Assembly (NCBI GenBank): GCA_945869265.1
Contig: CAMBOI010000001.1
Coordinates: 124,001 to 188,000, forward strand
Direction: 5' to 3'
From: an uncultured Prevotella sp.
Lineage (GTDB): Bacteria; Bacteroidota; Bacteroidia; Bacteroidales; Bacteroidaceae
Length of the DNA: 64,000 nucleotides
A program made the translations under genes and the position numbers. The first letter of the stretch is position 1; each line of letters begins with the position of its first letter. Below are positions 1 through 64,000 of the stretch, in pieces. The notes below the pieces were generated by a model. The model did no database searches and was not told the origin of the DNA. It was given only the letters and a program-made list of their open reading frames with translations.

Positions 1-108
1 TAGAGTCGTTGGGGTGGTCAATTAGTGGCGAAATGAGGGAAAAAATCTTCAAAATGGTAGAGATGTCTAAATTATAATGGCATATATTTCAAAAAAGCAT
101 GAAATTAT

Positions 109-139
109 TTTGTAAAATGCTCAAAAATGAGTAATTTTG
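109..139 (+). promoter_or_regulatory. Bacteroidetes-type promoter for the CoA-transferase gene
   Basis: TTTG at 109-112, 19 bases, then TAATTTTG at 132-139 matches the -33/-7 pattern of the Bacteroidetes primary sigma factor. The start codon lies 40 bases downstream. Bases 1-108 hold nothing I can assign. Confidence 0.7.
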
Positions 140-179
140 CGCACTAATAAAATATCTATTTAAATAAAAAGATAAAAAA

Positions 180-1685
180 ATGGCTTACAAACGTATGACT
201 GCTGCCGAAGCCGCAGCGCTTATCAAAAACGGAGAGAACATCGCTCTCAGCGGATTCACTCCTTCAGGTGCAGCAAAGGCTGTTACCAAGGAACTCGCCA
301 AGATTGCTCTCGCCGAGCATGAGGCAGGTAGAGAATTTCAAGTAGGTATCTTCACTGGTGCCTCTACAGGACAGAGTACCGATGGTGACCTCGCCAACGC
401 ACAGGCTATCCGTTATCGCGCTCCCTACACCACCAACTCCGACTTCCGCAAGCATGTGAACATGGGTGAGATCGCATACAACGACATCCACCTCTCGCAG
501 ATGGCTCAGGAGTTGAGATACGGATTCATGGGTCAAGTTGACTGGGCTATCCTTGAGGTGTGCGACCTCGAAGAGGGTGAAACAACCTGCAAGGCATACC
601 TCACCTCTGCTGGTGGTATCAGTCCTACTGCCGCTCGACTCGCAAAGCATGTTATTCTCGAGCACAACCAATTCCATAGCCCAGACGCCAAGTATCTGCA
701 TGACGTTTATGAGCTGCAGGATCCTCCCTATCGCCAGGCTATTCCAATCACTAAGGTAGATGACCGTATTGGTACTCCATACGTGGAAATTGATGCCAAG
801 AAGATTGTAGGTGTTGTGGAGTGTAATATTCCTGATGAGGCTCGTTCTTTCAAGGACCTCGACCCTATTACCACTCAGATTGGTAACAATGTAGCTGAGT
901 TCCTCGCTGCTGATATGAAGCGCGGCATTATTCCTTCTACGTTCCTGCCACTGCAGAGCGGTGTGGGTACTACCGCCAACGCTATTCTCGCAGCCCTTAG
1001 CATGGACAAGAATATTCCCGATTTCAACATCTTCACAGAGGTGCTTCAGGATGCCGTTGTGGATATGATGCTCAACGGACGTGTGAAAGTGGCTTCTGCT
1101 TGCTCGCTCACCGTAACCAACCCCAGCCTTATGAAGGTATATGAGAATATCAAATACTTCAAGGATCACCTGACTCTGCGTCAGAGCGAGATCTCCAATT
1201 CTCCCGAGCTTATCCGCCGACTTGGAGTTATCGCCATCAACACAGCCCTTGAGTGTGATATCTATGGTAATGCCAACTCAACCCACATCACTGGTACTAA
1301 GATGATGAACGGTATTGGTGGTTCGGGTGACTTCGAGCGTAATGCTTACATCAGTATCTTCACATGTCCTTCGGTTGCAAAGAACGGTGCCATCAGTTCG
1401 ATTGTTCCTATGGTTAGTCACCACGACCACACCGAGCACGACGTGAATGTGATTGTCACCGAACAGGGTGTTGCCGACTTGCGTGGCAAGAGTCCTATGC
1501 AGCGTGCTGAGTGCATCATCGAAAACTGTGCTCATCCCGACTACAAGCAGCTCTTGTGGGATTACCTCAAGATTGCCAAGGGTGGACAGACACACCACAA
1601 CCTCCCCGCTGCATTCTCATTCCATGATACTCTCATCCGTAAGGGCGACATGCACCTCACCGATTATGCTGAGTATGTTAAGTAA
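180..1685 (+). CDS. Acetyl-CoA hydrolase/transferase family protein, probably succinyl-CoA:acetate CoA-transferase
   Basis: This is a 501-residue class I CoA-transferase of the acetyl-CoA hydrolase/transferase family. Such enzymes move CoA between acetate and succinate or propionate, which fits the succinate and acetate fermentation of Bacteroidales. The sequence shows a candidate catalytic glutamate at residue 287 within FTEVLQD, the position that forms the glutamyl-CoA thioester in this family, and a Gly-rich CoA-binding segment GIGGSGDF at 378-385. The length is normal for the family. The ATG follows an AT-rich leader with a good promoter. The next gene starts on the base after the stop, so the two are probably co-transcribed. 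Exact donor and acceptor cannot be read from the sequence. Confidence 0.93.
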   Translation: MAYKRMTAAEAAALIKNGENIALSGFTPSGAAKAVTKELAKIALAEHEAGREFQVGIFTGASTGQSTDGDLANAQAIRYRAPYTTNSDFRKHVNMGEIAYNDIHLSQMAQELRYGFMGQVDWAILEVCDLEEGETTCKAYLTSAGGISPTAARLAKHVILEHNQFHSPDAKYLHDVYELQDPPYRQAIPITKVDDRIGTPYVEIDAKKIVGVVECNIPDEARSFKDLDPITTQIGNNVAEFLAADMKRGIIPSTFLPLQSGVGTTANAILAALSMDKNIPDFNIFTEVLQDAVVDMMLNGRVKVASACSLTVTNPSLMKVYENIKYFKDHLTLRQSEISNSPELIRRLGVIAINTALECDIYGNANSTHITGTKMMNGIGGSGDFERNAYISIFTCPSVAKNGAISSIVPMVSHHDHTEHDVNVIVTEQGVADLRGKSPMQRAECIIENCAHPDYKQLLWDYLKIAKGGQTHHNLPAAFSFHDTLIRKGDMHLTDYAEYVK

Positions 1686-3074
1686 ATGACTTATCATCGA
1701 TTAAATACAGATATTACTCCTCCGGAGTCAATGAACTACCCCTTCTGCTACGAGCCGGATGCTCTGTCCATGCTTGCAGTGGAAGGGGTAAAGCATTTTA
1801 TTCTTAGTCATGCCGACTGGCTTCCCGTATTGCAGGAAGGCAAGATGTTTGGTATCCTTGTCGTAGAAAGGGATGGCGATTTAGGTTATCTTGCTGCCTA
1901 TTCCGGTCAGATAGATATTCTTGAGGACGACGACTTTTTTGTACCTCCCGTGTTCGACTATCTCCAACCTGATGGCTATTTCAAACAGGAGGAGGCGGTG
2001 ATATCACGCATAAACCATAATATATTATTGTTGGAGAATGATGAGGCTAATGACAACAGTAAGGATATTGATAATCTGAAGAACGAACGAAAGTCACGTT
2101 CGCAGGCTCTCCAACAGTGGTTGTTCTCGCATTTCATAATGCTTAATGCCAATGGAGAGCGTCGTGATCTTCTCGATATCTTCAGCGATACTCCTATCAA
2201 GTTTCCGCCTTCCGGGGCAGGGGAGTGTTGTGCCCCCAAACTGCTGCAATATGCCTTTCTTAATGGTATGCGACCATTGAGAATTGCTGAGTTTTGGTGG
2301 GGAGAGTCACCAAAGAGAGAGATACGCCATCACCTGCATTTCTATCCCGCTTGCCGTGGGCGTTGTCTTCCCATACTATCGTTTATGATGCAAGGATTGA
2401 ATGTGGATGATGACCCTCAGCAGAGCTACGCCCACTCAGAGCTGAATATTGTCTATGAGGATGATTGGATTATTGTTGTTGACAAACCCGCGGGAATGCT
2501 TTCCGTCCCTGGACGTCTCAGTAGGACATCTGTACAATCACTCCTTCAGGAGAGAAATCCCAATATCCTTTTGTGTCATCGCCTTGATATGGATACCAGC
2601 GGACTTATTGTTGCCGCCAAGGACGAGGCGACATACAAGCATATCCAGAAGCAATTCCTCGACCGCACGGTAAAGAAACGCTATCGTGCCATTGTCCTTC
2701 CCAAGAATGCCGATAGTTTCCACGTGGGTGATAAAGGAACAATCGATCTTCCTCTCGCCTCCGACTATTTTGAGCGTCCATGCCAGATAGTGGATTTTGA
2801 GCATGGCAAGCGTGCTATCACCGAATGGCGAGTGGAGGCAATAATCAATAATCAGTCATCAACAATCAATCAAGAGCTCTCCCTCTTGCTGATACCCCAC
2901 ACAGGAAGAACACATCAGTTGCGCGTGCATTGCGCCAGTGTCTTGGGATTGAATGCCCCTATCAAGGGCGATCCCCTATATGGCGTTAAGTCATCACGTC
3001 TTTTTTTGTTTGCCGAATATCTCGAATTCATTCATCCTGCCGATGGTCGCAGGATGAGGTTCTCACTAAAATAA
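1686..3074 (+). CDS. RluA-family pseudouridine synthase with a long N-terminal extension
   Basis: The C-terminal half (about residues 250-462) is an RluA-type pseudouridine synthase, which isomerises uridine to pseudouridine in rRNA or tRNA. The motif HRLDMDTSG carries the catalytic Asp at residue 301, and the C-terminal stretch GRTHQLRVH is typical. The first 230 or so residues are not part of the catalytic fold; they include an acidic segment and a predicted helical stretch around 115-150. The protein is much longer than E. coli RluA. The ATG directly follows the stop of the CoA-transferase gene. The RNA target is unknown; no S4 domain is apparent. Confidence 0.9.
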   Translation: MTYHRLNTDITPPESMNYPFCYEPDALSMLAVEGVKHFILSHADWLPVLQEGKMFGILVVERDGDLGYLAAYSGQIDILEDDDFFVPPVFDYLQPDGYFKQEEAVISRINHNILLLENDEANDNSKDIDNLKNERKSRSQALQQWLFSHFIMLNANGERRDLLDIFSDTPIKFPPSGAGECCAPKLLQYAFLNGMRPLRIAEFWWGESPKREIRHHLHFYPACRGRCLPILSFMMQGLNVDDDPQQSYAHSELNIVYEDDWIIVVDKPAGMLSVPGRLSRTSVQSLLQERNPNILLCHRLDMDTSGLIVAAKDEATYKHIQKQFLDRTVKKRYRAIVLPKNADSFHVGDKGTIDLPLASDYFERPCQIVDFEHGKRAITEWRVEAIINNQSSTINQELSLLLIPHTGRTHQLRVHCASVLGLNAPIKGDPLYGVKSSRLFLFAEYLEFIHPADGRRMRFSLK

Positions 3075-3078
3075 AGGA

Positions 3079-3114
3079 GGTGTGCCATCATCAGATGACA
3101 CACCCCACTTTTTT
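3079..3114 (+). terminator. Rho-independent terminator after the pseudouridine synthase
   Basis: GGTGTG-C-CATC (3079-3089), a four-base loop, then GATG-A-CACACC (3094-3104) forms a 10-bp stem with one mismatch. A run of six T follows at 3109-3114. It sits between convergent genes. The opposite strand lacks an equally good T-run. Confidence 0.8.
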
Positions 3115-3139
3115 AAAGCATAGTATGTGAGTTAGAATT

Positions 3140-6100
3140 TTATGCCTTTACAGGAGCAGCTTCTGCTTCTACCTCGTTGTCAGCCTTGATATGACGTCCC
3201 ATTGTGATGTAAGCAATAGGAGCGGCAATGAAGATTGACGATAGAGTACCGAATACAACACCGAGAATCATTGCGAATGAGAAGCTGCGGATGCTGTCAC
3301 CACCAAGGATGAAGATACACAGCAACACGATCAATGTTGTTACAGAGGTGTTGATGGTACGGGCGAGTGTCTGGTTCAGAGAGTCGTTGAAGATATCCTG
3401 ACGGTCGCGCTTCTTAAACAAACCGAAGTTCTCGCGGATACGGTCGAATACCACCACCTTGTCGTTGATAGAATAACCAATAACGGTAAGGATGGCACCG
3501 ATGAATGTCTGGTCAATCTCCAATGACATCGGAACAATTCCCCACAATGCTGAGTAGAATCCGATTACAATTAATGTATCCAGTGCAAGGGCTACAGTAG
3601 AACCCACTGAATAAGCCACGTTGTGGAAACGCACGAGGATATAGATGAAGATGGCTATCAGGGCGAAGATAACGCTGATGATAGCACCGTAAGTGATATC
3701 CTTAGCTACCGACGGACCTACCTTTGTACTGCTGATGATAGAACCACCGGCACGAACATCAGGATTCTTGAATGCGTTCACGTCCTTCTGTGTCACGAGG
3801 TTTGCCTTCGACATAGCCTTGAACAGGATGTTCTCGCACTCGTCGTCAACAGTCGGGTCGTTCGACTCAATCTTGTAGTTGGTTGACACACGGATGGTCT
3901 TGCCGTCTGTACCCAAGGCAATGGCACTCACGTTAGCCTCGCCGAATGCGCCGGCAAGTGCTTCGCGCACTTCCTCTGGCTCTACAGCCTTCTCCAGTTT
4001 CACAACATAGTTGCGACCACCGGTGAAGTCAATGCTCTTGCTCAAACCGCGAACACCGAGGCAGATGATGAACAGCACTGCTGCAACGCCCCAAACGGTG
4101 AATGTCTTCTTATAGGCACCCATGAAATTGAAGTGGGTGTCCTGCATGAGGTTCTTCGAGAATCCAGTAGAGAATGTGAGGTTTGTCCACTTGTCCTTCT
4201 TCATCTGATGCTCATAAACAAGGCGTGTGAGATATACAGCGGTGAAGAATGAACATACGATACCGATAATCAATGTGGTGGCGAATCCGCGGATAGGACC
4301 TGTACCGAATACATACAGGATAACACCAGTGATGATAGAGGTAAGGTTGGAGTCGAAGATTGCCGAGAAGGCATTCGAATAACCCTTCTTCATTGCCTCC
4401 TTAACATTAAGACCTGCACGAAGCTCCTCCTTAGTACGCTCATAGATAAGCACGTTGGCATCCACAGCCATACCCAGTGAGAGTACGATACCGGCGATAC
4501 CCGGCATTGTCAGTGCCGCCTGGAATGAGGTAAGGATTCCGAGAGTGAAGAACAGGTTGAAGAGCAACGCGATGTTTGCCATCATACCCGGGATTACTCC
4601 ATAGAGGCAGAGCATGTAGATCATCAGGAGAATGAATGCCACGATGAACGAGATGATACCCTGCTGGATAGACTGAGCACCGAGTGAAGGACCAACCACC
4701 TCTTCCTGCACGATACGTGTAGGAGCAGGCATCTTACCAGAGTTAAGAGTATTGGCAAGGTCCTTGGTGTCCTCGATAGAGAAGTTACCTGTAATCTGAG
4801 AGTTACCACCGGCAATCTCGCCGTTTACGCGAGGTGCGCTATATACAGCGTCGTCGAGCACGATAGCGACGGCACGTCCGATGTTCTGCTTGGTGAGCTG
4901 AGCCCAACGGCGAGCACCGTCAGAGTTCATCTGCATAGATACGCAAGGATGACCATACTGGTCGAACTCGTCCTTGGCATTTGTGATCACATCACCCTCC
5001 AGAGGAGCACGTCCCGAAGGTTCTGTCACCTTCAGAGCATGGAGCTCGAAGATTTCACCCTTCTTGTCAAAGTCGGCAGCCTTGGCGCTCCACAACAGTT
5101 TCACGTCGCTTGGCAATATGCGCTTTGCAATTTCCGAATAGATAATCTTGTCAACCTCTGCAGTGTCGCGTGCAGTGGCATATCCAACAACGCTGAGGCT
5201 CTGACCCTGTGATGGCTGGAAGATAGAGAAGAGCGGGTTCTGCTCCTTCATCTTCTGCAACTGGGCATCCTTGGCAGCGTTCTTGTCAGCCTTGGCGTCC
5301 TTCTTGGCTCCAATAGCCTCTGCCAGTGATTTCTTGCCGTCAGCAGCTTCGGTCTTCTCTTCGCTTGCAGCTGCAGTGGCAGTACTGTCAACAGCAGCTT
5401 CTGTGGCTGTAGTGTCAGCAACAGCAGCATCAGCACCAAGAGCGTACTTCTGGTTGATCTGAGAGAGCAGAGGAACAATCTCCTGACTGTTGTAAGTCTC
5501 CCAGAACTCAAGGTTGGCACTTCCCTGGAGAAGCTTGCGCACACGCTCCGGTTCACGGATACCAGGCATCTCGACCATGATACGTCCGCTCTGTCCCTCC
5601 AATTTCTGGATGTTAGGCTGAACGACACCAAACTTGTCGATACGATTGCGCACTACGAGGAACGAGTTGTCAACAGCCGACTGCACCTCAGCGCGCACGG
5701 CAGCCTCTACCTCTGCGTCAGAACTTTGAGTGCTCACCTTTCCCTTCATCTGCTGGGTGGCAAACACTTCAGCCAAACGATGTCCGGGGGCATTCTTTTT
5801 GTAACTCTGGATAAAGAGGCTAACGAAGTCCTTCTGACTTGTTTCCTCTTCCTTCTTGGCCTCCTGCATCGACTTGGTGAAAGCCGCATCAGTCTTGTGG
5901 TCGGCAAGCACAGCGATAACATCAGGCACCGACACCTCAAGAATAACGTTCATACCGCCCTTGAGGTCAAGACCCAGGCCAATTTGCATCTCACGGCACT
6001 CCTTGTATGAGTAAGCGCCAAAATACACTTTCTCGTTCATGATAGAGTCGAGATATTCCTGACCTGCTTCCTCGCCCATTGCGGCAGCCTTATTTTCATA

Positions 6101-6190
6101 GTGGCGTGTCACGAATGAGAAGGAGAGATAGAATATACACACCAACATGAGCATAAGTGCGATAAACTTTACAATTCCTTTGTTTTGCAT
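3140..6190 (-). CDS. secDF: Protein translocase SecDF (fused SecD and SecF)
   Basis: The 1016-residue membrane protein fuses SecD and SecF, the proton-motive-force-driven subunits that pull exported proteins through SecYEG. The SecD half shows the N-terminal membrane helix, the signature around GLGLDLKGG (about residue 72) and the P1 periplasmic region; membrane helices follow at about 500-640. The SecF half starts near residue 690 and carries IDFTGGRNY. The fused form is usual in Bacteroidetes. A low-complexity Ala/Lys/Glu-rich stretch at about residues 250-320 interrupts the P1 region. The gene seems monocistronic, with a promoter at 6247-6254. Confidence 0.97.
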   Translation of the reverse strand: MQNKGIVKFIALMLMLVCIFYLSFSFVTRHYENKAAAMGEEAGQEYLDSIMNEKVYFGAYSYKECREMQIGLGLDLKGGMNVILEVSVPDVIAVLADHKTDAAFTKSMQEAKKEEETSQKDFVSLFIQSYKKNAPGHRLAEVFATQQMKGKVSTQSSDAEVEAAVRAEVQSAVDNSFLVVRNRIDKFGVVQPNIQKLEGQSGRIMVEMPGIREPERVRKLLQGSANLEFWETYNSQEIVPLLSQINQKYALGADAAVADTTATEAAVDSTATAAASEEKTEAADGKKSLAEAIGAKKDAKADKNAAKDAQLQKMKEQNPLFSIFQPSQGQSLSVVGYATARDTAEVDKIIYSEIAKRILPSDVKLLWSAKAADFDKKGEIFELHALKVTEPSGRAPLEGDVITNAKDEFDQYGHPCVSMQMNSDGARRWAQLTKQNIGRAVAIVLDDAVYSAPRVNGEIAGGNSQITGNFSIEDTKDLANTLNSGKMPAPTRIVQEEVVGPSLGAQSIQQGIISFIVAFILLMIYMLCLYGVIPGMMANIALLFNLFFTLGILTSFQAALTMPGIAGIVLSLGMAVDANVLIYERTKEELRAGLNVKEAMKKGYSNAFSAIFDSNLTSIITGVILYVFGTGPIRGFATTLIIGIVCSFFTAVYLTRLVYEHQMKKDKWTNLTFSTGFSKNLMQDTHFNFMGAYKKTFTVWGVAAVLFIICLGVRGLSKSIDFTGGRNYVVKLEKAVEPEEVREALAGAFGEANVSAIALGTDGKTIRVSTNYKIESNDPTVDDECENILFKAMSKANLVTQKDVNAFKNPDVRAGGSIISSTKVGPSVAKDITYGAIISVIFALIAIFIYILVRFHNVAYSVGSTVALALDTLIVIGFYSALWGIVPMSLEIDQTFIGAILTVIGYSINDKVVVFDRIRENFGLFKKRDRQDIFNDSLNQTLARTINTSVTTLIVLLCIFILGGDSIRSFSFAMILGVVFGTLSSIFIAAPIAYITMGRHIKADNEVEAEAAPVKA

Positions 6191-6246
6191 TTGTTTATAT
6201 TGATTATTTTATTGTTATTTCATTCTAAATGCCTTATTAAAGCGTG

Positions 6247-6254
6247 CAAATATA
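6247..6254 (-). promoter_or_regulatory. Probable -7 box for secDF
   Basis: On the minus strand this reads TATATTTG followed by C, a match to TAnnTTTG. The expected -33 position holds TTTC, a near match to TTTG. It lies 57 bases upstream of the secDF ATG. Confidence 0.55.
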
Positions 6255-6313
6255 GTGATATTTTTACAATTATGAAAATTTATTTCCACTTTTCTTTGTT
6301 TTACCTTAATTTT

Positions 6314-7414
6314 TTAAGGTTTATATCCAAATTTTAGCCAACTTATTATCGGATTATGGTCGGAAGCGGTGATTTTGTCATCCACATGGCAGTTGTAAGG
6401 AATGAAGTGGTCGGAGCACATTATATTGTCGATTCTCACAAAAAAGCCTTTCTGATTATATGACAAACCGAGTCCTCTTGCCGTCTCCACATAGCAGTCG
6501 GTCAATCCCTTTGCCATAACCCTGCGGGTATATGAGATAGGGTTGTCGTTGAAGTCGCCTGTCACTATCACGGGATATTTCTTCCTGATTCTCTCCACGT
6601 ATTCGTGAACGGCATCCACTTGCGGTGCCCTTCGCTTGCTTGCCTCTGCCAACTTGGTTGCTATATATCTGGTGTCGCTCTTGGCAGTCTCGCCTTCCAT
6701 TGCCTTTTTTATTATCGTCTTGTATCTTGTCTTGTCGTCAGCTGTTAGGCAGTTGCTCTCAAAGTGGTTGTTCACCACTACCACTGTCTTTCCGTTGATG
6801 TCGAGATAGAAAGCACAACTGCCGTTTCCCTTGGATTCGTATGGTATGGTTTCCTTTTTGATAATGGGAAATCGCGAGTATATACTTATGCCGTTGAGGA
6901 TATGCGACTCACCGAATACTGCCTTATCGTGGTGGGCGAATATGCTGTCCATCCTGTTCTCTATCGTAGTCTGTATCCATCCGCAGTCTTCCTGCAGGCA
7001 AAGGATGTCGGGCTTCGTCTTCTTGAAATAGTTTATGATGTCTTCTGGGGCCTGTGGGTTATGTTCGCTGCCTCGTCCGTTGAATCCGTGTACATTATAC
7101 GACATCACCTTTATCGCCCCTATCGGTGTCTCGTGTGGAATATTGAAAGGTATATATGTGCGCACGGGTGCGTAGGCCACTATGAATCCTAAAAAGGGGA
7201 TTATTGCCATTCTTTTGCAGAAGATGAGCCAAAAGACAAGAAAACCGAGATTTACCACTAATAATAGTGGGAATGTCAGGCCCACAAGAGAGAGTAGGGG
7301 GTGATTGGCGGGATTCACATAGTCGGAGAACCCCACAATCAACATGATGATTATAGTGGCTACGTTGGCCCCTGCAACCATCTTGCGTGTGAATGATTTG
7401 AGTTGGCTTATCAT
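6314..7414 (-). CDS. Membrane-anchored endonuclease/exonuclease/phosphatase family protein
   Basis: Three hydrophobic helices in the first 85 or so residues are followed by an EEP (DNase I-like) metal-dependent phosphoesterase domain. The family's motifs appear in order: SYNVHGFNG, LCLQEDCG (metal Glu), NNHFESN, TGDFNDNP and the terminal SDHNPI. The domain probably faces the periplasm. Its substrate (nucleic acid, phospholipid or inositol phosphate) cannot be told from sequence. The ATG overlaps the stop of the upstream rhomboid gene by four bases, so the two are translationally coupled; such rhomboid/EEP pairs recur in Bacteroidales. Confidence 0.88.
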   Translation of the reverse strand: MISQLKSFTRKMVAGANVATIIIMLIVGFSDYVNPANHPLLSLVGLTFPLLLVVNLGFLVFWLIFCKRMAIIPFLGFIVAYAPVRTYIPFNIPHETPIGAIKVMSYNVHGFNGRGSEHNPQAPEDIINYFKKTKPDILCLQEDCGWIQTTIENRMDSIFAHHDKAVFGESHILNGISIYSRFPIIKKETIPYESKGNGSCAFYLDINGKTVVVVNNHFESNCLTADDKTRYKTIIKKAMEGETAKSDTRYIATKLAEASKRRAPQVDAVHEYVERIRKKYPVIVTGDFNDNPISYTRRVMAKGLTDCYVETARGLGLSYNQKGFFVRIDNIMCSDHFIPYNCHVDDKITASDHNPIISWLKFGYKP

Positions 7415-8352
7415 CTTTCCTGACTACTGTCAAACAAGGTCTTCTTTTCCTCTTTGGTAAGACTGTCGTATCCGCTGCGTCTTATCTTGTCGAGAATACG
7501 GTCAATCTCGTCTTGGTTTTTCTTTTTCTGTTCGTTGTATTGCCAGTCGCTTTCTTTTGAGCCGCCCCTCGTGGCGTGCATGTTCGAATAGCCGGATTGT
7601 CCGCTTTTCCCTGTGCGCTGTTCGAAGTTACGCTTGAGATTTTCGAAGAATTGCCTTCCTCTCATTTTCCCGTAAGAGTCACTGCCTGGATGATTGTTCC
7701 AGTAGCGTATCATGAAGAATCCGAAGAGCATACCGCCCAGGTGTGCCATGTGTGCCACGTTGTCACCAGGAGTGCCGATGGCAGAGAATAGTTCGATGGC
7801 CACATATATCATCACAAACCACTTTGCCTTAATTGGTATAGGCAGTGGGAATATGAATATCCTCTCGTTGGGGAATATCATTCCGAAGGCGAGCAGAATG
7901 GAATATACTGCTCCCGAGGCACCTATTGTTGTCCACATGTTGAGTTGTCCCGACAGTTGGCGTCCCACCTCAACCAGCTCCATCAATCCGATGCTTGGGT
8001 CTTGGCCTTTTATCATGAAATAGAAGGAGAAGAACTGGGCTATCTCCTGCATTATTCCGGCACCGATACCACAAGAAATGTAATAAAATAAGAATTTCTT
8101 TGGTCCCCATACATTTTCTATTACCACACCGAACATCCACAGTGCAAACATGTTGAACAAGATGTGTGTGAATCCGGCATGCAGGAACATGTATGTGACC
8201 AACTGCCACAGGTGAAACTCGCTTGCCATGAAGAAGTGGAGTCCCAACAAAGAGTTGAGATCCACACCGCTTGTTTCCATCATCAATGTCACCAAATAGG
8301 CGATGATATTGATAATCAGCAGATTTTTTGTAACTATGGGTATGTTGCGCAT
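7411..8352 (-). CDS. Rhomboid-family intramembrane serine protease
   Basis: This 313-residue polytopic protein has the rhomboid signatures HILFNMFALW (loop and helix 2), GASGAVY with the catalytic Ser at residue 146, and HMAHLGG with the probable partner His at 204. About six to seven membrane helices lie in residues 10-215. A hydrophilic C-terminal tail of about 90 residues, rich in Arg, Lys and Gly, is probably cytoplasmic. Rhomboids cut membrane proteins within or near the membrane; no substrate is suggested by the context beyond the coupled EEP gene downstream. Confidence 0.93.
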   Translation of the reverse strand: MRNIPIVTKNLLIINIIAYLVTLMMETSGVDLNSLLGLHFFMASEFHLWQLVTYMFLHAGFTHILFNMFALWMFGVVIENVWGPKKFLFYYISCGIGAGIMQEIAQFFSFYFMIKGQDPSIGLMELVEVGRQLSGQLNMWTTIGASGAVYSILLAFGMIFPNERIFIFPLPIPIKAKWFVMIYVAIELFSAIGTPGDNVAHMAHLGGMLFGFFMIRYWNNHPGSDSYGKMRGRQFFENLKRNFEQRTGKSGQSGYSNMHATRGGSKESDWQYNEQKKKNQDEIDRILDKIRRSGYDSLTKEEKKTLFDSSQER

Positions 8353-8406
8353 ATTCCTTTTCTATTAATTTGTTGTTACTTATTTAAATAATCACTCTTT
8401 CGGGCG

Positions 8407-8414
8407 CAAAATTA
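8407..8414 (-). promoter_or_regulatory. Possible -7 box for the rhomboid/EEP operon
   Basis: The minus strand reads TAATTTTG followed by C, 55 bases upstream of the rhomboid ATG. There is no TTTG at the expected -33 spacing, so this rests on the -7 box only. Confidence 0.45.
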
Positions 8415-8496
8415 CAAAAAAATCCCTCAAAAAAGTCATTATTTGGCCTTAATAGATAAAAAAAACAATAAAAACAAGATTTTTTTTCGTTTTTTG

Positions 8497-8527
8497 TTGT
8501 TTTTCTAAATTCTTTACCCTATATTTG
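8497..8527 (+). promoter_or_regulatory. Promoter for the HU gene
   Basis: TTG at 8497-8499, 20 bases, then TATATTTG at 8520-8527. The region upstream is T-rich. The leader to the ATG is about 45 bases. Confidence 0.65.
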
Positions 8528-8579
8528 CAGTGGAAAACCGGAAATATCTATTATTATTATCAATAAAATAATTAAAGTT

Positions 8580-8852
8580 ATGAACAAAACAGAATTAATT
8601 GAGAAGATCGCAGCTGGTTCAGGTCTGACAAAGGCTCAGTCAAAGGCAGCTCTCGACGAGACAGTAAAGGCAATTAAGGAAGCCCTTGTTGCTGGTGACA
8701 AGATTGCTTTGGTAGGCTTTGGTACATTCAGTGTTGGCGAGCGTCCTGCTCGCGAGGGTATCAATCCTCTCACAAAAGAGAAGATTCAGATTGCCGCTAA
8801 GAAGGTTGCCAAGTTTAAGGCCGGTGCGGAACTTGCTGATGCCCTTAACTGA
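8580..8852 (+). CDS. hup: HU family DNA-binding protein
   Basis: The 90-residue protein is a full-length HU/IHF-family histone-like protein, which bends and compacts DNA as a dimer. It starts MNKTELIEKIA and has the family motif GFGTFSVGERPAREG with the DNA-intercalating arm region, followed by a Lys-rich C terminus. It stands alone between its own promoter and a strong terminator. Whether it is the main nucleoid HU or one of several paralogues cannot be told. Confidence 0.95.
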   Translation: MNKTELIEKIAAGSGLTKAQSKAALDETVKAIKEALVAGDKIALVGFGTFSVGERPAREGINPLTKEKIQIAAKKVAKFKAGAELADALN

Positions 8853-8875
8853 TATTCATGTGAATTAGTAAAAAA

Positions 8876-8916
8876 AAATGAGTGGAAGCTTTTTGTCTTC
8901 CACTCATTTCTTTTTT
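8876..8916. terminator. Terminator between convergent HU and kduD genes
   Basis: AAATGAGTGGAAG (8876-8888), an eight-base loop and CTTCCACTCATTT (8897-8909) form a perfect 13-bp stem. T-rich sequence follows, and an A-run precedes it on the + strand, so it can work in both directions. Confidence 0.85.
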
Positions 8917-9718
8917 ATGGCTGTTTGCCGATGTAAGCCAAGATGCCGCCGTCAACGTATAGTATGTGACCGTTGACAAAGTCAGATGCATCCGAGGCCA
9001 AGAACACTGCCGGTCCCATGAGGTCATCGGGTGTTCCCCATCGTGCGGCGGGGGTTTTCGATATGATGAAGCGGTCGAACGGGTGACGGCTTCCGTCGGG
9101 CTGTATCTCGCGCAGAGGTGCTGTCTGCGGTGTGGCGATGTATCCCGGACCGATACCGTTGCACTGTATGTTGTGCTCACCGAATTCCGAGCATATATTG
9201 CGTGTCAGCATCTTCAATCCGCCTTTTGCGGCAGCATATGCCGAGACAGTTTCGCGTCCCAGTTCGCTCATCATAGAGCAGATATTGATAATCTTTCCGT
9301 GTCCTTTCTTGATCATCCCCGGGATTACCGCCTTCGACATGATGAAAGGTGCGTTGAGGTCGATGTCGATTACCTGTCGGAATTCCTCCACCGACATCTC
9401 GGTCATAGGTATGCGCTTGATGATACCGGCGTTGTTCACGAGGATGTCGATAGTGCCTAATTCGCTCTCAATTTCGGCCACCATCTTTTTCACTTGCTCC
9501 TCGTCGGTCACGTCGCAGATATATCCTTTGGCGTCGATGCCCTTGGCTTTGTAGTCTGCGAGAGCCTGGTCGAGATGATGCTGTCCGCGGCAGTTGAATG
9601 CGATTTTAGCTCCTGCCATGGCGTATGCCTCGGCAATGGCGAATCCTATTCCGTATGCAGCTCCTGTCACGAGGGCCACCTTGCCCTCAAGTGAGAATCT
9701 CTTGCTAAATGTATCCAT
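8915..9718 (-). CDS. kduD: 2-dehydro-3-deoxy-D-gluconate 5-dehydrogenase
   Basis: This short-chain dehydrogenase/reductase (267 residues) has the nucleotide-binding motif TGAAYGIG at 18-25, NNAG near 95-98, and the catalytic pair Tyr161/Lys165 in YAAAK. Similar SDRs act as gluconate 5-dehydrogenase, but its place right after kduI points to the KduD step: reduction of 3-deoxy-D-glycero-2,5-hexodiulosonate to 2-dehydro-3-deoxy-gluconate in breakdown of pectin- or glycosaminoglycan-derived unsaturated uronates. It lies 15 bases downstream of kduI, so the two form an operon. Confidence 0.9.
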   Translation of the reverse strand: MDTFSKRFSLEGKVALVTGAAYGIGFAIAEAYAMAGAKIAFNCRGQHHLDQALADYKAKGIDAKGYICDVTDEEQVKKMVAEIESELGTIDILVNNAGIIKRIPMTEMSVEEFRQVIDIDLNAPFIMSKAVIPGMIKKGHGKIINICSMMSELGRETVSAYAAAKGGLKMLTRNICSEFGEHNIQCNGIGPGYIATPQTAPLREIQPDGSRHPFDRFIISKTPAARWGTPDDLMGPAVFLASDASDFVNGHILYVDGGILAYIGKQP

Positions 9719-9733
9719 CCCTTAATTCTTAAT

Positions 9734-10579
9734 TTACTTCAGGTCCGTAATCAGCGAGAAGTCCTGGTCGCCGTAGTCGAGGTTTTCGCCTCCCATACCC
9801 CAGATGAAGGTATAGTTGTGGGTTGCGGCGGCAGAGTGGATGCTCCATTCTGGCGAGAGCACAGCCTGGTCGCCCTTCATCCAAATGTGGCGCGTCTCGT
9901 TCACCTCGCCCATGAAGTGGCAAACGGCCTGGTCCTCAGGTACCTCGAAATAGAAGTATGCCTCCATTCGGCGGCTGTGCACATGAGCAGGCATAGTGTT
10001 CCACACGCTACCAGTGGCAAGCTCGGTCATTCCCATCTGCAACTGGCATGTGGGTAGCACCTGATTCACTATCATCTTGTTGATGTTGCGCTCGTTGCTC
10101 ATCTCCAGCGATCCCATGTGAGCTACCACTGCGTCGGCCTTAGTGATCTTCTTGCAGGGATATTCCTTGTGGGCGGTGGTGCTGTTGAAGTAGAACTTGG
10201 CGGGTTTAGAGCCGTCCTTACTTGCGAATACCACGTCGCGGTCGCCGCGTCCGATATACAGGGCTTCCTTGAACGATAGCTCGTAGGTCTCGTCACCGAC
10301 CTTCACGATTCCGTCTCCCTCTCCTACGTTGAAGATACCAATCTCGCGTCGTGTGGTGAAGTAATCAGCCTTCAGTGGGTCGATAGCCTCGAGTTTGAGT
10401 TCTTCAGCCACTGGCATGGCTCCTCCCACCACCATACGGTCGTACATGGAATATACCATGTTCACCTCGTCGGCAGCGAATACCTTTTCGATGAGAAAGT
10501 CACGGCGGATTCTTGTTGTGTCATAGTGCTTTGCATCCTCTGGATGAGCCGCATAGCGAATTTCATAATTTGTTTTCAT
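9734..10579 (-). CDS. kduI: 5-dehydro-4-deoxy-D-glucuronate isomerase
   Basis: KduI (281 residues) interconverts 5-dehydro-4-deoxy-glucuronate and 3-deoxy-hexodiulosonate, the step before KduD. It is a cupin-type zinc isomerase; the sequence shows the metal-binding stretch [15 protein letters not shown] in the C-terminal half and full family length. The start [15 protein letters not shown] is typical. No polysaccharide lyase or unsaturated glucuronyl hydrolase lies in the window, so the supply of substrate must be encoded elsewhere. tRNA-Gln is encoded 51 bases upstream on the same strand. Confidence 0.95.
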
Positions 10580-10630
10580 AATTATAAATAAGTTTGTTTT
10601 TTAGTCCTTCGAATAGTTGAATGTAAGTAG

Positions 10631-10701
10631 TTGGACCAACGGGACTCGAACCCATAATGACAGAACCAAAACCTGTAGTGTTACCATTACACCATGGTCC
10701 A
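10631..10701 (-). tRNA. tRNA-Gln (anticodon UUG)
   Basis: The minus strand folds into a complete cloverleaf: acceptor TGGACCA paired with TGGTCCA, T-arm GGGTTCGAGTCCC, and an anticodon arm ACAGG-TTTTGGT-TCTGT giving anticodon TTG. The discriminator base is A and the CCA end is not encoded. Confidence 0.95.
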
Positions 10702-10718
10702 ATTGCTTAATTTCGGTG

Positions 10719-10750
10719 CAAAGGTAATGCATTTTTTTCGCATTACCAAA
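10719..10750 (-). promoter_or_regulatory. Promoter for tRNA-Gln (and possibly kduI-kduD)
   Basis: On the minus strand TTTG (10747-10750), 20 bases and TACCTTTG (10719-10726) form an ideal promoter, 18 bases before the tRNA 5' end. I see no clear terminator between the tRNA and kduI, so read-through is possible. Confidence 0.8.
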
Positions 10751-10776
10751 TTTTTGCACCTATTTTAGCTTTTTTT

Positions 10777-12072
10777 TTATTTCACAGTGAGCAGGAAATA
10801 GTTTTTCTTGCCTTTTTGTGCCAATAGATACTTGCCGTCTATAAGATCGTCCTCTGTGATCACTTGGTCAAAAGCAGACAGTTTCTCCTTGTTGAGCGAC
10901 ACTCCGCCGCCCTGCACGAGTTTGCGCATCTCGCCCTTGCTCGCAAACACCGGTGCTGCCTGTGTCAGTATTTCAACAGCGGGCTGGTTGAGCTGGTCTT
11001 TGCCTATTGTATATTGTGGCACACCATCGAAGATGTCGAGGAATGTCTGTTCGTCGAGTTTCAGCAAACTTTCCTTTGTTGACTTGCCAAACAATATTCC
11101 GCTTGCCTCTATTGCGGCGTCGAGAGCCTCCTTCGAGTGAACGAGAATAGTTGTCTCCTCGGCCAGGCGCTTTTGCAGTATGCGTCTTCCGGGATCCTGC
11201 TTGTGCTCCTCCACCAGTGCATCGATGGTCTCCTTGTCAAGACTAGTGAATATCTTGATATATCGTTCAGCGTCGTCGTCGCTGACGTTGAGCCAGAACT
11301 GGTAGAACTTATATGGTGTTGTTCTCTTGGGGTCAAGCCAGATGTTTCCGCTTTCGGTCTTACCGAATTTCTTACCGTCTGCCTTGGTGATAAGTGGGCA
11401 GGTGAGAGCGTAGGTCTCCACGTCATTGCCGAGGGTGCGGCGGATGAGTTCCGTACCCGTGGTCATATTGCCCCACTGGTCGTTGCCGCCCAACTGTAGT
11501 TTGCAGTTCTTGTTCTTGTAGAGATATAGGAAATCATATCCCTGAAGCAACTGGTAGGTGAACTCGGTAAATGAGAGTCCGTCGCGGGCAGTACCATTAA
11601 GTCGCTGTTGCACGCTCTCCTTCGCCATCATATAGTTGACGGTGATATGCTTTCCCACCTCGCGTGCGAAGTCGAGGAAGGTGAAGTCCTTCATCCAGTC
11701 GTAGTTGTTCACCATCTCAGCCTTGTTAGGCGCGTCGGTGTCGAAGTCGAGGAACTTAGCCACCTGAGCCTTTATGCACTCTTGGTTGTGATATAGCGTT
11801 TTGTCGTCAAGCAGGTTGCGCTCTTGGCTTTTACCTGATGGGTCACCAATCATACCTGTTGCGCCTCCCACAAGGATAATAGGCTTGTGACCGCAACGTT
11901 GCAGATGTCTGAGCATCATGATACCGCATAGATGTCCGATGTGCAGTGAGTCGGCAGTAGGGTCGGTTCCGAGGTATGCTGTCACCATTTCCTTCTGGAG
12001 CAGTTCTTCTGTTCCAGGCATTATCTGCGCAAGCATTCCGCGCCATTTCAGTTCTTCAATAAAGTTTTTCAT
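10777..12072 (-). CDS. tyrS: Tyrosyl-tRNA synthetase
   Basis: This class I aminoacyl-tRNA synthetase (431 residues) charges tRNA-Tyr. The HIGH motif is at residues 44-47 (SLHIGHLCG) and the KMSKS counterpart appears as KFGKT near residue 235. The C terminus holds an S4-like RNA-binding domain (from about residue 350; [11 protein letters not shown]). Length and start are normal. A run of short TTTCAAT-type repeats separates it from yidD upstream. Confidence 0.97.
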
Positions 12073-12075
12073 CCA

Positions 12076-12137
12076 ACTTCAATATTTTAATATTTCAATA
12101 TTTCATTCTTTCAATCTTTCAATTTTTCAATCTTTCA
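12076..12137. repeat. Short tandem repeat of TTTCAAT type between tyrS and yidD
   Basis: Imperfect 7-9-base units such as TTTCAATC and TTTCAATA are repeated head to tail and fill the gap between the two genes. The same family recurs at 20734-20787, 50294-50335, 59938-59970 and 63300-63350. Confidence 0.8.
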
Positions 12138-12374
12138 CGGCACTGGGTCATACCCGCTTCCTCCCCATGGATTGCATCTCAGTATTCGCCATATAGCCAG
12201 ATATAGTCCCTTTATAGGTCCGTGCTTTATTATGGCTTGCCTTGCATATTCCGAGCATGTCGGGGTGAACCTGCATGAGGGTGGGGTGTAGCGTGATATG
12301 CAGCGTTGGTAGAAGAGAATGGGCAGGCATAGCATCCATCCTATGGCTTTATTTATCCATCGTAATGCGTTCAT
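12135..12374 (-). CDS. yidD: Membrane protein insertion efficiency factor YidD
   Basis: A 79-residue YidD-family protein with the family motif [15 protein letters not shown] and the trailing Pro/Gly-rich [12 protein letters not shown]. In other bacteria YidD is membrane-associated and helps YidC insert membrane proteins. The gene overlaps rnpA by 26 bases, the usual rnpA-yidD coupling, although rpmH and dnaA are not next to it here. Confidence 0.95.
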
Positions 12375-12759
12375 TAAGCCTTTCCATTAAGTTTATCACG
12401 CTTTTCTCCACTATTTCTGTCGGCATCAGTTTGTCGCTGAGCCAGATGAATCCCATACTGAGCGTCTTGCCCTCAAGTTTTTCCGAGGCAGGGCTGAGGA
12501 TATGCTTGTTGAGCCTGTATGCCTCACGCATTTGTCTCTTTGCCCTGTTGCGCTTCACTGCATGCTTGAAATGCCTTTTCCCCACGCTAACCATCATCAT
12601 CATTCGTGGCGCGTCTGCCGTGCTGTCCTGGATCATATACACTAACCTCACGGGAAATGCCGCCATCGAACGGCTTTTTCCCCCTCCGAAGAGCGTCTCA
12701 AGTTGCTTTTTGCTTTTTATGCGCTCCCTGTAGCCAAGTGTGTTGCGGCAGAGGTTCAT
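12349..12759 (-). CDS. rnpA: Ribonuclease P protein component
   Basis: The protein subunit of RNase P, which removes 5' leaders from pre-tRNAs together with the RnpB RNA. The 136-residue sequence contains the conserved basic motif [14 protein letters not shown] (about residues 73-86) and the N-terminal FGGGKS stretch. It overlaps yidD downstream and lies 29 bases after hemD. Confidence 0.95.
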
Positions 12760-12788
12760 GCTGGGTCTTATATATATAATAAGGTGTA

Positions 12789-13547
12789 TCAGTCGTCGCC
12801 GTTCACTATGAGGTAGTGCTGCAGTGCTCCTGTCATCGAGGGATATTTCTCGGTGGGAGCCTCAAGGTCGAGACGCAGTCCTGCTTCTTTGGCAGCCTTA
12901 GCCGTGGCAGGTCCGAATGTGGCTATTGCCACATCCTTGTGCGAGGTGGCAAAGTCGGGGAAGTTCTTCATCAGCGAGTCAATTCCCGATGGACTGAAGA
13001 ATACGAGCATGTCGTAGTCGAAGTCCTTGACCTCTTCGGCAGTGAAGTCGTTGCTCACCGTGCGGTACATCACGCACTCAGTGTGGTTCAGCTTCTTTGC
13101 GTCCAGCATGATCTTCACGTCGTCGTTATGCACATCGCTCAGCGGAATGAGGTATTTCTCGCTCTTGTGCTTCACCATGCATGGCAGCAAGTCGGCTATC
13201 TTGCCTGTGTTGCCGAAGAACACCTTGCGCTTGCGGTACTGCACGTACTTCTGTATATACAATGCAATAGTCTCCGTGACGCAGAAATACTTCAGGTCCT
13301 CGGGGATGTTGTATCTCAGTTCCTTAGCGAGTTGGAAGAAGTTGTCAATGGCATGTCGTGATGTGAACACGATGGCGGTATAGTCGGGCAGACTAACCTT
13401 CTGCTGACGGAATTCCTTTGAACTGAGTCCTTCAACCTTTATGAATGGGCGGAAAACCAGTTCCACCTCCAACTTCTCCGCAATGTCATAATACGGTGAC
13501 TTTTCACTCGTCGGTTTGGGTTGTGATACCAAAATCTTCTTAATCAT
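12789..13547 (-). CDS. hemD: Uroporphyrinogen-III synthase
   Basis: HemD closes hydroxymethylbilane to uroporphyrinogen III in tetrapyrrole synthesis. The family is poorly conserved. The assignment rests on the two-lobed HemD pattern in a 252-residue protein, including IVFTSRHAIDNFF, TFGPATAKAAKEAG and VFFSPSGIDSLMKNF, plus its usual Bacteroidetes neighbour, the DUF4271 gene, seven bases upstream. It lies inside the metK-rnpA-yidD block. Confidence 0.88.
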   Translation of the reverse strand: MIKKILVSQPKPTSEKSPYYDIAEKLEVELVFRPFIKVEGLSSKEFRQQKVSLPDYTAIVFTSRHAIDNFFQLAKELRYNIPEDLKYFCVTETIALYIQKYVQYRKRKVFFGNTGKIADLLPCMVKHKSEKYLIPLSDVHNDDVKIMLDAKKLNHTECVMYRTVSNDFTAEEVKDFDYDMLVFFSPSGIDSLMKNFPDFATSHKDVAIATFGPATAKAAKEAGLRLDLEAPTEKYPSMTGALQHYLIVNGDD

Positions 13548-13554
13548 TGGTGTC

Positions 13555-14406
13555 CTAAAAATTTATTTTCAAAATATTAATTGCTGTTACCACCAAACCT
13601 CCAAAAGAGGCAAGTGGCACTATTTCAAGGGCACAAAAGTACAAAATATTTTGCAGAAAATGGCTTTTTCTTCCAAAAAAGATTACGTATGATTTGTAAA
13701 ATGTTACAGATTTAACTAAAATCAAGATAATCGAGGTGATTATTAATGCAGTTTTAACATTCAAATTAAAGTATGACAACAATAAAACCACGGGGAAGAG
13801 CAGCATGCCTTCTGACGACACTATGAAGAGCGATGACTTCTGCCAATGTAAATTTATTTTCCATCCGAAGAAAGTCCAGTTCACTATCGTGTATATTATG
13901 GCTTTGAAGATGAAATACCCCAATGTCAACCCGAAGAATATGCCCGTAAACTGGTAGTGGGAGTCTATTATGAATGTGTCGCTGATATATCTTGTCGAGA
14001 AGTATAGGATTATCACGGCATAAAGCAGACTTGTCAGTGCAACCATAAACAGTTGGAAGCGCAATTCACTGCTTGTCTCGCTCATTGACATGTCAAAGTT
14101 CTTGCGAAGGAAGAAGATGCTTTTCAGCTGTTTGATGATAAAGCGTCTTGATCCTGATGCCGAGATCATCATCGAGATAAAGCCTACAAGCAAGATGACG
14201 GACATAGCATCGTCGCCTCTGACTGTGTATGGCACCGTTTCGCCAACCACACCATATCTTCCTCCGCTGCGTTCGGGGTGGAAAAGGGTGTCGTTGGCGA
14301 AAAATGACTCCTTGTAGTATTTGGGCAGCGGTGTCACCTCAAGCGGACTTTTCCCCTTGCCGTAGCCCGGCAGATGCAGCGTGTCAGTTGAATCCGTTGT
14401 CGTCAT
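13555..14406 (-). CDS. DUF4271 domain integral membrane protein
   Basis: The 283-residue protein has a soluble N-terminal stretch of about 70 residues with a Pro-rich segment, then six or seven membrane helices. It matches the DUF4271 family, which in Bacteroidetes is commonly found next to hemD. No catalytic motif is apparent. The ATG directly follows the metK stop and the stop precedes hemD by seven bases, so it is part of that operon. A role linked to porphyrin or haem metabolism is only suggested by position. Confidence 0.82.
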   Translation of the reverse strand: MTTTDSTDTLHLPGYGKGKSPLEVTPLPKYYKESFFANDTLFHPERSGGRYGVVGETVPYTVRGDDAMSVILLVGFISMMISASGSRRFIIKQLKSIFFLRKNFDMSMSETSSELRFQLFMVALTSLLYAVIILYFSTRYISDTFIIDSHYQFTGIFFGLTLGYFIFKAIIYTIVNWTFFGWKINLHWQKSSLFIVSSEGMLLFPVVLLLSYFNLNVKTALIITSIILILVKSVTFYKSYVIFFGRKSHFLQNILYFCALEIVPLASFGGLVVTAINILKINF

Positions 14407-15663
14407 TTACAGGTCAAAGCTCTTTTTTATCTTATCCACAGCGTCCAACTTCTCCCATGTGAAGAGTTCCACGTCGATAGTTTTCGTCTCGTGGTAGTGA
14501 CTGGTGAATGTCTTCTTTACTGTTTCCGGTTGGCGACCCATGTGGCCGTATGCTGCCGTCTCGCTGTACATAGGTTGGCGTAGCTTCAGTTGGCGCTCGA
14601 TAGCCTTCGGTCTGAGGTCGAAGAGTTGCTCTATCTTGGCTGCTATCTCACCGTCGCTCATTTTCACGTTGCTGCGTCCGTATGTGTTCACATATATGTT
14701 CATGGGTTTGGCCACACCGATGGCATAGCTTATCTGCACTAGTATCTCGTCAGCCACTCCCGCCGCCACCATGTTCTTGGCTATGTGGCGTGCTGCGTAG
14801 GCTGCCGAGCGGTCAACCTTACTTGAGTCCTTGCCGCTGAATGCACCTCCGCCGTGCGCACCCTTGCCGCCGTAGGTGTCAACGATAATCTTGCGCCCCG
14901 TGAGTCCAGTGTCACCGTGAGGACCGCCGATCACAAACTTGCCTGTGGGGTTGACATAGTATTTGATGTCGTCGCCGAAGAGTGCGAGCACCTTCTCCGA
15001 CTTTATCTGCTGCTTCACCCTTGGCATGAGAATCTTTATCACGTCGTCCTTAATCTTGGCGAGCATCTTCTCGTCCTCGTCAAACTCGTCGTGCTGTGTA
15101 GATACCACGATGGTGTCGATGCGCTCGGGCACACCTCCGTCGCTGTACTGCACCGTCACCTGGCTCTTTGAGTCAGGGCGCAGATAAGTCATCTGCTTGC
15201 CCTCCTTGCGTATGTCGGCAAGAGTTTTCACTATCATGTGGGCAAGGTCGAGCGACACGGGCATGTAGTTCTCTGTCTCATTGGTGGCATAGCCAAACAT
15301 CATTCCCTGGTCGCCGGCACCCTGTTCCTCCTCATTGCCGTTATCCACACCGCGGTTGATGTCGCCGCTCTGCTCGTGGATGGCACTGAGTATGCCGCAT
15401 GAGTTGCCGTCAAACTGGTATTCTGCCTTTGTATAGCCGATGCGCTTAATTGTATTGCGGGCGATGGTCTGCAGGTCGATATACACGTTGGAGCTTACTT
15501 CGCCCATTATCACTACCTGGCCTGTGGTCACGAATGATTCGCATGCCACACGGGCCTTTTCGTCGTAGGCCAAAAACTGGTCGAGGATGGCGTCTGATAT
15601 CTGGTCCGCCACCTTGTCGGGATGTCCTTCAGAGACTGACTCTGATGAGAATAGGTATGACAT
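14407..15663 (-). CDS. metK: S-adenosylmethionine synthetase
   Basis: MetK makes S-adenosylmethionine from ATP and methionine. The 418-residue protein carries [17 protein letters not shown] at the N terminus, the signature [12 protein letters not shown] and [19 protein letters not shown], all family hallmarks. It is the first gene of a tight operon (metK, DUF4271, hemD, rnpA, yidD) driven by a promoter with perfect spacing. I see no SAM riboswitch in the short leader. Confidence 0.98.
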
Positions 15664-15713
15664 AATACTATAATATTTATTTCTTTATTTTTTATTCTTC
15701 AATAATTTCGGTG

Positions 15714-15745
15714 CAAAGTTACACAACATTCCCGACATGACCAAA
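15714..15745 (-). promoter_or_regulatory. Promoter for the metK operon
   Basis: On the minus strand TTTG (15742-15745), 20 bases and TAACTTTG (15714-15721). The expected transcript start leaves a leader of about 45 bases. Confidence 0.8.
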
Positions 15746-15778
15746 CATTTTCTCAGTTTTTTTATCCACTGACTTCTT

Positions 15779-16040
15779 TTGTCCACAGATTATCACAGAT
15801 TATTAGCCTTTACCCATCGCGTAGCCTAGCCGTGTCTTTTTTATAAGCCGCGTCCATCTGTGCCTAAAAAAATCAATAATCATCCTAATCAGAGCCTTTG
15901 GCTCTTAATCTGTGCCAATCTGTGCTAATCTGTGGTCTATAAAACCATCTGTGATCTGAGTTCTTTTTGTCCACAGATTTGCACAGATTAGCACAGATTT
16001 TTTAATATCTAAAGATATTGTGATTATCACAGATTTTTCA
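15779..16040. repeat. Dispersed intergenic repeat with CACAGATT / AATCTGTG units
   Basis: The gap between metK and gltB is filled by about ten copies of CACAGATT or its complement in both orientations, with the signature AGCCGTGTCTTTT followed by AAGCCGCG at 15828-15852. The opposed arms could form long hairpins. The same signature and units recur at 63411-63550. No ORF is supported in this 260-base stretch. Confidence 0.75.
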
Positions 16041-16180
16041 ATCTTTCAATCTAACAAATCGTGATGATTACACATATTACCGATATACGATGAGAATAAT
16101 AATAAAATGTAACTAAACCACCGGAAATAGTAACAAAGTGTAATTCATGGCAAATTTCTTGGTTTAATTATGCCTTAAGA

Positions 16181-16212
16181 TTTGTCAGATTGACAGAAAA
16201 GCAGTAATTTTG
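16181..16212 (+). promoter_or_regulatory. Promoter for gltBD
   Basis: TTTG (16181-16184), 20 bases, TAATTTTG (16205-16212). A TTG codon in the gltB frame falls inside the -7 box, which rules that codon out as the start. Confidence 0.85.
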
Positions 16213-16251
16213 CACGCAAATTGTAAGTTATTAAAGTATATTTCAAACTTA

Positions 16252-19200
16252 ATGCAACAAAATATGGCAAATGGATTGTATAATGCCGAATATGAACACG
16301 ATGCGTGTGGCGTCGGCATGGTGGTTAACATCCACGGTAACAAAAGCCACGACTTGGTTGACAATGCTCTCAAGGTTCTTGAGAACATGCGCCACAGAGG
16401 TGCTGAGGGCGCCGACGGTCGTACTGGTGATGGTGCGGGTATAATGCTTCAGATACCCCACGAGTTTATATTGCTTCAGGGTATTCCCGTGCCGGAAAAG
16501 GGAAAATACGGTACTGGTCTTATTTTCCTTCCCAAGGACGAAGCCAAGCAGAGCGAGATTCTGTCTATCATGATCGAGGAAATTGAACGCGAAGGTCTCT
16601 CGCTGATGCACCTGCGAAACGTTCCCACTAATCATGAGTGCCTGGGTGAGGCGGCTGCGGCTAATGAGCCTGCCATCAAACAGGTTTTTGTCACTGGTGT
16701 CAGCGACGACAAGGTGCCCGTCTTCGAGCGTACCTTATATATAATAAGAAAGAAAATCGAGAAGCGTGTCAAGGATAAGGATTTCTATATCTGCTCGCTC
16801 TCGTCGAAGAATATCATCTACAAGGGTATGTTGACCAGCCAGCAGGTAAGGCAATACTACCCCGACTTGACGAATAATTACTTCACCAGCGGATTGGCTC
16901 TCGTACACAGCCGATTCTCTACTAACACATTCCCCACATGGAGTCTCGCCCAGCCATTCCGTCTGTTGGCTCACAATGGTGAGATCAACACTATTCGCGG
17001 TAACCGTGGATGGATGCAGGCAAGGGAGAGCGTGCTCAACTCACAGGCTCTGGGTGACATCCGACAGATTTCACCCATCGTTCAACCGGGCATGTCGGAT
17101 TCGGCATCTCTTGACAACGTCTTTGAGTTCTTCGTGATGAGCGGTTTGTCATTGCCCCACGCCATGAGTGTGATGGTGCCGGAGAGTTTCAACGATAAGA
17201 ATCCTATCTCTGAGGATCTCAAGGCCTTCTATGAATACCACTCAATCCTTATGGAACCGTGGGACGGACCTGCCGCCCTGCTCTTCAGCGACGGTAGATA
17301 TGCCGGTGGTATGCTCGACCGTAACGGTTTGCGCCCGGCTCGCTATACCATCACCAAGAACGACATGATGGTTGTGGCAAGTGAGGTAGGTGTGATGGAC
17401 TTCGACCCCACGGAGATTGCCGAGAAGGGACGCTTGCAGCCTGGTAAGATTCTGCTTATCGACACCCAGGAGGGAAAGATATACTACGATGGAGAAATCA
17501 AGGAGCGTCTGGCTGCCGCTCATCCTTATCGTCAGTGGCTTAGCACCAACCGTATCCAGCTTGAGAAACTCAAGAGCGGACGTAAGGTTGACAACAGTGT
17601 GAAGGACCTCGTAAGACACGAGATGATGTTCGGATTCGGCGAGGAGGATGTTGACGGTACAATCGTTCCGATGGCTACCAACGGACAGGAGCCTACGGCG
17701 GCAATGGGTAATGACACTCCGCTTGCCGTGCTCAGTGACAAACCGCAGATCTTCTTCAACTACTTCCGCCAGCAGTTTGCACAGGTCACCAACCCTGCCA
17801 TCGACTCAATCCGCGAGGAACTGGTGATGTCGCTCACCGAGTATATCGGTCGTGTGGGTACGGGTATCCTATCGCCCGACGAGACTAACTGTAAGATGGT
17901 GCGCCTGCCCCATCCTATCCTTAACAACACTCAGCTCGACATCCTCTGCAACATCAGATACAAGGGATTCAATACCATCAAACTGCCTATTCTCTTCGAA
18001 TGTGCAAAGGGCGAGGAAGGACTGCGCGACGCTCTCGACCAGTTGTGCAAGGACGCTGAGAGAAGTGTGGATGATGGTTACAACTATATTATTCTCTCCG
18101 ACCGTGATGTGGATGAGACACACGCAGCCATTCCGTCGCTGTTGGCTGTCTCGGCTGTTCACCACTACCTCATCTCAATCGGAAAGCGTGTGCAGACGGC
18201 TCTTATCGTCGAGAGCGGTGAGATACGCGAGACTATGCACGCTGCACTGCTCCTCGGATATGGAGCGTCGGCTATATGCCCATACATGACATTCGCTATC
18301 CTCGACGACCTCGTAAAGCGTCATAAGATTCAGGAAGACTATGCCACTGCAGAGGCCAACTATATCAAGGCTGTGAAGAAGGGTCTCTTCAAGATTATGG
18401 CTAAGATGGGTATTTCTACCATCAGGTCTTATCGTGGTGCAAAGATCTTCGAGAGCATCGGTCTGTCGGAGAGCCTGCTGAAGAACTACTTCGGAACATC
18501 GGTTTCTACTGTGGGTGGTATCGGATTGGAGATTATCGCAAGGGATGCCATACGTCTGCACGACGAGGCGTTCTCGAAGAATACAAATGTGGATTTCCTG
18601 CCCAACCTCGGACAGTTCCACTATCGCAAGGACGGTATCAAGCATGCCTGGAACCCGGAGACCATCGCTACGCTGCAGTTGGCTACGCGCACTGGCAATT
18701 ATCAGAAATTCAAGGAATTCTCGAAGCTCGTTGACGACAAGGATGCACCTATCTTCTTGCGTGACTTCCTCGACTTCAAGAAGAATCCTATCTCAATAGA
18801 CAAGGTGGAGCCGGTAGAGAACATCGTGAAGCATTTCGTGGCTGGAGCCATGAGTTTCGGTGCTTTGTCAAAGGAGGCTCACGAGGCTATCTGTCTTGCC
18901 ATGAACAAACTCGGTGCACGCAGCAACACCGGTGAGGGTGGTGAGGACAACGAGCGCTTCCACTCTGAGATTGACGGTATCTCTCTGTCATCCAAGACTA
19001 AGCAGATTGCATCGGGACGATTCGGCGTGACTACCGAATATCTCGTGAATGCTGAAGAAATACAGATTAAGGTGGCACAGGGAGCCAAGCCGGGTGAGGG
19101 CGGTCAGTTGCCTGGATTTAAGGTCAACGAGATCATCGCCAAGACGCGCCACTCTATCCCTGGCATCTCACTTATCTCGCCTCCTCCTCATCACGACATC

Positions 19201-20733
19201 TACTCTATCGAGGACCTCGCTCAGCTTATCTTCGACTTGAAGAATGTCAACCCGAAGGCTGCTATCAGTGTGAAACTCGTTGCTGAGAGCGGTGTGGGTA
19301 CTATCGCTGCCGGTGTGGCAAAGGCGAAGGCCGACCTCATCGTTATTTCGGGTGCCGAGGGTGGTACGGGTGCCAGTCCTGCATCTAGTATGCGTTTTGC
19401 CGGTATCTCACCGGAGATTGGTCTGTCGGAAACTCAGCAGACGTTGGTGAAGAACGGACTGAGAGGTCAGGTGAGAGTGCAGGTGGACGGTCAGTTGAAG
19501 ACTGGACGTGACATCATTCTTATGGCTCTGCTCGGTGCTGAGGAATTCGGATTCGGTACATTGACGCTCATCGTTCTCGGATGTGTGATGATGCGTAAGT
19601 GTAATCTCAATACTTGTCCGCTCGGTGTCACTACACAGGATCCCAAACTGCGTGCTCACTTCATCGGTAAGTATGAATATCTCGTCAACTACTTCACATT
19701 CCTCGCACAGGAGGTTAGGGAGTATCTTGCTGAGATGGGATATACAAAACTTGAGGATATCGTGGGTCACACTGAACTCATCCTCCAGAAAGAGGCCAAG
19801 AACAAGAAGACTGCCACTCTCGATTTTTCACGTATGCTCAACAAGGAGCAGAACTCTTGCTCGTTGTATCATACCGTAGATCAGCGTCATGAACTCGACA
19901 ATGTGCTCGACCAGCAGATTATACGTGCTTCACAGGCTGCTATCGAGCGTCAGGAGGAGGTAAACCTCGACTATGCCATCAAGAACACCGACCGTGCTTG
20001 CGGTACGATGCTCAGTGGACTGATTGCTTCGAAATACGGTGAGGCAGGATTGCCCGAGAACACTATCAATATCAAGTTCAAGGGTTCGGCTGGTCAGAGC
20101 TTCGGTGCATTCCTCGTGAATGGCGTCAACTTCAAACTGGAGGGTGAGACCAACGACTACTTCGGTAAGGGTCTCAGCGGCGGACGCATCTCTATCCTAC
20201 CTCCCACTCGCAGTAACTTTGCCGCCGAGGACAATATCATAGCCGGTAACACTGGTCTGTATGGAGCAACAAGCGGTGAGCTCTACGTAAACGGTAAGGT
20301 GGGCGAGCGATTCGGAGTGCGCAACTCGGGTGCTATCGCTGTCATCGAGGGGGCCGGCGACCACTGCTGCGAATATATGACTGGTGGTCGTGTGGTTGTG
20401 CTCGGAGAGACTGGACGTAACTTCGCTGCAGGTATGTCGGGTGGTGTCGCATACGTATGGGACAAGAACCACAACTTCGACTACTTCTGTAATATGGATA
20501 TGGTGGAGATCAACCTCGTGGAGGACAGCAGATTCCGCAAGGAACTGCACGAACTCATTCGTCAGCACTATCTCTATACTGGTTCGAAACTCGCACGCAC
20601 CATGCTCGACGACTGGAACCGCTACGTTGAGGACTTCATCCAGGTTGTTCCTATCGAATACAAGCGTGTTCTGCAGGAGGAGCAGGTGAAGAAACTGCAG
20701 CAGAAGATTGCGGATATGCAGAGAGACTATTAA
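16252..20733 (+). CDS. gltB: Glutamate synthase large subunit
   Basis: The large subunit of glutamate synthase transfers the amide of glutamine to 2-oxoglutarate. The N-terminal class II amidotransferase domain begins after a short propeptide; the nucleophile is Cys19 in DACGVGM. The central and FMN domains follow (GAEGGTGASPASS near residue 1040), with an iron-sulfur cysteine cluster CNLNTCPLGV near 1113, and a C-terminal GXGXG beta-helix from about 1270. Length is normal (about 1490 residues). An in-frame TTG at 16210 lies inside the promoter, so the start is ATG 16252, or ATG 16264 four codons on. gltD follows after a repeat-filled 54-base gap. Confidence 0.97.
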   Translation: MQQNMANGLYNAEYEHDACGVGMVVNIHGNKSHDLVDNALKVLENMRHRGAEGADGRTGDGAGIMLQIPHEFILLQGIPVPEKGKYGTGLIFLPKDEAKQSEILSIMIEEIEREGLSLMHLRNVPTNHECLGEAAAANEPAIKQVFVTGVSDDKVPVFERTLYIIRKKIEKRVKDKDFYICSLSSKNIIYKGMLTSQQVRQYYPDLTNNYFTSGLALVHSRFSTNTFPTWSLAQPFRLLAHNGEINTIRGNRGWMQARESVLNSQALGDIRQISPIVQPGMSDSASLDNVFEFFVMSGLSLPHAMSVMVPESFNDKNPISEDLKAFYEYHSILMEPWDGPAALLFSDGRYAGGMLDRNGLRPARYTITKNDMMVVASEVGVMDFDPTEIAEKGRLQPGKILLIDTQEGKIYYDGEIKERLAAAHPYRQWLSTNRIQLEKLKSGRKVDNSVKDLVRHEMMFGFGEEDVDGTIVPMATNGQEPTAAMGNDTPLAVLSDKPQIFFNYFRQQFAQVTNPAIDSIREELVMSLTEYIGRVGTGILSPDETNCKMVRLPHPILNNTQLDILCNIRYKGFNTIKLPILFECAKGEEGLRDALDQLCKDAERSVDDGYNYIILSDRDVDETHAAIPSLLAVSAVHHYLISIGKRVQTALIVESGEIRETMHAALLLGYGASAICPYMTFAILDDLVKRHKIQEDYATAEANYIKAVKKGLFKIMAKMGISTIRSYRGAKIFESIGLSESLLKNYFGTSVSTVGGIGLEIIARDAIRLHDEAFSKNTNVDFLPNLGQFHYRKDGIKHAWNPETIATLQLATRTGNYQKFKEFSKLVDDKDAPIFLRDFLDFKKNPISIDKVEPVENIVKHFVAGAMSFGALSKEAHEAICLAMNKLGARSNTGEGGEDNERFHSEIDGISLSSKTKQIASGRFGVTTEYLVNAEEIQIKVAQGAKPGEGGQLPGFKVNEIIAKTRHSIPGISLISPPPHHDIYSIEDLAQLIFDLKNVNPKAAISVKLVAESGVGTIAAGVAKAKADLIVISGAEGGTGASPASSMRFAGISPEIGLSETQQTLVKNGLRGQVRVQVDGQLKTGRDIILMALLGAEEFGFGTLTLIVLGCVMMRKCNLNTCPLGVTTQDPKLRAHFIGKYEYLVNYFTFLAQEVREYLAEMGYTKLEDIVGHTELILQKEAKNKKTATLDFSRMLNKEQNSCSLYHTVDQRHELDNVLDQQIIRASQAAIERQEEVNLDYAIKNTDRACGTMLSGLIASKYGEAGLPENTINIKFKGSAGQSFGAFLVNGVNFKLEGETNDYFGKGLSGGRISILPPTRSNFAAEDNIIAGNTGLYGATSGELYVNGKVGERFGVRNSGAIAVIEGAGDHCCEYMTGGRVVVLGETGRNFAAGMSGGVAYVWDKNHNFDYFCNMDMVEINLVEDSRFRKELHELIRQHYLYTGSKLARTMLDDWNRYVEDFIQVVPIEYKRVLQEEQVKKLQQKIADMQRDY

Positions 20734-20787
20734 AAGATTGAAGATTGAAGATTGAAAATTGAAAGATTGAAAAATTGAAAGATTGAA
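20734..20787. repeat. Short tandem repeat of GATTGAAA type between gltB and gltD
   Basis: Imperfect repeats of AGATTGAA(G/A) run from the gltB stop to the gltD start. They belong to the same family as 12076-12137, read from the other strand, and replace a recognisable ribosome-binding site. Confidence 0.8.
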
Positions 20788-22131
20788 ATGGGAAATCCGA
20801 AAGCATTTTTGACCATTCCTCGCCAAGAGGCAGGATATAGGCCAGTACACGATAGAATTCACGACTTTGGAGAGGTGGAACAGACTCTCAACAGTAAGGA
20901 CCGTAGAACTCAGGCCAGCAGATGTATGGACTGCGGTGTGCCATTCTGCCATTGGGCTTGCCCACTGGGCAACAAACCGCCTGAGTGGAACGACGCTCTG
21001 TATAAGGGCGACTATGAGTTGGCTTACCGCCTGCTCAACGCCACCAACGACTTCCCGGAATTTACCGGACGTATCTGTCCGGCACTCTGCGAGAAGGCTT
21101 GCGTACTGAATCTTATGGAGCATGAGCCCACCACCAACCGTGAGGACGAGGCTGCCATCACCGAGATGGCTTTCCAGGAGAACTTCGTGCGTATTGCCAC
21201 ACCTGAGCGCAACGGCAAGAAGGTGGCTGTGATTGGTGCAGGTCCAGCCGGACTCGTTGCTGCCAATCAGCTCAACCTCAAGGGATATACTGTGACTGTG
21301 TATGACAAGAACGAGGCTGCAGGTGGATTGCTAAGATATGGCATCCCCAACTTCAAACTCAACAAGGCTATCATCGACCGTCGTATGAATGTGCTCGAAA
21401 AGGAGGGCATCCAGTTCTGTTTCGGTCAGGAGATCGACGTGACGAAGTTGCCTGAGGGTTATGACGCATACGTAATTGCCACTGGTACTCCTACTGCCCG
21501 CGACCTGAAGATTCCCGGACGCGAACTCAAGGGCGTTTATTTCGCACTCGAAATGCTCGCTCAGCAGAATAGGGTGCTCGCCGGTATTGAAATTAAGAAG
21601 GACGAACTGGTTAACGCCAAGGGTAAGGATGTGCTTGTCATCGGTGGTGGCGACACCGGTAGCGACTGTATCGGTACGGCTCACCGACAGGGTTGCAAGA
21701 GCGTCACGCAGATTGAGATTATGCCTAAGCCCGTGGAAGGTCATGACGACCCGAAGAATCCATGGCCAAACTTCCCACGCACGCTCAAGACGACATCCAG
21801 TCATGAGGAGGGTTGCACACGCCGATGGAACATCAACTCACTGGAGTTCCTCGGCAAGGACGGTAAGCTCACCGGCGTGCGAGTACAGGAAATCGACTGG
21901 AAGCCCAATCCCGAAGGTGGTCGCCCACTAATGGTGGAAAAAGGCAAACCGGAGGTAATCAAATGCGAGATGGTGCTCTTGGCAATGGGATTCCTCAAAC
22001 CCGAGCAACCCGCATTTGCCGACAATGTCTTCGTTTGCGGTGATGCCGCCACAGGTGCTTCGCTCGTTGTAAGGGCAATGGCTGGAGGTCGCAAGGCTGC
22101 AGCCGACGTGGATAAGTATTTTAACAGATGA
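20788..22131 (+). CDS. gltD: Glutamate synthase small subunit
   Basis: The NAD(P)H-oxidising subunit of glutamate synthase passes electrons to GltB. Of 447 residues, the N-terminal part carries two cysteine clusters for [4Fe-4S] centres (CMDCGVPFCHWACPLGN and CPALCEKACVL). FAD-binding GAGPAGLVAANQL lies near residue 150 and the second dinucleotide fold GGGDTGSDCIGTA near 287. It completes the gltBD operon, ended by a strong terminator. Confidence 0.97.
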   Translation: MGNPKAFLTIPRQEAGYRPVHDRIHDFGEVEQTLNSKDRRTQASRCMDCGVPFCHWACPLGNKPPEWNDALYKGDYELAYRLLNATNDFPEFTGRICPALCEKACVLNLMEHEPTTNREDEAAITEMAFQENFVRIATPERNGKKVAVIGAGPAGLVAANQLNLKGYTVTVYDKNEAAGGLLRYGIPNFKLNKAIIDRRMNVLEKEGIQFCFGQEIDVTKLPEGYDAYVIATGTPTARDLKIPGRELKGVYFALEMLAQQNRVLAGIEIKKDELVNAKGKDVLVIGGGDTGSDCIGTAHRQGCKSVTQIEIMPKPVEGHDDPKNPWPNFPRTLKTTSSHEEGCTRRWNINSLEFLGKDGKLTGVRVQEIDWKPNPEGGRPLMVEKGKPEVIKCEMVLLAMGFLKPEQPAFADNVFVCGDAATGASLVVRAMAGGRKAAADVDKYFNR

Positions 22132-22156
22132 GCATAAACTTTTGATAACTTGCAAG

Positions 22157-22195
22157 GTCCCGCTGTGCAGTGATTGCACGTGAGCGGGACTTTTT
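22157..22195 (+). terminator. Rho-independent terminator after gltD
   Basis: GTCCCGCT with inner GTGCA pairs with TGCAC and AGCGGGAC, a 13-bp stem with a small internal bulge, followed by TTTTT. Confidence 0.9.
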
Positions 22196-22318
22196 GTGTA
22201 TTATGAAATATATACTTTTTTATGCATTTTATGATAACCATATCTTATTTATGAGCATTATGAAACAAATTAAATAATATTAGGTACAAAAATTAATAGG
22301 TATTCCAAAAAAAAGACG

Positions 22319-22326
22319 TATCTTTG
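22319..22326 (+). promoter_or_regulatory. -7 box for the XynE-like esterase gene
   Basis: TATCTTTG followed by CAG, 25 bases before the ATG. No TTTG or TTG is present at -33 spacing, so activity may need an activator. Confidence 0.5.
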
Positions 22327-22350
22327 CAGCAAAATTTATCAAAAGAAACA

Positions 22351-23610
22351 ATGAAGAATCTTATTTTGATGATGCTGGCATTGATGACGTGCTGCGAAAT
22401 GTCGGCTAAGGGAAAGCAGAAAGCAGCTGGGGAATGGGTCGCCACATGGGCTACCGCAACGGAGTTTACTGGTAAGGGCGACATGCCTAAAAGCGGTACG
22501 CTGACCGGTAAGTCGATACGCCAGATTGTAAGGGTGTCGATAGGCGGAAATGTGATGAGACTGCATCTGTCGAATGAATACAGCAAGCAACCTGTGGAGA
22601 TTAAGTCGATATATATCGCCGACCTCGACAATGACCCTGGACGCAATCCCGTGGCTGCGGAGGAGGTGGCGAATATCGGAATAAAAATCAACCAGAAGAC
22701 GGCGAAATATCTGAAGTTCGGCGGTAAGAAGAATATCACTATACCTGCAGGCGAGACTGTGGTGAGTGACGAGTTGGCATACAACCTCAAACCGCTGCAA
22801 AGACTGAGTATCAATATATCGTATGGCGAAACTCCTGAGAACGCAACAAGTCACAGGGGCTCGCGCACGACATCGTATATTATAAACGGTGAAGCGACTC
22901 CCAAATCTGATTTTACCAAGAATCCGGAAAGAGAGGACCATTGGTATAATATTGCTACCATCGACGTGAGAAGGGAGGGATGCGAGGCTATCGCAATAAT
23001 AGGTAACTCGATTACGGACGGACGCGGTACGACTACAAATCTGCAAGACAGATGGACAGATTTCCTTGCTGACAAACTCCAGGCAAACGAGGCCACAAGG
23101 AATATCGCCGTGCTCAACTTGGGTATCGGTGGAAATGCCGTATGCTTCGGAGGATTGAGCGACCCGGCAGTGAAGAGATTCGACCGCGACTGCTTAGAAC
23201 AAGCTGGAGTGAAGACCATCGTGGTGTTTGAGGGTATCAACGACCTCGGAGGTACTAATGGCGATGCCGAGATGAGGGCAAAGAAGATTATCGAATGTTA
23301 TAAGGAATTTATCAAGAAGGCGCACGACCGAGGTATGAAGATATACGGCGCGACAATATCGCCATATTTCAAGAGTTTCTATGACAATGGTGACCCATTC
23401 CGCGAGGCTGCACGCCAATATATCAACAAATGGATAAGGGAGTCGAAGACATTCGACGGAGTGCTTGACTTTGACGCCGTAGTGCGCAACCCCGAAGCCC
23501 CCACGGAGGTGCTTGAGAAATACCAGATGGACTGGCTGCATCTAAATCCCGCAGGATATGAAGCATTGGGAAATTATGCGGCTGAGAGGATTATCACGAC
23601 AGCACATTGA
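22351..23610 (+). CDS. Secreted SGNH/GDSL hydrolase, XynE-like esterase
   Basis: After a signal peptide (about 20 residues, MKNLILMMLALMTCCEMSA) and an N-terminal beta-rich region of about 190 residues comes an SGNH hydrolase domain. Block I is GNSITDG with the nucleophile Ser220, GIGGNA is block II, EGIND block III, and DWLHLNP supplies Asp394 and His397. The domain order is that of the XynE-like arylesterase/acylhydrolase group first noted in Prevotella bryantii, which fits de-esterification of plant polysaccharides. ATG 22351 is chosen because upstream codons lie inside the promoter. A GT2 gene follows 16 bases later. Confidence 0.85.
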   Translation: MKNLILMMLALMTCCEMSAKGKQKAAGEWVATWATATEFTGKGDMPKSGTLTGKSIRQIVRVSIGGNVMRLHLSNEYSKQPVEIKSIYIADLDNDPGRNPVAAEEVANIGIKINQKTAKYLKFGGKKNITIPAGETVVSDELAYNLKPLQRLSINISYGETPENATSHRGSRTTSYIINGEATPKSDFTKNPEREDHWYNIATIDVRREGCEAIAIIGNSITDGRGTTTNLQDRWTDFLADKLQANEATRNIAVLNLGIGGNAVCFGGLSDPAVKRFDRDCLEQAGVKTIVVFEGINDLGGTNGDAEMRAKKIIECYKEFIKKAHDRGMKIYGATISPYFKSFYDNGDPFREAARQYINKWIRESKTFDGVLDFDAVVRNPEAPTEVLEKYQMDWLHLNPAGYEALGNYAAERIITTAH

Positions 23611-23626
23611 CTTGTAATATCAGAAT

Positions 23627-24532
23627 ATGGACATTTCCGTTATCATTCCCGTATTTAATAAGGCAGAGTATGTGGAACTATGTCTTGAGAGTGTGCTCGA
23701 ACAGGACGTGGAGTCGTTTGAGGTTATTGCCGTGAATGACGGCAGTAGTGATGAGTCGGGAGCTATATGTGATGACATGGCACGTAGATACCCCAACCTG
23801 AGAGTGCTGCACGTGAAGAACGGTGGGGTGACTGCCGCCCGACGCATAGGGCTTGAGAATGCCAAAGGCGAGTATGTCACCTTTGTGGATGCTGACGACG
23901 TGATGAAACCACTTGGACTGGCAGCACTGCTTTACACCATACAGACGACCGGGGCAGACGAAGTGGTGGCGACATACGACACCCAGTATGGGAAACACGT
24001 GAAAACAGGAATAGTGGGAAATGTGGATCCCGACTGGATGATACGCAAACTACTGTCGGCTTCGGCACGTTTCTGCGTGCTTTGGGGGGTGGTCTTCAGG
24101 CGCAAGTGGTTGGAGGGCTGTCTCGACACGCCAAGGGTGGTGCGCTCGGGTGAGGATATACTGATGCAGATACTCTATCTGCTGAAACGTCCAAAGGTGG
24201 TGTTCATTCCCGACAGTGTATATATCTACACCGATGGGCTGCCCAATCAACGCTTCATGACATTAGAGGAGCAGCAGACTTACGACGCAGTGCTTCGCAA
24301 TGCCATAGGAGAGCGTTGGGAGGAATTTGCAGATAACTATACATTGCGCAGAATAAAGATGTACGAGAACTTTATCGACTGTCGCATGTTTGATGTGTTG
24401 TCGCCATATTATGACGACCTCCGTACTGCGCTAACGAAAAACATTCCATTAGCCGACCGCATTGCCGTGATGCTGCCACCGATGTTGGCATATATTCCCA
24501 TACACTTGCGCAAGTTGCTCTACAGGAAATAA
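23627..24532 (+). CDS. Glycosyltransferase family 2 protein
   Basis: The 301-residue GT-A fold begins SVIIPVFNKAEYVELCLES, has NDGSSDESG at about 36-44 and a metal-binding VDADD near residue 88. It probably transfers a sugar from a nucleotide-sugar to a glycan on the cytoplasmic face. It has no membrane segment apart from a hydrophobic C-terminal stretch. Its last 13 bases overlap the convergent DUF6080 gene. The acceptor is unknown; the neighbouring minus-strand genes suggest surface-glycan assembly. Confidence 0.9.
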   Translation: MDISVIIPVFNKAEYVELCLESVLEQDVESFEVIAVNDGSSDESGAICDDMARRYPNLRVLHVKNGGVTAARRIGLENAKGEYVTFVDADDVMKPLGLAALLYTIQTTGADEVVATYDTQYGKHVKTGIVGNVDPDWMIRKLLSASARFCVLWGVVFRRKWLEGCLDTPRVVRSGEDILMQILYLLKRPKVVFIPDSVYIYTDGLPNQRFMTLEEQQTYDAVLRNAIGERWEEFADNYTLRRIKMYENFIDCRMFDVLSPYYDDLRTALTKNIPLADRIAVMLPPMLAYIPIHLRKLLYRK

Positions 24533-25980
24533 TCGGTGAGCAATGTGATGTTGTAGGCAAAGAGGAAGCATGCCATCACCAGAACCATGGAGCGAAGAAA
24601 GACCAGCCACATGCCTTGGGCGCGCCTGAAAAGACAGGCAATGGCAATGGGGATGATGAAAATCCAATGACCGGACATGATGAACGCTTCATTGAGACCG
24701 AAACCCAACCCCAGGTGGATGAAGGCATCGAATGACACGCCTGCCAATACCATAAGGAAAAACCTGCTGCGTAGTCCTGCCAATATACCGGCAAGGAACA
24801 TAAGCACTATGATGCCTTCAACTACATAGTTGAGGGCATTGTCGTATCTGACCACTACAGGACGACCTCGAAGCACATCGTCAAGGAGATATTTCTTATG
24901 CAACTGGATTGGTTCGCCAAAGATATTCTCCACAAGGGCATCTGTGCGCGAGGTTGTCTCATCGGTCCATTGCATAAACTCTCCCTTGCCCATGGGCGTT
25001 CCCTTGTGGGCATGCCATGGCTGCTTGTGGTCGGCTACGTATTTCTCATACATCTTGCGCCTCTTCAACTTATTAAAGGCCTTGGCTATCTGGGTGGAGT
25101 CGGTAAGACTGGTGGTGTCCTTGAACAGGGCAAACATCTTGGCGTCTTCCTTTTTCGCAGCGGCTAATTTCTTTTGTTTCTGGGCTCGTTTGCGAGGGGC
25201 TTCGTATTCCTCATACTCCCAACGGGCAAAGCTCCATATCAAGCCACAGGGCACTATCACTGCCAATATGATAAACTTGGGACGGAAGAAACGCTTTTTG
25301 TTGACGAATAGGACATCGAGAAAGACTTTTATTCCATTGCTCAATGTGGTGCCGGCAGTGATGATGAAGATTACCCACGTCTGCCATATCGCCAATTGCT
25401 TGCCTTTTTGGATCGCCTTGCCGCAGACGTAGAGACAGGTGACAAGCATGAACATTGACACGGCAAAATGATCGGGCACCATCAGGGTGAGCATCACATA
25501 TCCGAAGGAGTAGAAGAACATGGAGAGAAGGACGGAGTCGGAGCGACGAAGTCCTATTATCTCACGGAGTATCCTATAAAGGAATATCCATGTGTAATAT
25601 GCGAAGAAGACGAGTAATACGGCTACTATCACCTGTGCCATGTTTTTATCAAAAAGCATGGTAAGACCTGTGTTGAGGAGATAGAAAGGATATTCGAAGA
25701 AGGCGAGAAGAGGATGACGATAGATATTATATTTGGGTTCCCACTCGGTGAGGATGCAATAGGTGATAGGGTCGAAGCCCGACACTCGGTAATATTTGAC
25801 AAAGAGGCCCCATATTGCCTGATGGGTCTTGCTGAAGGCTACGTAATACTTGCTCAACGCAAGGACATTGAGGGCAGACATCAACACTAATATAAATAAT
25901 GAGGGGAGTATCTCCTCTCTCTTTATCTTGAAAGTATTAAAAAACTTTCCAAATGAATCTTTTACGTCTTTTATCTTCAT
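24520..25980 (-). CDS. DUF6080-like polytopic membrane protein, possible GT-C-type transferase
   Basis: The 486-residue protein has about ten membrane helices, split by a soluble charged loop (about residues 255-370) with a Lys/Ala-rich coiled stretch. It matches my recollection of the DUF6080 family of Bacteroidetes. The topology recalls GT-C glycosyltransferases that use polyprenyl-phosphate sugars, but I do not see a clear DD or DE motif in the first periplasmic loop, so this is a topological resemblance only. It is the last gene of a co-directional block behind a HAD phosphatase (six-base gap) and a UbiA-type transferase. Confidence 0.7.
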   Translation of the reverse strand: MKIKDVKDSFGKFFNTFKIKREEILPSLFILVLMSALNVLALSKYYVAFSKTHQAIWGLFVKYYRVSGFDPITYCILTEWEPKYNIYRHPLLAFFEYPFYLLNTGLTMLFDKNMAQVIVAVLLVFFAYYTWIFLYRILREIIGLRRSDSVLLSMFFYSFGYVMLTLMVPDHFAVSMFMLVTCLYVCGKAIQKGKQLAIWQTWVIFIITAGTTLSNGIKVFLDVLFVNKKRFFRPKFIILAVIVPCGLIWSFARWEYEEYEAPRKRAQKQKKLAAAKKEDAKMFALFKDTTSLTDSTQIAKAFNKLKRRKMYEKYVADHKQPWHAHKGTPMGKGEFMQWTDETTSRTDALVENIFGEPIQLHKKYLLDDVLRGRPVVVRYDNALNYVVEGIIVLMFLAGILAGLRSRFFLMVLAGVSFDAFIHLGLGFGLNEAFIMSGHWIFIIPIAIACLFRRAQGMWLVFLRSMVLVMACFLFAYNITLLTDYFL

Positions 25981-25986
25981 AAATGT

Positions 25987-26580
25987 CTATGTCCTGAATG
26001 GTTTGTAATGTGAATAATCGGCGAAGGCGAGAAGTTCGCGGTCTCCTCGGCTGTCGCCAAAGGCTGTCAACTCGTATGTGTACCTGTCGGGGTGGTGCAG
26101 CAAAAGTCGGTTGACCTTCTCCTGGCCATAGCAGTTGCTGCCGATAAACCGGCCTGTTATCACTCCGCGGGATGACTCCATCTCGGTGCACAGAAATTCA
26201 ATGCCGGAGCAGGAGCGGAAGAACGGTCGTACCCATATCGACGGACTTGCGGAAATGATGCAAACAGTGGAGCCCTCGGCAAGGGCCGACTTTATCATCT
26301 TCATGGCTTGGGGACGGATGATGTGGGCATTATCGTTTGCAAATGCCTCAGCTTTGGACGAAAGGGCGTCTTCGGTCATACCGGCGAAGATATGACGGCA
26401 GAGTTGCTGCTTGAGCTTGTTGTTGGAATAGAGTCCCGCCTTCATCAGCAACAACAGGTGGAGATGGGAGAGTATCCACAGAAGGAGTCGCCTGCTGCCA
26501 CTCACATATCGGATGATAGCTATCAGGGAGTCGCTATTGGTTATAGTGCCGTCGAAGTCGAACGCGTAGATCTTTCTCAT
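25987..26580 (-). CDS. HAD-IB family phosphatase
   Basis: A 197-residue haloacid-dehalogenase-type phosphatase of the SerB-like IB group. Motif I is FDFDGT with Asp8 and Asp10, motif II SAS near residue 110, and motif III/IV FGDSRGDRELL near 172. A hydrophobic segment at about 32-48 suggests membrane contact. It sits between the UbiA-type phosphoribosyltransferase (six bases away) and DUF6080. HAD-IB domains are also found fused to UbiA proteins of this type, which makes dephosphorylation of a polyprenyl-phosphoryl-phosphoribose the most attractive guess. Confidence 0.85.
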   Translation of the reverse strand: MRKIYAFDFDGTITNSDSLIAIIRYVSGSRRLLLWILSHLHLLLLMKAGLYSNNKLKQQLCRHIFAGMTEDALSSKAEAFANDNAHIIRPQAMKMIKSALAEGSTVCIISASPSIWVRPFFRSCSGIEFLCTEMESSRGVITGRFIGSNCYGQEKVNRLLLHHPDRYTYELTAFGDSRGDRELLAFADYSHYKPFRT

Positions 26581-26586
26581 ATATAT

Positions 26587-27468
26587 TTATAAATAGATGA
26601 TTACCAAGAACGAGAGAAGCCATGCAAGAAGTATTAACTGTGTGGCGCGGTCGGAGAGTGCCACCTTGACGGGGTCGCCGCTCTTCTCATCGACAAATGA
26701 AATCTGCAAGTAGCGCAGTATGGCAAGGATGACGAGGATGGAGGTGAGATAGAGCTTGTCGGTGGCAAACTGGGCGATTATCTCGGGCGACACGGTGTAC
26801 ATGACATAGCAAACAAGCATGACACCGGCGGTGATGGTGATGGCTTGATTGATGAATGTGAGGTTGTAGCGGCTTGTGTTGGCGCGTGGTGCCTGTCCGG
26901 TGGTGTTCATGCGAAGCACGTCGTCGCGCCGCTTGGCAAAGGCGAGGAAGAGGGTGAGCAGGAAGGTCATGAGCACTATCCACTTACTGAGTTGCACGCC
27001 TGTGGCATAACCGCCGGCAAGAATGCGAAGCACAAAGCCGGAGGCAATAATGCAGACATCAATGATGGCATAGTCCTTGAGGCGAAGACAGTAGGCCACG
27101 TTGATGAGGAAATAGGCAACGATAACGAAGATTGTCTTTGTCTGACCCGCGGGCAGGAGGAGCATCAGCACAATGGATACGAGCATGCTGAGTGCCATCA
27201 TACCATAAGCCTGGGGTATGGTGATGGCTCCCGAGGCTATGGGGCGCTTGCACTTGACGGGGTGGGCACGGTCGGCATTGACGTCGATGATGTCGTTGAG
27301 GCAATAGATGGCTGATGCCGCAAGACTGAACGACAGAAAGGTGAGGGCGGCGGACACCGCCTCGGAGGTGTTGAGCAGTCCTCCTCCGAAGAACACTGGC
27401 AGGAAGACGAAAAGGTTCTTTATCCAATGGGTGGGGCGTGCCACCTTGATGATATGTCGTATCTTCAT
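26587..27468 (-). CDS. UbiA-family decaprenyl-phosphate phosphoribosyltransferase-like protein
   Basis: A 293-residue UbiA-superfamily membrane enzyme with about eight helices. The first Asp-rich motif is NDIIDVNAD (Asn58, Asp59, Asp62, Asp66), and the HPVKCKRPIASG and ILAGGYATGVQLSKW stretches closely resemble mycobacterial Rv3806c, which transfers phosphoribose from PRPP to decaprenyl phosphate. The predicted product here is a polyprenyl-phosphoryl-5-phosphoribose at the inner membrane. It overlaps the upstream acyltransferase by four bases. Ubiquinone or menaquinone prenylation is less likely given these motifs and the glycan-type neighbours. Confidence 0.85.
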   Translation of the reverse strand: MKIRHIIKVARPTHWIKNLFVFLPVFFGGGLLNTSEAVSAALTFLSFSLAASAIYCLNDIIDVNADRAHPVKCKRPIASGAITIPQAYGMMALSMLVSIVLMLLLPAGQTKTIFVIVAYFLINVAYCLRLKDYAIIDVCIIASGFVLRILAGGYATGVQLSKWIVLMTFLLTLFLAFAKRRDDVLRMNTTGQAPRANTSRYNLTFINQAITITAGVMLVCYVMYTVSPEIIAQFATDKLYLTSILVILAILRYLQISFVDEKSGDPVKVALSDRATQLILLAWLLSFLVIIYL

Positions 27469-28454
27469 TTCTTTCTTAAAGTTTGCAGTTTTTCAATTAT
27501 ATAATGTAGTACGTATGCCAAGAGGGTTGACACACCGAGGGTTATGACCAACGTCAGCCAATATCCAAGATGGAGGGGCTTGACATTCTTCATCACAAAC
27601 TCGATGTGGATAAGATATATCTCAAGACTCACCGTTCCCACTATTGTAAACACCTTCAAACTCCAGCGCGGAAGGCGGTCGAAGAGTTGGGACAGCAGGA
27701 TGGTGAGCGACACTGTCCAGGGGATATATGCCCAACGCTCTATGAACAGAGGGAAACGGCGGCGAAGGCCGTCCTCGAAATTCACGCATACTAAGGTGCT
27801 CATCACCAATAGGAGAACGAGAAGCCATAATGAGGATTTTGACATTCGATAGCGCGACTTGACTAACGCTCCGGCATTGATGCCAAGCAGAAAGATGGGA
27901 ACGCGCGAGAAGAAAATCTCAAGATGCCCCACAGAGTGGTGGAGAGGTTGCCAATATTGCACTAAGAGCGTGAGAAGAAGTGCTGCAACCGGCAGCCAAC
28001 GGTAATGTGCGTCGGATTGGATAAGTCGCATATACCACGGTGCAATGAGATAGAGGGTGAGGATGGCGGGAACATACCAGAAGTTGAGGGCAAGATGATG
28101 CCAGAAACCGTAGTTTATCGCCAGTTCGCCCAACAACTCCCAAAGGTTTATCTTGCCGTCGATGAACTTGGGTATATAAAATAATGCAGCGACAACGAGC
28201 CAAGCGGGATAAATACGCTTGTAGCGGCGCCAATAGAAATGGCGCAGAGAGGAATTTTTGGTCCAGGCATACCACAATCCGATGCCACTGAGGAATAAAA
28301 AGATGTCAACACCGAGGTTGCCGCAACGTGCAAGGCAATACCACAGTGTGTCGTGGCGATTTCCACATACGTGAAACATCACCACGTATATCATGGCAAA
28401 ACCCATCAGTTCGCCGCGATACTTGCTTATCGGTGACAAATCAATATCCTTCAT
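27465..28454 (-). CDS. Acyltransferase family 3 membrane protein (first of two)
   Basis: About ten membrane helices and the N-terminal signature RGELMGFAMIYVVMFHV, with the catalytic-type His and a following Arg-rich loop (YWRRYKRIYPAW), identify the acyltransferase-3 family. These enzymes O-acylate sugars of surface polysaccharides. I take ATG 28454 rather than a GTG nine bases upstream. It overlaps the UbiA-type gene by four bases, so the two are translationally coupled. Confidence 0.88.
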   Translation of the reverse strand: MKDIDLSPISKYRGELMGFAMIYVVMFHVCGNRHDTLWYCLARCGNLGVDIFLFLSGIGLWYAWTKNSSLRHFYWRRYKRIYPAWLVVAALFYIPKFIDGKINLWELLGELAINYGFWHHLALNFWYVPAILTLYLIAPWYMRLIQSDAHYRWLPVAALLLTLLVQYWQPLHHSVGHLEIFFSRVPIFLLGINAGALVKSRYRMSKSSLWLLVLLLVMSTLVCVNFEDGLRRRFPLFIERWAYIPWTVSLTILLSQLFDRLPRWSLKVFTIVGTVSLEIYLIHIEFVMKNVKPLHLGYWLTLVITLGVSTLLAYVLHYIIEKLQTLRKK

Positions 28455-28465
28455 CGTCCCCACTT

Positions 28466-28495
28466 TAATATTTTAATTTTTTAATTTTTTAATAT
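28466..28495. repeat. Short AT-rich tandem repeat between the two acyltransferase genes
   Basis: TTTAATAT and TTTTTAAT units are repeated three to four times. They extend into the last codons of the upstream gene. Confidence 0.5.
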
Positions 28496-29519
28496 GTTCA
28501 AAGCCCCACGCCACGCCAATGGCGGCAATGACATAGAGCATGAGTCCGTCGTAGATGTCACCACGATGGGACACAGGAATGAATATCTTGCGCATGGCGG
28601 GATGGGTGACGAACATAGCCGCAGAGATGCCACCAAGCCATATCGACCAATGGAGAAGCCAATGGGGCAGCGACTTGACAAGGCAGGCAGTGGCAAGGAT
28701 GACAGCCACGGGAGCGAAATACCATGATATCTCATATAGGCTCATCACCACGACAAGAGCCGATGCCACCAATGTGAGCAATGCCCAATGCCCACGGGTG
28801 AAGGCTGAAAGTGCTCCGCCGCACAGATGACGGGCGGCAAGAATGCCGCAACCGAAGGGCAGGATGCCTCCCACAGCATTATAGCGCAGATAATTGAGAG
28901 TGTCGCCAGTGGGATCGCAGAACACCTGTGCCAGGAAACACACGACTATTGCCGCTGCCACTATCCATGACGGGCGGCGATACATCACAAGACGATAAAT
29001 GAGATAAAGCTCTATCATCAAACCGAAAAACCAATAAGGTCCAGGCCATATCCATCTGTTCGGTTCGGGAAAGAGGTTGATGATCATAAGTCCTTGCTCG
29101 ATTATCTTGTCGCAGTAGAAATGAAAACTGCGAGGTGTCATTATGTCGATGATGATGAAGAACACGAATCCGGGCACCATCATCTTGAGGAGCTTGAGAT
29201 AATGAATGTGCATGAATCCTAATGTGGAATGGCGGGGAGAGGTGGTATTCTCGTACTTAAGCACAAGACCGAATCCGCTGAGGAAAAGGAATACAGGTAC
29301 GCCATAATGCCCGAAGAACGATAGCATGTTGGCCAAGAAGAGGTCGTCGGGGGAGGTGAGGGCTTGCCACATTCCTGCCGCCCTGTCGGCATGGAATTTG
29401 TATTCATTCTCCCTGACTGTACCATTGAGCCAATGGCAGTAGTTGTGGAGCATGATTGCCATGATGGCTATGCCACGCATAGCAGTACATTCATCTTTTG
29501 TGAGTATGCTTGTTTTCAT
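28473..29519 (-). CDS. Acyltransferase family 3 membrane protein (second of two)
   Basis: The 348-residue protein shares the family-3 layout: MRGIAIMAIMLHNYCHW at the N terminus, VPVFLFLSGFGL near residue 95, and about ten helices. It probably O-acylates a cell-surface glycan or lipid. It differs enough from its neighbour to act on another site or substrate. Its start overlaps the upstream phosphoethanolamine-transferase-like gene by 29 bases; an AT-rich TTTTTAAT repeat separates it from the next acyltransferase. Confidence 0.88.
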   Translation of the reverse strand: MKTSILTKDECTAMRGIAIMAIMLHNYCHWLNGTVRENEYKFHADRAAGMWQALTSPDDLFLANMLSFFGHYGVPVFLFLSGFGLVLKYENTTSPRHSTLGFMHIHYLKLLKMMVPGFVFFIIIDIMTPRSFHFYCDKIIEQGLMIINLFPEPNRWIWPGPYWFFGLMIELYLIYRLVMYRRPSWIVAAAIVVCFLAQVFCDPTGDTLNYLRYNAVGGILPFGCGILAARHLCGGALSAFTRGHWALLTLVASALVVVMSLYEISWYFAPVAVILATACLVKSLPHWLLHWSIWLGGISAAMFVTHPAMRKIFIPVSHRGDIYDGLMLYVIAAIGVAWGFEHIKKLKN

Positions 29520-31422
29520 CGTCTTTCTTCTTAGTTTTCATTTCTTCTTCATGTTTCATTCTCAACTCGTCGTAATCGACCGTGCCCTTGATGATTCGCT
29601 TGCGTGAAGCATCGTAGTCGTCGCTGAGGATGTTGTAATCGTCACGATAGAACGGAGTGTGTATGCCTGCAAGATAAACTAACACCTGGGATATGTTGTC
29701 GGTCATAAACGGACGATGGGCTGCATGGTTTATCTGTCGCACTATGTCAGGATGATTTTTTGCATATTGCTTGGAATACCATATCCACAGGGGTATCTCG
29801 TATTCCTCATGAGCAAGGCGGAAGTCGATGACTGCCGAGTGGTTGCGACCGAAGATCTCAAGGCCGTCGCCAAAGGCTTCCTCACCGTGGTCGGACATAT
29901 AGATGACTATGGCATCCTCGTTCTCGAAACGCTTTATAACCTCGCCCATGATGGAGTCGTTGTAGAGTGTGGCGTTGTCGTAGTCGGCAAGCAGCATGCG
30001 GCATTTCTTGCTCATCTCGGGCCAATCTTTCTTGTAGTCGCCTTCGTGGAAATACTTACGCTTGGGCGGGAAGCGGTCGTGATAGTTGGTGTGTTGTCCT
30101 TTCAGATGCAGGATGGTGAGGCGGGGCACGTCGGGATTATCTTCGCGGTCCTTCATCACTATCTGGTCGTAATCCCTCAACACTCCGGCATCGTATTTAT
30201 ACAACTGAGTGTTGCGCACGTCAAACTGCGCCTTGCTCAGAATAGGGTTGTTGAGGAAGAAGCCACCGCTGAAGTCATACACAGCCTCCTTGGCCTGTGG
30301 CAAGAACTGGTTGGTGATGAAGGCAACACGATAACCTGCCCTTCGGAACAGTTCGGGAAAGAGAGGGTCGTCGCACCAGTCGCCCTTGTCGCCTACGGCA
30401 TGGAGCGAGAAGATATTCTTGAAGACAAAGCTCGTGAGGTTATATGGCGCGATGACATCGGTGAAGGGTATGAGGTTGCCCTTGCGACGTAGTTCCACCT
30501 GCCGTGGGGTGGTCTCGTGGTTATAACCGTAGAGCTGGGAGTGGTGCTTGTTGTAGCTTTCGCCAATGACGAAAACGATGTGCTTGCTACGGAAGGTGCA
30601 GGAGTCAACCTTCACATCCTGTATGCCAGCCACGAGTTTGTCAACCTGCTTGGACGCCAACTTATTGGCGTATATACTGAATGCAAGTCGGTAGATGGGA
30701 AGATAGAGGTTGGCGCGACCTTTTTGTGTGAGTTCGTGCTCCACATCGCCGATGTTCTTGTAGGACATCAGTCTTACAGTGGCAAGTTTGTTGTTGATGG
30801 TTTCTGTATATCCGTTATATAGCAATATTAGCGAAAGCACACCAAGTAGTCCGCCTGCTGCCGCTCCGATACTCACCTTTGCCTTGTCTGAGGGTGAGAG
30901 CTTATGGTAAATACGACCTATGCGCCCAGTGAGTTTATGTCGCACTGCGGGATGCACCTTGCGGCGAGAGGCGATAATGTTGCACGCAATGTGGGCAAGC
31001 ATAAGAAGAAGGATGAGACCTATGGGTGACCAAAGGAGATTCCAGTCGAGATAGGTGGTGAAGAACTCTGATGCCTCGCTGCTGTTGGTTTCGCCCACGA
31101 GAAGCAACATAGTGGGAGTGAGGGTGGAGCCAAACCTGACGAAGCAATACATATCAATAATCGACACAGGATAGAGAATACCATACATGGTGGCTCGTAT
31201 CCAACGTCTTATCTTGACGGGAATAAAACTAAGGATGAGGCACACGACATAAAGGTCGAGGAACAGTTCTATTGGAGCAAGCTCATAGGGGTAGTACCCC
31301 TTCTTGTCAGGCACTTCGAGCTGCGTGCATGTATAGCCCAGAAGAAACATAAACACGAAGAAGGCAAAATTCAGCCTTATTGGAGTGAATGCTCTTGCAA
31401 GTAGATATTCAATCTTCTTCAT
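29491..31422 (-). CDS. Phosphoethanolamine transferase-like sulfatase-fold membrane enzyme
   Basis: Five N-terminal membrane helices (about residues 15-225, with soluble loops) precede a periplasmic alkaline-phosphatase/sulfatase-fold domain. Motifs are VIGESYNKHHSQLYGY (metal Glu near residue 286), a candidate nucleophile Thr330 in NLTSF, and MSDHGEEAFGDG near 505. This is the layout of lipid A or glycan phosphoethanolamine transferases, which move phosphoethanolamine from phosphatidylethanolamine to surface glycolipids. A Lys/His-rich tail ends the protein. It overlaps nadD by four bases upstream and an acyltransferase by 29 bases downstream. Confidence 0.85.
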   Translation of the reverse strand: MKKIEYLLARAFTPIRLNFAFFVFMFLLGYTCTQLEVPDKKGYYPYELAPIELFLDLYVVCLILSFIPVKIRRWIRATMYGILYPVSIIDMYCFVRFGSTLTPTMLLLVGETNSSEASEFFTTYLDWNLLWSPIGLILLLMLAHIACNIIASRRKVHPAVRHKLTGRIGRIYHKLSPSDKAKVSIGAAAGGLLGVLSLILLYNGYTETINNKLATVRLMSYKNIGDVEHELTQKGRANLYLPIYRLAFSIYANKLASKQVDKLVAGIQDVKVDSCTFRSKHIVFVIGESYNKHHSQLYGYNHETTPRQVELRRKGNLIPFTDVIAPYNLTSFVFKNIFSLHAVGDKGDWCDDPLFPELFRRAGYRVAFITNQFLPQAKEAVYDFSGGFFLNNPILSKAQFDVRNTQLYKYDAGVLRDYDQIVMKDREDNPDVPRLTILHLKGQHTNYHDRFPPKRKYFHEGDYKKDWPEMSKKCRMLLADYDNATLYNDSIMGEVIKRFENEDAIVIYMSDHGEEAFGDGLEIFGRNHSAVIDFRLAHEEYEIPLWIWYSKQYAKNHPDIVRQINHAAHRPFMTDNISQVLVYLAGIHTPFYRDDYNILSDDYDASRKRIIKGTVDYDELRMKHEEEMKTKKKDDENKHTHKR

Positions 31423-31979
31423 ACCTTTATTAATTTCGCTACAGCCTCGGGCACCAGGCTTGATATGTCCTCACCCAGGCTTATCTTATTTCTTATTTCT
31501 GTACTGCTAATGTTATATAGTTCTGTTTCTACCAAGCACACGTTGGAGGGGAGGCTTGAGATGTCAATGTCCGCTCCCTGGCGCGGGTAGATTATTATCC
31601 TGAATTTGCGGAGGATGTCCTCCCACCTGTACCAACGGTGGAACATCTTCCAGTTGTCGCCCCCGATGATAAGAACAAACTCACGGTCGGGATAATCCCT
31701 CTGCATGGATGTCAGTGTGTCGTACATATACGACGGTCGGGGCATGTGAAACTCGTAGTCGCTTGCCACCAAAGAGTTTTCACCCTCAAGGGCTGCCCTC
31801 ACGAGCGAGAGACGGTAGGTATCGTCGGCAAGGGAGCCGGCTGACTTTAGCGGGTTGTGTGGTGATACGACAAACCAAATCTCGTCGAGACCGCCTTCCT
31901 TGAGTATCTGACGTGCCAAGGCGATGTGCCCGTTGTGTATCGGATTGAACGAGCCGCCGAATACTCCTGTACGATTCAT
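31419..31979 (-). CDS. nadD: Nicotinate-nucleotide adenylyltransferase
   Basis: NadD adenylylates nicotinate mononucleotide in NAD synthesis. The 186-residue protein has the nucleotidyltransferase motif GGSFNPIHNGHIALA at 8-22 and ISSTEIRNKISLG near 160. Its stop overlaps the start of the next gene by four bases, and gmk lies 11 bases upstream across a short repeat. Confidence 0.96.
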   Translation of the reverse strand: MNRTGVFGGSFNPIHNGHIALARQILKEGGLDEIWFVVSPHNPLKSAGSLADDTYRLSLVRAALEGENSLVASDYEFHMPRPSYMYDTLTSMQRDYPDREFVLIIGGDNWKMFHRWYRWEDILRKFRIIIYPRQGADIDISSLPSNVCLVETELYNISSTEIRNKISLGEDISSLVPEAVAKLIKV

Positions 31980-31980
31980 T

Positions 31981-32014
31981 TAATTAGGAATTAGGGATTA
32001 GGAATTAGGAATTG
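31981..32014. repeat. Tandem repeat of ATTAGGA type between gmk and nadD
   Basis: AATTAGGA and GATTAGGA units are repeated about four times and run across the gmk stop codon. The same family occurs at 55909-55975 and, inverted, at 57930-57967. Confidence 0.75.
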
Positions 32015-32587
32015 TTTTATTATCCCCAAAACTTCTTTCTTCGCCTTATCCAAATCGTCGTTCACCACAACCTTGTCAAACTTGTCGGCAAAGCCAATCT
32101 CAAACTCTGCCCGGGCTATGCGCTGGTCGATCACCTCGGGAGCATCGGTGGCGCGGGATTCAAGTCGGCGCCGCAGTTCGTCAACCGATGGTGGCATGAT
32201 GAATATGCTAAGGGCCTTGTCGCCATAGTGTTGCTTGATGTTGCAGCCTCCCTTGACATCCACGTCGAACACCACATTTTGACCTGCGTCGCATTGGCGT
32301 TCGACCTGTGACTTGAGTGTGCCATAGTAGCGGTCGGTATATACTTCCTCGTATTCGAGAAACTCTCCTGCCTCAATACGACTACGGAATTCGTCGGGGG
32401 TGAGGAAGAAATACTCCACACCGTTGCGCTCCGTACCGCGAGGGGCACGACTTGTACAGGAGATGCTGAATGCCATCTTCAACTCGCTGTGCTCCTGCAT
32501 TAGCCAGTTAATTATCGTACTCTTGCCCGTTCCCGATGGGGCAGAGAATATTATCAGTTTACCTTTCATAGAGGAGTCATTCTTCAT
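31991..32587 (-). CDS. gmk: Guanylate kinase
   Basis: Gmk phosphorylates GMP to GDP. It has the P-loop APSGTGKST, the GMP-binding stretch SCTSRAPRGTERNGVEYFF, and the lid region with Arg pairs. The ATG at 32587 leaves four bases after the yicC stop and is preferred to a more distal ATG at 32602 that would overlap yicC; a third ATG at 32569 also fits the family's N terminus. The C-terminal codons run into an ATTAGGA-type repeat. Confidence 0.96.
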   Translation of the reverse strand: MKNDSSMKGKLIIFSAPSGTGKSTIINWLMQEHSELKMAFSISCTSRAPRGTERNGVEYFFLTPDEFRSRIEAGEFLEYEEVYTDRYYGTLKSQVERQCDAGQNVVFDVDVKGGCNIKQHYGDKALSIFIMPPSVDELRRRLESRATDAPEVIDQRIARAEFEIGFADKFDKVVVNDDLDKAKKEVLGIIKQFLIPNP

Positions 32588-32591
32588 TTTA

Positions 32592-33470
32592 TTACAACGC
32601 ATTCAGAACTTGCTCTTTGATTTGCTCAAGCTCATCCTTCATCTTTACCACAATGTTCTGCATCTCAGCTTGGTTGCTTTTAGAACCGGTGGTGTTGATT
32701 TCACGTCCCATCTCTTGGGCTATGAATCCAAGTTTCTTGCCAACGCCATGACCTTCTTCTTCCATTGTCTCGCGGAAATAGTTGAGATGGTTGGCAAGGC
32801 GCTGCTTCTCCTCGCTGATATCGAGCTTCTCGATATAGTATATTAACTCCTGTTCGAGTCGGTTTTTGTCATACTCCACCTCAGGAATCGAACTTAATCC
32901 CTCGATTATGCGTTGGCGAATCTTCTCAACACGGGCTTTCTCGTAGGGCTCAATCTCTTCCATCAGGTGTTGAATATTGTCAATCTTCTCGGTAAACTTC
33001 ATCTGAAGGGCTGCTCCCTCCTGACGGCGGAAGTCAACAAGTTGCTGAATTGCCATCTCAATGGCATTGCGTGCCACATCCCATTCTGCGTCAGTGAGCA
33101 CCTCTTGCTCGGTTTTTGTCATCACGTCAGGCATCCTCAACAATGTGGCGAAGACATCTTGTGGTTGGGGGATTCCCGTAGTGGCAACGATGTCGCATAT
33201 CTGCGAGTAATACGTTTTCATCAGTTCCTTGTTGATAGGAGTGGCTTCGGAGCCCGCATCCTTCTCGATCCAAATACTGAAGTCAATTTTTCCTCTTTCG
33301 AGCGCATTTGCAATCACCTGCCGGATTTCCATCTCCTTCTCACGGTAGAGGGGACAAATCCTGGCTGAGAGGTCAAGAGACTTACTGTTGAGCGACTTGA
33401 CCTCTACGTTGATTTTCTTGTCATCGTAGGCTACGACAGCTTTACCGTAGCCTGTCATTGATTGTATCAT
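32592..33470 (-). CDS. yicC: YicC family endoribonuclease
   Basis: The 292-residue protein has the YicC N-terminal signature SMTGYGKAV followed by NVEVKSLNSKSLD, and the conserved C-terminal domain with HLNYFRETMEEEGHGVGKKLGFIAQEMGRE. E. coli YicC is an endoribonuclease that takes part in small-RNA turnover. The yicC-gmk pairing seen here is common in bacteria. Length is typical. Confidence 0.95.
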   Translation of the reverse strand: MIQSMTGYGKAVVAYDDKKINVEVKSLNSKSLDLSARICPLYREKEMEIRQVIANALERGKIDFSIWIEKDAGSEATPINKELMKTYYSQICDIVATTGIPQPQDVFATLLRMPDVMTKTEQEVLTDAEWDVARNAIEMAIQQLVDFRRQEGAALQMKFTEKIDNIQHLMEEIEPYEKARVEKIRQRIIEGLSSIPEVEYDKNRLEQELIYYIEKLDISEEKQRLANHLNYFRETMEEEGHGVGKKLGFIAQEMGREINTTGSKSNQAEMQNIVVKMKDELEQIKEQVLNAL

Positions 33471-33491
33471 ATTATCTGCGTTATATAGATA

Positions 33492-35558
33492 TTAACCTAC
33501 TAGACTTCCTGGTTTCACTCCGCGTAGCAACGATGTTACTGCAAGCGAACCGTCGTAATCCACTGCCGAGAGAATCATACCTTGACTCTCGAATCCCATC
33601 ATCTTGCGTGGGGCAAAGTTGGCAATGAACAGGACATCTTTTCCGACGAGATCCTCGGGATTCCAATACTCGGCAATACCGCTCAAGATGGTGCGATCCT
33701 CGCCTGTGCCATCATCGATGGTAAACTTGAGGAGTTTCTTGGATTTCTTCACTTTCTCGCAAGTCTTGACGTGACCCACTCGGATGTCGAGCTTCTCGAA
33801 TGTCTCAAAGTCGATAGTGTCCTTGATGGGGGCTGCCTTGTAGGAAGCTGCCTCGTTGGCTTTCTTGGTGGCTTCGAGTTTGTCGAGCTGCTTTTGTATC
33901 GTTTCGTCCTCAATCTTCTCAAACAGGAGTTCGGGCTCTGCCAACTGATGACCAGGTTTGAGCAGTTCGGTGCTTCCCAACTCATTCCAGTCGAATTCCT
34001 CCAAGTTGATGAGCTTGCGCAACTTGGCACTGCTGAACGGCAGGAACGGTTCGAAGGCAATGGCAAGATTAGCAACGAGCTGAAGTGAGATGTTAAGCAC
34101 AGTCTCCACACGTTTTGGATCGGTTTTCCATACCTTCCAAGGTTCACATTCCGTTATGTAGCGATTACCGATGCGGGCAAGGTTCATAGCTTCCTTCTGA
34201 GCCTCGCGGAACTTGAACGCATCGAGCATTTGCTCAACGTTCTTCTTCACGTCCTTAAATTCCTCAAGAGCCTGACGGTCAACATCCATTAGTTCGCCAC
34301 AGGCAGGAACAACTCCGTTCCAGTATTTCTTTGTGAGCTGAAGGGCACGGTTGACAAAGTTTCCGTAGATAGCAACCAATTCGCTGTTGTTGCGTTCCTG
34401 AAAATCCTTCCATGTGAAGTTGTTGTCCTTCGTCTCCGGGGCGTTGGCGGTGAGCACATATCTAAGTACGTCCTGTTTGCCAGGCATATCCTCAAGATAC
34501 TCATGAAGCCATACTGCCCAGTTGCGGGATGTTGATATCTTGTCGTTCTCGAGATTGAGGAACTCATTGGCTGGCACATTGTCGGGGAGGATATAGCTGC
34601 CGTGAGCCTTGAGCATGACAGGGAAGACGATGCAATGGAACACGATATTGTCCTTGCCGATGAAGTGAACAAGGCGAGTGTCCTCATCCTTCCACCATTT
34701 CTCCCATGTACCCCATTGCTCGGGCTTTGCGTCGCAGAGCTCCTTGGTGTTGGAGATATAGCCGATGGGGGCATCGAACCACACGTAGAGAACCTTGCCC
34801 TCGGCTCCCTCCACTGGAACGGGGATTCCCCATTCGAGGTCGCGGGTCATGGCTCTGGGCTGGAGGTCCATGTCAAGCCAACTCTTGCACTGTCCATATA
34901 CATTGGGGCGCCACTCCTTGTGCCCCTCGAGAATCCACTGCTTGAGCCAATCCTGATATTTGCCAAGGGGCAGATACCAGTTCTTGGTAGGCTTCTTGAC
35001 AAGGCCGTGTCCGGGATTATTCTTGTTGGTAGGGTTGATCAGTTCATCTGGCGAAAGTGTAGCTCCACATTTCTCGCATTGGTCGCCGTAGGCTCCCTCG
35101 GCTCCACATCTTGGGCATGTGCCCACGATGTTACGGTCGGTGAGGAATTCTCCTGTCACCTCGTCACAATACTGAAGTTCGGTGTGTTCCTCCAGCTCGC
35201 CTTTGTCATATAGTGTGCGGAAGAAGTCGGAGGCAAACTTATGGTGTATGCCGGATGTGGTGCGACTATAGATGTCGAACGATATGCCGAAGTCTTCGAA
35301 GGATTTCTTGATGAGGTTGTGGTAGCGGTCAACCACCTCTTGCGTGGTGATGCCCTCTTGGCGCGCGCGTATAGTGACGGGTACGCCATGCTCGTCGCTG
35401 CCGCCTATGAATATTACCTCCTGCTTCTTCAGGCGGAGGTATCTCACGTAGATGTCAGACGGTACATATACACCAGCGAGGTGACCTATGTGTACGCCTC
35501 CGTTGGCATAGGGAAGCGCTGCCGTGACAGTTGTTCTCTTGTATTTCTTTTCTTCCAT
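33492..35558 (-). CDS. metG: Methionyl-tRNA synthetase
   Basis: The 688-residue class I synthetase charges tRNA-Met. It has HIGH ([10 protein letters not shown] near residue 20), a four-Cys zinc knuckle CPRCG and CEKCG at about 147-163, and KISTSRNW as the KMSKS motif. A C-terminal EMAP/Arc1p-like tRNA-binding domain (from about residue 570, [12 protein letters not shown]) is present. All elements look intact. Confidence 0.97.
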
Positions 35559-35576
35559 TGTTGTATAGTGTGTTTA

Positions 35577-35990
35577 TTATTTGTCTTTCTTTTTTCGATA
35601 CACGAAGTGCAGTATGGTGAAGTTTGTCGGCACTGCTATCATCAGAACGAGTATCGGTGCGATGAGCCTGTGGATATTCATTGAGATAAATAGGTTGAAT
35701 AGCACTATGTGCAGTGTGTAGTTGACGATATGGCTGAAACTGAATCCTGCAGCCTTGCCCACCGACACCTTGGAACGGAATGTAAAGTAGGTGGTCATGA
35801 AGAAGTTGCAGACGAGACTCACAACATATCCTATGGTATATGAGATGCTTAGCCACAGACTTCCGCCACTTAGGAATTGCAGTAGATAGTAAACCAGATA
35901 ATGAATACCTGCGGCAATCACACCGACGATACAGAATCTGGCGAACTCTTGCTTCTTTCCATTTCCACTCATCAAAATGTATTTCAACAT
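35577..35990 (-). CDS. GtrA family membrane protein
   Basis: A four-helix GtrA-like protein (137 residues) with the motif FARFCIVGVIAAGIHYLVYYLL. GtrA proteins are thought to help move polyprenyl-phosphate-linked sugars across the inner membrane, and occur with glycan-modifying genes. A GTG three bases upstream and an ATG at 35969 are other possible starts. It lies five bases after the DUF4369-type lipoprotein gene and 18 bases before metG. Confidence 0.85.
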   Translation of the reverse strand: MLKYILMSGNGKKQEFARFCIVGVIAAGIHYLVYYLLQFLSGGSLWLSISYTIGYVVSLVCNFFMTTYFTFRSKVSVGKAAGFSFSHIVNYTLHIVLFNLFISMNIHRLIAPILVLMIAVPTNFTILHFVYRKKKDK

Positions 35991-35998
35991 CACTCTGT

Positions 35999-37000
35999 TT
36001 ATTTCAGTTGTTTCTCAATCGTCTCCCTTAACTTTTCCTTTGTCAGGTTGATTGCGATAATCTTTCCTTTGGAGTCAGCCACTATGTTGCCTGGCACTGT
36101 AGTGATTGCCAATTGCCTCAAGGTGGGCGATTCCCATAACTGCTGGTCGCAAATGGTCTGCCATTGCAAGGAGTCGATTCTTATTGTGCGTCTGCAGTGT
36201 ACAGTGTCGGCATCGAGGCATATTCCTATCACCTGCAGTTTGTCGCCAAATGTCTTTTTCTGTTTCCGCAGTTCGCGCTGTATGTTCACACTTTCGTAGT
36301 TCCATCCTGCCCATGAGATGATGACATTGAGCTTGCCATTGAGCTTGGCTCTCGATACAGCCTTGCCGTCAATATCTACTGCGCTGAAAGAGGGCAGTCG
36401 TCCGCCCTTCTTCACATTCTGCAGTTCCTTGAGTTGGCGTACTAACATCGAGGCCCTGGCATTGTTTTTGTCTGCCTTTACCATGGATTGTGCTAATGTG
36501 TAGGCCATGACATAGTCAGGTTCTGCCGTGTTGATAAAGTATTTCTTTATGAGATAGAGACTCACAATACTTTTGGGGTGCTTGTTAATGTATTCCTGTG
36601 CAGCCTTTTTTGCCTGAGGAGGTGACATGTTGGCTGCCGAGAGGCGGAAGGCAGTCATATCCTCGTTGGTCTTGTCGCCCTTGATCTCCACTTCCTTGAG
36701 GTGGGAGGCATCGCCGCTGATTTCGGCCATAGTGCCTGACTTGCCGAAAACAGGCAGTTCGGAGTAGTTGGGGAATACAATTATAAAGGTAGCCTCGTCG
36801 CCAAGCGTCGTCTCGTAGGAGAAGCGCCCGTCAGCCACCTTGATGGTGTCCATTCCAGAGAGACCTCCGTCAGGACTATAGACATAGAACTCACCCTGAT
36901 TGAAGCTCCTCAGGCGGCCCTTGATGCGGAAATGCCCGCTTTTAGTGCCACATGAAACCACAACCAGGGTGAGTAGGATATATCCTAAGATTTTCTTCAT
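35999..37000 (-). CDS. Lipoprotein with DUF4369-like and thioredoxin-like domains, lacking the CxxC
   Basis: A lipoprotein signal peptide ends at Cys17 (VVVSC). Residues 22-115 look like the beta-rich DUF4369 domain, and about 200-333 a thioredoxin-like/AhpC-TSA fold with the usual strand NVIISWA and a Val-Pro cis-proline (302-303). Where related proteins have a WCxxC redox site, this one has WAGWNYE (residues 230-236), so it cannot act as a thiol oxidoreductase through that site. It may be a chaperone or binding protein. It starts three bases after the upstream TPR lipoprotein gene. Confidence 0.8.
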   Translation of the reverse strand: MKKILGYILLTLVVVSCGTKSGHFRIKGRLRSFNQGEFYVYSPDGGLSGMDTIKVADGRFSYETTLGDEATFIIVFPNYSELPVFGKSGTMAEISGDASHLKEVEIKGDKTNEDMTAFRLSAANMSPPQAKKAAQEYINKHPKSIVSLYLIKKYFINTAEPDYVMAYTLAQSMVKADKNNARASMLVRQLKELQNVKKGGRLPSFSAVDIDGKAVSRAKLNGKLNVIISWAGWNYESVNIQRELRKQKKTFGDKLQVIGICLDADTVHCRRTIRIDSLQWQTICDQQLWESPTLRQLAITTVPGNIVADSKGKIIAINLTKEKLRETIEKQLK

Positions 37001-37003
37001 TCC

Positions 37004-38686
37004 TTATTTGCTGACATTGAGCAGTTCAAGGTCCTTGGCTGCATATCCAGCCCAAGAGGAATCCTTGCTGATGGCATTGCGCAGAGCGTTGGCAGCATCA
37101 GTTGTATTGCCCTGACGTGCGTTGAGGATGGCCTTGAGATAGTCAGTTGTAGCGTCGGCATTCTTGATATTGCTCAGAGTGCTTGCAGCAGCGCTGTAGT
37201 TCTTGTTGAGAATCTGAGCCAAGGCAGCTGTGTTGCTGTTGATGTTGGCAAGATCCTGCTCAGCCTGTGCATACTTACCCTGTGCAATGTGCAGGTTGCC
37301 GAGAGCCTCCTGGATATTGCTTGCGCCAGAAGCCTGTGAAATCAAGTTCTCAGCCTTGGCAACGTTGCCTTCTGTGAGGGCTATCAAACCAAGGTTAGCC
37401 TTAGCGTCGGCGCTGTTGGCATCGATGGCGAGAGCCTTCTCTGCGTATGACTTGGCAGCGCTATAGTCACCACGCTGGTAAGCCAATGTCGCGAGGTTAT
37501 TGAAGGCGCGGGCATCGTTGGAGAAGAGCTTGGTTGTGGTCTTGTATATGTCTTCCTTCTCGGCTGCGTTGTCGGTGAGACCGGCGTTGTAGAGGAGTTC
37601 CTCAAGGCTCAGCTGCTGAGCGTCGCTCTTGTACTGATCCTTGATCTGCTCGTCGCTGCGTCCGATAACCTCATAGTTGATGGTCATGCGTGAACGGCGA
37701 AGCTGTGGGAGAATGCCGTCGGCGAGCTCGCGGAATACAGAACTCATGTTCTTGATCTGCTGTTCGCGCTCCTCGGGATCCTTATACATAGATAGCACAC
37801 GTAGAATGACGTCCTTGTCCTGAATGTTGGACACCTTAACCAGCTCCTGGAATCCTTCCCAGTCCTGAGCGGTGTATTTTGCATCCACTGCAGCACCTGT
37901 GTTCTTGGTTTTCTTCAACTGCTGCTTTACGTATGTCTCTGTATTCTTCTGACGCTTGTTTGCCAATTTGTCGTTGAGGTCGAAACCACCATCAGGTGAA
38001 GCATAAGCCGAAACCTCGATATTCTTCAGGGCGAGAGTTTCCTGCTCCTGCTGAATCTTGTTGAGAAGGCTTACGAACTCCTTTACAGAGTTGTTCTTCA
38101 GTTCGCTTGAACGGAGATTAGCCTGCTGGATAAGGAACTTGATGTTGGCATCCTGCTTCTTCTCGATGATACGCTGATAAGCATCTGAAGACACGCTTGG
38201 AGTAGCCTGCTTTACAGTGACATATCCAAGCTCTCCTGTAGATATTACACCGTCAGCCACCTTAATGGCTGGAACTTCCTGCTGCTTGTTGCCTATCTTG
38301 GCGTCGAATGTCAGGTAAAGCTCGCTCTTCTGCATTTCGGGCACATACTTGAAGTTGGTCTTCATGGTATAGTTGCCGCCAACCTTGTAGGCTATGGTCT
38401 GGTCGTTACCTTCAACTTTCTCTCCCTGGAATGTAGCTGCCTCACCACGGGCAACTTGTCCGTCGCCATAACGAAGTTCGGGAATAACTGTAACAACAGC
38501 CTTCTTCTTCATATACCCTTCAGGGAACATGCCATTGATGGTAGCAGATACATTGCCGCCATTTGACTCAAGCGGATTTGGCACTACGCTGAAATTGTCC
38601 GCTGAAAGTGCTCCAAGTTTTCCGGAGCACGATGTCAGAAGCATAATTGATGCTGCTGACAACAGGAAAAGATGTTTCTTCTGCAT
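37004..38686 (-). CDS. Lipoprotein with OmpA-like region and TPR repeats
   Basis: A lipobox LTSC gives lipidation at Cys20. Residues 25-190 form a beta-rich domain, about 225-300 a region resembling an OmpA-type peptidoglycan-binding fold (EVSAYASPDGGFDLNDKLANK), and about 395-555 tetratricopeptide repeats (NNLATLAYQRGDYSAAKSYAEKAL and similar). The protein is probably anchored in the outer membrane facing the periplasm and acts in protein-protein or cell-wall contact. Precise function is unknown. tRNA-Leu is encoded 49 bases upstream on the same strand. Confidence 0.8.
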   Translation of the reverse strand: MQKKHLFLLSAASIMLLTSCSGKLGALSADNFSVVPNPLESNGGNVSATINGMFPEGYMKKKAVVTVIPELRYGDGQVARGEAATFQGEKVEGNDQTIAYKVGGNYTMKTNFKYVPEMQKSELYLTFDAKIGNKQQEVPAIKVADGVISTGELGYVTVKQATPSVSSDAYQRIIEKKQDANIKFLIQQANLRSSELKNNSVKEFVSLLNKIQQEQETLALKNIEVSAYASPDGGFDLNDKLANKRQKNTETYVKQQLKKTKNTGAAVDAKYTAQDWEGFQELVKVSNIQDKDVILRVLSMYKDPEEREQQIKNMSSVFRELADGILPQLRRSRMTINYEVIGRSDEQIKDQYKSDAQQLSLEELLYNAGLTDNAAEKEDIYKTTTKLFSNDARAFNNLATLAYQRGDYSAAKSYAEKALAIDANSADAKANLGLIALTEGNVAKAENLISQASGASNIQEALGNLHIAQGKYAQAEQDLANINSNTAALAQILNKNYSAAASTLSNIKNADATTDYLKAILNARQGNTTDAANALRNAISKDSSWAGYAAKDLELLNVSK

Positions 38687-38735
38687 TGCTATAAAAATAA
38701 TTAGTGTATATACGTTTCCTTATGATATATCATCG

Positions 38736-38821
38736 TGCCGCGAGCGGGACTCGAACCCGCACAGCCATTACTGGCCAAGGGATTTTAAGTCCCTCGTGTC
38801 TACCAATTCCACCATTGCGGC
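38736..38821 (-). tRNA. tRNA-Leu (anticodon UAA)
   Basis: The minus strand gives an 86-base class II tRNA with a long variable arm. The anticodon arm GGGACTTAAAATCCC carries TAA, and the T-arm is GCGGGTTCGAGTCCCGC. The acceptor stem GCCGCAA/TCGCGGC has one A-C mismatch at the sixth pair. CCA is not encoded. Confidence 0.93.
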
Positions 38822-38857
38822 ATGGTCTTAGACAATACATACCTTGTTTTTCGACTG

Positions 38858-38889
38858 CAAAGATATTACATTATTTTCATTTTGCCAAA
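38858..38889 (-). promoter_or_regulatory. Promoter for tRNA-Leu
   Basis: TTTG (38886-38889), 20 bases and TATCTTTG (38858-38865) on the minus strand. The same transcript may continue into the lipoprotein genes at 38686 and below, since no terminator is evident. Confidence 0.8.
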
Positions 38890-38968
38890 CATAAGTGCTT
38901 TTTTTTTATGTTTTTAACCTACTTTTGGGGCTTTATGCCTTATTATTTGCAATAAATCGTCTTTTTGT

Positions 38969-38999
38969 TTTGTTTTTACATCGAATTGTTGTACCTTTG
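38969..38999 (+). promoter_or_regulatory. Promoter for argS
   Basis: TTTG at 38969-38972, 19 bases, TACCTTTG at 38992-38999. Leader of about 48 bases. Confidence 0.75.
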
Positions 39000-39052
39000 C
39001 ACCCCGAAATCATATTATATATATAATAAAAGGTATAGCAAGCAGAAGCATT

Positions 39053-40861
39053 ATGAAAATAGAAAGTATTATTAGCAATTCCGTGATAGAGGCTGTCAAG
39101 GCTCTATATGGTCAAGAGGTGGCACCCAAAATGGTGCAGATACAAAAGACAAAGCAGGAGTTTGAGGGTAATCTCACACTCGTAGTGTTCCCGTTCCTCA
39201 AAATTTCCAAGAAGAAACCCGAGGACACTGCTCAGGAGATAGGACAGTATCTGCAGGACAACTGCAGTGCAGTAGCAACGTTCAATGTGGTGAAGGGATT
39301 CCTTAATCTCGTGATTGCCCAATCGGCATGGCTTCAGCTGCTTGCCGACATAGATGCCGACGCAAAGTATGGCGAAAGGAAGGCTGATGAAAACTCCCCA
39401 TTGGTAATGATAGAGTATTCGTCGCCAAATACAAACAAACCCCTTCACCTCGGGCATGTGCGCAACAACCTGCTGGGATGGTCGCTTGCCAAGATTATGG
39501 AGGCCAACGGCAACAAGGTGGTCAAGACCAATATTGTCAACGACCGTGGCATACATATCTGCAAGTCGATGCTTGCATGGCTCAAATACGGCAATTGTGA
39601 AACCCCCGAGACCAGCGGCAAGAAGGGCGACCACCTCATCGGCGACTACTATGTGGCTTTCGACAAGCACTATCGCGAGGAGGTGAAGCAACTCACGGCG
39701 AAATATGTTGCTGAGGGAATGGACACTGAGGAAGCCGAGAAGAAAGCAAAGGAGGAGGCACCGCTTATCAAGGAAGCACACGAGATGCTGGTGAAGTGGG
39801 AGCAGAACGATCCTGAGGTGCGTGCCCTATGGGAAAAGATGAACAACTGGGTGTATGCCGGTTTTGACGAGACATACAAGGCACTTGGAGTGGGCTTTGA
39901 CAAGATATACTATGAGTCGCAGACATATCTCAAAGGTAAGGCCAAGGTGGAGGAGGGTCTCGCCAAGGGGCTCTTCGAGCGTCATGCTGACAACAGCGTT
40001 TGGGCTGACCTCACTAACGAGGGGCTCGACCAGAAGTTGCTGCTCCGTTCAGACGGTACTTCCGTATATATGACACAGGATATCGGCACTGCCGAGATGC
40101 GATTCAAGGACTATCCCATCGACAAGATGATATATGTGGTTGGCAATGAGCAGAACTATCATTTCCAAGTGCTCTCGATACTTCTCGACCGACTTGGATT
40201 CAAGTGGGGCAAGGAACTTGTTCATTTCTCCTATGGAATGGTGGAACTGCCCAATGGCAAGATGAAAAGCCGTGAGGGAACGGTGGTAGATGCTGACGAC
40301 CTCATCGCCACGATGATTGCCGACGCCAAGCAGACAAGTGAGGAACTGGGCAAGTTTGCCGACATGACCGACGAGGAGCGCAATGAGATTGCCCGCATCG
40401 TGGGATTGGGGGCATTGAAATATTTCATCCTAAAGGTGGATGCCCGCAAGAACATGCTGTTCAATCCTGAGGAGTCTATCGACTTCAACGGCAACACCGG
40501 ACCGTTCATCCAGTACACCTATGCACGCATACGCTCGATAATGCGCAAGGCTGCCGAGATGAATATCCCTGTGGGCGAGATGAAGGCTGAACTGAGTCAG
40601 AAGGAAATCGACCTCATCCAGAAGATGAGCGATTATGCCTCTGCCGTTGAACAAGCAGGTAAGGACTATAGTCCCAGTGGCATTGCCAACTATTGCTACG
40701 AACTGACCAAGGAGTTCAACCAATTCTACCACGACTACAGCATTCTTAAAGAAGAGGATGTCCAGAAGCGTGCAGTGCGTCTGAAGATAGCTGCCAATGT
40801 GGCAAAGGTGATCAGCAATGGTATGGCATTGCTCGGCATTGAGGTGCCCGAAAGAATGTAA
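39053..40861 (+). CDS. argS: Arginyl-tRNA synthetase
   Basis: The 602-residue class I synthetase charges tRNA-Arg. It has the N-terminal Add-1-like domain, the HIGH-type motif SSPNTNKPLHLGHVRNN near residue 123, and a C-terminal anticodon-binding domain from about residue 490. A repeat-like GTTAAGAATTAAG stretch separates it from the RNase H gene downstream, with which it is probably co-transcribed. Confidence 0.97.
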   Translation: MKIESIISNSVIEAVKALYGQEVAPKMVQIQKTKQEFEGNLTLVVFPFLKISKKKPEDTAQEIGQYLQDNCSAVATFNVVKGFLNLVIAQSAWLQLLADIDADAKYGERKADENSPLVMIEYSSPNTNKPLHLGHVRNNLLGWSLAKIMEANGNKVVKTNIVNDRGIHICKSMLAWLKYGNCETPETSGKKGDHLIGDYYVAFDKHYREEVKQLTAKYVAEGMDTEEAEKKAKEEAPLIKEAHEMLVKWEQNDPEVRALWEKMNNWVYAGFDETYKALGVGFDKIYYESQTYLKGKAKVEEGLAKGLFERHADNSVWADLTNEGLDQKLLLRSDGTSVYMTQDIGTAEMRFKDYPIDKMIYVVGNEQNYHFQVLSILLDRLGFKWGKELVHFSYGMVELPNGKMKSREGTVVDADDLIATMIADAKQTSEELGKFADMTDEERNEIARIVGLGALKYFILKVDARKNMLFNPEESIDFNGNTGPFIQYTYARIRSIMRKAAEMNIPVGEMKAELSQKEIDLIQKMSDYASAVEQAGKDYSPSGIANYCYELTKEFNQFYHDYSILKEEDVQKRAVRLKIAANVAKVISNGMALLGIEVPERM

Positions 40862-40862
40862 G

Positions 40863-40890
40863 TTGGTTAAGAGTTAAGAATTAAGAATTA
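40863..40890. repeat. Short GTTAAGAATTAAG repeat between argS and the RNase H gene
   Basis: Three to four imperfect units of (G)TTAAGAA. A longer copy lies at 46602-46650. Confidence 0.5.
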
Positions 40891-40891
40891 T

Positions 40892-41353
40892 ATGCAGAAC
40901 CCGCCTGATTACCGCCACGATACAGTGTTGCCTTTGCCTATTGAGGTGAAGGCAAACGCTTGGGCTGTTGATGCTGCATGTTCGGGAAATCCAGGTCCGA
41001 TGGAATACCAGTGTATCGATCTTGCCACTGGTGCACAGGTATTCCATTTCGGTCCGTTGCATGGCACAAACAACATCGGTGAGTTTCTTGCTATTGTGCA
41101 TGCTCTCGCTCTCCTTGATAAACAAGGCGACACGTTGCGAACAGTATATTCCGATAGCTACAACGCCATCCTTTGGGTGAACAAGAAAAAATGCAAGACA
41201 ACACTTGAACGCACTGCCGAAACGGAATATCTATACCAAGTAGTGGAGCGTGCCGAGAAATGGCTTAAGACTCATTCTTTCAAGAACCCTCTTTTAAAAT
41301 GGGAGACAAAAAAATGGGGCGAGGTTCCCGCTGATTTCGGAAGGAAGAAATAA
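40892..41353 (+). CDS. rnhA: Ribonuclease HI family protein
   Basis: The 153-residue protein has the four acidic residues of an RNase H active site: Asp27 in VDAACSGNPGP, Glu64 in GTNNIGEFLA, Asp88 in YSDSYNAI and Asp148 near the C terminus. It would cut the RNA of RNA-DNA hybrids. The N-terminal 20 residues precede the fold, and the basic handle region of E. coli RNase HI looks short (KKKCK). This variant is common in Bacteroidetes. It ends 12 bases before the convergent histidine kinase gene. Confidence 0.9.
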   Translation: MQNPPDYRHDTVLPLPIEVKANAWAVDAACSGNPGPMEYQCIDLATGAQVFHFGPLHGTNNIGEFLAIVHALALLDKQGDTLRTVYSDSYNAILWVNKKKCKTTLERTAETEYLYQVVERAEKWLKTHSFKNPLLKWETKKWGEVPADFGRKK

Positions 41354-41365
41354 GCCCTCTATTTT

Positions 41366-44300
41366 TTACTTTACCGGAAGGGTAAGGAAAAAGCGCGAAC
41401 CATTCTCATACTCCGGGTCGATGCCCACTTTCCCTCCCAATCGCTGTGATATTACATGACAGATGTTCAGACCAAGGCCTGTGCCTTGGTGGAAGGAGTC
41501 GAGCTTGGCAAAACGCTCGAATATCTCCTGTTGCTTGTCCTTGGGTATGCCGCATCCCGTGTCGGTGACAGAAATTGTCAGTATGCTTTTTGTTTTGTCA
41601 TACGAACAATCCAATGTGATGTTTCCCTCTTCAGTATATTTGATGGCGTTAGTGAGGAAATTTATGATTACCTGTGACATTCTCATACCATCGGTTATTA
41701 TCTCAAAGCCATCGCCGACGTTGGTGGTGAACAGGATTGGTACATTGGGTTTTGCCCTGTGCTTCACCGTTTCTATCGACATACGGCAAATGTTGTTCAC
41801 GATATGCGGACAGTATTTCATCTTGTAGTTGCCGCTATGTAGGTCGTGCAGCGACAGTACGTCGTCGATGAGTTGTTTCAGCATTTCCTCATTACGTCGT
41901 ATAATATCCACAAAGTCCTCTTTTTCCTTTGCGTCAAGTTCGTTTTCCTCGTCCAACAAGAGTTTTGAGAATCCAACTATGGCGTTGAGCGGAGTGCGTA
42001 TCTCATGACTCATGTTTTGTATGAACGTACTCTTTAGCTTTTCCGACTCCTGAGCCTTGCTGATAGCGGCATTCAGTTCGTCGTTCTTTTCTCTTAGTCG
42101 CTTTTTGCTCTTGTGGGTGTGCCAAAGATAGGAAGAGAGAAAAGCTGTCAATAATAATGCGAAGACAAGTGCGAGTATGGAAATACGCTTGTTGAGTCCC
42201 GACTTTTCTTGTTGCATTTTGAGCACGGCTTCCTTACGGCTGTCCATAGCTTCTGACAGTCTCTGTTCTGCTTTCATGCGGTTGATTACCAATGCGTTGT
42301 TGTCCAACATCAGTTTATGTCGCGCCTGCTGGTATCTTCCCAGTTCATTTTGCTGTTTCAACTGTTCGATGTTGAGGTTGGCAGAGGCAAGTTTCATCTG
42401 CATGTTCTTTGTTTCCAGAAGTTTATTGCCTGCGATGTTGTTCATTTCCATGCGGTCTGCTTCAAACACTTCCTTCATCTTTTGACGGTGAAGCACCACC
42501 TCCTGCTGGAATATCTCGCATGCCTTCTTCCATTCTCCATTGTGTGCACAATCCAGCTCCATAATACGCAGATACATTTCGTCACTCAGTTCTGCCTTTG
42601 CCTTTGCCATAGCCTTGTCGCGCTTGCCTTCATATAGCATATTCATGATGTGCAGAATATTCTCTTCGTCAGCGTAACTAAATCCGTTTTCAGCCTTCAT
42701 CTTACTGATTTCTGCATATAGACGCAGGAATTCCGGCTTGTTGTTGTTCTCAAAAGCCAGTCGTGCCTTCTCTATTTTGATCAAGTATTCATCGTGTGGT
42801 GTCTTGCATTGTCTCTTTGCTTCATTTAAATAATGTGCGGCATCGTCATATTCTCCCTCTTGCCTATAAATTTTGCTGAGGTTGATGAGCATTGCTGTGG
42901 GGTTGCCATTCAATTGGTTTTTGAGGTAAATAACGTATGCGTCAAGATACAGTTGGATGGCATTCTTATAGGATCGTCTTGCCCTCTGCACTTCGCCGAG
43001 GGCTTCCATTGCTTCGAATTGTCCCATGCGGTCTTTCCTCTCTTGGGTTTCATCCAGCAGTTCCACAGCCAACTGTTGTGCCGTCAGCAATTGTTTATTG
43101 TTAAGACATTCGTATATTCTGTCGAGTTTTTCGTTAGCGGGTTGTGCCGATGATCCTGTAGGCATCATTATAGCCCCAATAGCGAGTATAGTGATAATCA
43201 CCTTCGCCAACTTGCCTTCGCTCTCGGCGAGCGAATTTCTCAGTACGTTATTGAGCATCGCCGTCAGTCCGTCGGCGGTATGGCTTATCTCCTTGTTTAT
43301 TTGTGTCTTTTCTTCCTTCGACATGGTGTCGATACGTGCCAATGCATTTTCCACCATACCGATAACCATGTTTGTCGGGGTGGCCACCTCATATCCCAAA
43401 TTGTCAACAAAAGCCGTTTTCACTCTTTCGGTCTCCTGTGCCTTGTCGAGTGCTTCCGACAATAATAACTGTTTTTTCTTAAGGTGTCTGATTACCAGTC
43501 TGTTGCTTGTCCATGCAATTAGTCCATAGACTATGACAAGACCGAAAACCACGATACTGAATATCATTGTGATGCGATGTCTCTTCCCCATTGCCACGAG
43601 CATCTGATATTGCGCATCGCGCTCTTCGGCTTCGGTGCTGTGCACAAGGCTGTCGGCTCTCATCTTTGCGATGAACTGCGAGTCATTGGCAAGTTTTATC
43701 TTTGCGTTTTCGTTTCTTGATTCGTTTAGCAGGTCCTGCTCCTTGTTCATCTTCAACTTCTGTTGAGCCATCTCATATTCCAGTTTCAAGCGTGTGAGAT
43801 TAAGCTGGCTTTTGATTATTCCGGCATCCATTTTGGCAATATGGTATGACATGCCCTCATCAAGAGTGTTGGCCTCAAGTCGGTGTGCCCTTGCCTGGAA
43901 TATGGGATAAGCCTTGCGATAGTCGCCCGTAGCCACATACACCTCGCGCAGTACCGCATAGCGGTCGTCGGGATTGTTGATGCCCATGGCAGTCTTTTCG
44001 GCTTTGTCAGCATTTCCTTCAATTATTTCCTTGATTGCTGTCATATAAGCCGCCATGTCAGTGCTTATCTCCTTACCGAAATATTGCTTTGCCTTATGAT
44101 AGTAGGAAATGTAGTCGCCGTACCTTTTTTCCCAATACAACATCTTGCACAGTTGTATATACATCAGTGCCTTGCCGTTAGTGGCTTTTACATTCTTCAG
44201 TCCTTTCTCCAGCAGTTCCACACCTTCACTTCTTCTTGTCAGTTTGTCAAGACATCTTGCCATATTCAAGTAGTTTTCAGAAAGGTCAATGGTGCGGAGG

Positions 44301-44623
44301 TCGGAATTAGCCGTCTCAATAGCTTTTCTGTACAGTGTTTCCGCTTTCACATAATCCCCTTGAACGTGATAGAGATTGGCGGTGGCGGAGTAGAATAGAT
44401 ATTTGCCGTATGCGTTGTTGTTCTTGAAGGCATTGTGTCCGATTCCCTTGATAGTGGAGAAAGCTTGTAGGTAGTCCTTGCTGTTGATTTCAGTTTGTGC
44501 TTTTCTCATGGCTGAGTCATAGTCATACTTATCCGCCCTTGCCGTGGTGGCAAGGCAACAGATGAAAGCTGTAATCAATACAGCAGTCCATATCCTAAGA
44601 TTATTCCCGGCTATTTCTGACAT
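41366..44623 (-). CDS. Double sensor histidine kinase: degenerate kinase half fused to a complete TPR-type histidine kinase
   Basis: One uninterrupted 1085-residue frame holds two copies of the same architecture. Half 1 has a signal/TM helix (10-28), TPR-like helices (35-250), a coiled coil (270-345), a TM helix (352-371) and a dimerisation-type helix pair (385-465) in which the H-box reads NLGYEVATP, with Tyr411 where His is expected; no ATPase domain follows. Half 2 starts at once with another hydrophobic segment (473-487), then TPR-like helices (495-710), coiled coil, TM (814-834), a normal H-box MSHEIRTP with His873, and a HATPase domain with N-box (988-992), DTGCGIP (1021-1027) and GTGLGL (1047-1052). 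No receiver or output domain is attached and no response regulator lies nearby. Confidence 0.92.
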   Translation of the reverse strand: MSEIAGNNLRIWTAVLITAFICCLATTARADKYDYDSAMRKAQTEINSKDYLQAFSTIKGIGHNAFKNNNAYGKYLFYSATANLYHVQGDYVKAETLYRKAIETANSDLRTIDLSENYLNMARCLDKLTRRSEGVELLEKGLKNVKATNGKALMYIQLCKMLYWEKRYGDYISYYHKAKQYFGKEISTDMAAYMTAIKEIIEGNADKAEKTAMGINNPDDRYAVLREVYVATGDYRKAYPIFQARAHRLEANTLDEGMSYHIAKMDAGIIKSQLNLTRLKLEYEMAQQKLKMNKEQDLLNESRNENAKIKLANDSQFIAKMRADSLVHSTEAEERDAQYQMLVAMGKRHRITMIFSIVVFGLVIVYGLIAWTSNRLVIRHLKKKQLLLSEALDKAQETERVKTAFVDNLGYEVATPTNMVIGMVENALARIDTMSKEEKTQINKEISHTADGLTAMLNNVLRNSLAESEGKLAKVIITILAIGAIMMPTGSSAQPANEKLDRIYECLNNKQLLTAQQLAVELLDETQERKDRMGQFEAMEALGEVQRARRSYKNAIQLYLDAYVIYLKNQLNGNPTAMLINLSKIYRQEGEYDDAAHYLNEAKRQCKTPHDEYLIKIEKARLAFENNNKPEFLRLYAEISKMKAENGFSYADEENILHIMNMLYEGKRDKAMAKAKAELSDEMYLRIMELDCAHNGEWKKACEIFQQEVVLHRQKMKEVFEADRMEMNNIAGNKLLETKNMQMKLASANLNIEQLKQQNELGRYQQARHKLMLDNNALVINRMKAEQRLSEAMDSRKEAVLKMQQEKSGLNKRISILALVFALLLTAFLSSYLWHTHKSKKRLREKNDELNAAISKAQESEKLKSTFIQNMSHEIRTPLNAIVGFSKLLLDEENELDAKEKEDFVDIIRRNEEMLKQLIDDVLSLHDLHSGNYKMKYCPHIVNNICRMSIETVKHRAKPNVPILFTTNVGDGFEIITDGMRMSQVIINFLTNAIKYTEEGNITLDCSYDKTKSILTISVTDTGCGIPKDKQQEIFERFAKLDSFHQGTGLGLNICHVISQRLGGKVGIDPEYENGSRFFLTLPVK

Positions 44624-44678
44624 GTTATTTCCTTCTTGTCATTTATTTATGGCGTTTTTTCGTTTGATTATTTCGCTG

Positions 44679-44709
44679 CAAAAGTAGCAAATAAAATGCA
44701 ACTGACAAA
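44679..44709 (-). promoter_or_regulatory. Promoter for the double histidine kinase gene
   Basis: TTTG (44706-44709), 19 bases and TACTTTTG (44679-44686) on the minus strand, 56 bases from the ATG. It is divergent from the exchanger promoter. Confidence 0.75.
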
Positions 44710-44790
44710 ATTTCTTCGCCGTTTTTTTTCATTTGTACGTAAAAAAGGCAATAAAGTATCAATTATAGAATGTAATTAGTTAGGCATTTA

Positions 44791-44822
44791 TTTGGAGGTT
44801 TGTGTTTTTTTTCGTACTTTTG
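44791..44822 (+). promoter_or_regulatory. Promoter for the calcium/sodium antiporter gene
   Basis: TTTG (44791-44794), 20 bases, TACTTTTG (44815-44822). Confidence 0.8.
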
Positions 44823-44851
44823 CAGCGTGATAATTGATAAATAGTTAAATC

Positions 44852-45796
44852 ATGGGAATACTAATAGATGTCCTGCTGATAATAGTGGGAGTGGTGATAG
44901 TGCTATGGGGAGCTGACAGATTGACGGAAGGGTCGGTGGCTATAGCGTCTAAAATCGGTGTGTCGCAGTTGGTTATCGGACTGACTGTGGTGGCTCTTGG
45001 CACATCTATGCCAGAGTTTTGTGTCAGTTTTGTTTCCGCCCTCAAGGGTACCGCCGACATGGCTGTGGGAAATGTTGTGGGCAGCAATGTGTTCAACGCC
45101 ATGCTTATTGTGGGTGTGGCTGCAATGGTGGCTCCGATGTGTGTGATGAGACAGACGGTGAGAAAAGACCTTGTGTTTGCCGTTGCTGCTTCAGTTATTA
45201 TGGGAGCGCTTGTTTTCGACCGCGAGATATCGAGGGCGGATGCTGTTATTCTTTCGGCTCTTTTCATTGTTTTCATGTGGATTACGTTAAAGGGGGCGAA
45301 GAAGGATGATCCCGGAGAGTCCGCACTTTCCCCACAATCCGTCCCTTCAATGTGGAGGGGGGCTATGTGGATTGTTCTTGGGTTGGCGGCATTAGTTGGC
45401 GGCAGTAATGTGTTTGTTGACAGTGCTTCGTCGCTGGCTATTGCCTTTAATGTGCCTGATGCGGTAGTCGGTTTGACAATTGTGGCAGGCGGCACTTCCA
45501 TGCCCGAACTCGCCACGAGTGTCGTCGCTGCGCGCAAGGGCAATAGTGGTATTGCCATCGGCAATGTGATAGGCAGCAATGTGTTTAATATCCTTTTTGT
45601 CGTGGGACTTACTGGTGTCGTCTGTCCTATGACGGTGAGCGGTATTACATGGATTGACCTTAGTGTGATGATTGGAAGTATGTGCTTGTTGTGGCTTTTC
45701 GCCTACACCAAACTCACCATTGCCCGTTGGGAGGGTGCTGTGCTCACTGCCCTCTTCGTGGCATATATGGCGTGGCTCATATTGCAAAGTGCTTAG
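44852..45796 (+). CDS. Calcium/sodium antiporter (CaCA family)
   Basis: A 314-residue exchanger with ten predicted helices in two homologous halves. Each carries an alpha-repeat: VVALGTSMPEFCVS with GNVVGSNVFNAML in the first, VAGGTSMPELATSV with GNVIGSNVFNILF in the second. The acidic residues for cation binding (Glu in MPE) are present in both. It would exchange Ca2+ for Na+ (or K+) across the inner membrane, like E. coli YrbG. Monocistronic by appearance. Confidence 0.93.
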   Translation: MGILIDVLLIIVGVVIVLWGADRLTEGSVAIASKIGVSQLVIGLTVVALGTSMPEFCVSFVSALKGTADMAVGNVVGSNVFNAMLIVGVAAMVAPMCVMRQTVRKDLVFAVAASVIMGALVFDREISRADAVILSALFIVFMWITLKGAKKDDPGESALSPQSVPSMWRGAMWIVLGLAALVGGSNVFVDSASSLAIAFNVPDAVVGLTIVAGGTSMPELATSVVAARKGNSGIAIGNVIGSNVFNILFVVGLTGVVCPMTVSGITWIDLSVMIGSMCLLWLFAYTKLTIARWEGAVLTALFVAYMAWLILQSA

Positions 45797-45854
45797 TTTG
45801 CATAAAAATGGTTAATTTATCGTATGATATGCCACTAATGATGAAAAAAAACAG

Positions 45855-45862
45855 TATCTTTG
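45855..45862 (+). promoter_or_regulatory. -7 box for the tsaB operon
   Basis: TATCTTTG followed by CA, 40 bases before the tsaB ATG. No -33 element at standard spacing. Confidence 0.5.
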
Positions 45863-45902
45863 CACATTGATTTTGAAAAAAGCATTTTGAATTCAGAATA
45901 CT

Positions 45903-46604
45903 ATGTCATGTATTTTACATATTGAAACCAGCACCAATGTGTGCTCGGTGGCAGTCAGTGAAGACGGAAAGGTGATATTCGACAAGGCCGACCGTACAGG
46001 CAACAACCATGCAGAGGCTCTTGGCTCTTTTGTCGATGAGGCAATGTCGTTTGCCGACAGTCATGCCATCCCGCTTGATGCAGTGGCTGTGAGCAGCGGC
46101 CCTGGCTCATACACAGGTTTGCGCATCGGAGTGTCGATGGCCAAGGGCGTATGCTATGCTCTAAACCTGCCTTTGCTGTCTGTGCCTACACTCGAACTGA
46201 TGTGTGTGCCCGTTTTGCTGCGCAATGAGGAGATTGAGGATGAGGCATTGCTCTGTCCGATGATCGACGCAAGGCGCATGGAGGTGTATGCCGCACTTTA
46301 TGACAGGGCTCTCAAGCCGGTGCGTGGTATCCAGGCTGATGTGGTCGATGCCGACACTTATCGCCAATGGCTCGAAGACCGACCTGTGTATTTCTTCGGA
46401 AATGGAGCGGCCAAGTGTATGGACACCATCAACCATCCCAATGCCCATCTGATTGAGGGCATCGAACCGGTGGCTAAGTGGATGATGCCGTTGGCAGAGA
46501 GGAAAATGCTCAATGACATACATGAGGATGTGGCATATTTCGTGCCGTATTATCTTAAGGATTTTGTGGCGAAACAACCTAAGGACCTGCTTAGAGGGAG
46601 TTAG
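45903..46604 (+). CDS. tsaB: tRNA threonylcarbamoyladenosine biosynthesis protein TsaB
   Basis: TsaB is the scaffold partner of TsaD in making the t6A base at position 37 of ANN-decoding tRNAs. The 233-residue sequence shows ILHIETSTNVCSVAVSEDG at the N terminus and SSGPGSYTGLRIGVSMAKG near residue 65, both diagnostic. It is first in a run of six co-directional genes to rseP. Confidence 0.95.
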   Translation: MSCILHIETSTNVCSVAVSEDGKVIFDKADRTGNNHAEALGSFVDEAMSFADSHAIPLDAVAVSSGPGSYTGLRIGVSMAKGVCYALNLPLLSVPTLELMCVPVLLRNEEIEDEALLCPMIDARRMEVYAALYDRALKPVRGIQADVVDADTYRQWLEDRPVYFFGNGAAKCMDTINHPNAHLIEGIEPVAKWMMPLAERKMLNDIHEDVAYFVPYYLKDFVAKQPKDLLRGS

Positions 46605-46650
46605 GAGTTAGGGGTTAAGAATTAAGAGTTAAGAATTAAGAATTAAGAGT
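46602..46650. repeat. Tandem repeat of GTTAAGAATTAAGA type between tsaB and the DUF4290 gene
   Basis: Seven-base units such as AGTTAGG, GGTTAAG, AATTAAG and AGTTAAG follow head to tail for about 48 bases, starting at the tsaB stop codon. Confidence 0.75.
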
Positions 46651-46661
46651 TGAGATATTAT

Positions 46662-47288
46662 ATGAACATCAAGGGATTAGACTACAACACTAAGAGGGAT
46701 ACGCTGCTGTTGCCCGAATACGGAAGGGAAATACAGAGAATGGTGGATTATGCCATTAGTCGTCCCTCACGCGAGGAGCGCAACGCTTGTGCCAATACCA
46801 TAGTGAGAATGATGGCGACAAAGATGCCCAGTTACGCAGAGACAAACGATGGACTAAGGGCATTGTGGGATCATCTCTATATGATGGGGCACGGACAACT
46901 CGACATCGACTGGCCCTACGATGTTAGTGAGGCAGTCAAGATTATGCAGAGGCCAAAGCCTATGCCCATACGAAAGAATCCTGTCAGGCTGCGCCACTAT
47001 GGTCATCTCATGGAAGAATGTTTCAACATACTCAAGACCATGCCCGAAGGCAAGGGAAGGGATAGGTTGATATACCTCACTGCCAACCAAATGAAGCGCG
47101 ACCTTGCCACTTGGGGACGCGGAACAATGGATGACGAGAGAGTGGCTGACGACTTGGCACGATACACCGACGGACGTGTGCAGCTCAACCTGGATAATAT
47201 CCGACTTGAGAACGTGGCGGAGACGGCTGCTGTCATGAACGTAAACGGCAACCGCATGCAGAAAGCAGGCAAGAAACGTAAGAAATAA
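46662..47288 (+). CDS. DUF4290 domain-containing protein
   Basis: A 208-residue soluble protein of the DUF4290 family, which in Bacteroidetes is regularly found just before murA, as here. It is rich in Arg and Met, mostly helical by pattern, and ends in a basic tail (KAGKKRKK). No catalytic motif is apparent. The ATG at 46662 is preferred to an in-frame TTG at 46650 inside the repeat. A role in cell-envelope assembly is suggested only by position. Confidence 0.85.
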   Translation: MNIKGLDYNTKRDTLLLPEYGREIQRMVDYAISRPSREERNACANTIVRMMATKMPSYAETNDGLRALWDHLYMMGHGQLDIDWPYDVSEAVKIMQRPKPMPIRKNPVRLRHYGHLMEECFNILKTMPEGKGRDRLIYLTANQMKRDLATWGRGTMDDERVADDLARYTDGRVQLNLDNIRLENVAETAAVMNVNGNRMQKAGKKRKK

Positions 47289-47297
47289 GTATAGCCT

Positions 47298-48602
47298 ATG
47301 GCATCATTCATTATCGAGGGCGGACATCCGCTCAAGGGCGAAATTACTCCCCAGGGAGCCAAAAACGAGGCTTTGGAGGTGATATGTGCCTCACTGCTCA
47401 CGTCAGAAGAGGTTGTCATACGCAATATTCCTGATATTCGGGATGTAAACAACCTTATTCTTTTGCTTGAGGATATTGGGGTGAAGGTGAGGAAGTTGGC
47501 AAGAAACGACTTTTCGTTTTGTGCCGACGAACTCAATCTCGACTATCTCGAGAGTGCCGAGTTTGTCAAGAAATGCTCCCAACTACGTGGCAGCGTTCTC
47601 ATGATAGGTCCGCTGCTCGCACGATTCGGTAAGGCTGTAATCGCCAAACCCGGAGGCGACAAGATTGGTCGCCGAAGACTCGACACGCATTTCCTCGGAT
47701 TCAGAAACCTTGGTGCCGAATTCCGTCAGGTGTATAACACCGACGTATATGAGATATATGCCGAAAAGCTCACAGGTTGCTATATGCTGCTCGACGAGGC
47801 ATCAGTCACCGGTACTGCCAACATCATCATGGCGGCGGTGTTTGCCGAGGGCACCACAACTATCTACAATGCAGCCTGCGAACCGTATATCCAACAACTC
47901 TGTCACATGCTCAACAAGATGGGAGCACGCATTAGCGGCATAGGCAGCAACCTGCTCACTATCGTTGGCGTTCCTTGTCTCCACGGTGTTAAGCATCGCA
48001 TCTTGCCCGACATGATCGAGGTAGGTTCGTTCATCGGTATGGCGGCAATGTGTGGCGAAGGTATAAGAATAAAAGATGTGTCGCTGAAGAATCTCGGTAA
48101 TATCCCCGACAGTTTCCGCCGTCTCGGAGTGAGGATTGACGTAGATGGCGACGACCTCATCATCCCCCATCAGGACCATTATTCTATAGAGTCGTTCATC
48201 GACGGAACTATAATGACACTTGCCGATGCTCCTTGGCCAGGTCTCACCCCCGACCTCATCTCGGTGCTCATTGTAGTGGCCACACAGGCGCAGGGCAGTG
48301 TGCTTTTCCATCAGAAGATGTTCGAGAGCCGACTCTTCTTTGTGGACAAGCTGATTGACATGGGTGCTCAAATCATACTCTGCGATCCCCATAGGGCAGT
48401 GGTAGTGGGTCACGACCATAACATCAAACTGAGGGCAGGGCGTATGGCAAGTCCCGACATCCGTGCTGGTATAGCCTTGCTTATTGCCGCAATGAGTGCC
48501 AACGGAACGAGCCGTATCGACAATATCGAGCAGATCGACCGTGGATATGAGGACATAGAGGAGCGACTCAACTTGCTCGGTGCAAGGATAAGAAGAGAAT
48601 AA
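47298..48602 (+). CDS. murA: UDP-N-acetylglucosamine 1-carboxyvinyltransferase with Asp at the catalytic Cys position
   Basis: MurA performs the first committed step of peptidoglycan synthesis, adding enolpyruvate to UDP-GlcNAc. The 434-residue protein has the family N terminus (GGHPLKGEITPQGAKNEAL) and two pseudo-symmetric domains. In the active-site loop the sequence is PGGDKIGRRRLDTH, with Asp121 where E. coli has Cys115 in PGGCTIGARPVD. Fosfomycin binds that Cys, so this form should resist the drug. Nine bases separate it from the DUF4290 gene and eight from rimM. Confidence 0.95.
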   Translation: MASFIIEGGHPLKGEITPQGAKNEALEVICASLLTSEEVVIRNIPDIRDVNNLILLLEDIGVKVRKLARNDFSFCADELNLDYLESAEFVKKCSQLRGSVLMIGPLLARFGKAVIAKPGGDKIGRRRLDTHFLGFRNLGAEFRQVYNTDVYEIYAEKLTGCYMLLDEASVTGTANIIMAAVFAEGTTTIYNAACEPYIQQLCHMLNKMGARISGIGSNLLTIVGVPCLHGVKHRILPDMIEVGSFIGMAAMCGEGIRIKDVSLKNLGNIPDSFRRLGVRIDVDGDDLIIPHQDHYSIESFIDGTIMTLADAPWPGLTPDLISVLIVVATQAQGSVLFHQKMFESRLFFVDKLIDMGAQIILCDPHRAVVVGHDHNIKLRAGRMASPDIRAGIALLIAAMSANGTSRIDNIEQIDRGYEDIEERLNLLGARIRRE

Positions 48603-48610
48603 CAACGAAG

Positions 48611-49120
48611 ATGATCAAAGAGGACGAAGTATATAAGATAGGTCGTATCGGTAAGCCTCATGGCATTAGCGGCGAGGTGACACTGAGATTCAGCGACGAC
48701 GTGTTCGACCGCGTCGATGCAGATTACCTCGTACTTATGGTTGACGGAATACTCGTGCCCTTCTTCATTGAGGAATATCGTTTCCGAAGCGACGAGGTGG
48801 CACTTGTGAAGTTTGAGGACATCGACACGAAGGACCGTGCCTCTGAACTCACTGGTTGCGATGTCTTCTTTCCGCGCCATCTTGCCGATGCTGGCGACGA
48901 TGTGCTTACATGGAGTCAGATTGTGGGTTACGATATTGTGGATGTGTTGTCCGACAAGACTATTGGTCGCATTGAGGCGGTTGACGAAACAACCATCAAC
49001 ACACTGCTCGAATTATCCGACGGCACACTCATTCCTGCAGCCGACGAATTTATTGAAGACATCGATCACGAAGAACGCAAACTGATGATGCGCCTGCCCG
49101 AAGGACTCGTCAACTCGTAA
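48611..49120 (+). CDS. rimM: Ribosome maturation factor RimM
   Basis: RimM helps mature the head of the 30S subunit through contact with S19. The 169-residue protein shows the N-terminal KIGRIGKPHGISGEVTL and the C-terminal PRC-barrel (GYDIVDVLSDKTIGRIEAV, LIPAADEFIEDIDHEER). It is more acidic than many homologues. It lies between murA and dxr. Confidence 0.93.
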   Translation: MIKEDEVYKIGRIGKPHGISGEVTLRFSDDVFDRVDADYLVLMVDGILVPFFIEEYRFRSDEVALVKFEDIDTKDRASELTGCDVFFPRHLADAGDDVLTWSQIVGYDIVDVLSDKTIGRIEAVDETTINTLLELSDGTLIPAADEFIEDIDHEERKLMMRLPEGLVNS

Positions 49121-49147
49121 ACTTGTCAACTAAAAAAAATAATGATT

Positions 49148-50296
49148 ATGAAGAAACAGATTGCAATATTGGGCTCTACCGGTTCTATCGGAACGCAAGC
49201 CCTTGAGGTGATTGAGGAACATTCCGACCTCTATGAGGTATATTGCCTCACTGCCAACAACCGTGTAGAGCAGTTGGCCGAACAGGCAAGAAAGTTTAAG
49301 CCAGCTGCCGTCGTGATTGCCAACGAGGCTCACTACGAGCGTCTGCAGCAGTTGCTTGCCGACGAACCCGACATCAAGGTATATGCAGGTGCCAAGGCCA
49401 TCGACGAAATCGTAGAGTCGCCGTCAATCAATATGGTTCTCACCGCTATGGTGGGCTTTGCCGGTCTCTCGCCTACGATACATGCCGTAAAGGCTGGCAA
49501 GACCATCTGTCTCGCCAACAAGGAAACGCTTGTTGTGGCTGGTGCACTGATATGCCAGTTGGCACAGAAATACCATGCTCCGATATTGCCGGTGGATAGT
49601 GAGCATTCCGCCATTTTCCAGAGCATTGTGGGTGAGGGCGACAATGAGATAGAGAAGATTCTGCTCACGGCAAGTGGAGGCCCGTTCCGCCTGTTCACTC
49701 GCGAGCAGTTGGAGAAGGTGACTAAGGATGATGCCCTGCGCCATCCCACATGGGACATGGGAGCGAAGATCACCATCGACTCGGCGTCGATGATGAACAA
49801 GGGATTCGAGGTCATCGAGGCTAAATGGCTTTTCGGTGTCGATGCCGACAAGATCCAAGTGTTGGTTCATCCCCAGTCGATAGTCCACAGTGCAGTGCAG
49901 TTTGCCGACGGTGCGGTTAAGGCTCAGTTGGGAGTGCCCGACATGCGTCTCCCTATTCAGTATGCCTTCTCCTATCCCGACCGTCTCCATCTCAGTGGCG
50001 ACCGTCTCGACCTGTTTAGACAACCGTTGGAGTTCTTCGAGCCCGACTTCGAGAAGTTCCGTTGCCTTGCCCTCTCTTTCGAGGCAATCAAGAGGGGTGG
50101 CAATATGCCTTGCATACTCAATGCAGCCAATGAGATAGTCAATCGTGCCTTCCTTGAGGATCGCTGCGGATTCCTCCAGATGAGCGACATCATCGAGAAG
50201 ACGATGGCAAAGGTGGCTTTCGATGCCAACCCCGACTACGACGTATATGTAGCCACCGACAATGAGGCGCGTCGCATAGCAAGCGAATTACTTTAA
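49148..50296 (+). CDS. dxr: 1-deoxy-D-xylulose 5-phosphate reductoisomerase
   Basis: Dxr makes 2-C-methyl-erythritol 4-phosphate in the non-mevalonate isoprenoid pathway. NADPH motif GSTGSIGTQALEV at 8-20, metal and substrate site PVDSEHSAIFQ near 145, and SASMMNKGFEVIEA are present. ATG 49148 gives the typical MKKQIAILG start; another ATG lies six bases upstream. It supplies precursors for polyprenyl carriers. Confidence 0.96.
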   Translation: MKKQIAILGSTGSIGTQALEVIEEHSDLYEVYCLTANNRVEQLAEQARKFKPAAVVIANEAHYERLQQLLADEPDIKVYAGAKAIDEIVESPSINMVLTAMVGFAGLSPTIHAVKAGKTICLANKETLVVAGALICQLAQKYHAPILPVDSEHSAIFQSIVGEGDNEIEKILLTASGGPFRLFTREQLEKVTKDDALRHPTWDMGAKITIDSASMMNKGFEVIEAKWLFGVDADKIQVLVHPQSIVHSAVQFADGAVKAQLGVPDMRLPIQYAFSYPDRLHLSGDRLDLFRQPLEFFEPDFEKFRCLALSFEAIKRGGNMPCILNAANEIVNRAFLEDRCGFLQMSDIIEKTMAKVAFDANPDYDVYVATDNEARRIASELL

Positions 50297-50335
50297 TATT
50301 TCAATTTTTCAATTTTTTAATTTTTCAATTTTAAT
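50294..50335. repeat. Short tandem repeat of TTTCAATT type between dxr and rseP
   Basis: TTTTTCAATTTTTCAATTTTTTAA-like units fill the gap, immediately upstream of the GTG start of rseP. Confidence 0.75.
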
Positions 50336-50339
50336 AAAA

Positions 50340-51713
50340 GTGGAAATATTTCTTATCAGGGCACTGCAGTTCATGATGGCTATATCGCTGTTGGTGCTTA
50401 TACATGAGGGAGGACATTTTCTTTTTGCCAAACTCTTTGGCATTAGGGTCGAGAAGTTCTACCTGTTCTTCGACCCATGGTTTCATATCTTCGAGTTCAA
50501 ACCCAAGAAGAGCGACACAGCCTATGGAGTGGGATGGTTGCCATTGGGTGGCTATTGCAAGATAGCCGGAATGATCGACGAGAGTTTCGATACCGAACAG
50601 ATGAAGCAGCCTGCCCAACCGTGGGAGTTTCGTTCCAAGCCAGCCTGGCAGCGACTTTTCGTGATGATTGGCGGAGTGTTGTTCAACTTCCTCTTGGCGT
50701 TGTTCATCTATTCGATGATACTCTTCACTTGGGGCGACTCGTATATCCCGGTGAAGAATATGACCAACGGTATGAAGTTTAATCAGGAGGCAAAGGCTTT
50801 GGGATTCCGTGATGGCGATATACTCGTAGGCACAGAGAACGGTGAGTTCAAGGACTTTGGAGCCGATATGTTCCGCGCAATCAGTGAGGCCCGTCGTGTG
50901 GATATTATCCGTGGTGGCAAGTCAATGAGTATTGCTTTGTCTGGAGACCTTAATCTCCTGTCTATGATTAAGAATCAGCCGCCATTTGTGCGCCCGTTGC
51001 TGCATTGTGTTGCCGACACCGTGATGCCAGGCACTCCTGCTGCCAAAATCGGAATGAAGAAGGGCGACCGCATCCTGGCTCTCAATGGCAAGCCCGTTGA
51101 TTCCTACAACACCTTCACCGACGAGATAGGCAAGCTCACCGACGTCCTTGCCACTGCTTCCACAGCCGCCGACAGTATGAAGGTGCGCAAGGCAACCGTT
51201 GTTCTCGAGCATGCCGACAAGAGTCGCGACACCGCTAATGTGGTGCTCACAGCCGACCTCAAACTCGGCTTCGCCACCAATTCCTATGCCATGATCTATA
51301 AGCCATATACCAAGGAATATGGATTCTTTGAGAGCTTCCCCGCAGGAGCAAAATATGGTGTTCACGTTCTCACCTCCTATGTTGATGACATGAAATATGT
51401 CTTCACTGCCGACGGAGCAAAGTCGCTTGGCGGATTCGGTGCCATAGGCAGTCTTTTCCCTGCCGATTGGGATTGGTATATGTTCTGGCGAATGACAGCA
51501 TTGCTTAGTGTGATGCTTGCCTTCATGAACATACTGCCCATTCCTGCGCTCGACGGTGGTCATGTGCTCTTCCTGATCTACGAGATGATCACACGACGCA
51601 AACCGAGTGAGGACTTTATGGTGAAGGCTGAGTATGTAGGATTTGGCATCATCATCCTGCTGATGATTGTTGCCAATCTCAATGATGTCCTACGCTGGCT
51701 TGGATATATGTAG
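50340..51713 (+). CDS. rseP: RIP metalloprotease RseP (site-2 protease)
   Basis: The 457-residue membrane zinc protease has HEGGH (His22, Glu23, His26) in the first helix, one or two PDZ domains at about 195-290, and the second metal motif NILPIPALDGGH near residue 400. Site-2 proteases cut anti-sigma factors or signal-peptide remnants. It starts with GTG (codon 1), as no ATG is available at the conserved N terminus. The 3' end overlaps ribD on the other strand by 35 bases. Confidence 0.94.
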   Translation: MEIFLIRALQFMMAISLLVLIHEGGHFLFAKLFGIRVEKFYLFFDPWFHIFEFKPKKSDTAYGVGWLPLGGYCKIAGMIDESFDTEQMKQPAQPWEFRSKPAWQRLFVMIGGVLFNFLLALFIYSMILFTWGDSYIPVKNMTNGMKFNQEAKALGFRDGDILVGTENGEFKDFGADMFRAISEARRVDIIRGGKSMSIALSGDLNLLSMIKNQPPFVRPLLHCVADTVMPGTPAAKIGMKKGDRILALNGKPVDSYNTFTDEIGKLTDVLATASTAADSMKVRKATVVLEHADKSRDTANVVLTADLKLGFATNSYAMIYKPYTKEYGFFESFPAGAKYGVHVLTSYVDDMKYVFTADGAKSLGGFGAIGSLFPADWDWYMFWRMTALLSVMLAFMNILPIPALDGGHVLFLIYEMITRRKPSEDFMVKAEYVGFGIIILLMIVANLNDVLRWLGYM

Positions 51714-52653
51714 TAATCACATTCCCGTCATAGCTCTCAATGCCCGAGATGACGGCATTGGGTGGAAGAGAAGGAGAGGCAGTGCCTTGTGAGACAGTCA
51801 CAGGTGCTGTCTCTACTCGTATTTCGTCCCATAATCCCGCCTCGATAAACTTTCGGTGTGTAATGGCTCCTCCCTCCACAATCAGCGACTGCACCTTGCG
51901 CTTGTATAGACATTCCATCAACTGTGGAATCATCGGTAGGGTAGGGTCAATCTCCGGGAAACAAGGTTCTTTAGAGTTAAGGATAAGTCGCATGGGATTC
52001 TTTCCCCACCATCTTCTCACTGTGAGCGAGGGATTATCCCTTAGCGCAGTGGTGTGCCCCACGAGGATAGCGTCGTTCTCTGCTCGCAGTTTGTGACTGA
52101 GCATCTGTGTGAACGCAGTGGAGAAGACGAAAGGCTTGAAGTCCTTGTCGATGTATCCGTCGAGCGACTGCGCCCATTTCAGTATAATGTATGGGCGATG
52201 CTTCTCGTTGAATGTCATGAAGCGACTGTTGAGTATGCGACATTCCTCCTCAAGCACACCCACCGTCACCTCTATTCCGGCATCGCGCAGTTTTCTTATC
52301 CCACGCCCCGACACCTCGGCAAAGGGGTCAACACACCCCACGACCACTCTCTTCACGCCCTTGCTCACAATGAGGTCGGCGCAAGGCGGTGTCTTGCCAT
52401 AGTGTGAGCATGGTTCCAGACTGACATATATGGTGCTTTGAGGCAGCAGGTGCTCGTCTGCTTTCTTCACCGAGGCAAAGGCGTTCACCTCGGCATGCCC
52501 TTCTCCGCATCTCACATGGTAGCCTTCGCCGATGATACGTCCGTCACACACAATCACTGCGCCCACCATAGGATTCGGTCGGGCGTTCTGTCTGCCGTTG
52601 GCTGCTATTTGCAGGCATCGGCGCATATAAATCTTGTCCATTTCTTCGCTCAT
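51679..52653 (-). CDS. ribD: Bifunctional riboflavin biosynthesis deaminase/reductase
   Basis: RibD deaminates and then reduces the pyrimidine intermediate of riboflavin synthesis. The N-terminal deaminase has the zinc motif GHAEVNAF and PCSHYGKTPPC; the C-terminal reductase begins near residue 150 (RPYIILKWAQSLDGYI). Candidate starts are ATG 52653 (MSEEMDK) and 52641 (MDKIYMRRC). An upstream in-frame codon at 52689 lies in the promoter and cannot be used. With start 52653 the transcript would be almost leaderless. The 3' end overlaps rseP antisense. Confidence 0.95.
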   Translation of the reverse strand: MSEEMDKIYMRRCLQIAANGRQNARPNPMVGAVIVCDGRIIGEGYHVRCGEGHAEVNAFASVKKADEHLLPQSTIYVSLEPCSHYGKTPPCADLIVSKGVKRVVVGCVDPFAEVSGRGIRKLRDAGIEVTVGVLEEECRILNSRFMTFNEKHRPYIILKWAQSLDGYIDKDFKPFVFSTAFTQMLSHKLRAENDAILVGHTTALRDNPSLTVRRWWGKNPMRLILNSKEPCFPEIDPTLPMIPQLMECLYKRKVQSLIVEGGAITHRKFIEAGLWDEIRVETAPVTVSQGTASPSLPPNAVISGIESYDGNVITTYIQASVGHH

Positions 52654-52658
52654 AAGTG

Positions 52659-52690
52659 CAAAATTACATTTTTTTCCCCGAAAAGACAAA
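52659..52690 (-). promoter_or_regulatory. Promoter for ribD, directly abutting the start codon
   Basis: TTTG (52687-52690), 20 bases and TAATTTTG (52659-52666) on the minus strand. Only five bases separate the -7 box from ATG 52653. Confidence 0.8.
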
Positions 52691-52705
52691 AAATATCTGA
52701 AAATA

Positions 52706-52738
52706 TTGCTGTCGTGCCCGTTTTTTTTCGTATTTTTG
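52706..52738 (+). promoter_or_regulatory. Promoter for prmC-recX-comF
   Basis: TATTTTTG at 52731-52738 is a clear -7 box; a TTG at 52706-52708 lies 22 bases upstream, slightly long spacing. ATG is 20 bases downstream, so the leader is very short. Confidence 0.6.
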
Positions 52739-52758
52739 CAAGAAAATAAGATTGATCT

Positions 52759-53589
52759 ATGAGATATAACGAATTATGGCGCATACTTCATGATTCAGGT
52801 TATGCCGAAGGCGAGGCAAAGGCGGTGACACGCATGTTGCTCACCGACAAATACGGTATGACCACTGCCGACATGCTATGCGAGGAAATCGAAAAATATT
52901 CCGATGCCCACACATTATCCGAGGATGTCTCAGCCCTCAAGGCTTTCACTCCAGTGCAGTATGTCGTTGGCAAGGCATGGTTTTGCGACCGTCTGTTCAC
53001 AGTGCGCCCCGGATGTCTTATCCCCCGTCCCGAAACCGAGGAACTGTGTCGTTGGGTTGAAGAAGACTATTATCCTTCAGCTCCAGCGATACTTGACATC
53101 GGGACAGGCAGCGGATGTATAGCCGCCACACTTGCCCTCGACATCCCTGGGGCAAAGGTAGATGCTTGGGACATCTCCGACGAAGCCATTGCCATAGCTA
53201 ATGATAACATTCATTCGTTAATGGCAGATGTTAATGTGACGAGATGTGATGCCCTCAATCCGCCTGCCGACGTCGGGAAATACGATGTGATAGTGAGCAA
53301 TCCTCCATATATATGCGACAGTGAGCGTAGTGGGATGGAGGCAAATGTGCTTGAATATGAACCGCCTACAGCCTTGTTTGTTCCCGACGACGATGCCTTG
53401 TTGTTCTATCGTGCCATAGCTCATTATGCCTCATTGTCACTTACACCAGGTGGCACCCTGTATTTTGAGATTAATCCCCTTTGTCACTCTGAGATGTGTA
53501 GCATGCTTGACGCCTCTGGATATGTGGATGTATTAATCCGAAATGACCAATTCGGAAAAAAACGTTTTATCAAAGCAACAAAGAGATGA
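52759..53589 (+). CDS. prmC: Peptide chain release factor N5-glutamine methyltransferase
   Basis: PrmC methylates the Gln of the GGQ motif in release factors. The 276-residue protein has a helical N-terminal domain, the SAM-binding DIGTGSGCIAATLAL near 114-128, and the catalytic NPPY within VSNPPYICDSE near 180. It overlaps recX by four bases (ATGA). Confidence 0.95.
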   Translation: MRYNELWRILHDSGYAEGEAKAVTRMLLTDKYGMTTADMLCEEIEKYSDAHTLSEDVSALKAFTPVQYVVGKAWFCDRLFTVRPGCLIPRPETEELCRWVEEDYYPSAPAILDIGTGSGCIAATLALDIPGAKVDAWDISDEAIAIANDNIHSLMADVNVTRCDALNPPADVGKYDVIVSNPPYICDSERSGMEANVLEYEPPTALFVPDDDALLFYRAIAHYASLSLTPGGTLYFEINPLCHSEMCSMLDASGYVDVLIRNDQFGKKRFIKATKR

Positions 53590-54071
53590 TGACCTACGAA
53601 ATGGCACTGCAGCGGCTCACTGCCCTTTGCGCGTCGGCAGAGCACTGCGAATACGAGATGACCGAGAAGATGCGCAAGTGGGAGGTGGATGAATCCGACC
53701 GCCAGCGCATTGTCGAATATCTGCGCGATGCGAAGTTTGTGGACGACGAGCGCTATGCCCGCGCCTTCGTCAAGGACAAGATCAAATACAACAAGTGGGG
53801 ACGCCGCAAGGTTGAGCAGGCGCTTTGGGCCAAGCATATCGCCGACGACATACGCCAGAGGGTACTCGACGAGGTTGACGACAGCGAGTATAAGTCGGTG
53901 CTTGCCGACCTCCTCAAGTCTAAGCGCCGCAGCATAAAGGCCGCCACCGACTACGAGCTTAACATGAAACTCATCAAGTTTGCCCTCTCGCGCGGTTTCG
54001 ACTATTCAATTGTCAGACAATGTATCGATTGCGACGACTATGCTGAAGAAGATAGCGAGACTGATTTCTGA
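53586..54071 (+). CDS. recX: Regulatory protein RecX
   Basis: RecX modulates RecA filaments. The 161-residue protein has the three-helix repeat layout with the signature FVDDERYARAFVKDKIKYNKWGRRK at its core, then a second and third repeat (VLADLLKSK, LIKFALSRGFDYSIV) and an acidic tail. It is coupled to prmC upstream by ATGA, and comF begins inside its last 32 bases. Confidence 0.9.
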   Translation: MMTYEMALQRLTALCASAEHCEYEMTEKMRKWEVDESDRQRIVEYLRDAKFVDDERYARAFVKDKIKYNKWGRRKVEQALWAKHIADDIRQRVLDEVDDSEYKSVLADLLKSKRRSIKAATDYELNMKLIKFALSRGFDYSIVRQCIDCDDYAEEDSETDF

Positions 54072-54741
54072 CTTCTTCCTTCCGCGTCGCTGTGTGGCTT
54101 GCAACTCACGTCTCCACGATGGCGAGACCATTGTTTGCAGCCGTTGCCTGCTTTATGAAAGTATGTCGGGAATCTTCGCCGACCACTCCGACAATGTGAT
54201 GGTGAGGAGTATTCTCGGTTGTGGTGATGTGGTCAGGGGCAATGCCTTGTTTGAATTTCATCCGCATAGCAATATTGCACAGCTGATATACAGGATGAAG
54301 TACGACGGTCGCAGTTCGATAGCCGTTTTCATGGGTCGCCATGCCGCCAAGGTGTTGAAACCCTCAGGTTTCTTCGATGGTGTGGATGTGATAGTGCCAG
54401 TGCCTATCACCCGCTTGCGCCGTTTTCATCGTGGTTTCAATCAGAGCGAGATGTTGGCGAGGGGCATATCCGAAGTCACTGGCATCCCGGTTGATGCCAC
54501 CTCGCTTGTCCGCCGCCGTTTCTCAGGTAGTCAGACACGACTGAGCGGCGAGCAGAGATTGTCTAATGTGCGCAGTGCATTCGAGTTGGTGTCTTCTTCT
54601 GCCTTGTCGGGTCGTCATGCCCTCGTCGTCGATGACATCTTCACCACCGGCGCCACCCTGTCGGTTTGCCTTCGCGAAATAAGTCAAAAGGCGGCGGGAG
54701 TTAGGCTCTCCATACTGACGTTGGGAATGACAAAACAATGA
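54040..54741 (+). CDS. comF: ComF family protein (phosphoribosyltransferase-like)
   Basis: The protein begins with a four-Cys zinc site (CVAC and CSRC, residues about 18-38) and ends with a type I phosphoribosyltransferase domain carrying the PRPP loop VVDDIFTTGATL. ComF proteins are needed for DNA uptake in competent species; in others the role is unclear. ATG 54040 gives the standard MLKKIARL start; the frame is open further upstream but only inside recX. The 32-base overlap with recX indicates coupling. Confidence 0.9.
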   Translation: MLKKIARLISDFFLPRRCVACNSRLHDGETIVCSRCLLYESMSGIFADHSDNVMVRSILGCGDVVRGNALFEFHPHSNIAQLIYRMKYDGRSSIAVFMGRHAAKVLKPSGFFDGVDVIVPVPITRLRRFHRGFNQSEMLARGISEVTGIPVDATSLVRRRFSGSQTRLSGEQRLSNVRSAFELVSSSALSGRHALVVDDIFTTGATLSVCLREISQKAAGVRLSILTLGMTKQ

Positions 54742-54800
54742 TACATCATCGAATTAAATAATTTTAACTCTCTTTTCTGTGTCATTCGCCAAAGAATGAG

Positions 54801-54808
54801 TATATTTG
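54801..54808 (+). promoter_or_regulatory. -7 box for pyrE
   Basis: TATATTTG followed by CAG, 40 bases before the ATG. No TTTG at -33. Confidence 0.5.
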
Positions 54809-54847
54809 CAGAATGAATTGAACAATAATGAATAAAAAACAAATAAA

Positions 54848-55480
54848 ATGGAAGCAACAAAAAAACTTTTCGCAGAGAAACTGCTCAATGTAAAGGCAAT
54901 CAAACTTCAGCCTGCCAATCCCTTCACATGGGCTTCTGGTTGGAAGTCGCCCATCTATTGCGACAACCGCAAGACCCTCTCGTTCCCCGACCTCCGCACA
55001 TTCGTCAAGATCGAACTGTGTCATGCCATCCAGGAGAATTTCCCCGAGGCTGAGGCCGTTGCTGGCGTTGCCACTGGTGCCATCGCCCAGGGTGCTCTCG
55101 TAGCCGACCAGTTGGGCAAACCGTTTGTATATGTGCGCAGCAAACCAAAGGATCACGGTATGGGCAATCTTATCGAGGGCGAACTCCCCGAGGGTGCCAA
55201 GGTGGTTGTCGTCGAGGATCTTATCTCCACGGGGGGCAGCAGTCTTAAGGCTGTCGAGGCATTGCGTGCTGCCGGTTATGAGGTCGTCGGTATGGTGGCT
55301 TCCTATACCTACGGTTTCCCCGTTGCCGAGGAGGCATTCTCGAATGCAGGAGTAAAGCTCGTCACAATCAGCGACTATGCTCATGTGGTAGAGGTGGCTG
55401 CCGCCACAGGATATATCAAGCAAGAAGATGTTGACGTGCTGCATGAGTGGCGCAAGGATCCAGCTAACTGGGGCAAATAA
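54848..55480 (+). CDS. pyrE: Orotate phosphoribosyltransferase
   Basis: PyrE makes orotidine 5'-monophosphate from orotate and PRPP. The 210-residue protein has ASGWKSPIYCDNRKT, the catalytic loop KPKDHGMGN, and the PRPP motif VVVVEDLISTGGSS. A SRPBCC gene follows 12 bases later, so they share a transcript. Confidence 0.95.
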   Translation: MEATKKLFAEKLLNVKAIKLQPANPFTWASGWKSPIYCDNRKTLSFPDLRTFVKIELCHAIQENFPEAEAVAGVATGAIAQGALVADQLGKPFVYVRSKPKDHGMGNLIEGELPEGAKVVVVEDLISTGGSSLKAVEALRAAGYEVVGMVASYTYGFPVAEEAFSNAGVKLVTISDYAHVVEVAAATGYIKQEDVDVLHEWRKDPANWGK

Positions 55481-55492
55481 TATATTATAGTT

Positions 55493-55912
55493 ATGGGAAA
55501 GACAAGATTCGAAAGCACAATAAAGCAGATACCCTATCCCCAGCAGGCAGTGTATGACATGCTCAGCAATCTAGATAACATTGCCAAGGTGATGGACCGC
55601 ATACCTAAGGATAAGATCAAGGATATGGAGTTCGACCGCGATCACGTCAGCATGTCGGTTGATCCCGTGGGATTCATCAAGTTAGCAGTATGCGACCGCG
55701 AGGAACCCAAGTGCATCAAGTTTCAGACCGAGCAGTCGCCTGTGCCCTTCTTTGTGTGGATTCAGATGCTTCCTGTCACCGACAATACAAGCAAAATGAA
55801 GGTGACTGCCGAGGCCGACCTCAATCCCTTTATCAAGGCGATGGTGCAGAAACCCCTCCAGGAGGGCGTCGAGCAGATTGCCGAGGGACTGGCGAGGATA
55901 CAATATAATTAG
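55493..55912 (+). CDS. SRPBCC (START-like) family protein
   Basis: A small 139-residue protein with the alpha/beta helix-grip pattern of the SRPBCC superfamily: N-terminal strand and helix (IPYPQQAVYDMLSNLDNIAKVMDRIP), beta strands in the middle, and a long amphipathic C-terminal helix. These folds bind hydrophobic ligands. No enzyme motif is apparent. The pyrE-SRPBCC-argH order recurs in Bacteroidales as far as I recall. The stop codon lies in the first unit of a tandem repeat. Confidence 0.75.
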   Translation: MGKTRFESTIKQIPYPQQAVYDMLSNLDNIAKVMDRIPKDKIKDMEFDRDHVSMSVDPVGFIKLAVCDREEPKCIKFQTEQSPVPFFVWIQMLPVTDNTSKMKVTAEADLNPFIKAMVQKPLQEGVEQIAEGLARIQYN

Positions 55913-55975
55913 GAATTAGGGATTAGGAATTAGGGATTAGGAATTAGGAATTAGGAATTAGGGATTAGGAATTAG
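55909..55975. repeat. Tandem repeat of AATTAGGA / GATTAGG type before argH
   Basis: About nine units alternating AATTAGG and GATTAGGA run from the stop of the SRPBCC gene to the base before the argH ATG. There is no room for another ribosome-binding region, so argH is translated from repeat sequence. Confidence 0.85.
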
Positions 55976-55976
55976 A

Positions 55977-57308
55977 ATGAAACTTTGGGAAAAAAATTTT
56001 GAGATAAACAAGGAGATTGAGCGATTCACTGTGGGTCGCGACCGCGAGATGGATATGTATCTTGCCAAGTATGATGTACTTGGCTCCATGGCACATATCA
56101 CCATGCTCGAATCCATCGGTCTGCTTGAGAAAGACGAACTCACCCAACTGCTTGCCGAACTGAAGAATATCTACAAGGCATGCGAGAGGGGAGAGTTTGT
56201 TATCGAAGATGATGTAGAGGATGTCCACTCTCAGGTGGAGATGCTCCTCACACGCAAGTTGGGCGACATGGGCAAGAAGATACACAGCGGACGCTCGCGC
56301 AACGACCAGGTGCTCGTTGACCTCAAACTCTTCACTCGCCATCAGCTCAAGGATATAGCCTACGAGGTGAAGAGCCTTTTCGACGAACTCATCGCCAAGA
56401 GCGAGCAGTATAAGAACGTGCTCATGCCTGGCTACACCCATCTGCAGGTGGCAATGCCCAGTTCGTTCGGACTTTGGTTTGGAGCCTATGCCGAGAGCCT
56501 TGCCGACGACCTCTTATTCCTGCAGGCGGCATATCGCATGACCAACCGCAACCCCCTCGGTTCTGCCGCTGGCTACGGTTCGTCGTTCCCCCTCAACCGC
56601 ACTATGACCACCCAGCTCCTAGGCTTCGACTCCATGGACTATAATGTGGTGTATGCACAGATGGGACGAGGCAAGATGGAGCGCAATGTGGGTTTCGCCA
56701 TAGCCACCATCGCCGGCACACTCGCCAAGATGGCATTCGACGCCTGCATGTTCAACAGTCAGAACTTCTCCTTCGTCAAACTACCCAAGGAGTGCACCAC
56801 CGGTTCGTCGATCATGCCCCATAAGAAGAATCCCGACGTCTTCGAACTCATCCGCGCCAAGAGCAACAAGCTCCAGGCCCTGCCACAACAGGTGACACTG
56901 ATAATGAACAATCTGCCCGTGGGCTACTTCCGCGACCTTCAGATTATCAAGGAGGTGTTCCTGCCGGCGTTCGACGAGCTCAAGGACTGTCTCGAGATGG
57001 CTGCCTATATCATCAACAAGATAGAGGTGAACGAGCATATCCTCGACAATCCTATGTACGACCCGATGTTCTCCGTCGAGGAGGTCAATCGACTTGCCGC
57101 CAACGGCATGCCTTTCCGCGATGCCTACAAGAAGGTGGGTCTCGACATCGAGGCAGGCAACTTCGTGCCCGACAAGAACATCCATCACACTCACGAGGGC
57201 AGTATCGGCAATCTCATGAACGACAAGATCCAGCAACTCTTCAACTCCATCCTCTCCGACTTCCACTTCGAGCGTATGGAGGAGGCCGAGAAGGCCCTGT
57301 TGTTATAA
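55977..57308 (+). CDS. argH: Argininosuccinate lyase
   Basis: ArgH splits argininosuccinate into arginine and fumarate. The 443-residue protein has the fumarase-superfamily signature GSSIMPHKKNPD near residue 278 and the motifs HSGRSRNDQVLVD and GYTHLQVAMP. Its N terminus (MKLWEKNFEINKEIE) is typical for Bacteroidetes. The ATG is adjacent to the upstream tandem repeat. Confidence 0.96.
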   Translation: MKLWEKNFEINKEIERFTVGRDREMDMYLAKYDVLGSMAHITMLESIGLLEKDELTQLLAELKNIYKACERGEFVIEDDVEDVHSQVEMLLTRKLGDMGKKIHSGRSRNDQVLVDLKLFTRHQLKDIAYEVKSLFDELIAKSEQYKNVLMPGYTHLQVAMPSSFGLWFGAYAESLADDLLFLQAAYRMTNRNPLGSAAGYGSSFPLNRTMTTQLLGFDSMDYNVVYAQMGRGKMERNVGFAIATIAGTLAKMAFDACMFNSQNFSFVKLPKECTTGSSIMPHKKNPDVFELIRAKSNKLQALPQQVTLIMNNLPVGYFRDLQIIKEVFLPAFDELKDCLEMAAYIINKIEVNEHILDNPMYDPMFSVEEVNRLAANGMPFRDAYKKVGLDIEAGNFVPDKNIHHTHEGSIGNLMNDKIQQLFNSILSDFHFERMEEAEKALLL

Positions 57309-57322
57309 TATATTATATAATA

Positions 57323-57901
57323 ATGTATAAGGATATTATTCGTGTTTTTATGATAGCCGTTGTACTGCTGTTGTCGGCATGCGATGCCGAGCAGCAGTAC
57401 AACAGCCATTATCCCTGCAACTTTATCTTCTATACACAGCACCACCCCGAGAGCTCGCTCTCCAAGGTGAACGAGACCAACCCCGGATTCTTCGTTGCCG
57501 TAGAGGTGAAGCGCGTCAACGGCATCAACACCGTCTATTGCTCACCCAACAGCGGCAATGCCGACGCACCGTTGAAACTGACCAACGAGGTTGAGAACAA
57601 CCGCCTCTCATATACCGACATGGGAGCCGGAGGCCGCCTCATCATCGGTTGCACCACTCTCAATGGACTTCGTGCCTACGATGGTATGTGCCCAGTGTGC
57701 TTGGAGAACGGCAGCAGTACCAATTACCCCCTCACATGGTGCGACAACGGCAAGAATGTCAAGTGCTCCCGCTGTTCCACCGTCTATTCGCTCAACGACG
57801 ATGGCATCAGTGTCGAGGGCAAGCAGTCGCGACTCCTGCAATATCACTTTTTGTATGGCGTAGGATACGACCAAACGCAAATTATTCGCATAACGAATTA
57901 A
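57323..57901 (+). CDS. Lipoprotein with a four-cysteine Rieske-like domain
   Basis: A lipobox LLSAC gives lipidation at Cys20. The remaining 170 residues look like a Rieske-type beta fold: RAYDGMCPVCLEN at 117-129 and KCSRCSTVYSLNDDG at 147-161, followed by the GXXVEG-type turn. Canonical Rieske proteins bind a [2Fe-2S] cluster with CxH and CxxH; here both sites are CxxC (Cys123/126 and Cys148/151), with another Cys at 140. Zinc or a rubredoxin-like iron site is possible. Located in the envelope, 14 bases after argH. No close functional match is known to me. Confidence 0.65.
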   Translation: MYKDIIRVFMIAVVLLLSACDAEQQYNSHYPCNFIFYTQHHPESSLSKVNETNPGFFVAVEVKRVNGINTVYCSPNSGNADAPLKLTNEVENNRLSYTDMGAGGRLIIGCTTLNGLRAYDGMCPVCLENGSSTNYPLTWCDNGKNVKCSRCSTVYSLNDDGISVEGKQSRLLQYHFLYGVGYDQTQIIRITN

Positions 57902-57929
57902 AATATTAGTTAAATATTTCTAAATATAG

Positions 57930-57967
57930 GATTTAATTCCTAATTCCTAATACCTAATTCCTAATTT
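57930..57967. repeat. Inverted-orientation ATTCCTA tandem repeat before the rplM promoter
   Basis: Four to five units of TAATTCC(T) ending at the rplM -7 box. This is the complement of the family at 55909-55975. Confidence 0.75.
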
Positions 57968-57972
57968 ATTCG

Positions 57973-57980
57973 TACCTTTG
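57973..57980 (+). promoter_or_regulatory. -7 box for the rplM-rpsI transcript
   Basis: TACCTTTG followed by CAG. The -33 region is occupied by the TAATTCC repeat and has no TTTG. The leader downstream is about 140 bases long. Confidence 0.65.
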
Positions 57981-57986
57981 CAGTCC

Positions 57987-58125
57987 GATTAGCTGGGGGA
58001 AGACTTAGAGCCCCCTTGACAAGGTGTGTTAATAGTTGTGCCTTTGGCCAGACACGACGGTTAGTGAATCATCTGTCAGAACAATAAAGAATAATGTTTT
58101 TTAGTAGTAAAATTTAAATTTTAAA
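57987..58125 (+). ncRNA. Structured 5' leader of rplM, candidate ribosomal-protein leader
   Basis: A 140-base leader separates the promoter from rplM, much longer than other leaders here. It contains a GGGGG/CCCCC hairpin (57995-58015), an AAGG/CCTT hairpin (58020-58044), and a GC-rich segment GGCCAGACACGACGG. Ribosomal-protein operons are commonly autoregulated through such leaders, L13 being the likely ligand here. Structure is read by eye. Confidence 0.5.
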
Positions 58126-58587
58126 ATGAACACTTTAAGTTACAAGACTATTTCCGTCAACAAGGAGACAGCTAAGAAGGAGTGGGTAGTTATCGACGCT
58201 ACAGACCAGGTTGTTGGTCGCCTCTGCTCAAAGGTAGCCAAGCTCATTCGCGGAAAGTACAAGCCAACTTTCACTCCGCACGTAGATTGTGGAGACAACG
58301 TAATCATTATCAATGCCTCTAAGGTCGTATTCACCGGCAAGAAGGAGACAGATAAGGTTTACACCCGTTATACCGGTTATCCAGGTGGACAGCGTTTCAA
58401 TACTCCCGCCGAGCTTCGCAAGCGCGAGGGTGGAGTAGAGAAGATTATCCGCCATGCTGTTAAGGGCATGCTCCCCAAGGGCCCGCTCGGTCGCAGCCTG
58501 CTGAACAACCTCTACGTATATGAGGGAACTGAGCACAAGCACGAGGCTCAGAAGCCAAAGACAATAGATATTAACCAGTATAAATAA
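58126..58587 (+). CDS. rplM: 50S ribosomal protein L13
   Basis: L13 is an early-assembling protein of the large subunit. The 153-residue sequence contains WVVIDATDQVVGRLCSKVAKLIRGK near the N terminus and KGMLPKGPLGRSLLNNLYVYEG near residue 115, both diagnostic. rpsI follows after ten bases, the near-universal L13-S9 pair. Confidence 0.98.
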   Translation: MNTLSYKTISVNKETAKKEWVVIDATDQVVGRLCSKVAKLIRGKYKPTFTPHVDCGDNVIIINASKVVFTGKKETDKVYTRYTGYPGGQRFNTPAELRKREGGVEKIIRHAVKGMLPKGPLGRSLLNNLYVYEGTEHKHEAQKPKTIDINQYK

Positions 58588-58597
58588 TTAAGGTAGA

Positions 58598-58984
58598 ATG
58601 GAAGTAATTAACGCAATTGGTCGCCGCAAGAGTGCTGTAGCACGCGTATATGTCAGCGAAGGAACTGGCAAGATCACGATCAATAAAAGAGATATCACAG
58701 AATTTTTCCCGTCAGCTATTCTCCAGTATGTCGTAAAGCAGCCATTGGCAGAGCTCGGCGCTGTTGAGAAGTATGACATCAAGGCCAACCTCGACGGTGG
58801 CGGTTTCACAGGTCAGAGCCAGGCTCTTCGCCTCGCTATCGCCCGCGCCTTGGTAAAGATTAACGCAGAAGACAAGAAGGCTCTCAAGGACAAGGGATTC
58901 CTCACACGCGACTCTCGTGCCGTTGAGCGTAAGAAGCCAGGTCAGCCCAAGGCTCGCCGTCGCTTCCAGTTCAGTAAGCGTTAA
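58598..58984 (+). CDS. rpsI: 30S ribosomal protein S9
   Basis: S9 (128 residues) sits in the head of the small subunit with its tail reaching the P-site tRNA. It begins with the conserved INAIGRRKSAVARVYV and ends in the basic tail RRRFQFSKR. Forms an operon with rplM. Confidence 0.98.
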   Translation: MEVINAIGRRKSAVARVYVSEGTGKITINKRDITEFFPSAILQYVVKQPLAELGAVEKYDIKANLDGGGFTGQSQALRLAIARALVKINAEDKKALKDKGFLTRDSRAVERKKPGQPKARRRFQFSKR

Positions 58985-59115
58985 TGCGCTATCTTGTTTA
59001 GCATCTAAACCGGCTCGACTCCTCGAAATGATCGGGAGAGGACTACCCGCCGGTTGGTTCTAACAAAACAGAATTAAAAAAGAAAGTAAACAACATTATT
59101 AAAGCATTTAAGACA
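58985..59115 (+). ncRNA. Structured 5' leader of rpsB, candidate ribosomal-protein leader
   Basis: The 131-base gap between rpsI and rpsB holds a long hairpin: AACCGGC (59008-59014) pairs with GCCGGTT (59049-59055), and inside it CTCC (59019-59022) pairs with GGAG (59035-59038), with CG/CG next to a seven-base loop. There is no T-run, so it is not a simple terminator. Autoregulation by S2 is the natural guess. Confidence 0.5.
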
Positions 59116-59937
59116 ATGTCAAGAACAAATTTTGATATGCTGCTGCAGGCTGGCTGCCACTTTGGCCACCTCCGCCGCAAGTGGAATCCAGCAATGGCTC
59201 CCTACATTTACACAGAGCGTAACGGTATTCACATCATCGACCTCCACAAGACCGTAGTCAAGATTGACGAGGCTGCCGAGGCTCTCAAGCAGATTGCCAA
59301 GTCTGGCAAGAAGATCCTGTTCGTCGCTACTAAAAAACAGACTAAGGACGTGGTAGCCGAGAAGGCAGCCAGCGTCAACATGCCCTACGTCATCGAGCGT
59401 TGGCCGGGCGGTATGCTCACCAACTTCCCGACAATCCGCAAGGCTGTGAAGAAAATGGCGAACATCGACAAGCTCATGAACGATGGTACATACTCTAACC
59501 TCTCTAAGCGTGAGCTCCTGCAGATCACACGTCAGCGTGCAAAGCTCGAGAAGAACCTCGGTTCTATCTCCGACCTTACACGTCTGCCCTCAGCTCTTTT
59601 CGTTATCGACATCTGCAAGGAGACCATCGCCGTCAAGGAGGCCAAGCGCCTGGGTATCCCCGTATTCGGTATCGTTGACACCAACTCCAACCCCAAAGAC
59701 GTTGACTTCGCTATTCCTGCCAACGACGACGCTAAGGACAGCGTAGAGGTAATCCTCAACGCATGCTGCGGCGCTATCGCCGAGGGTCTTGAGGAGCGCA
59801 AGGCTGAGAAGGCCGACGAGAAGGCTGCCGAGGCTCAGGGCGAGGAGGCTGCCGAGGGTAAGGCTAAGCGTGGTGCTCGCAAGGCACGCAAGGATGCTCC
59901 TGCCGCTCCCGAAGCTGAAGAGGCTGCAGCTGAGTAA
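59116..59937 (+). CDS. rpsB: 30S ribosomal protein S2
   Basis: S2 (273 residues) binds the back of the 30S subunit. It shows the N-terminal LLQAGCHFGHLRRKWNPAM and ERWPGGMLTNFPTIR near residue 95. The C-terminal 50 residues form a low-complexity Ala/Glu/Lys tail that is longer than in E. coli and usual for Bacteroidetes. tsf follows after a short ATTGAAA repeat. Confidence 0.97.
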   Translation: MSRTNFDMLLQAGCHFGHLRRKWNPAMAPYIYTERNGIHIIDLHKTVVKIDEAAEALKQIAKSGKKILFVATKKQTKDVVAEKAASVNMPYVIERWPGGMLTNFPTIRKAVKKMANIDKLMNDGTYSNLSKRELLQITRQRAKLEKNLGSISDLTRLPSALFVIDICKETIAVKEAKRLGIPVFGIVDTNSNPKDVDFAIPANDDAKDSVEVILNACCGAIAEGLEERKAEKADEKAAEAQGEEAAEGKAKRGARKARKDAPAAPEAEEAAAE

Positions 59938-59970
59938 GATTGAAATATTGAAATATTGAACAATTGAAAT
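59938..59970. repeat. Short tandem repeat of ATTGAAAT type between rpsB and tsf
   Basis: Four imperfect units of ATTGAAAT(A) right after the rpsB stop, in the same family as 20734-20787. Confidence 0.7.
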
Positions 59971-59985
59971 ATTATTAAGATTATT

Positions 59986-60984
59986 ATGGCTTACAAACCA
60001 AATATGGAAGACATCAAGAAGCTCCGCACCATGACTGGTGCCGGACTTGCTGATGTCAAGAAGGCTCTCACCGACGCTGAGGGCGATTTCAACAAGGCTA
60101 TGGAGGTTATCCGCGAGAAGGGACAGGCTATCGCTGCCAAGCGTTCCGACCGCGAGACTTCTAACGGTTGTGTTCTCGTGAAGGCTGTTGACGGCTTCGC
60201 TGCCATCGTGGCTCTCAAGTGCGAGACCGACTTTGTTGCCAACGGTGCTGACTACATCAAGCTCACACAGGATATCCTCGACGCTGCCGTTGCAGCCAAG
60301 GCCAAGAGCCTCGACGAGGTTAAGGCTCTCACTATCGCCGACGGAACAAACGTTCAGGACGCTGTAGTGGCTCGCTCTGGTATCACCGGTGAGAAGATGG
60401 AGCTCGACGGCTACAACTTCATCGAGGGCGACAATGTAGAGGTTTACGACCACATGGGCAAGCACACTCTCTGCACCATGGTTCAGACCAACAAGGAGGC
60501 TAAGGAGCAGGGTCACGCCATCGCTATGCAGGTGGCTGCCATGAAGCCCGTAGCCCTCAATCAGGAGTCTGTTCCCCAGGCCATCATCGACGAGGAGATT
60601 CGTGTCGCTGTCGAGAAGACCAAGCAGGAGCAAGTGCAGAAGGCTGTTGAGGCTGCCCTGAAGAAGGCTGGCATCAACCCCGCCCACGTTGACTCTGAGG
60701 ATCACATGGAGTCTAACATGGGTAAGGGCTGGATCACTGCCGAGGATGTTGCCAAGGCTAAGGAGATCATCGCTACCGTATCAGCTGAGAAGGCTGCCAA
60801 CCTGCCCGAGCAGATGATTCAGAACATCGCCAAGGGTCGTCTCAACAAGTTCTTCAAGGAGTCTTGCCTCCTCAACCAGGAGTTCATCCAGGACAGCAAG
60901 CTCTCTGTAGCTGACTATCTGAAGGCTGCCGACAAGGAGCTGACAGTGGTTGACTTCAAGCGCTTCACTCTGGCTGCTGAGTAA
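59986..60984 (+). CDS. tsf: Elongation factor Ts
   Basis: EF-Ts recycles EF-Tu by nucleotide exchange. The 332-residue protein has the N-terminal UBA-like domain (IKKLRTMTGAGLADVKKALTDAEGD) and the core motif TDFVAN. It is longer than E. coli EF-Ts because of an enlarged dimerisation region, usual for this phylum. It ends the ribosomal gene cluster, followed by a terminator. Confidence 0.97.
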   Translation: MAYKPNMEDIKKLRTMTGAGLADVKKALTDAEGDFNKAMEVIREKGQAIAAKRSDRETSNGCVLVKAVDGFAAIVALKCETDFVANGADYIKLTQDILDAAVAAKAKSLDEVKALTIADGTNVQDAVVARSGITGEKMELDGYNFIEGDNVEVYDHMGKHTLCTMVQTNKEAKEQGHAIAMQVAAMKPVALNQESVPQAIIDEEIRVAVEKTKQEQVQKAVEAALKKAGINPAHVDSEDHMESNMGKGWITAEDVAKAKEIIATVSAEKAANLPEQMIQNIAKGRLNKFFKESCLLNQEFIQDSKLSVADYLKAADKELTVVDFKRFTLAAE

Positions 60985-61027
60985 TTCATTCGACTCATAT
61001 TCATAAAGCATCATACTATTTGTTTTG

Positions 61028-61073
61028 GAGGATTGTAGGATAATATCTTGCAATCCTCTATTACTTTTTTTTT
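61028..61073 (+). terminator. Rho-independent terminator after tsf
   Basis: GAGGATTG (61028-61035) pairs with CAATCCTC (61051-61058), followed at 61065 by nine T residues. The stem-loop is well formed, though six bases separate stem and T-run. Confidence 0.8.
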
Positions 61074-61098
61074 AACCGATACACCAATTCTTTGAAAT

Positions 61099-62826
61099 AT
61101 GAAACAACTCACAGTTATCACTCTCATCTCCCTTCTGTCGCTTAGTGTAAAAGCCATGGATCACGACATCGATGCCCAGACGTGGTGTAAGAACGTAGTC
61201 ATGGGATGGAACCTCGGTAATGCTCTTGAAAGTGCAGGTGGAGACTGGGATTACGATAATTATGCTTGGACCAATGTATGGGAGAAAGACTATGCCAAGT
61301 GGGAAACGGCTTGGGGAAATCCCAAGACTACAAAGGAAATGATACACGCCCTAAAAGAACACGGATTTAACGCCATACGTGTGCCTGTTAGATGGGTGCC
61401 TTATGCCGACATTGAGACAATGGAAATCGACGAGTCTTGGATAGCTCGAGTGAAGGAGGTCGTAGATTGGTGTATGGCCGAGGATATGCAAGTCATACTT
61501 AATACCCATCACGAACTATGGCTTGAGAGTTATCCAATATATACCATGAAGGAAACCCTGAATAGCAAACTTAGAAAATTATGGACAAACATCGCTACAG
61601 CCTTTGCTGATTACGATGGTCGTCTTGCCTTTGCTGGCACCAATGAGGTGACTGTGAATTGGGCAGCTCCCACGGCCGAAAACTACGACGTGCAGAATAG
61701 TTATAATCAGACATTCATCGATGCAGTGCGAGCCACAGGCGGCAACAATGCCAAGCGCAATCTCATTGTGCAGACCTATGCCACTGATCCGGCCTATGGA
61801 CTTGCCGGTTTTGTCATTCCCAACGACCCAACGGAAAATCGTCTTTCAGTAGAGTTCCATTATTATTCGCCCTATTCCTATTGCAGTGGTGGTGAAAACA
61901 GCTATTTTTATTGGGGTAAGGCCTTTGCCGATAAGGGTAAGATTACCCCCGACGGCAATGAAGACACTATAGCCAATCTTTTTCTCAAGCTTCGCAAGGA
62001 GTGGTGGGACAAAGGACTGGGCATAGTGATGGGAGAGTATGGATGCTCCCATCATTTCACAGACGATGACAGGCAGACACAGGAGGCCAACGAACAGTAT
62101 TATCTGGAGACCTTGGTGTCAGAAGCCCGCAAAAACGGTTTCGCCGCCTTCGTCTGGGATAATAACGCTTACGGCAATGGCAGTGAGAAATTCGGCATTT
62201 TCAATCGCAAAAACAATATGTCGGTGGATGCTCCATTCTTCCTCGACGGCATCAAGGAAGGCTCCAAGACCCAGTTTGTCGCCGATGTTGAATATAATGA
62301 AGGCGATCCCGACGTTGGAGTTGGCGGCAAAGTAATATGGGAAGGTGAGGAACTATTGAATTGGGGTGACGGATTTCAGTGGAAAATTGAAGCTTCAGAG
62401 TTTGCGCCATTTACCGACCAAGCTACAATCGTGTTATACTATTATCAGGATAAGAATGCAAGCTACGAAGACATTCAGCTAATGGATGGCACGTGGAGCG
62501 CATCATTGCCTTTCACAGTAGGAGATTCTAAGTTTGACGGTGATTTCAATCCACGTTCATTCTATTCCACCATTGGCGAAAGTCATATCACCCCGATGAT
62601 ATTCACCGGTTCTTCACTATCCAAGCTCAAGTCAGTAGGTGTAAACATCCAGGGCTATGGAGTCGTTCTTACCAAGATTGTAGTGATGTCCGAGCCCAAC
62701 GCCATACTCCTTCCCACCGTAATTCCTGAATCTGATGATGCTGTGTATGACCTTCGCGGCATGAAGGTCAGCACACCTCAAGATGGTAAGGTGTATATTG
62801 TGAAAGGCAAGAAGATAATAAAATAG
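61099..62826 (+). CDS. Secreted glycoside hydrolase family 5 enzyme with T9SS-type C-terminal tail
   Basis: A signal peptide (residues 1-19, ending VKA) is followed by a GH5 (cellulase-type) catalytic domain to about residue 375: MGWNLGNALE at 35-44, HHE at 137-139, acid/base Glu183 in GTNEV, and nucleophile Glu313 in MGEYG. The usual NEP reads NEV here. A beta-rich module (about 405-540) resembles a carbohydrate-binding domain. The last 30 residues, VYDLRGMKV then GKVYIVKGKKIIK, match the short sorting tail seen on Prevotella cargo of the type IX secretion system. Likely a surface beta-glucanase. I see no clear promoter in the 26 bases after the tsf terminator. Confidence 0.88.
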   Translation: MKQLTVITLISLLSLSVKAMDHDIDAQTWCKNVVMGWNLGNALESAGGDWDYDNYAWTNVWEKDYAKWETAWGNPKTTKEMIHALKEHGFNAIRVPVRWVPYADIETMEIDESWIARVKEVVDWCMAEDMQVILNTHHELWLESYPIYTMKETLNSKLRKLWTNIATAFADYDGRLAFAGTNEVTVNWAAPTAENYDVQNSYNQTFIDAVRATGGNNAKRNLIVQTYATDPAYGLAGFVIPNDPTENRLSVEFHYYSPYSYCSGGENSYFYWGKAFADKGKITPDGNEDTIANLFLKLRKEWWDKGLGIVMGEYGCSHHFTDDDRQTQEANEQYYLETLVSEARKNGFAAFVWDNNAYGNGSEKFGIFNRKNNMSVDAPFFLDGIKEGSKTQFVADVEYNEGDPDVGVGGKVIWEGEELLNWGDGFQWKIEASEFAPFTDQATIVLYYYQDKNASYEDIQLMDGTWSASLPFTVGDSKFDGDFNPRSFYSTIGESHITPMIFTGSSLSKLKSVGVNIQGYGVVLTKIVVMSEPNAILLPTVIPESDDAVYDLRGMKVSTPQDGKVYIVKGKKIIK

Positions 62827-62834
62827 AGCTTATC

Positions 62835-62924
62835 CTAATATTCCCTTTTGGCCCACCACTGCCCGAAGTCCTTATAGCCCTCGGGCAGCACATGGCCGTG
62901 CAACTCGGGAAACCACCGCCTGAA
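62835..62924 (-). pseudogene. Possible 3' remnant of a protein-coding gene
   Basis: On the minus strand 29 sense codons end in TAG and encode a plausible C terminus rich in aromatic and charged residues (start RWFPELHG, end QWWAKREY). The frame is closed upstream by a TGA that lies in the inverted repeat. I do not recognise the family. It may be coincidence. Confidence 0.3.
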
Positions 62925-62984
62925 TCATAGGGGACAGGTACATTGGCTCACTCTTTTGGGTCGATGAACCTGTCCCTATGATTC
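62922..62984. repeat. REP-like long inverted repeat downstream of the GH5 gene
   Basis: GAATCATAGGGGACAGGT (62922-62939) and ACCTGTCCCTATGATTC (62968-62984) are inverted copies differing by one bulged G. Inside, CATTG pairs with CGATG (one G-T wobble), extending the stem to about 22 bp with a 16-base loop. This resembles repetitive extragenic palindromes mobilised by Y1-type (RAYT) transposases; no transposase gene is present here. Confidence 0.65.
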
Positions 62985-63004
62985 TAAGGGGTTATGGCAT
63001 TCAC

Positions 63005-63184
63005 TGGGCAAATTGGGCAAAAGGCAAATTGGGCAAATTGCTTTTTTCAATGTGTACAGGGAATGTTACGAATTATAAGTATAATATATATTATATATAT
63101 TATATTTATTATTAACATGGAAAAATAGATGTGCATACATGAAAATGCCCAATTTGCTTTTGCCCAATTTGCCCAATTTGCCCA
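63005..63184. repeat. Inverted arrays of GGGCAAATT around an AT-rich core
   Basis: The left arm (63005-63041) has four GGGCAAATT-type units; the right arm (63146-63184) has the same units inverted (AATTTGCCC). The 104 bases between contain the AT-only stretch around 63077-63115. The arms could pair over about 37 bases. No ORF is supported. Confidence 0.75.
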
Positions 63185-63299
63185 CTAACAGTGGATTATC
63201 TTCTACAAGGCAGTGACGAGGCAGCTGATGGTATCGAAGTATATGGAAAAAGCAGAGTCACAGCGGAGTCATAGCGGTGTTACATGGGTGGGAGAATTT

Positions 63300-63350
63300 A
63301 TTGAAAGATTGAAAGATTGAAAGATTGAAATATTGAAAAATTGAAAGATG
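63300..63350. repeat. Tandem ATTGAAAG repeat in the 63-kb gene-poor region
   Basis: About six units of ATTGAAAG, the cleanest copy of this family in the window. Here it is not between two genes of an operon. Confidence 0.85.
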
Positions 63351-63410
63351 TAACTAAGCCGTGAACTTGCAAAGCAAGCCGTAAATACGAAGTGCCGTGG
63401 AAAATATCAA

Positions 63411-63550
63411 TGCGGAGCCAAGCCGTGTCTTTGAAAGCCGCGGATTTCCGTGCCAAAAAAAATCTGTGTTAATCTGTGATAATCTGTGGACAAAAAATAT
63501 CCGTGGAAAAAATAATCTGTGATAATCTTTGGACAAAAAATGTCGGTGGA
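63411..63550. repeat. Second copy of the dispersed AATCTGTG repeat element
   Basis: AGCCGTGTCTTT then AAGCCGCG and TCCGTGCC with an A-run, followed by AATCTGTG units and GGACAAAAAAT twice. The order matches the element at 15828-15936. The stretch 63190-63300 just upstream holds nothing I can assign. Confidence 0.75.
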
Positions 63551-63620
63551 AGGGAAATGTTAAAGGCGAACGGAGGAAATGTTAAATCTTTGGTTTTTGA
63601 CGAAAAAAGTTGAGGAAATG

Positions 63621-63652
63621 TTTGGTGGAATGAAAAATAATTTGTATCTTTG
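63621..63652 (+). promoter_or_regulatory. Promoter for the gene at the right edge
   Basis: TTTG (63621-63624), 20 bases, TATCTTTG (63645-63652) followed by CA. The leader to the ATG is about 100 bases. Confidence 0.8.
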
Positions 63653-63758
63653 CATCGTCAAATCAAATCAAGATGTAGCGCGTAATCTAAGAGCATTGAG
63701 AAGAGAGAAGACCATGAGAACAGTTAAGTTATTTATAAATCTAATACTTTGAAAAACT

Positions 63759-64000
63759 ATGGCAATTTTGAATGGTATTTTGAAGAAGCTGAACGGTTCG
63801 GCTGGTAGCCTTACCTTCAAGCAAGTGAATGGACAGACGGTCGTGTCTGAGAAGGCGACCGTAGTGAAGAACACCCGCACTCCGGCGCAGCAGCGTCAGC
63901 GCACTAAGTGGGCCAACGTGGTGCAGATGTACAAGGGCATTTGTCCGCTCATCAACTACGGCTATGAGTCGAAGCCCGCGGGATGCAGTGACTACAACAT
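63759..64000 (+). CDS. Start of a DUF6266-like protein (cut by the window edge)
   Basis: An ATG at 63759 opens a frame that runs to the end of the window (80 codons and two bases). The product starts MAILNGILKKLNGSAGSLTF and continues with TPAQQRQRTKWANVV, which recalls the N terminus of the DUF6266 family of Bacteroidetes, small proteins of unknown function starting with ILNGI and a Gly-rich stretch. It has a strong promoter. The family call is from memory and partial. Confidence 0.55.
   Translation, partial: MAILNGILKKLNGSAGSLTFKQVNGQTVVSEKATVVKNTRTPAQQRQRTKWANVVQMYKGICPLINYGYESKPAGCSDYN

Follow-up and report, generated by a model that had tools for sequence, protein, structure and literature searches.

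A fused pseudokinase and histidine kinase gene with two TPR sensors in Prevotella, and a predicted signal peptidase site at its junction

A fused sensor kinase gene was analysed in a stretch of 64,000 nucleotides from an uncultured Prevotella sp., called the window here. The gene is one unbroken open frame of 1085 amino acids on the minus strand, in which the order signal peptide, TPR, coiled coil, TM helix and DHp occurs twice over. Its features are summarized in Table 1. Pfam placed TPRs in both halves, and HisKA (residues 864-930) and HATPase_c (residues 978-1084) in half 2 only. Alignment of half 1 with half 2 by BLASTP gave 25% identity over 279 columns (E 2e-15) and put Tyr411 opposite His873. 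The AlphaFold model of the fused protein (mean pLDDT 73.9, pTM 0.49, alignment of 16 rows) gave both halves the same helix order, namely TPR pairs followed by long coiled-coil helices, then a signalling helix some 80-90 residues long and finally the second DHp helix. The last two helices span 341-429 and 436-468 in half 1, and 810-890 and 898-929 in half 2. TPR sensor 1 was modelled as helical pairs with pLDDT of about 78-94 as far as residue 240, and an alpha/beta ATPase was present only behind the second DHp. The repeat of the sensor layout within a single frame, which the earlier note had described, is in accordance with the open frame, the Pfam matches, the alignment of the halves and the model. 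Judged by eye, a possible signal peptide site at the N-terminus is ARA/D.

Table 1. Features of the fused gene and its neighbour, in window positions
Feature	Position	Strand	Basis
Fused gene, pseudokinase half and kinase half	41366..44623	-	Open frame, orthologues
N-terminal signal peptide, residues 1-30	44534..44623	-	Hydropathy; helix 2-29 in model
TPR sensor 1, residues 31-265, predicted periplasmic	43829..44533	-	Pfam TPR_7/TPR_2
Coiled coil and TM helix 1, residues 266-372	43508..43828	-	Hydropathy, model
Pseudo-DHp, residues 385-468, hairpin retained, His lost	43220..43471	-	Alignment, model, selection
Tyr411 codon, at phospho-acceptor His position	43391..43393	-	Alignment
Internal signal-peptide-like segment, residues 471-493, predicted site SSA/Q between 493 and 494	43145..43213	-	Hydropathy, motif scan, Q-rule paper (PMC5837995)
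TPR sensor 2, residues 494-715, predicted periplasmic	42479..43144	-	Pfam TPR_12; model resembles Rap TPR proteins
Coiled coil and TM helix 2, residues 716-834	42122..42478	-	Hydropathy, model
DHp 2, residues 846-932, NMSHEIRTPLN box	41828..42088	-	HisKA 4.1e-19; box invariant in 16 rows of alignment A3
His873 codon, predicted phospho-acceptor	42005..42007	-	HisKA match, alignments
Catalytic/ATPase domain, residues 933-1084	41372..41827	-	HATPase_c 9.6e-25; N, G1 and G2 boxes
RNase H gene, convergent with kinase, locus marker outside the protein	40892..41353	+	Pfam RNase_H 8.7e-07; conserved neighbour

The layout of each half is that of the Bacteroidota TPR sensor histidine kinases (signal peptide, TPR, coiled coil, TM, HisKA, HATPase_c), and half 2 is a complete kinase of this type. 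Unfused ones, single or adjacent, were found in L090, L091, L092 and L151, whereas the window gene combines two such kinases in a single frame and one of the two lacks His and ATPase. The motif residues of the N (NFLTNAIKYT), G1 (DTGCGIP) and G2 (GTGLGLNI) boxes of half 2 are invariant in alignment A3, as is the box around His873, and its catalytic domain in the model resembles HK853. Together with the HisKA and HATPase_c matches this bears out half 2 as complete, and Pfam and the alignment support a pseudokinase fused to an intact-looking kinase, with two sensors feeding one catalytic unit. The 20 Pfam families listed for the chain include neither a receiver nor a DNA-binding output domain. 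None of the 18 receiver matches of the genome, which include two short single-domain response regulators (C2:85056 and C8:34380), lies on the window's contig (C1), in agreement with the claim that a cognate regulator is not encoded nearby. Elsewhere in the window, an L13-Bacteroidia ribosomal protein leader was found at 57995-58070 on the plus strand (Rfam RF03127, 71.5 bits).

A protein search with residues 1-700 revealed nine full-length clusters of 39-99% identity; a tenth match, P0010, was a PAS/hybrid kinase (E 4e-4). A contig of an uncultured Prevotella MAG (L021/L050) encodes a relative of 71% identity with the same neighbours as in the window, namely the RNase H gene, with what we take from reading rather than from a profile match to be argS beyond it, and a Na/Ca exchanger gene. 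Intact fused frames were present in at least 8 of 398 genomes of the genus (G000, G015, G103, G104, G147, G154, G333 and G371), with at most three candidates scored in each genome, and G104 and G154 carry two fusions each. A second, overlapping draw of 347 genomes added two more genomes, G076 and G274, the latter a one-contig genome. A strict search of 247 genomes of the order, with E up to 1e-60 and two candidates scored in each, brought up no additional fusion, and the openly licensed PMC papers listed included none on a fusion of this kind. An assembly join at 43150-43260 was rejected because the same unbroken junction is found on many separate contigs, in the nine protein clusters, in L021/L050 and in the further genomes of the genus. 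The full-length fusion thus recurs in other genomes of the genus. Three half-1-only proteins matched in one search were read as contig-end or chimeric fragments.

The fused gene is rare and dispensable. In G111 (L086 4941-5561, plus strand) only a stub of the first 206 amino acids lies between the exchanger and RNase H genes, indicating natural loss of the fused gene. Among relatives without the gene, none of 17 stretches beside the RNase H gene, some of which end with the contig, showed a frame with an intact H box. The ribD gene directly adjoins the RNase H gene in G009, G013, G018 and G019 (RibD was confirmed by Pfam for G009), and at the four loci of group II, defined below, these two genes flank the fusion. 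This comparison marks the fusion as an accessory gene at a definable site. At this locus G154 carries two different pseudokinase-kinase fusions in tandem (L082 3160-6672 and 6810-10334, minus strand); the second has Phe in place of His, and its first ATPase is likewise absent. A divergent fusion (L084 5568-9011, plus strand) lies off the RNase H locus, beside a TonB-dependent receptor gene and a SusD-like gene (Pfam). An apparent frame of 1429 in G603 (L151 3316-7605, plus strand) was rejected as a fusion, a TAG separating two complete TPR kinases in the same frame; it is possibly the pre-fusion state, in another family of the order.

The fusions fall into four states. In group I (P0017) both halves are complete, with two HisKA and two HATPase_c. 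In group II (L085, L087, L088, L089 and clusters P0014-P0016) the His of half 1 is replaced by Tyr or Asn, and Pfam detects HATPase_c in half 2 only (P0015, a near-copy of L085, was not rerun). These relatives at the same locus are 1408-1419 amino acids long and still carry a decayed ATPase in half 1, whose model, of low confidence (pLDDT 58.7), still matches the HK853 and DivL cores. In group III (the window, L093, both tandem copies of L082, L083, L084 and P0001-P0009) half 1 has lost its catalytic domain altogether. The decayed domain in the relatives indicates that the ATPase was lost stepwise. Group IV (L124 and L125) has the mirror order; HisKA and HATPase_c are over the cut-offs in half 1, and in half 2 the His is replaced by Arg or Lys and HATPase_c is missing. 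P0004, P0005 and P0007 have an additional N-terminal TPR block, about 85-100 amino acids long, in half 2 only, and P0009 has one in half 1 only, so each sensor seems to have been shortened separately.

In the window protein the DHp of half 1 (about 385-468) leads straight into a hydrophobic segment (about 471-493), leaving no space for an ATPase, and Pfam gave no HATPase_c match in this half. The Tyr in place of His and the end of half 1 where the ATPase would start, both pointed out before, are confirmed by the alignment and Pfam. Pfam HisKA was silent on the window DHp 1 at E up to 10; on half 1 of relatives it was weak for L083 (0.011) and strong for L085 (3.9e-11). Weak PDB sequence matches of DHp 1 were 4q20, DivL (383-462, E 0.011), and 7z8n (386-472, E 0.0029), and its hairpin helices were modelled with pLDDT of about 58-75. 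At the His site of half 1, the 22 fusions of groups II and III have Tyr in 14, Phe in 3, Asn in 3, Gln in 1 and His in 1; the Tyr of P0008 was taken from the alignment, the motif pattern having missed it. The variation indicates that Tyr itself is not selected and that absence of His is the rule. The loss of His thus holds for 21 of these 22 fusions, all of the window's order with half 1 inactive, and fails for L084, which keeps a His in an altered box (HKVTEP) with no ATPase behind it; its near-twin P0009 has Gln.

A Tyr at the His site (Tyr550) on a retained DHp fold is also found in DivL of Caulobacter, which presumably regulates a partner kinase. By this likeness half 1 could bind a phosphorylated response regulator and relay the information to the kinase, an explanation that we regard as improbable. 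DivL, a protein on its own, has PAS and catalytic domains (PMC4211667), while half 1 is a fused, TPR-sensing chain with neither. In the window family Tyr is not kept at the His site, the Pfam matches include TPR sensors and no PAS, and the match to DivL takes in the catalytic domain of half 2.

The history of the halves was traced with quick trees of 64 and 44 rows, the latter leaving out 20 of the 64 (near-copies and singles); SH-aLRT was the only support measure, and the analysis raised long-branch warnings, including one for L124_h2 with L125_h2. The first halves of groups II and III formed one clade (SH-aLRT 99 and 100) and the second halves another (99 and 99). The two subtrees broadly mirror each other, pointing to one fusion followed by common descent. 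The halves of P0017 were placed in reverse order, the second half with the first halves (96, 91) and the first half near the second halves (81, 89). The halves of group IV grouped together (82, 93) and with the single kinase L092 (98, 99), away from the others, so that the mirror-order fusion is apparently a separate event. Holding all halves of groups II and III as one clade was rejected on the 44-row set (p-AU 0.0187); the tested group was fixed after the first tree, while the hypothesis itself came from the earlier note. A recent tandem duplication of the window's halves is ruled out by this test, and the proposed origin by tandem duplication and fusion gives way to one from two older paralogue clades.

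The dead DHp is under purifying selection. At 60-75% identity dN/dS was saturated in several regions of the other pairs, and reliance was therefore placed on L085 versus L088, which is saturated in the internal segment only. For this pair dN/dS was 0.09 in the dead DHp and 0.07 in its live counterpart; the decayed catalytic domain gave 0.15, the live catalytic domain 0.09 and the N-terminal signal peptide 0.58. Between the window and L093 the dead DHp is 74% identical and TPR sensor 1 is 65% identical. These values bear on the view of half 1 as a functionless, decaying remnant of a fused duplicate. Loss of His and then of the ATPase looks degenerative and the whole gene can be lost, as in L086; nevertheless the dead DHp has dN/dS close to that of the live one and is better conserved than its sensor. 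The frames are also open down to 39% identity, though intact frames were those collected, with one broken copy (G111), and a functionless half 1 is considered highly improbable.

Across 25 fused proteins the hydrophobic run of the internal segment has a median of 14 residues (12-17), compared to 16 (10-21) for the N-terminal signal peptides and 22 (15-24) and 21 (18-27) for the two membrane helices; it is shorter than nearly all membrane helices of these fusions. The window has SSA/Q behind a 13-residue core. An allowed -3/-1 pair followed by Gln stands directly behind the segment in 21 of 25 fusions (a narrower motif scan gave 19, two further sites lying just beyond its range), and the same pattern occurred in 0/25 behind TM1 and 1/25 behind TM2 in the narrower scan. 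The motif alone is not rare, as it also occurs elsewhere within the wider scanned stretch in 10 of 25, and many of the 25 are near-copies, representing fewer independent lineages. The four without Gln are L084, P0009, L124 and L125, where small residues persist near the site. In Porphyromonas gingivalis, Gln follows the site in over 60% of the predicted substrates of signal peptidase I (PMC5837995).

The internal segment is the least conserved part of the protein between the window and L093, L082 and L083 (28-32% identity), while in group II pairs it is not; Ala493 and Gln494 are nearly invariant in alignment A1. The segment reads as drifting in the manner of a signal peptide in which selection maintains the cleavage site. 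From the short core, the fast drift and the retained Ala493 and Gln494, cutting of the fused chain at a site of the Bacteroidota Q-rule type is predicted, giving residues of about 30-493 and 494-1085. The four membrane helices proposed earlier are accordingly in doubt at this one segment, which has signal-peptide length and a conserved cleavage motif, so that the product may be cut in two. A separately translated second kinase was considered and set aside as improbable: ATG, GTG, TTG and CTG codons occur at the junction, but several relatives lack Met456 (TATLNDVL, TSILNNVL).

If the segment were instead a membrane helix, the product would be an uncut receptor with four spans, in which the two DHp domains form an intramolecular pseudo-dimer and two sensors feed one catalytic domain, much as the earlier note proposed. 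The topology fits, with a cytoplasmic DHp 1, a second membrane entry and a periplasmic TPR 2. Among the 50 structural alignments listed, 10 have a histidine kinase chain spanning DHp 1 and the catalytic domain of half 2, and the other histidine kinase rows, HK853 included, lie within half 2 alone. The packing of DHp 1 against the catalytic domain in the model is weak evidence at pTM 0.49 and pLDDT of about 58-75 over DHp 1. A signal peptide retained after the fusion could serve as an uncut anchor. A cut fusion also offers little over an operon except fixed stoichiometry, and the fusion is conserved though an operon would suffice for a cut pair. On the other side, the run of 12-17 residues is short for a membrane helix, and the signal peptidase motif with Gln is kept in 21/25 despite fast sequence drift. 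An uncut receptor is possible on these grounds, but rather unlikely.

The explanation preferred here, to which about even credence is given, is that the fusion is cut into a pseudokinase and a kinase, membrane partners likely pairing through their DHp domains, with the pseudokinase sensor setting the activity of the kinase. Signal peptidase I would cut at the internal signal peptide, at the predicted site Ala493/Gln494, leaving both TPR domains in the periplasm and yielding two chains whose ratio is fixed at 1:1. DHp 1 would then heterodimerise with DHp 2 and shift its kinase/phosphatase balance according to the ligand of TPR 1. Half 2 would autophosphorylate on His873 and pass the phosphate to a distant response regulator. 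Without cutting, the same DHp pairing could take place inside one chain. A first DHp acting as an allosteric partner, as suggested previously, is consistent with the purifying selection and with the 10 of 50 listed structural alignments. The His of L084 in half 1 and the two intact halves of P0017 are exceptions that weigh against the preferred explanation, as do the four fusions without Gln at the site and the rarity and dispensability of the gene.

RetS and GacS of Pseudomonas are encoded by separate genes. There one kinase is regulated by another via a heterodimer, like the pairing proposed here (PMC12189002), although RetS keeps its kinase region, as the titles of PDB entries 6dk7 and 7n0e indicate. 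In Corynebacterium glutamicum a ChrS kinase with a broken catalytic domain heterodimerises with its paralogue HrrS and alters the output (PMC9491836); that pseudokinase differs in having arisen by laboratory evolution and in being encoded by a separate gene. By analogy with RetS-GacS or ChrS-HrrS, regulation through DHp pairing is likely.

The fusion is judged to be true, conserved and functional-looking, with a stepwise evolutionary record and an apparently convergent mirror case. The bacterial pseudo-histidine kinases met in the literature covered here are single cases (DivL and the laboratory-made ChrS). Here a natural series runs from both halves intact (P0017) through a decayed ATPase (L085 group) to a deleted one (window group), with L124 and L125 as the mirror, so that the emergence of a kinase-pseudokinase pair can be followed step by step and put to the test. 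The stepwise ATPase loss, the older paralogues, the mirror-order fusion, the selection on DHp 1 and the signal-peptide-like junction are new beyond the earlier note. Janus kinases join a JH2 pseudokinase to a JH1 kinase of the same family in one polypeptide. The likeness is one of analogy only, the Janus kinases having an unrelated protein-kinase fold and no internal signal peptide. Tentatively, and with somewhat more doubt than belief, a bacterial counterpart is suggested: Prevotella-type bacteria may at least twice have joined neighbouring TPR histidine kinases, in one order or the other, into tandem pseudokinase-kinase receptors. These would be made as a polyprotein, from which the ordinary signal peptidase would release a 1:1 pair of regulatory pseudokinase and kinase by cutting at an internal signal peptide. 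Such a gene would let one kinase receive two outside signals at fixed stoichiometry, and its product is perhaps a bacterial polyprotein processed by the general signal peptidase.
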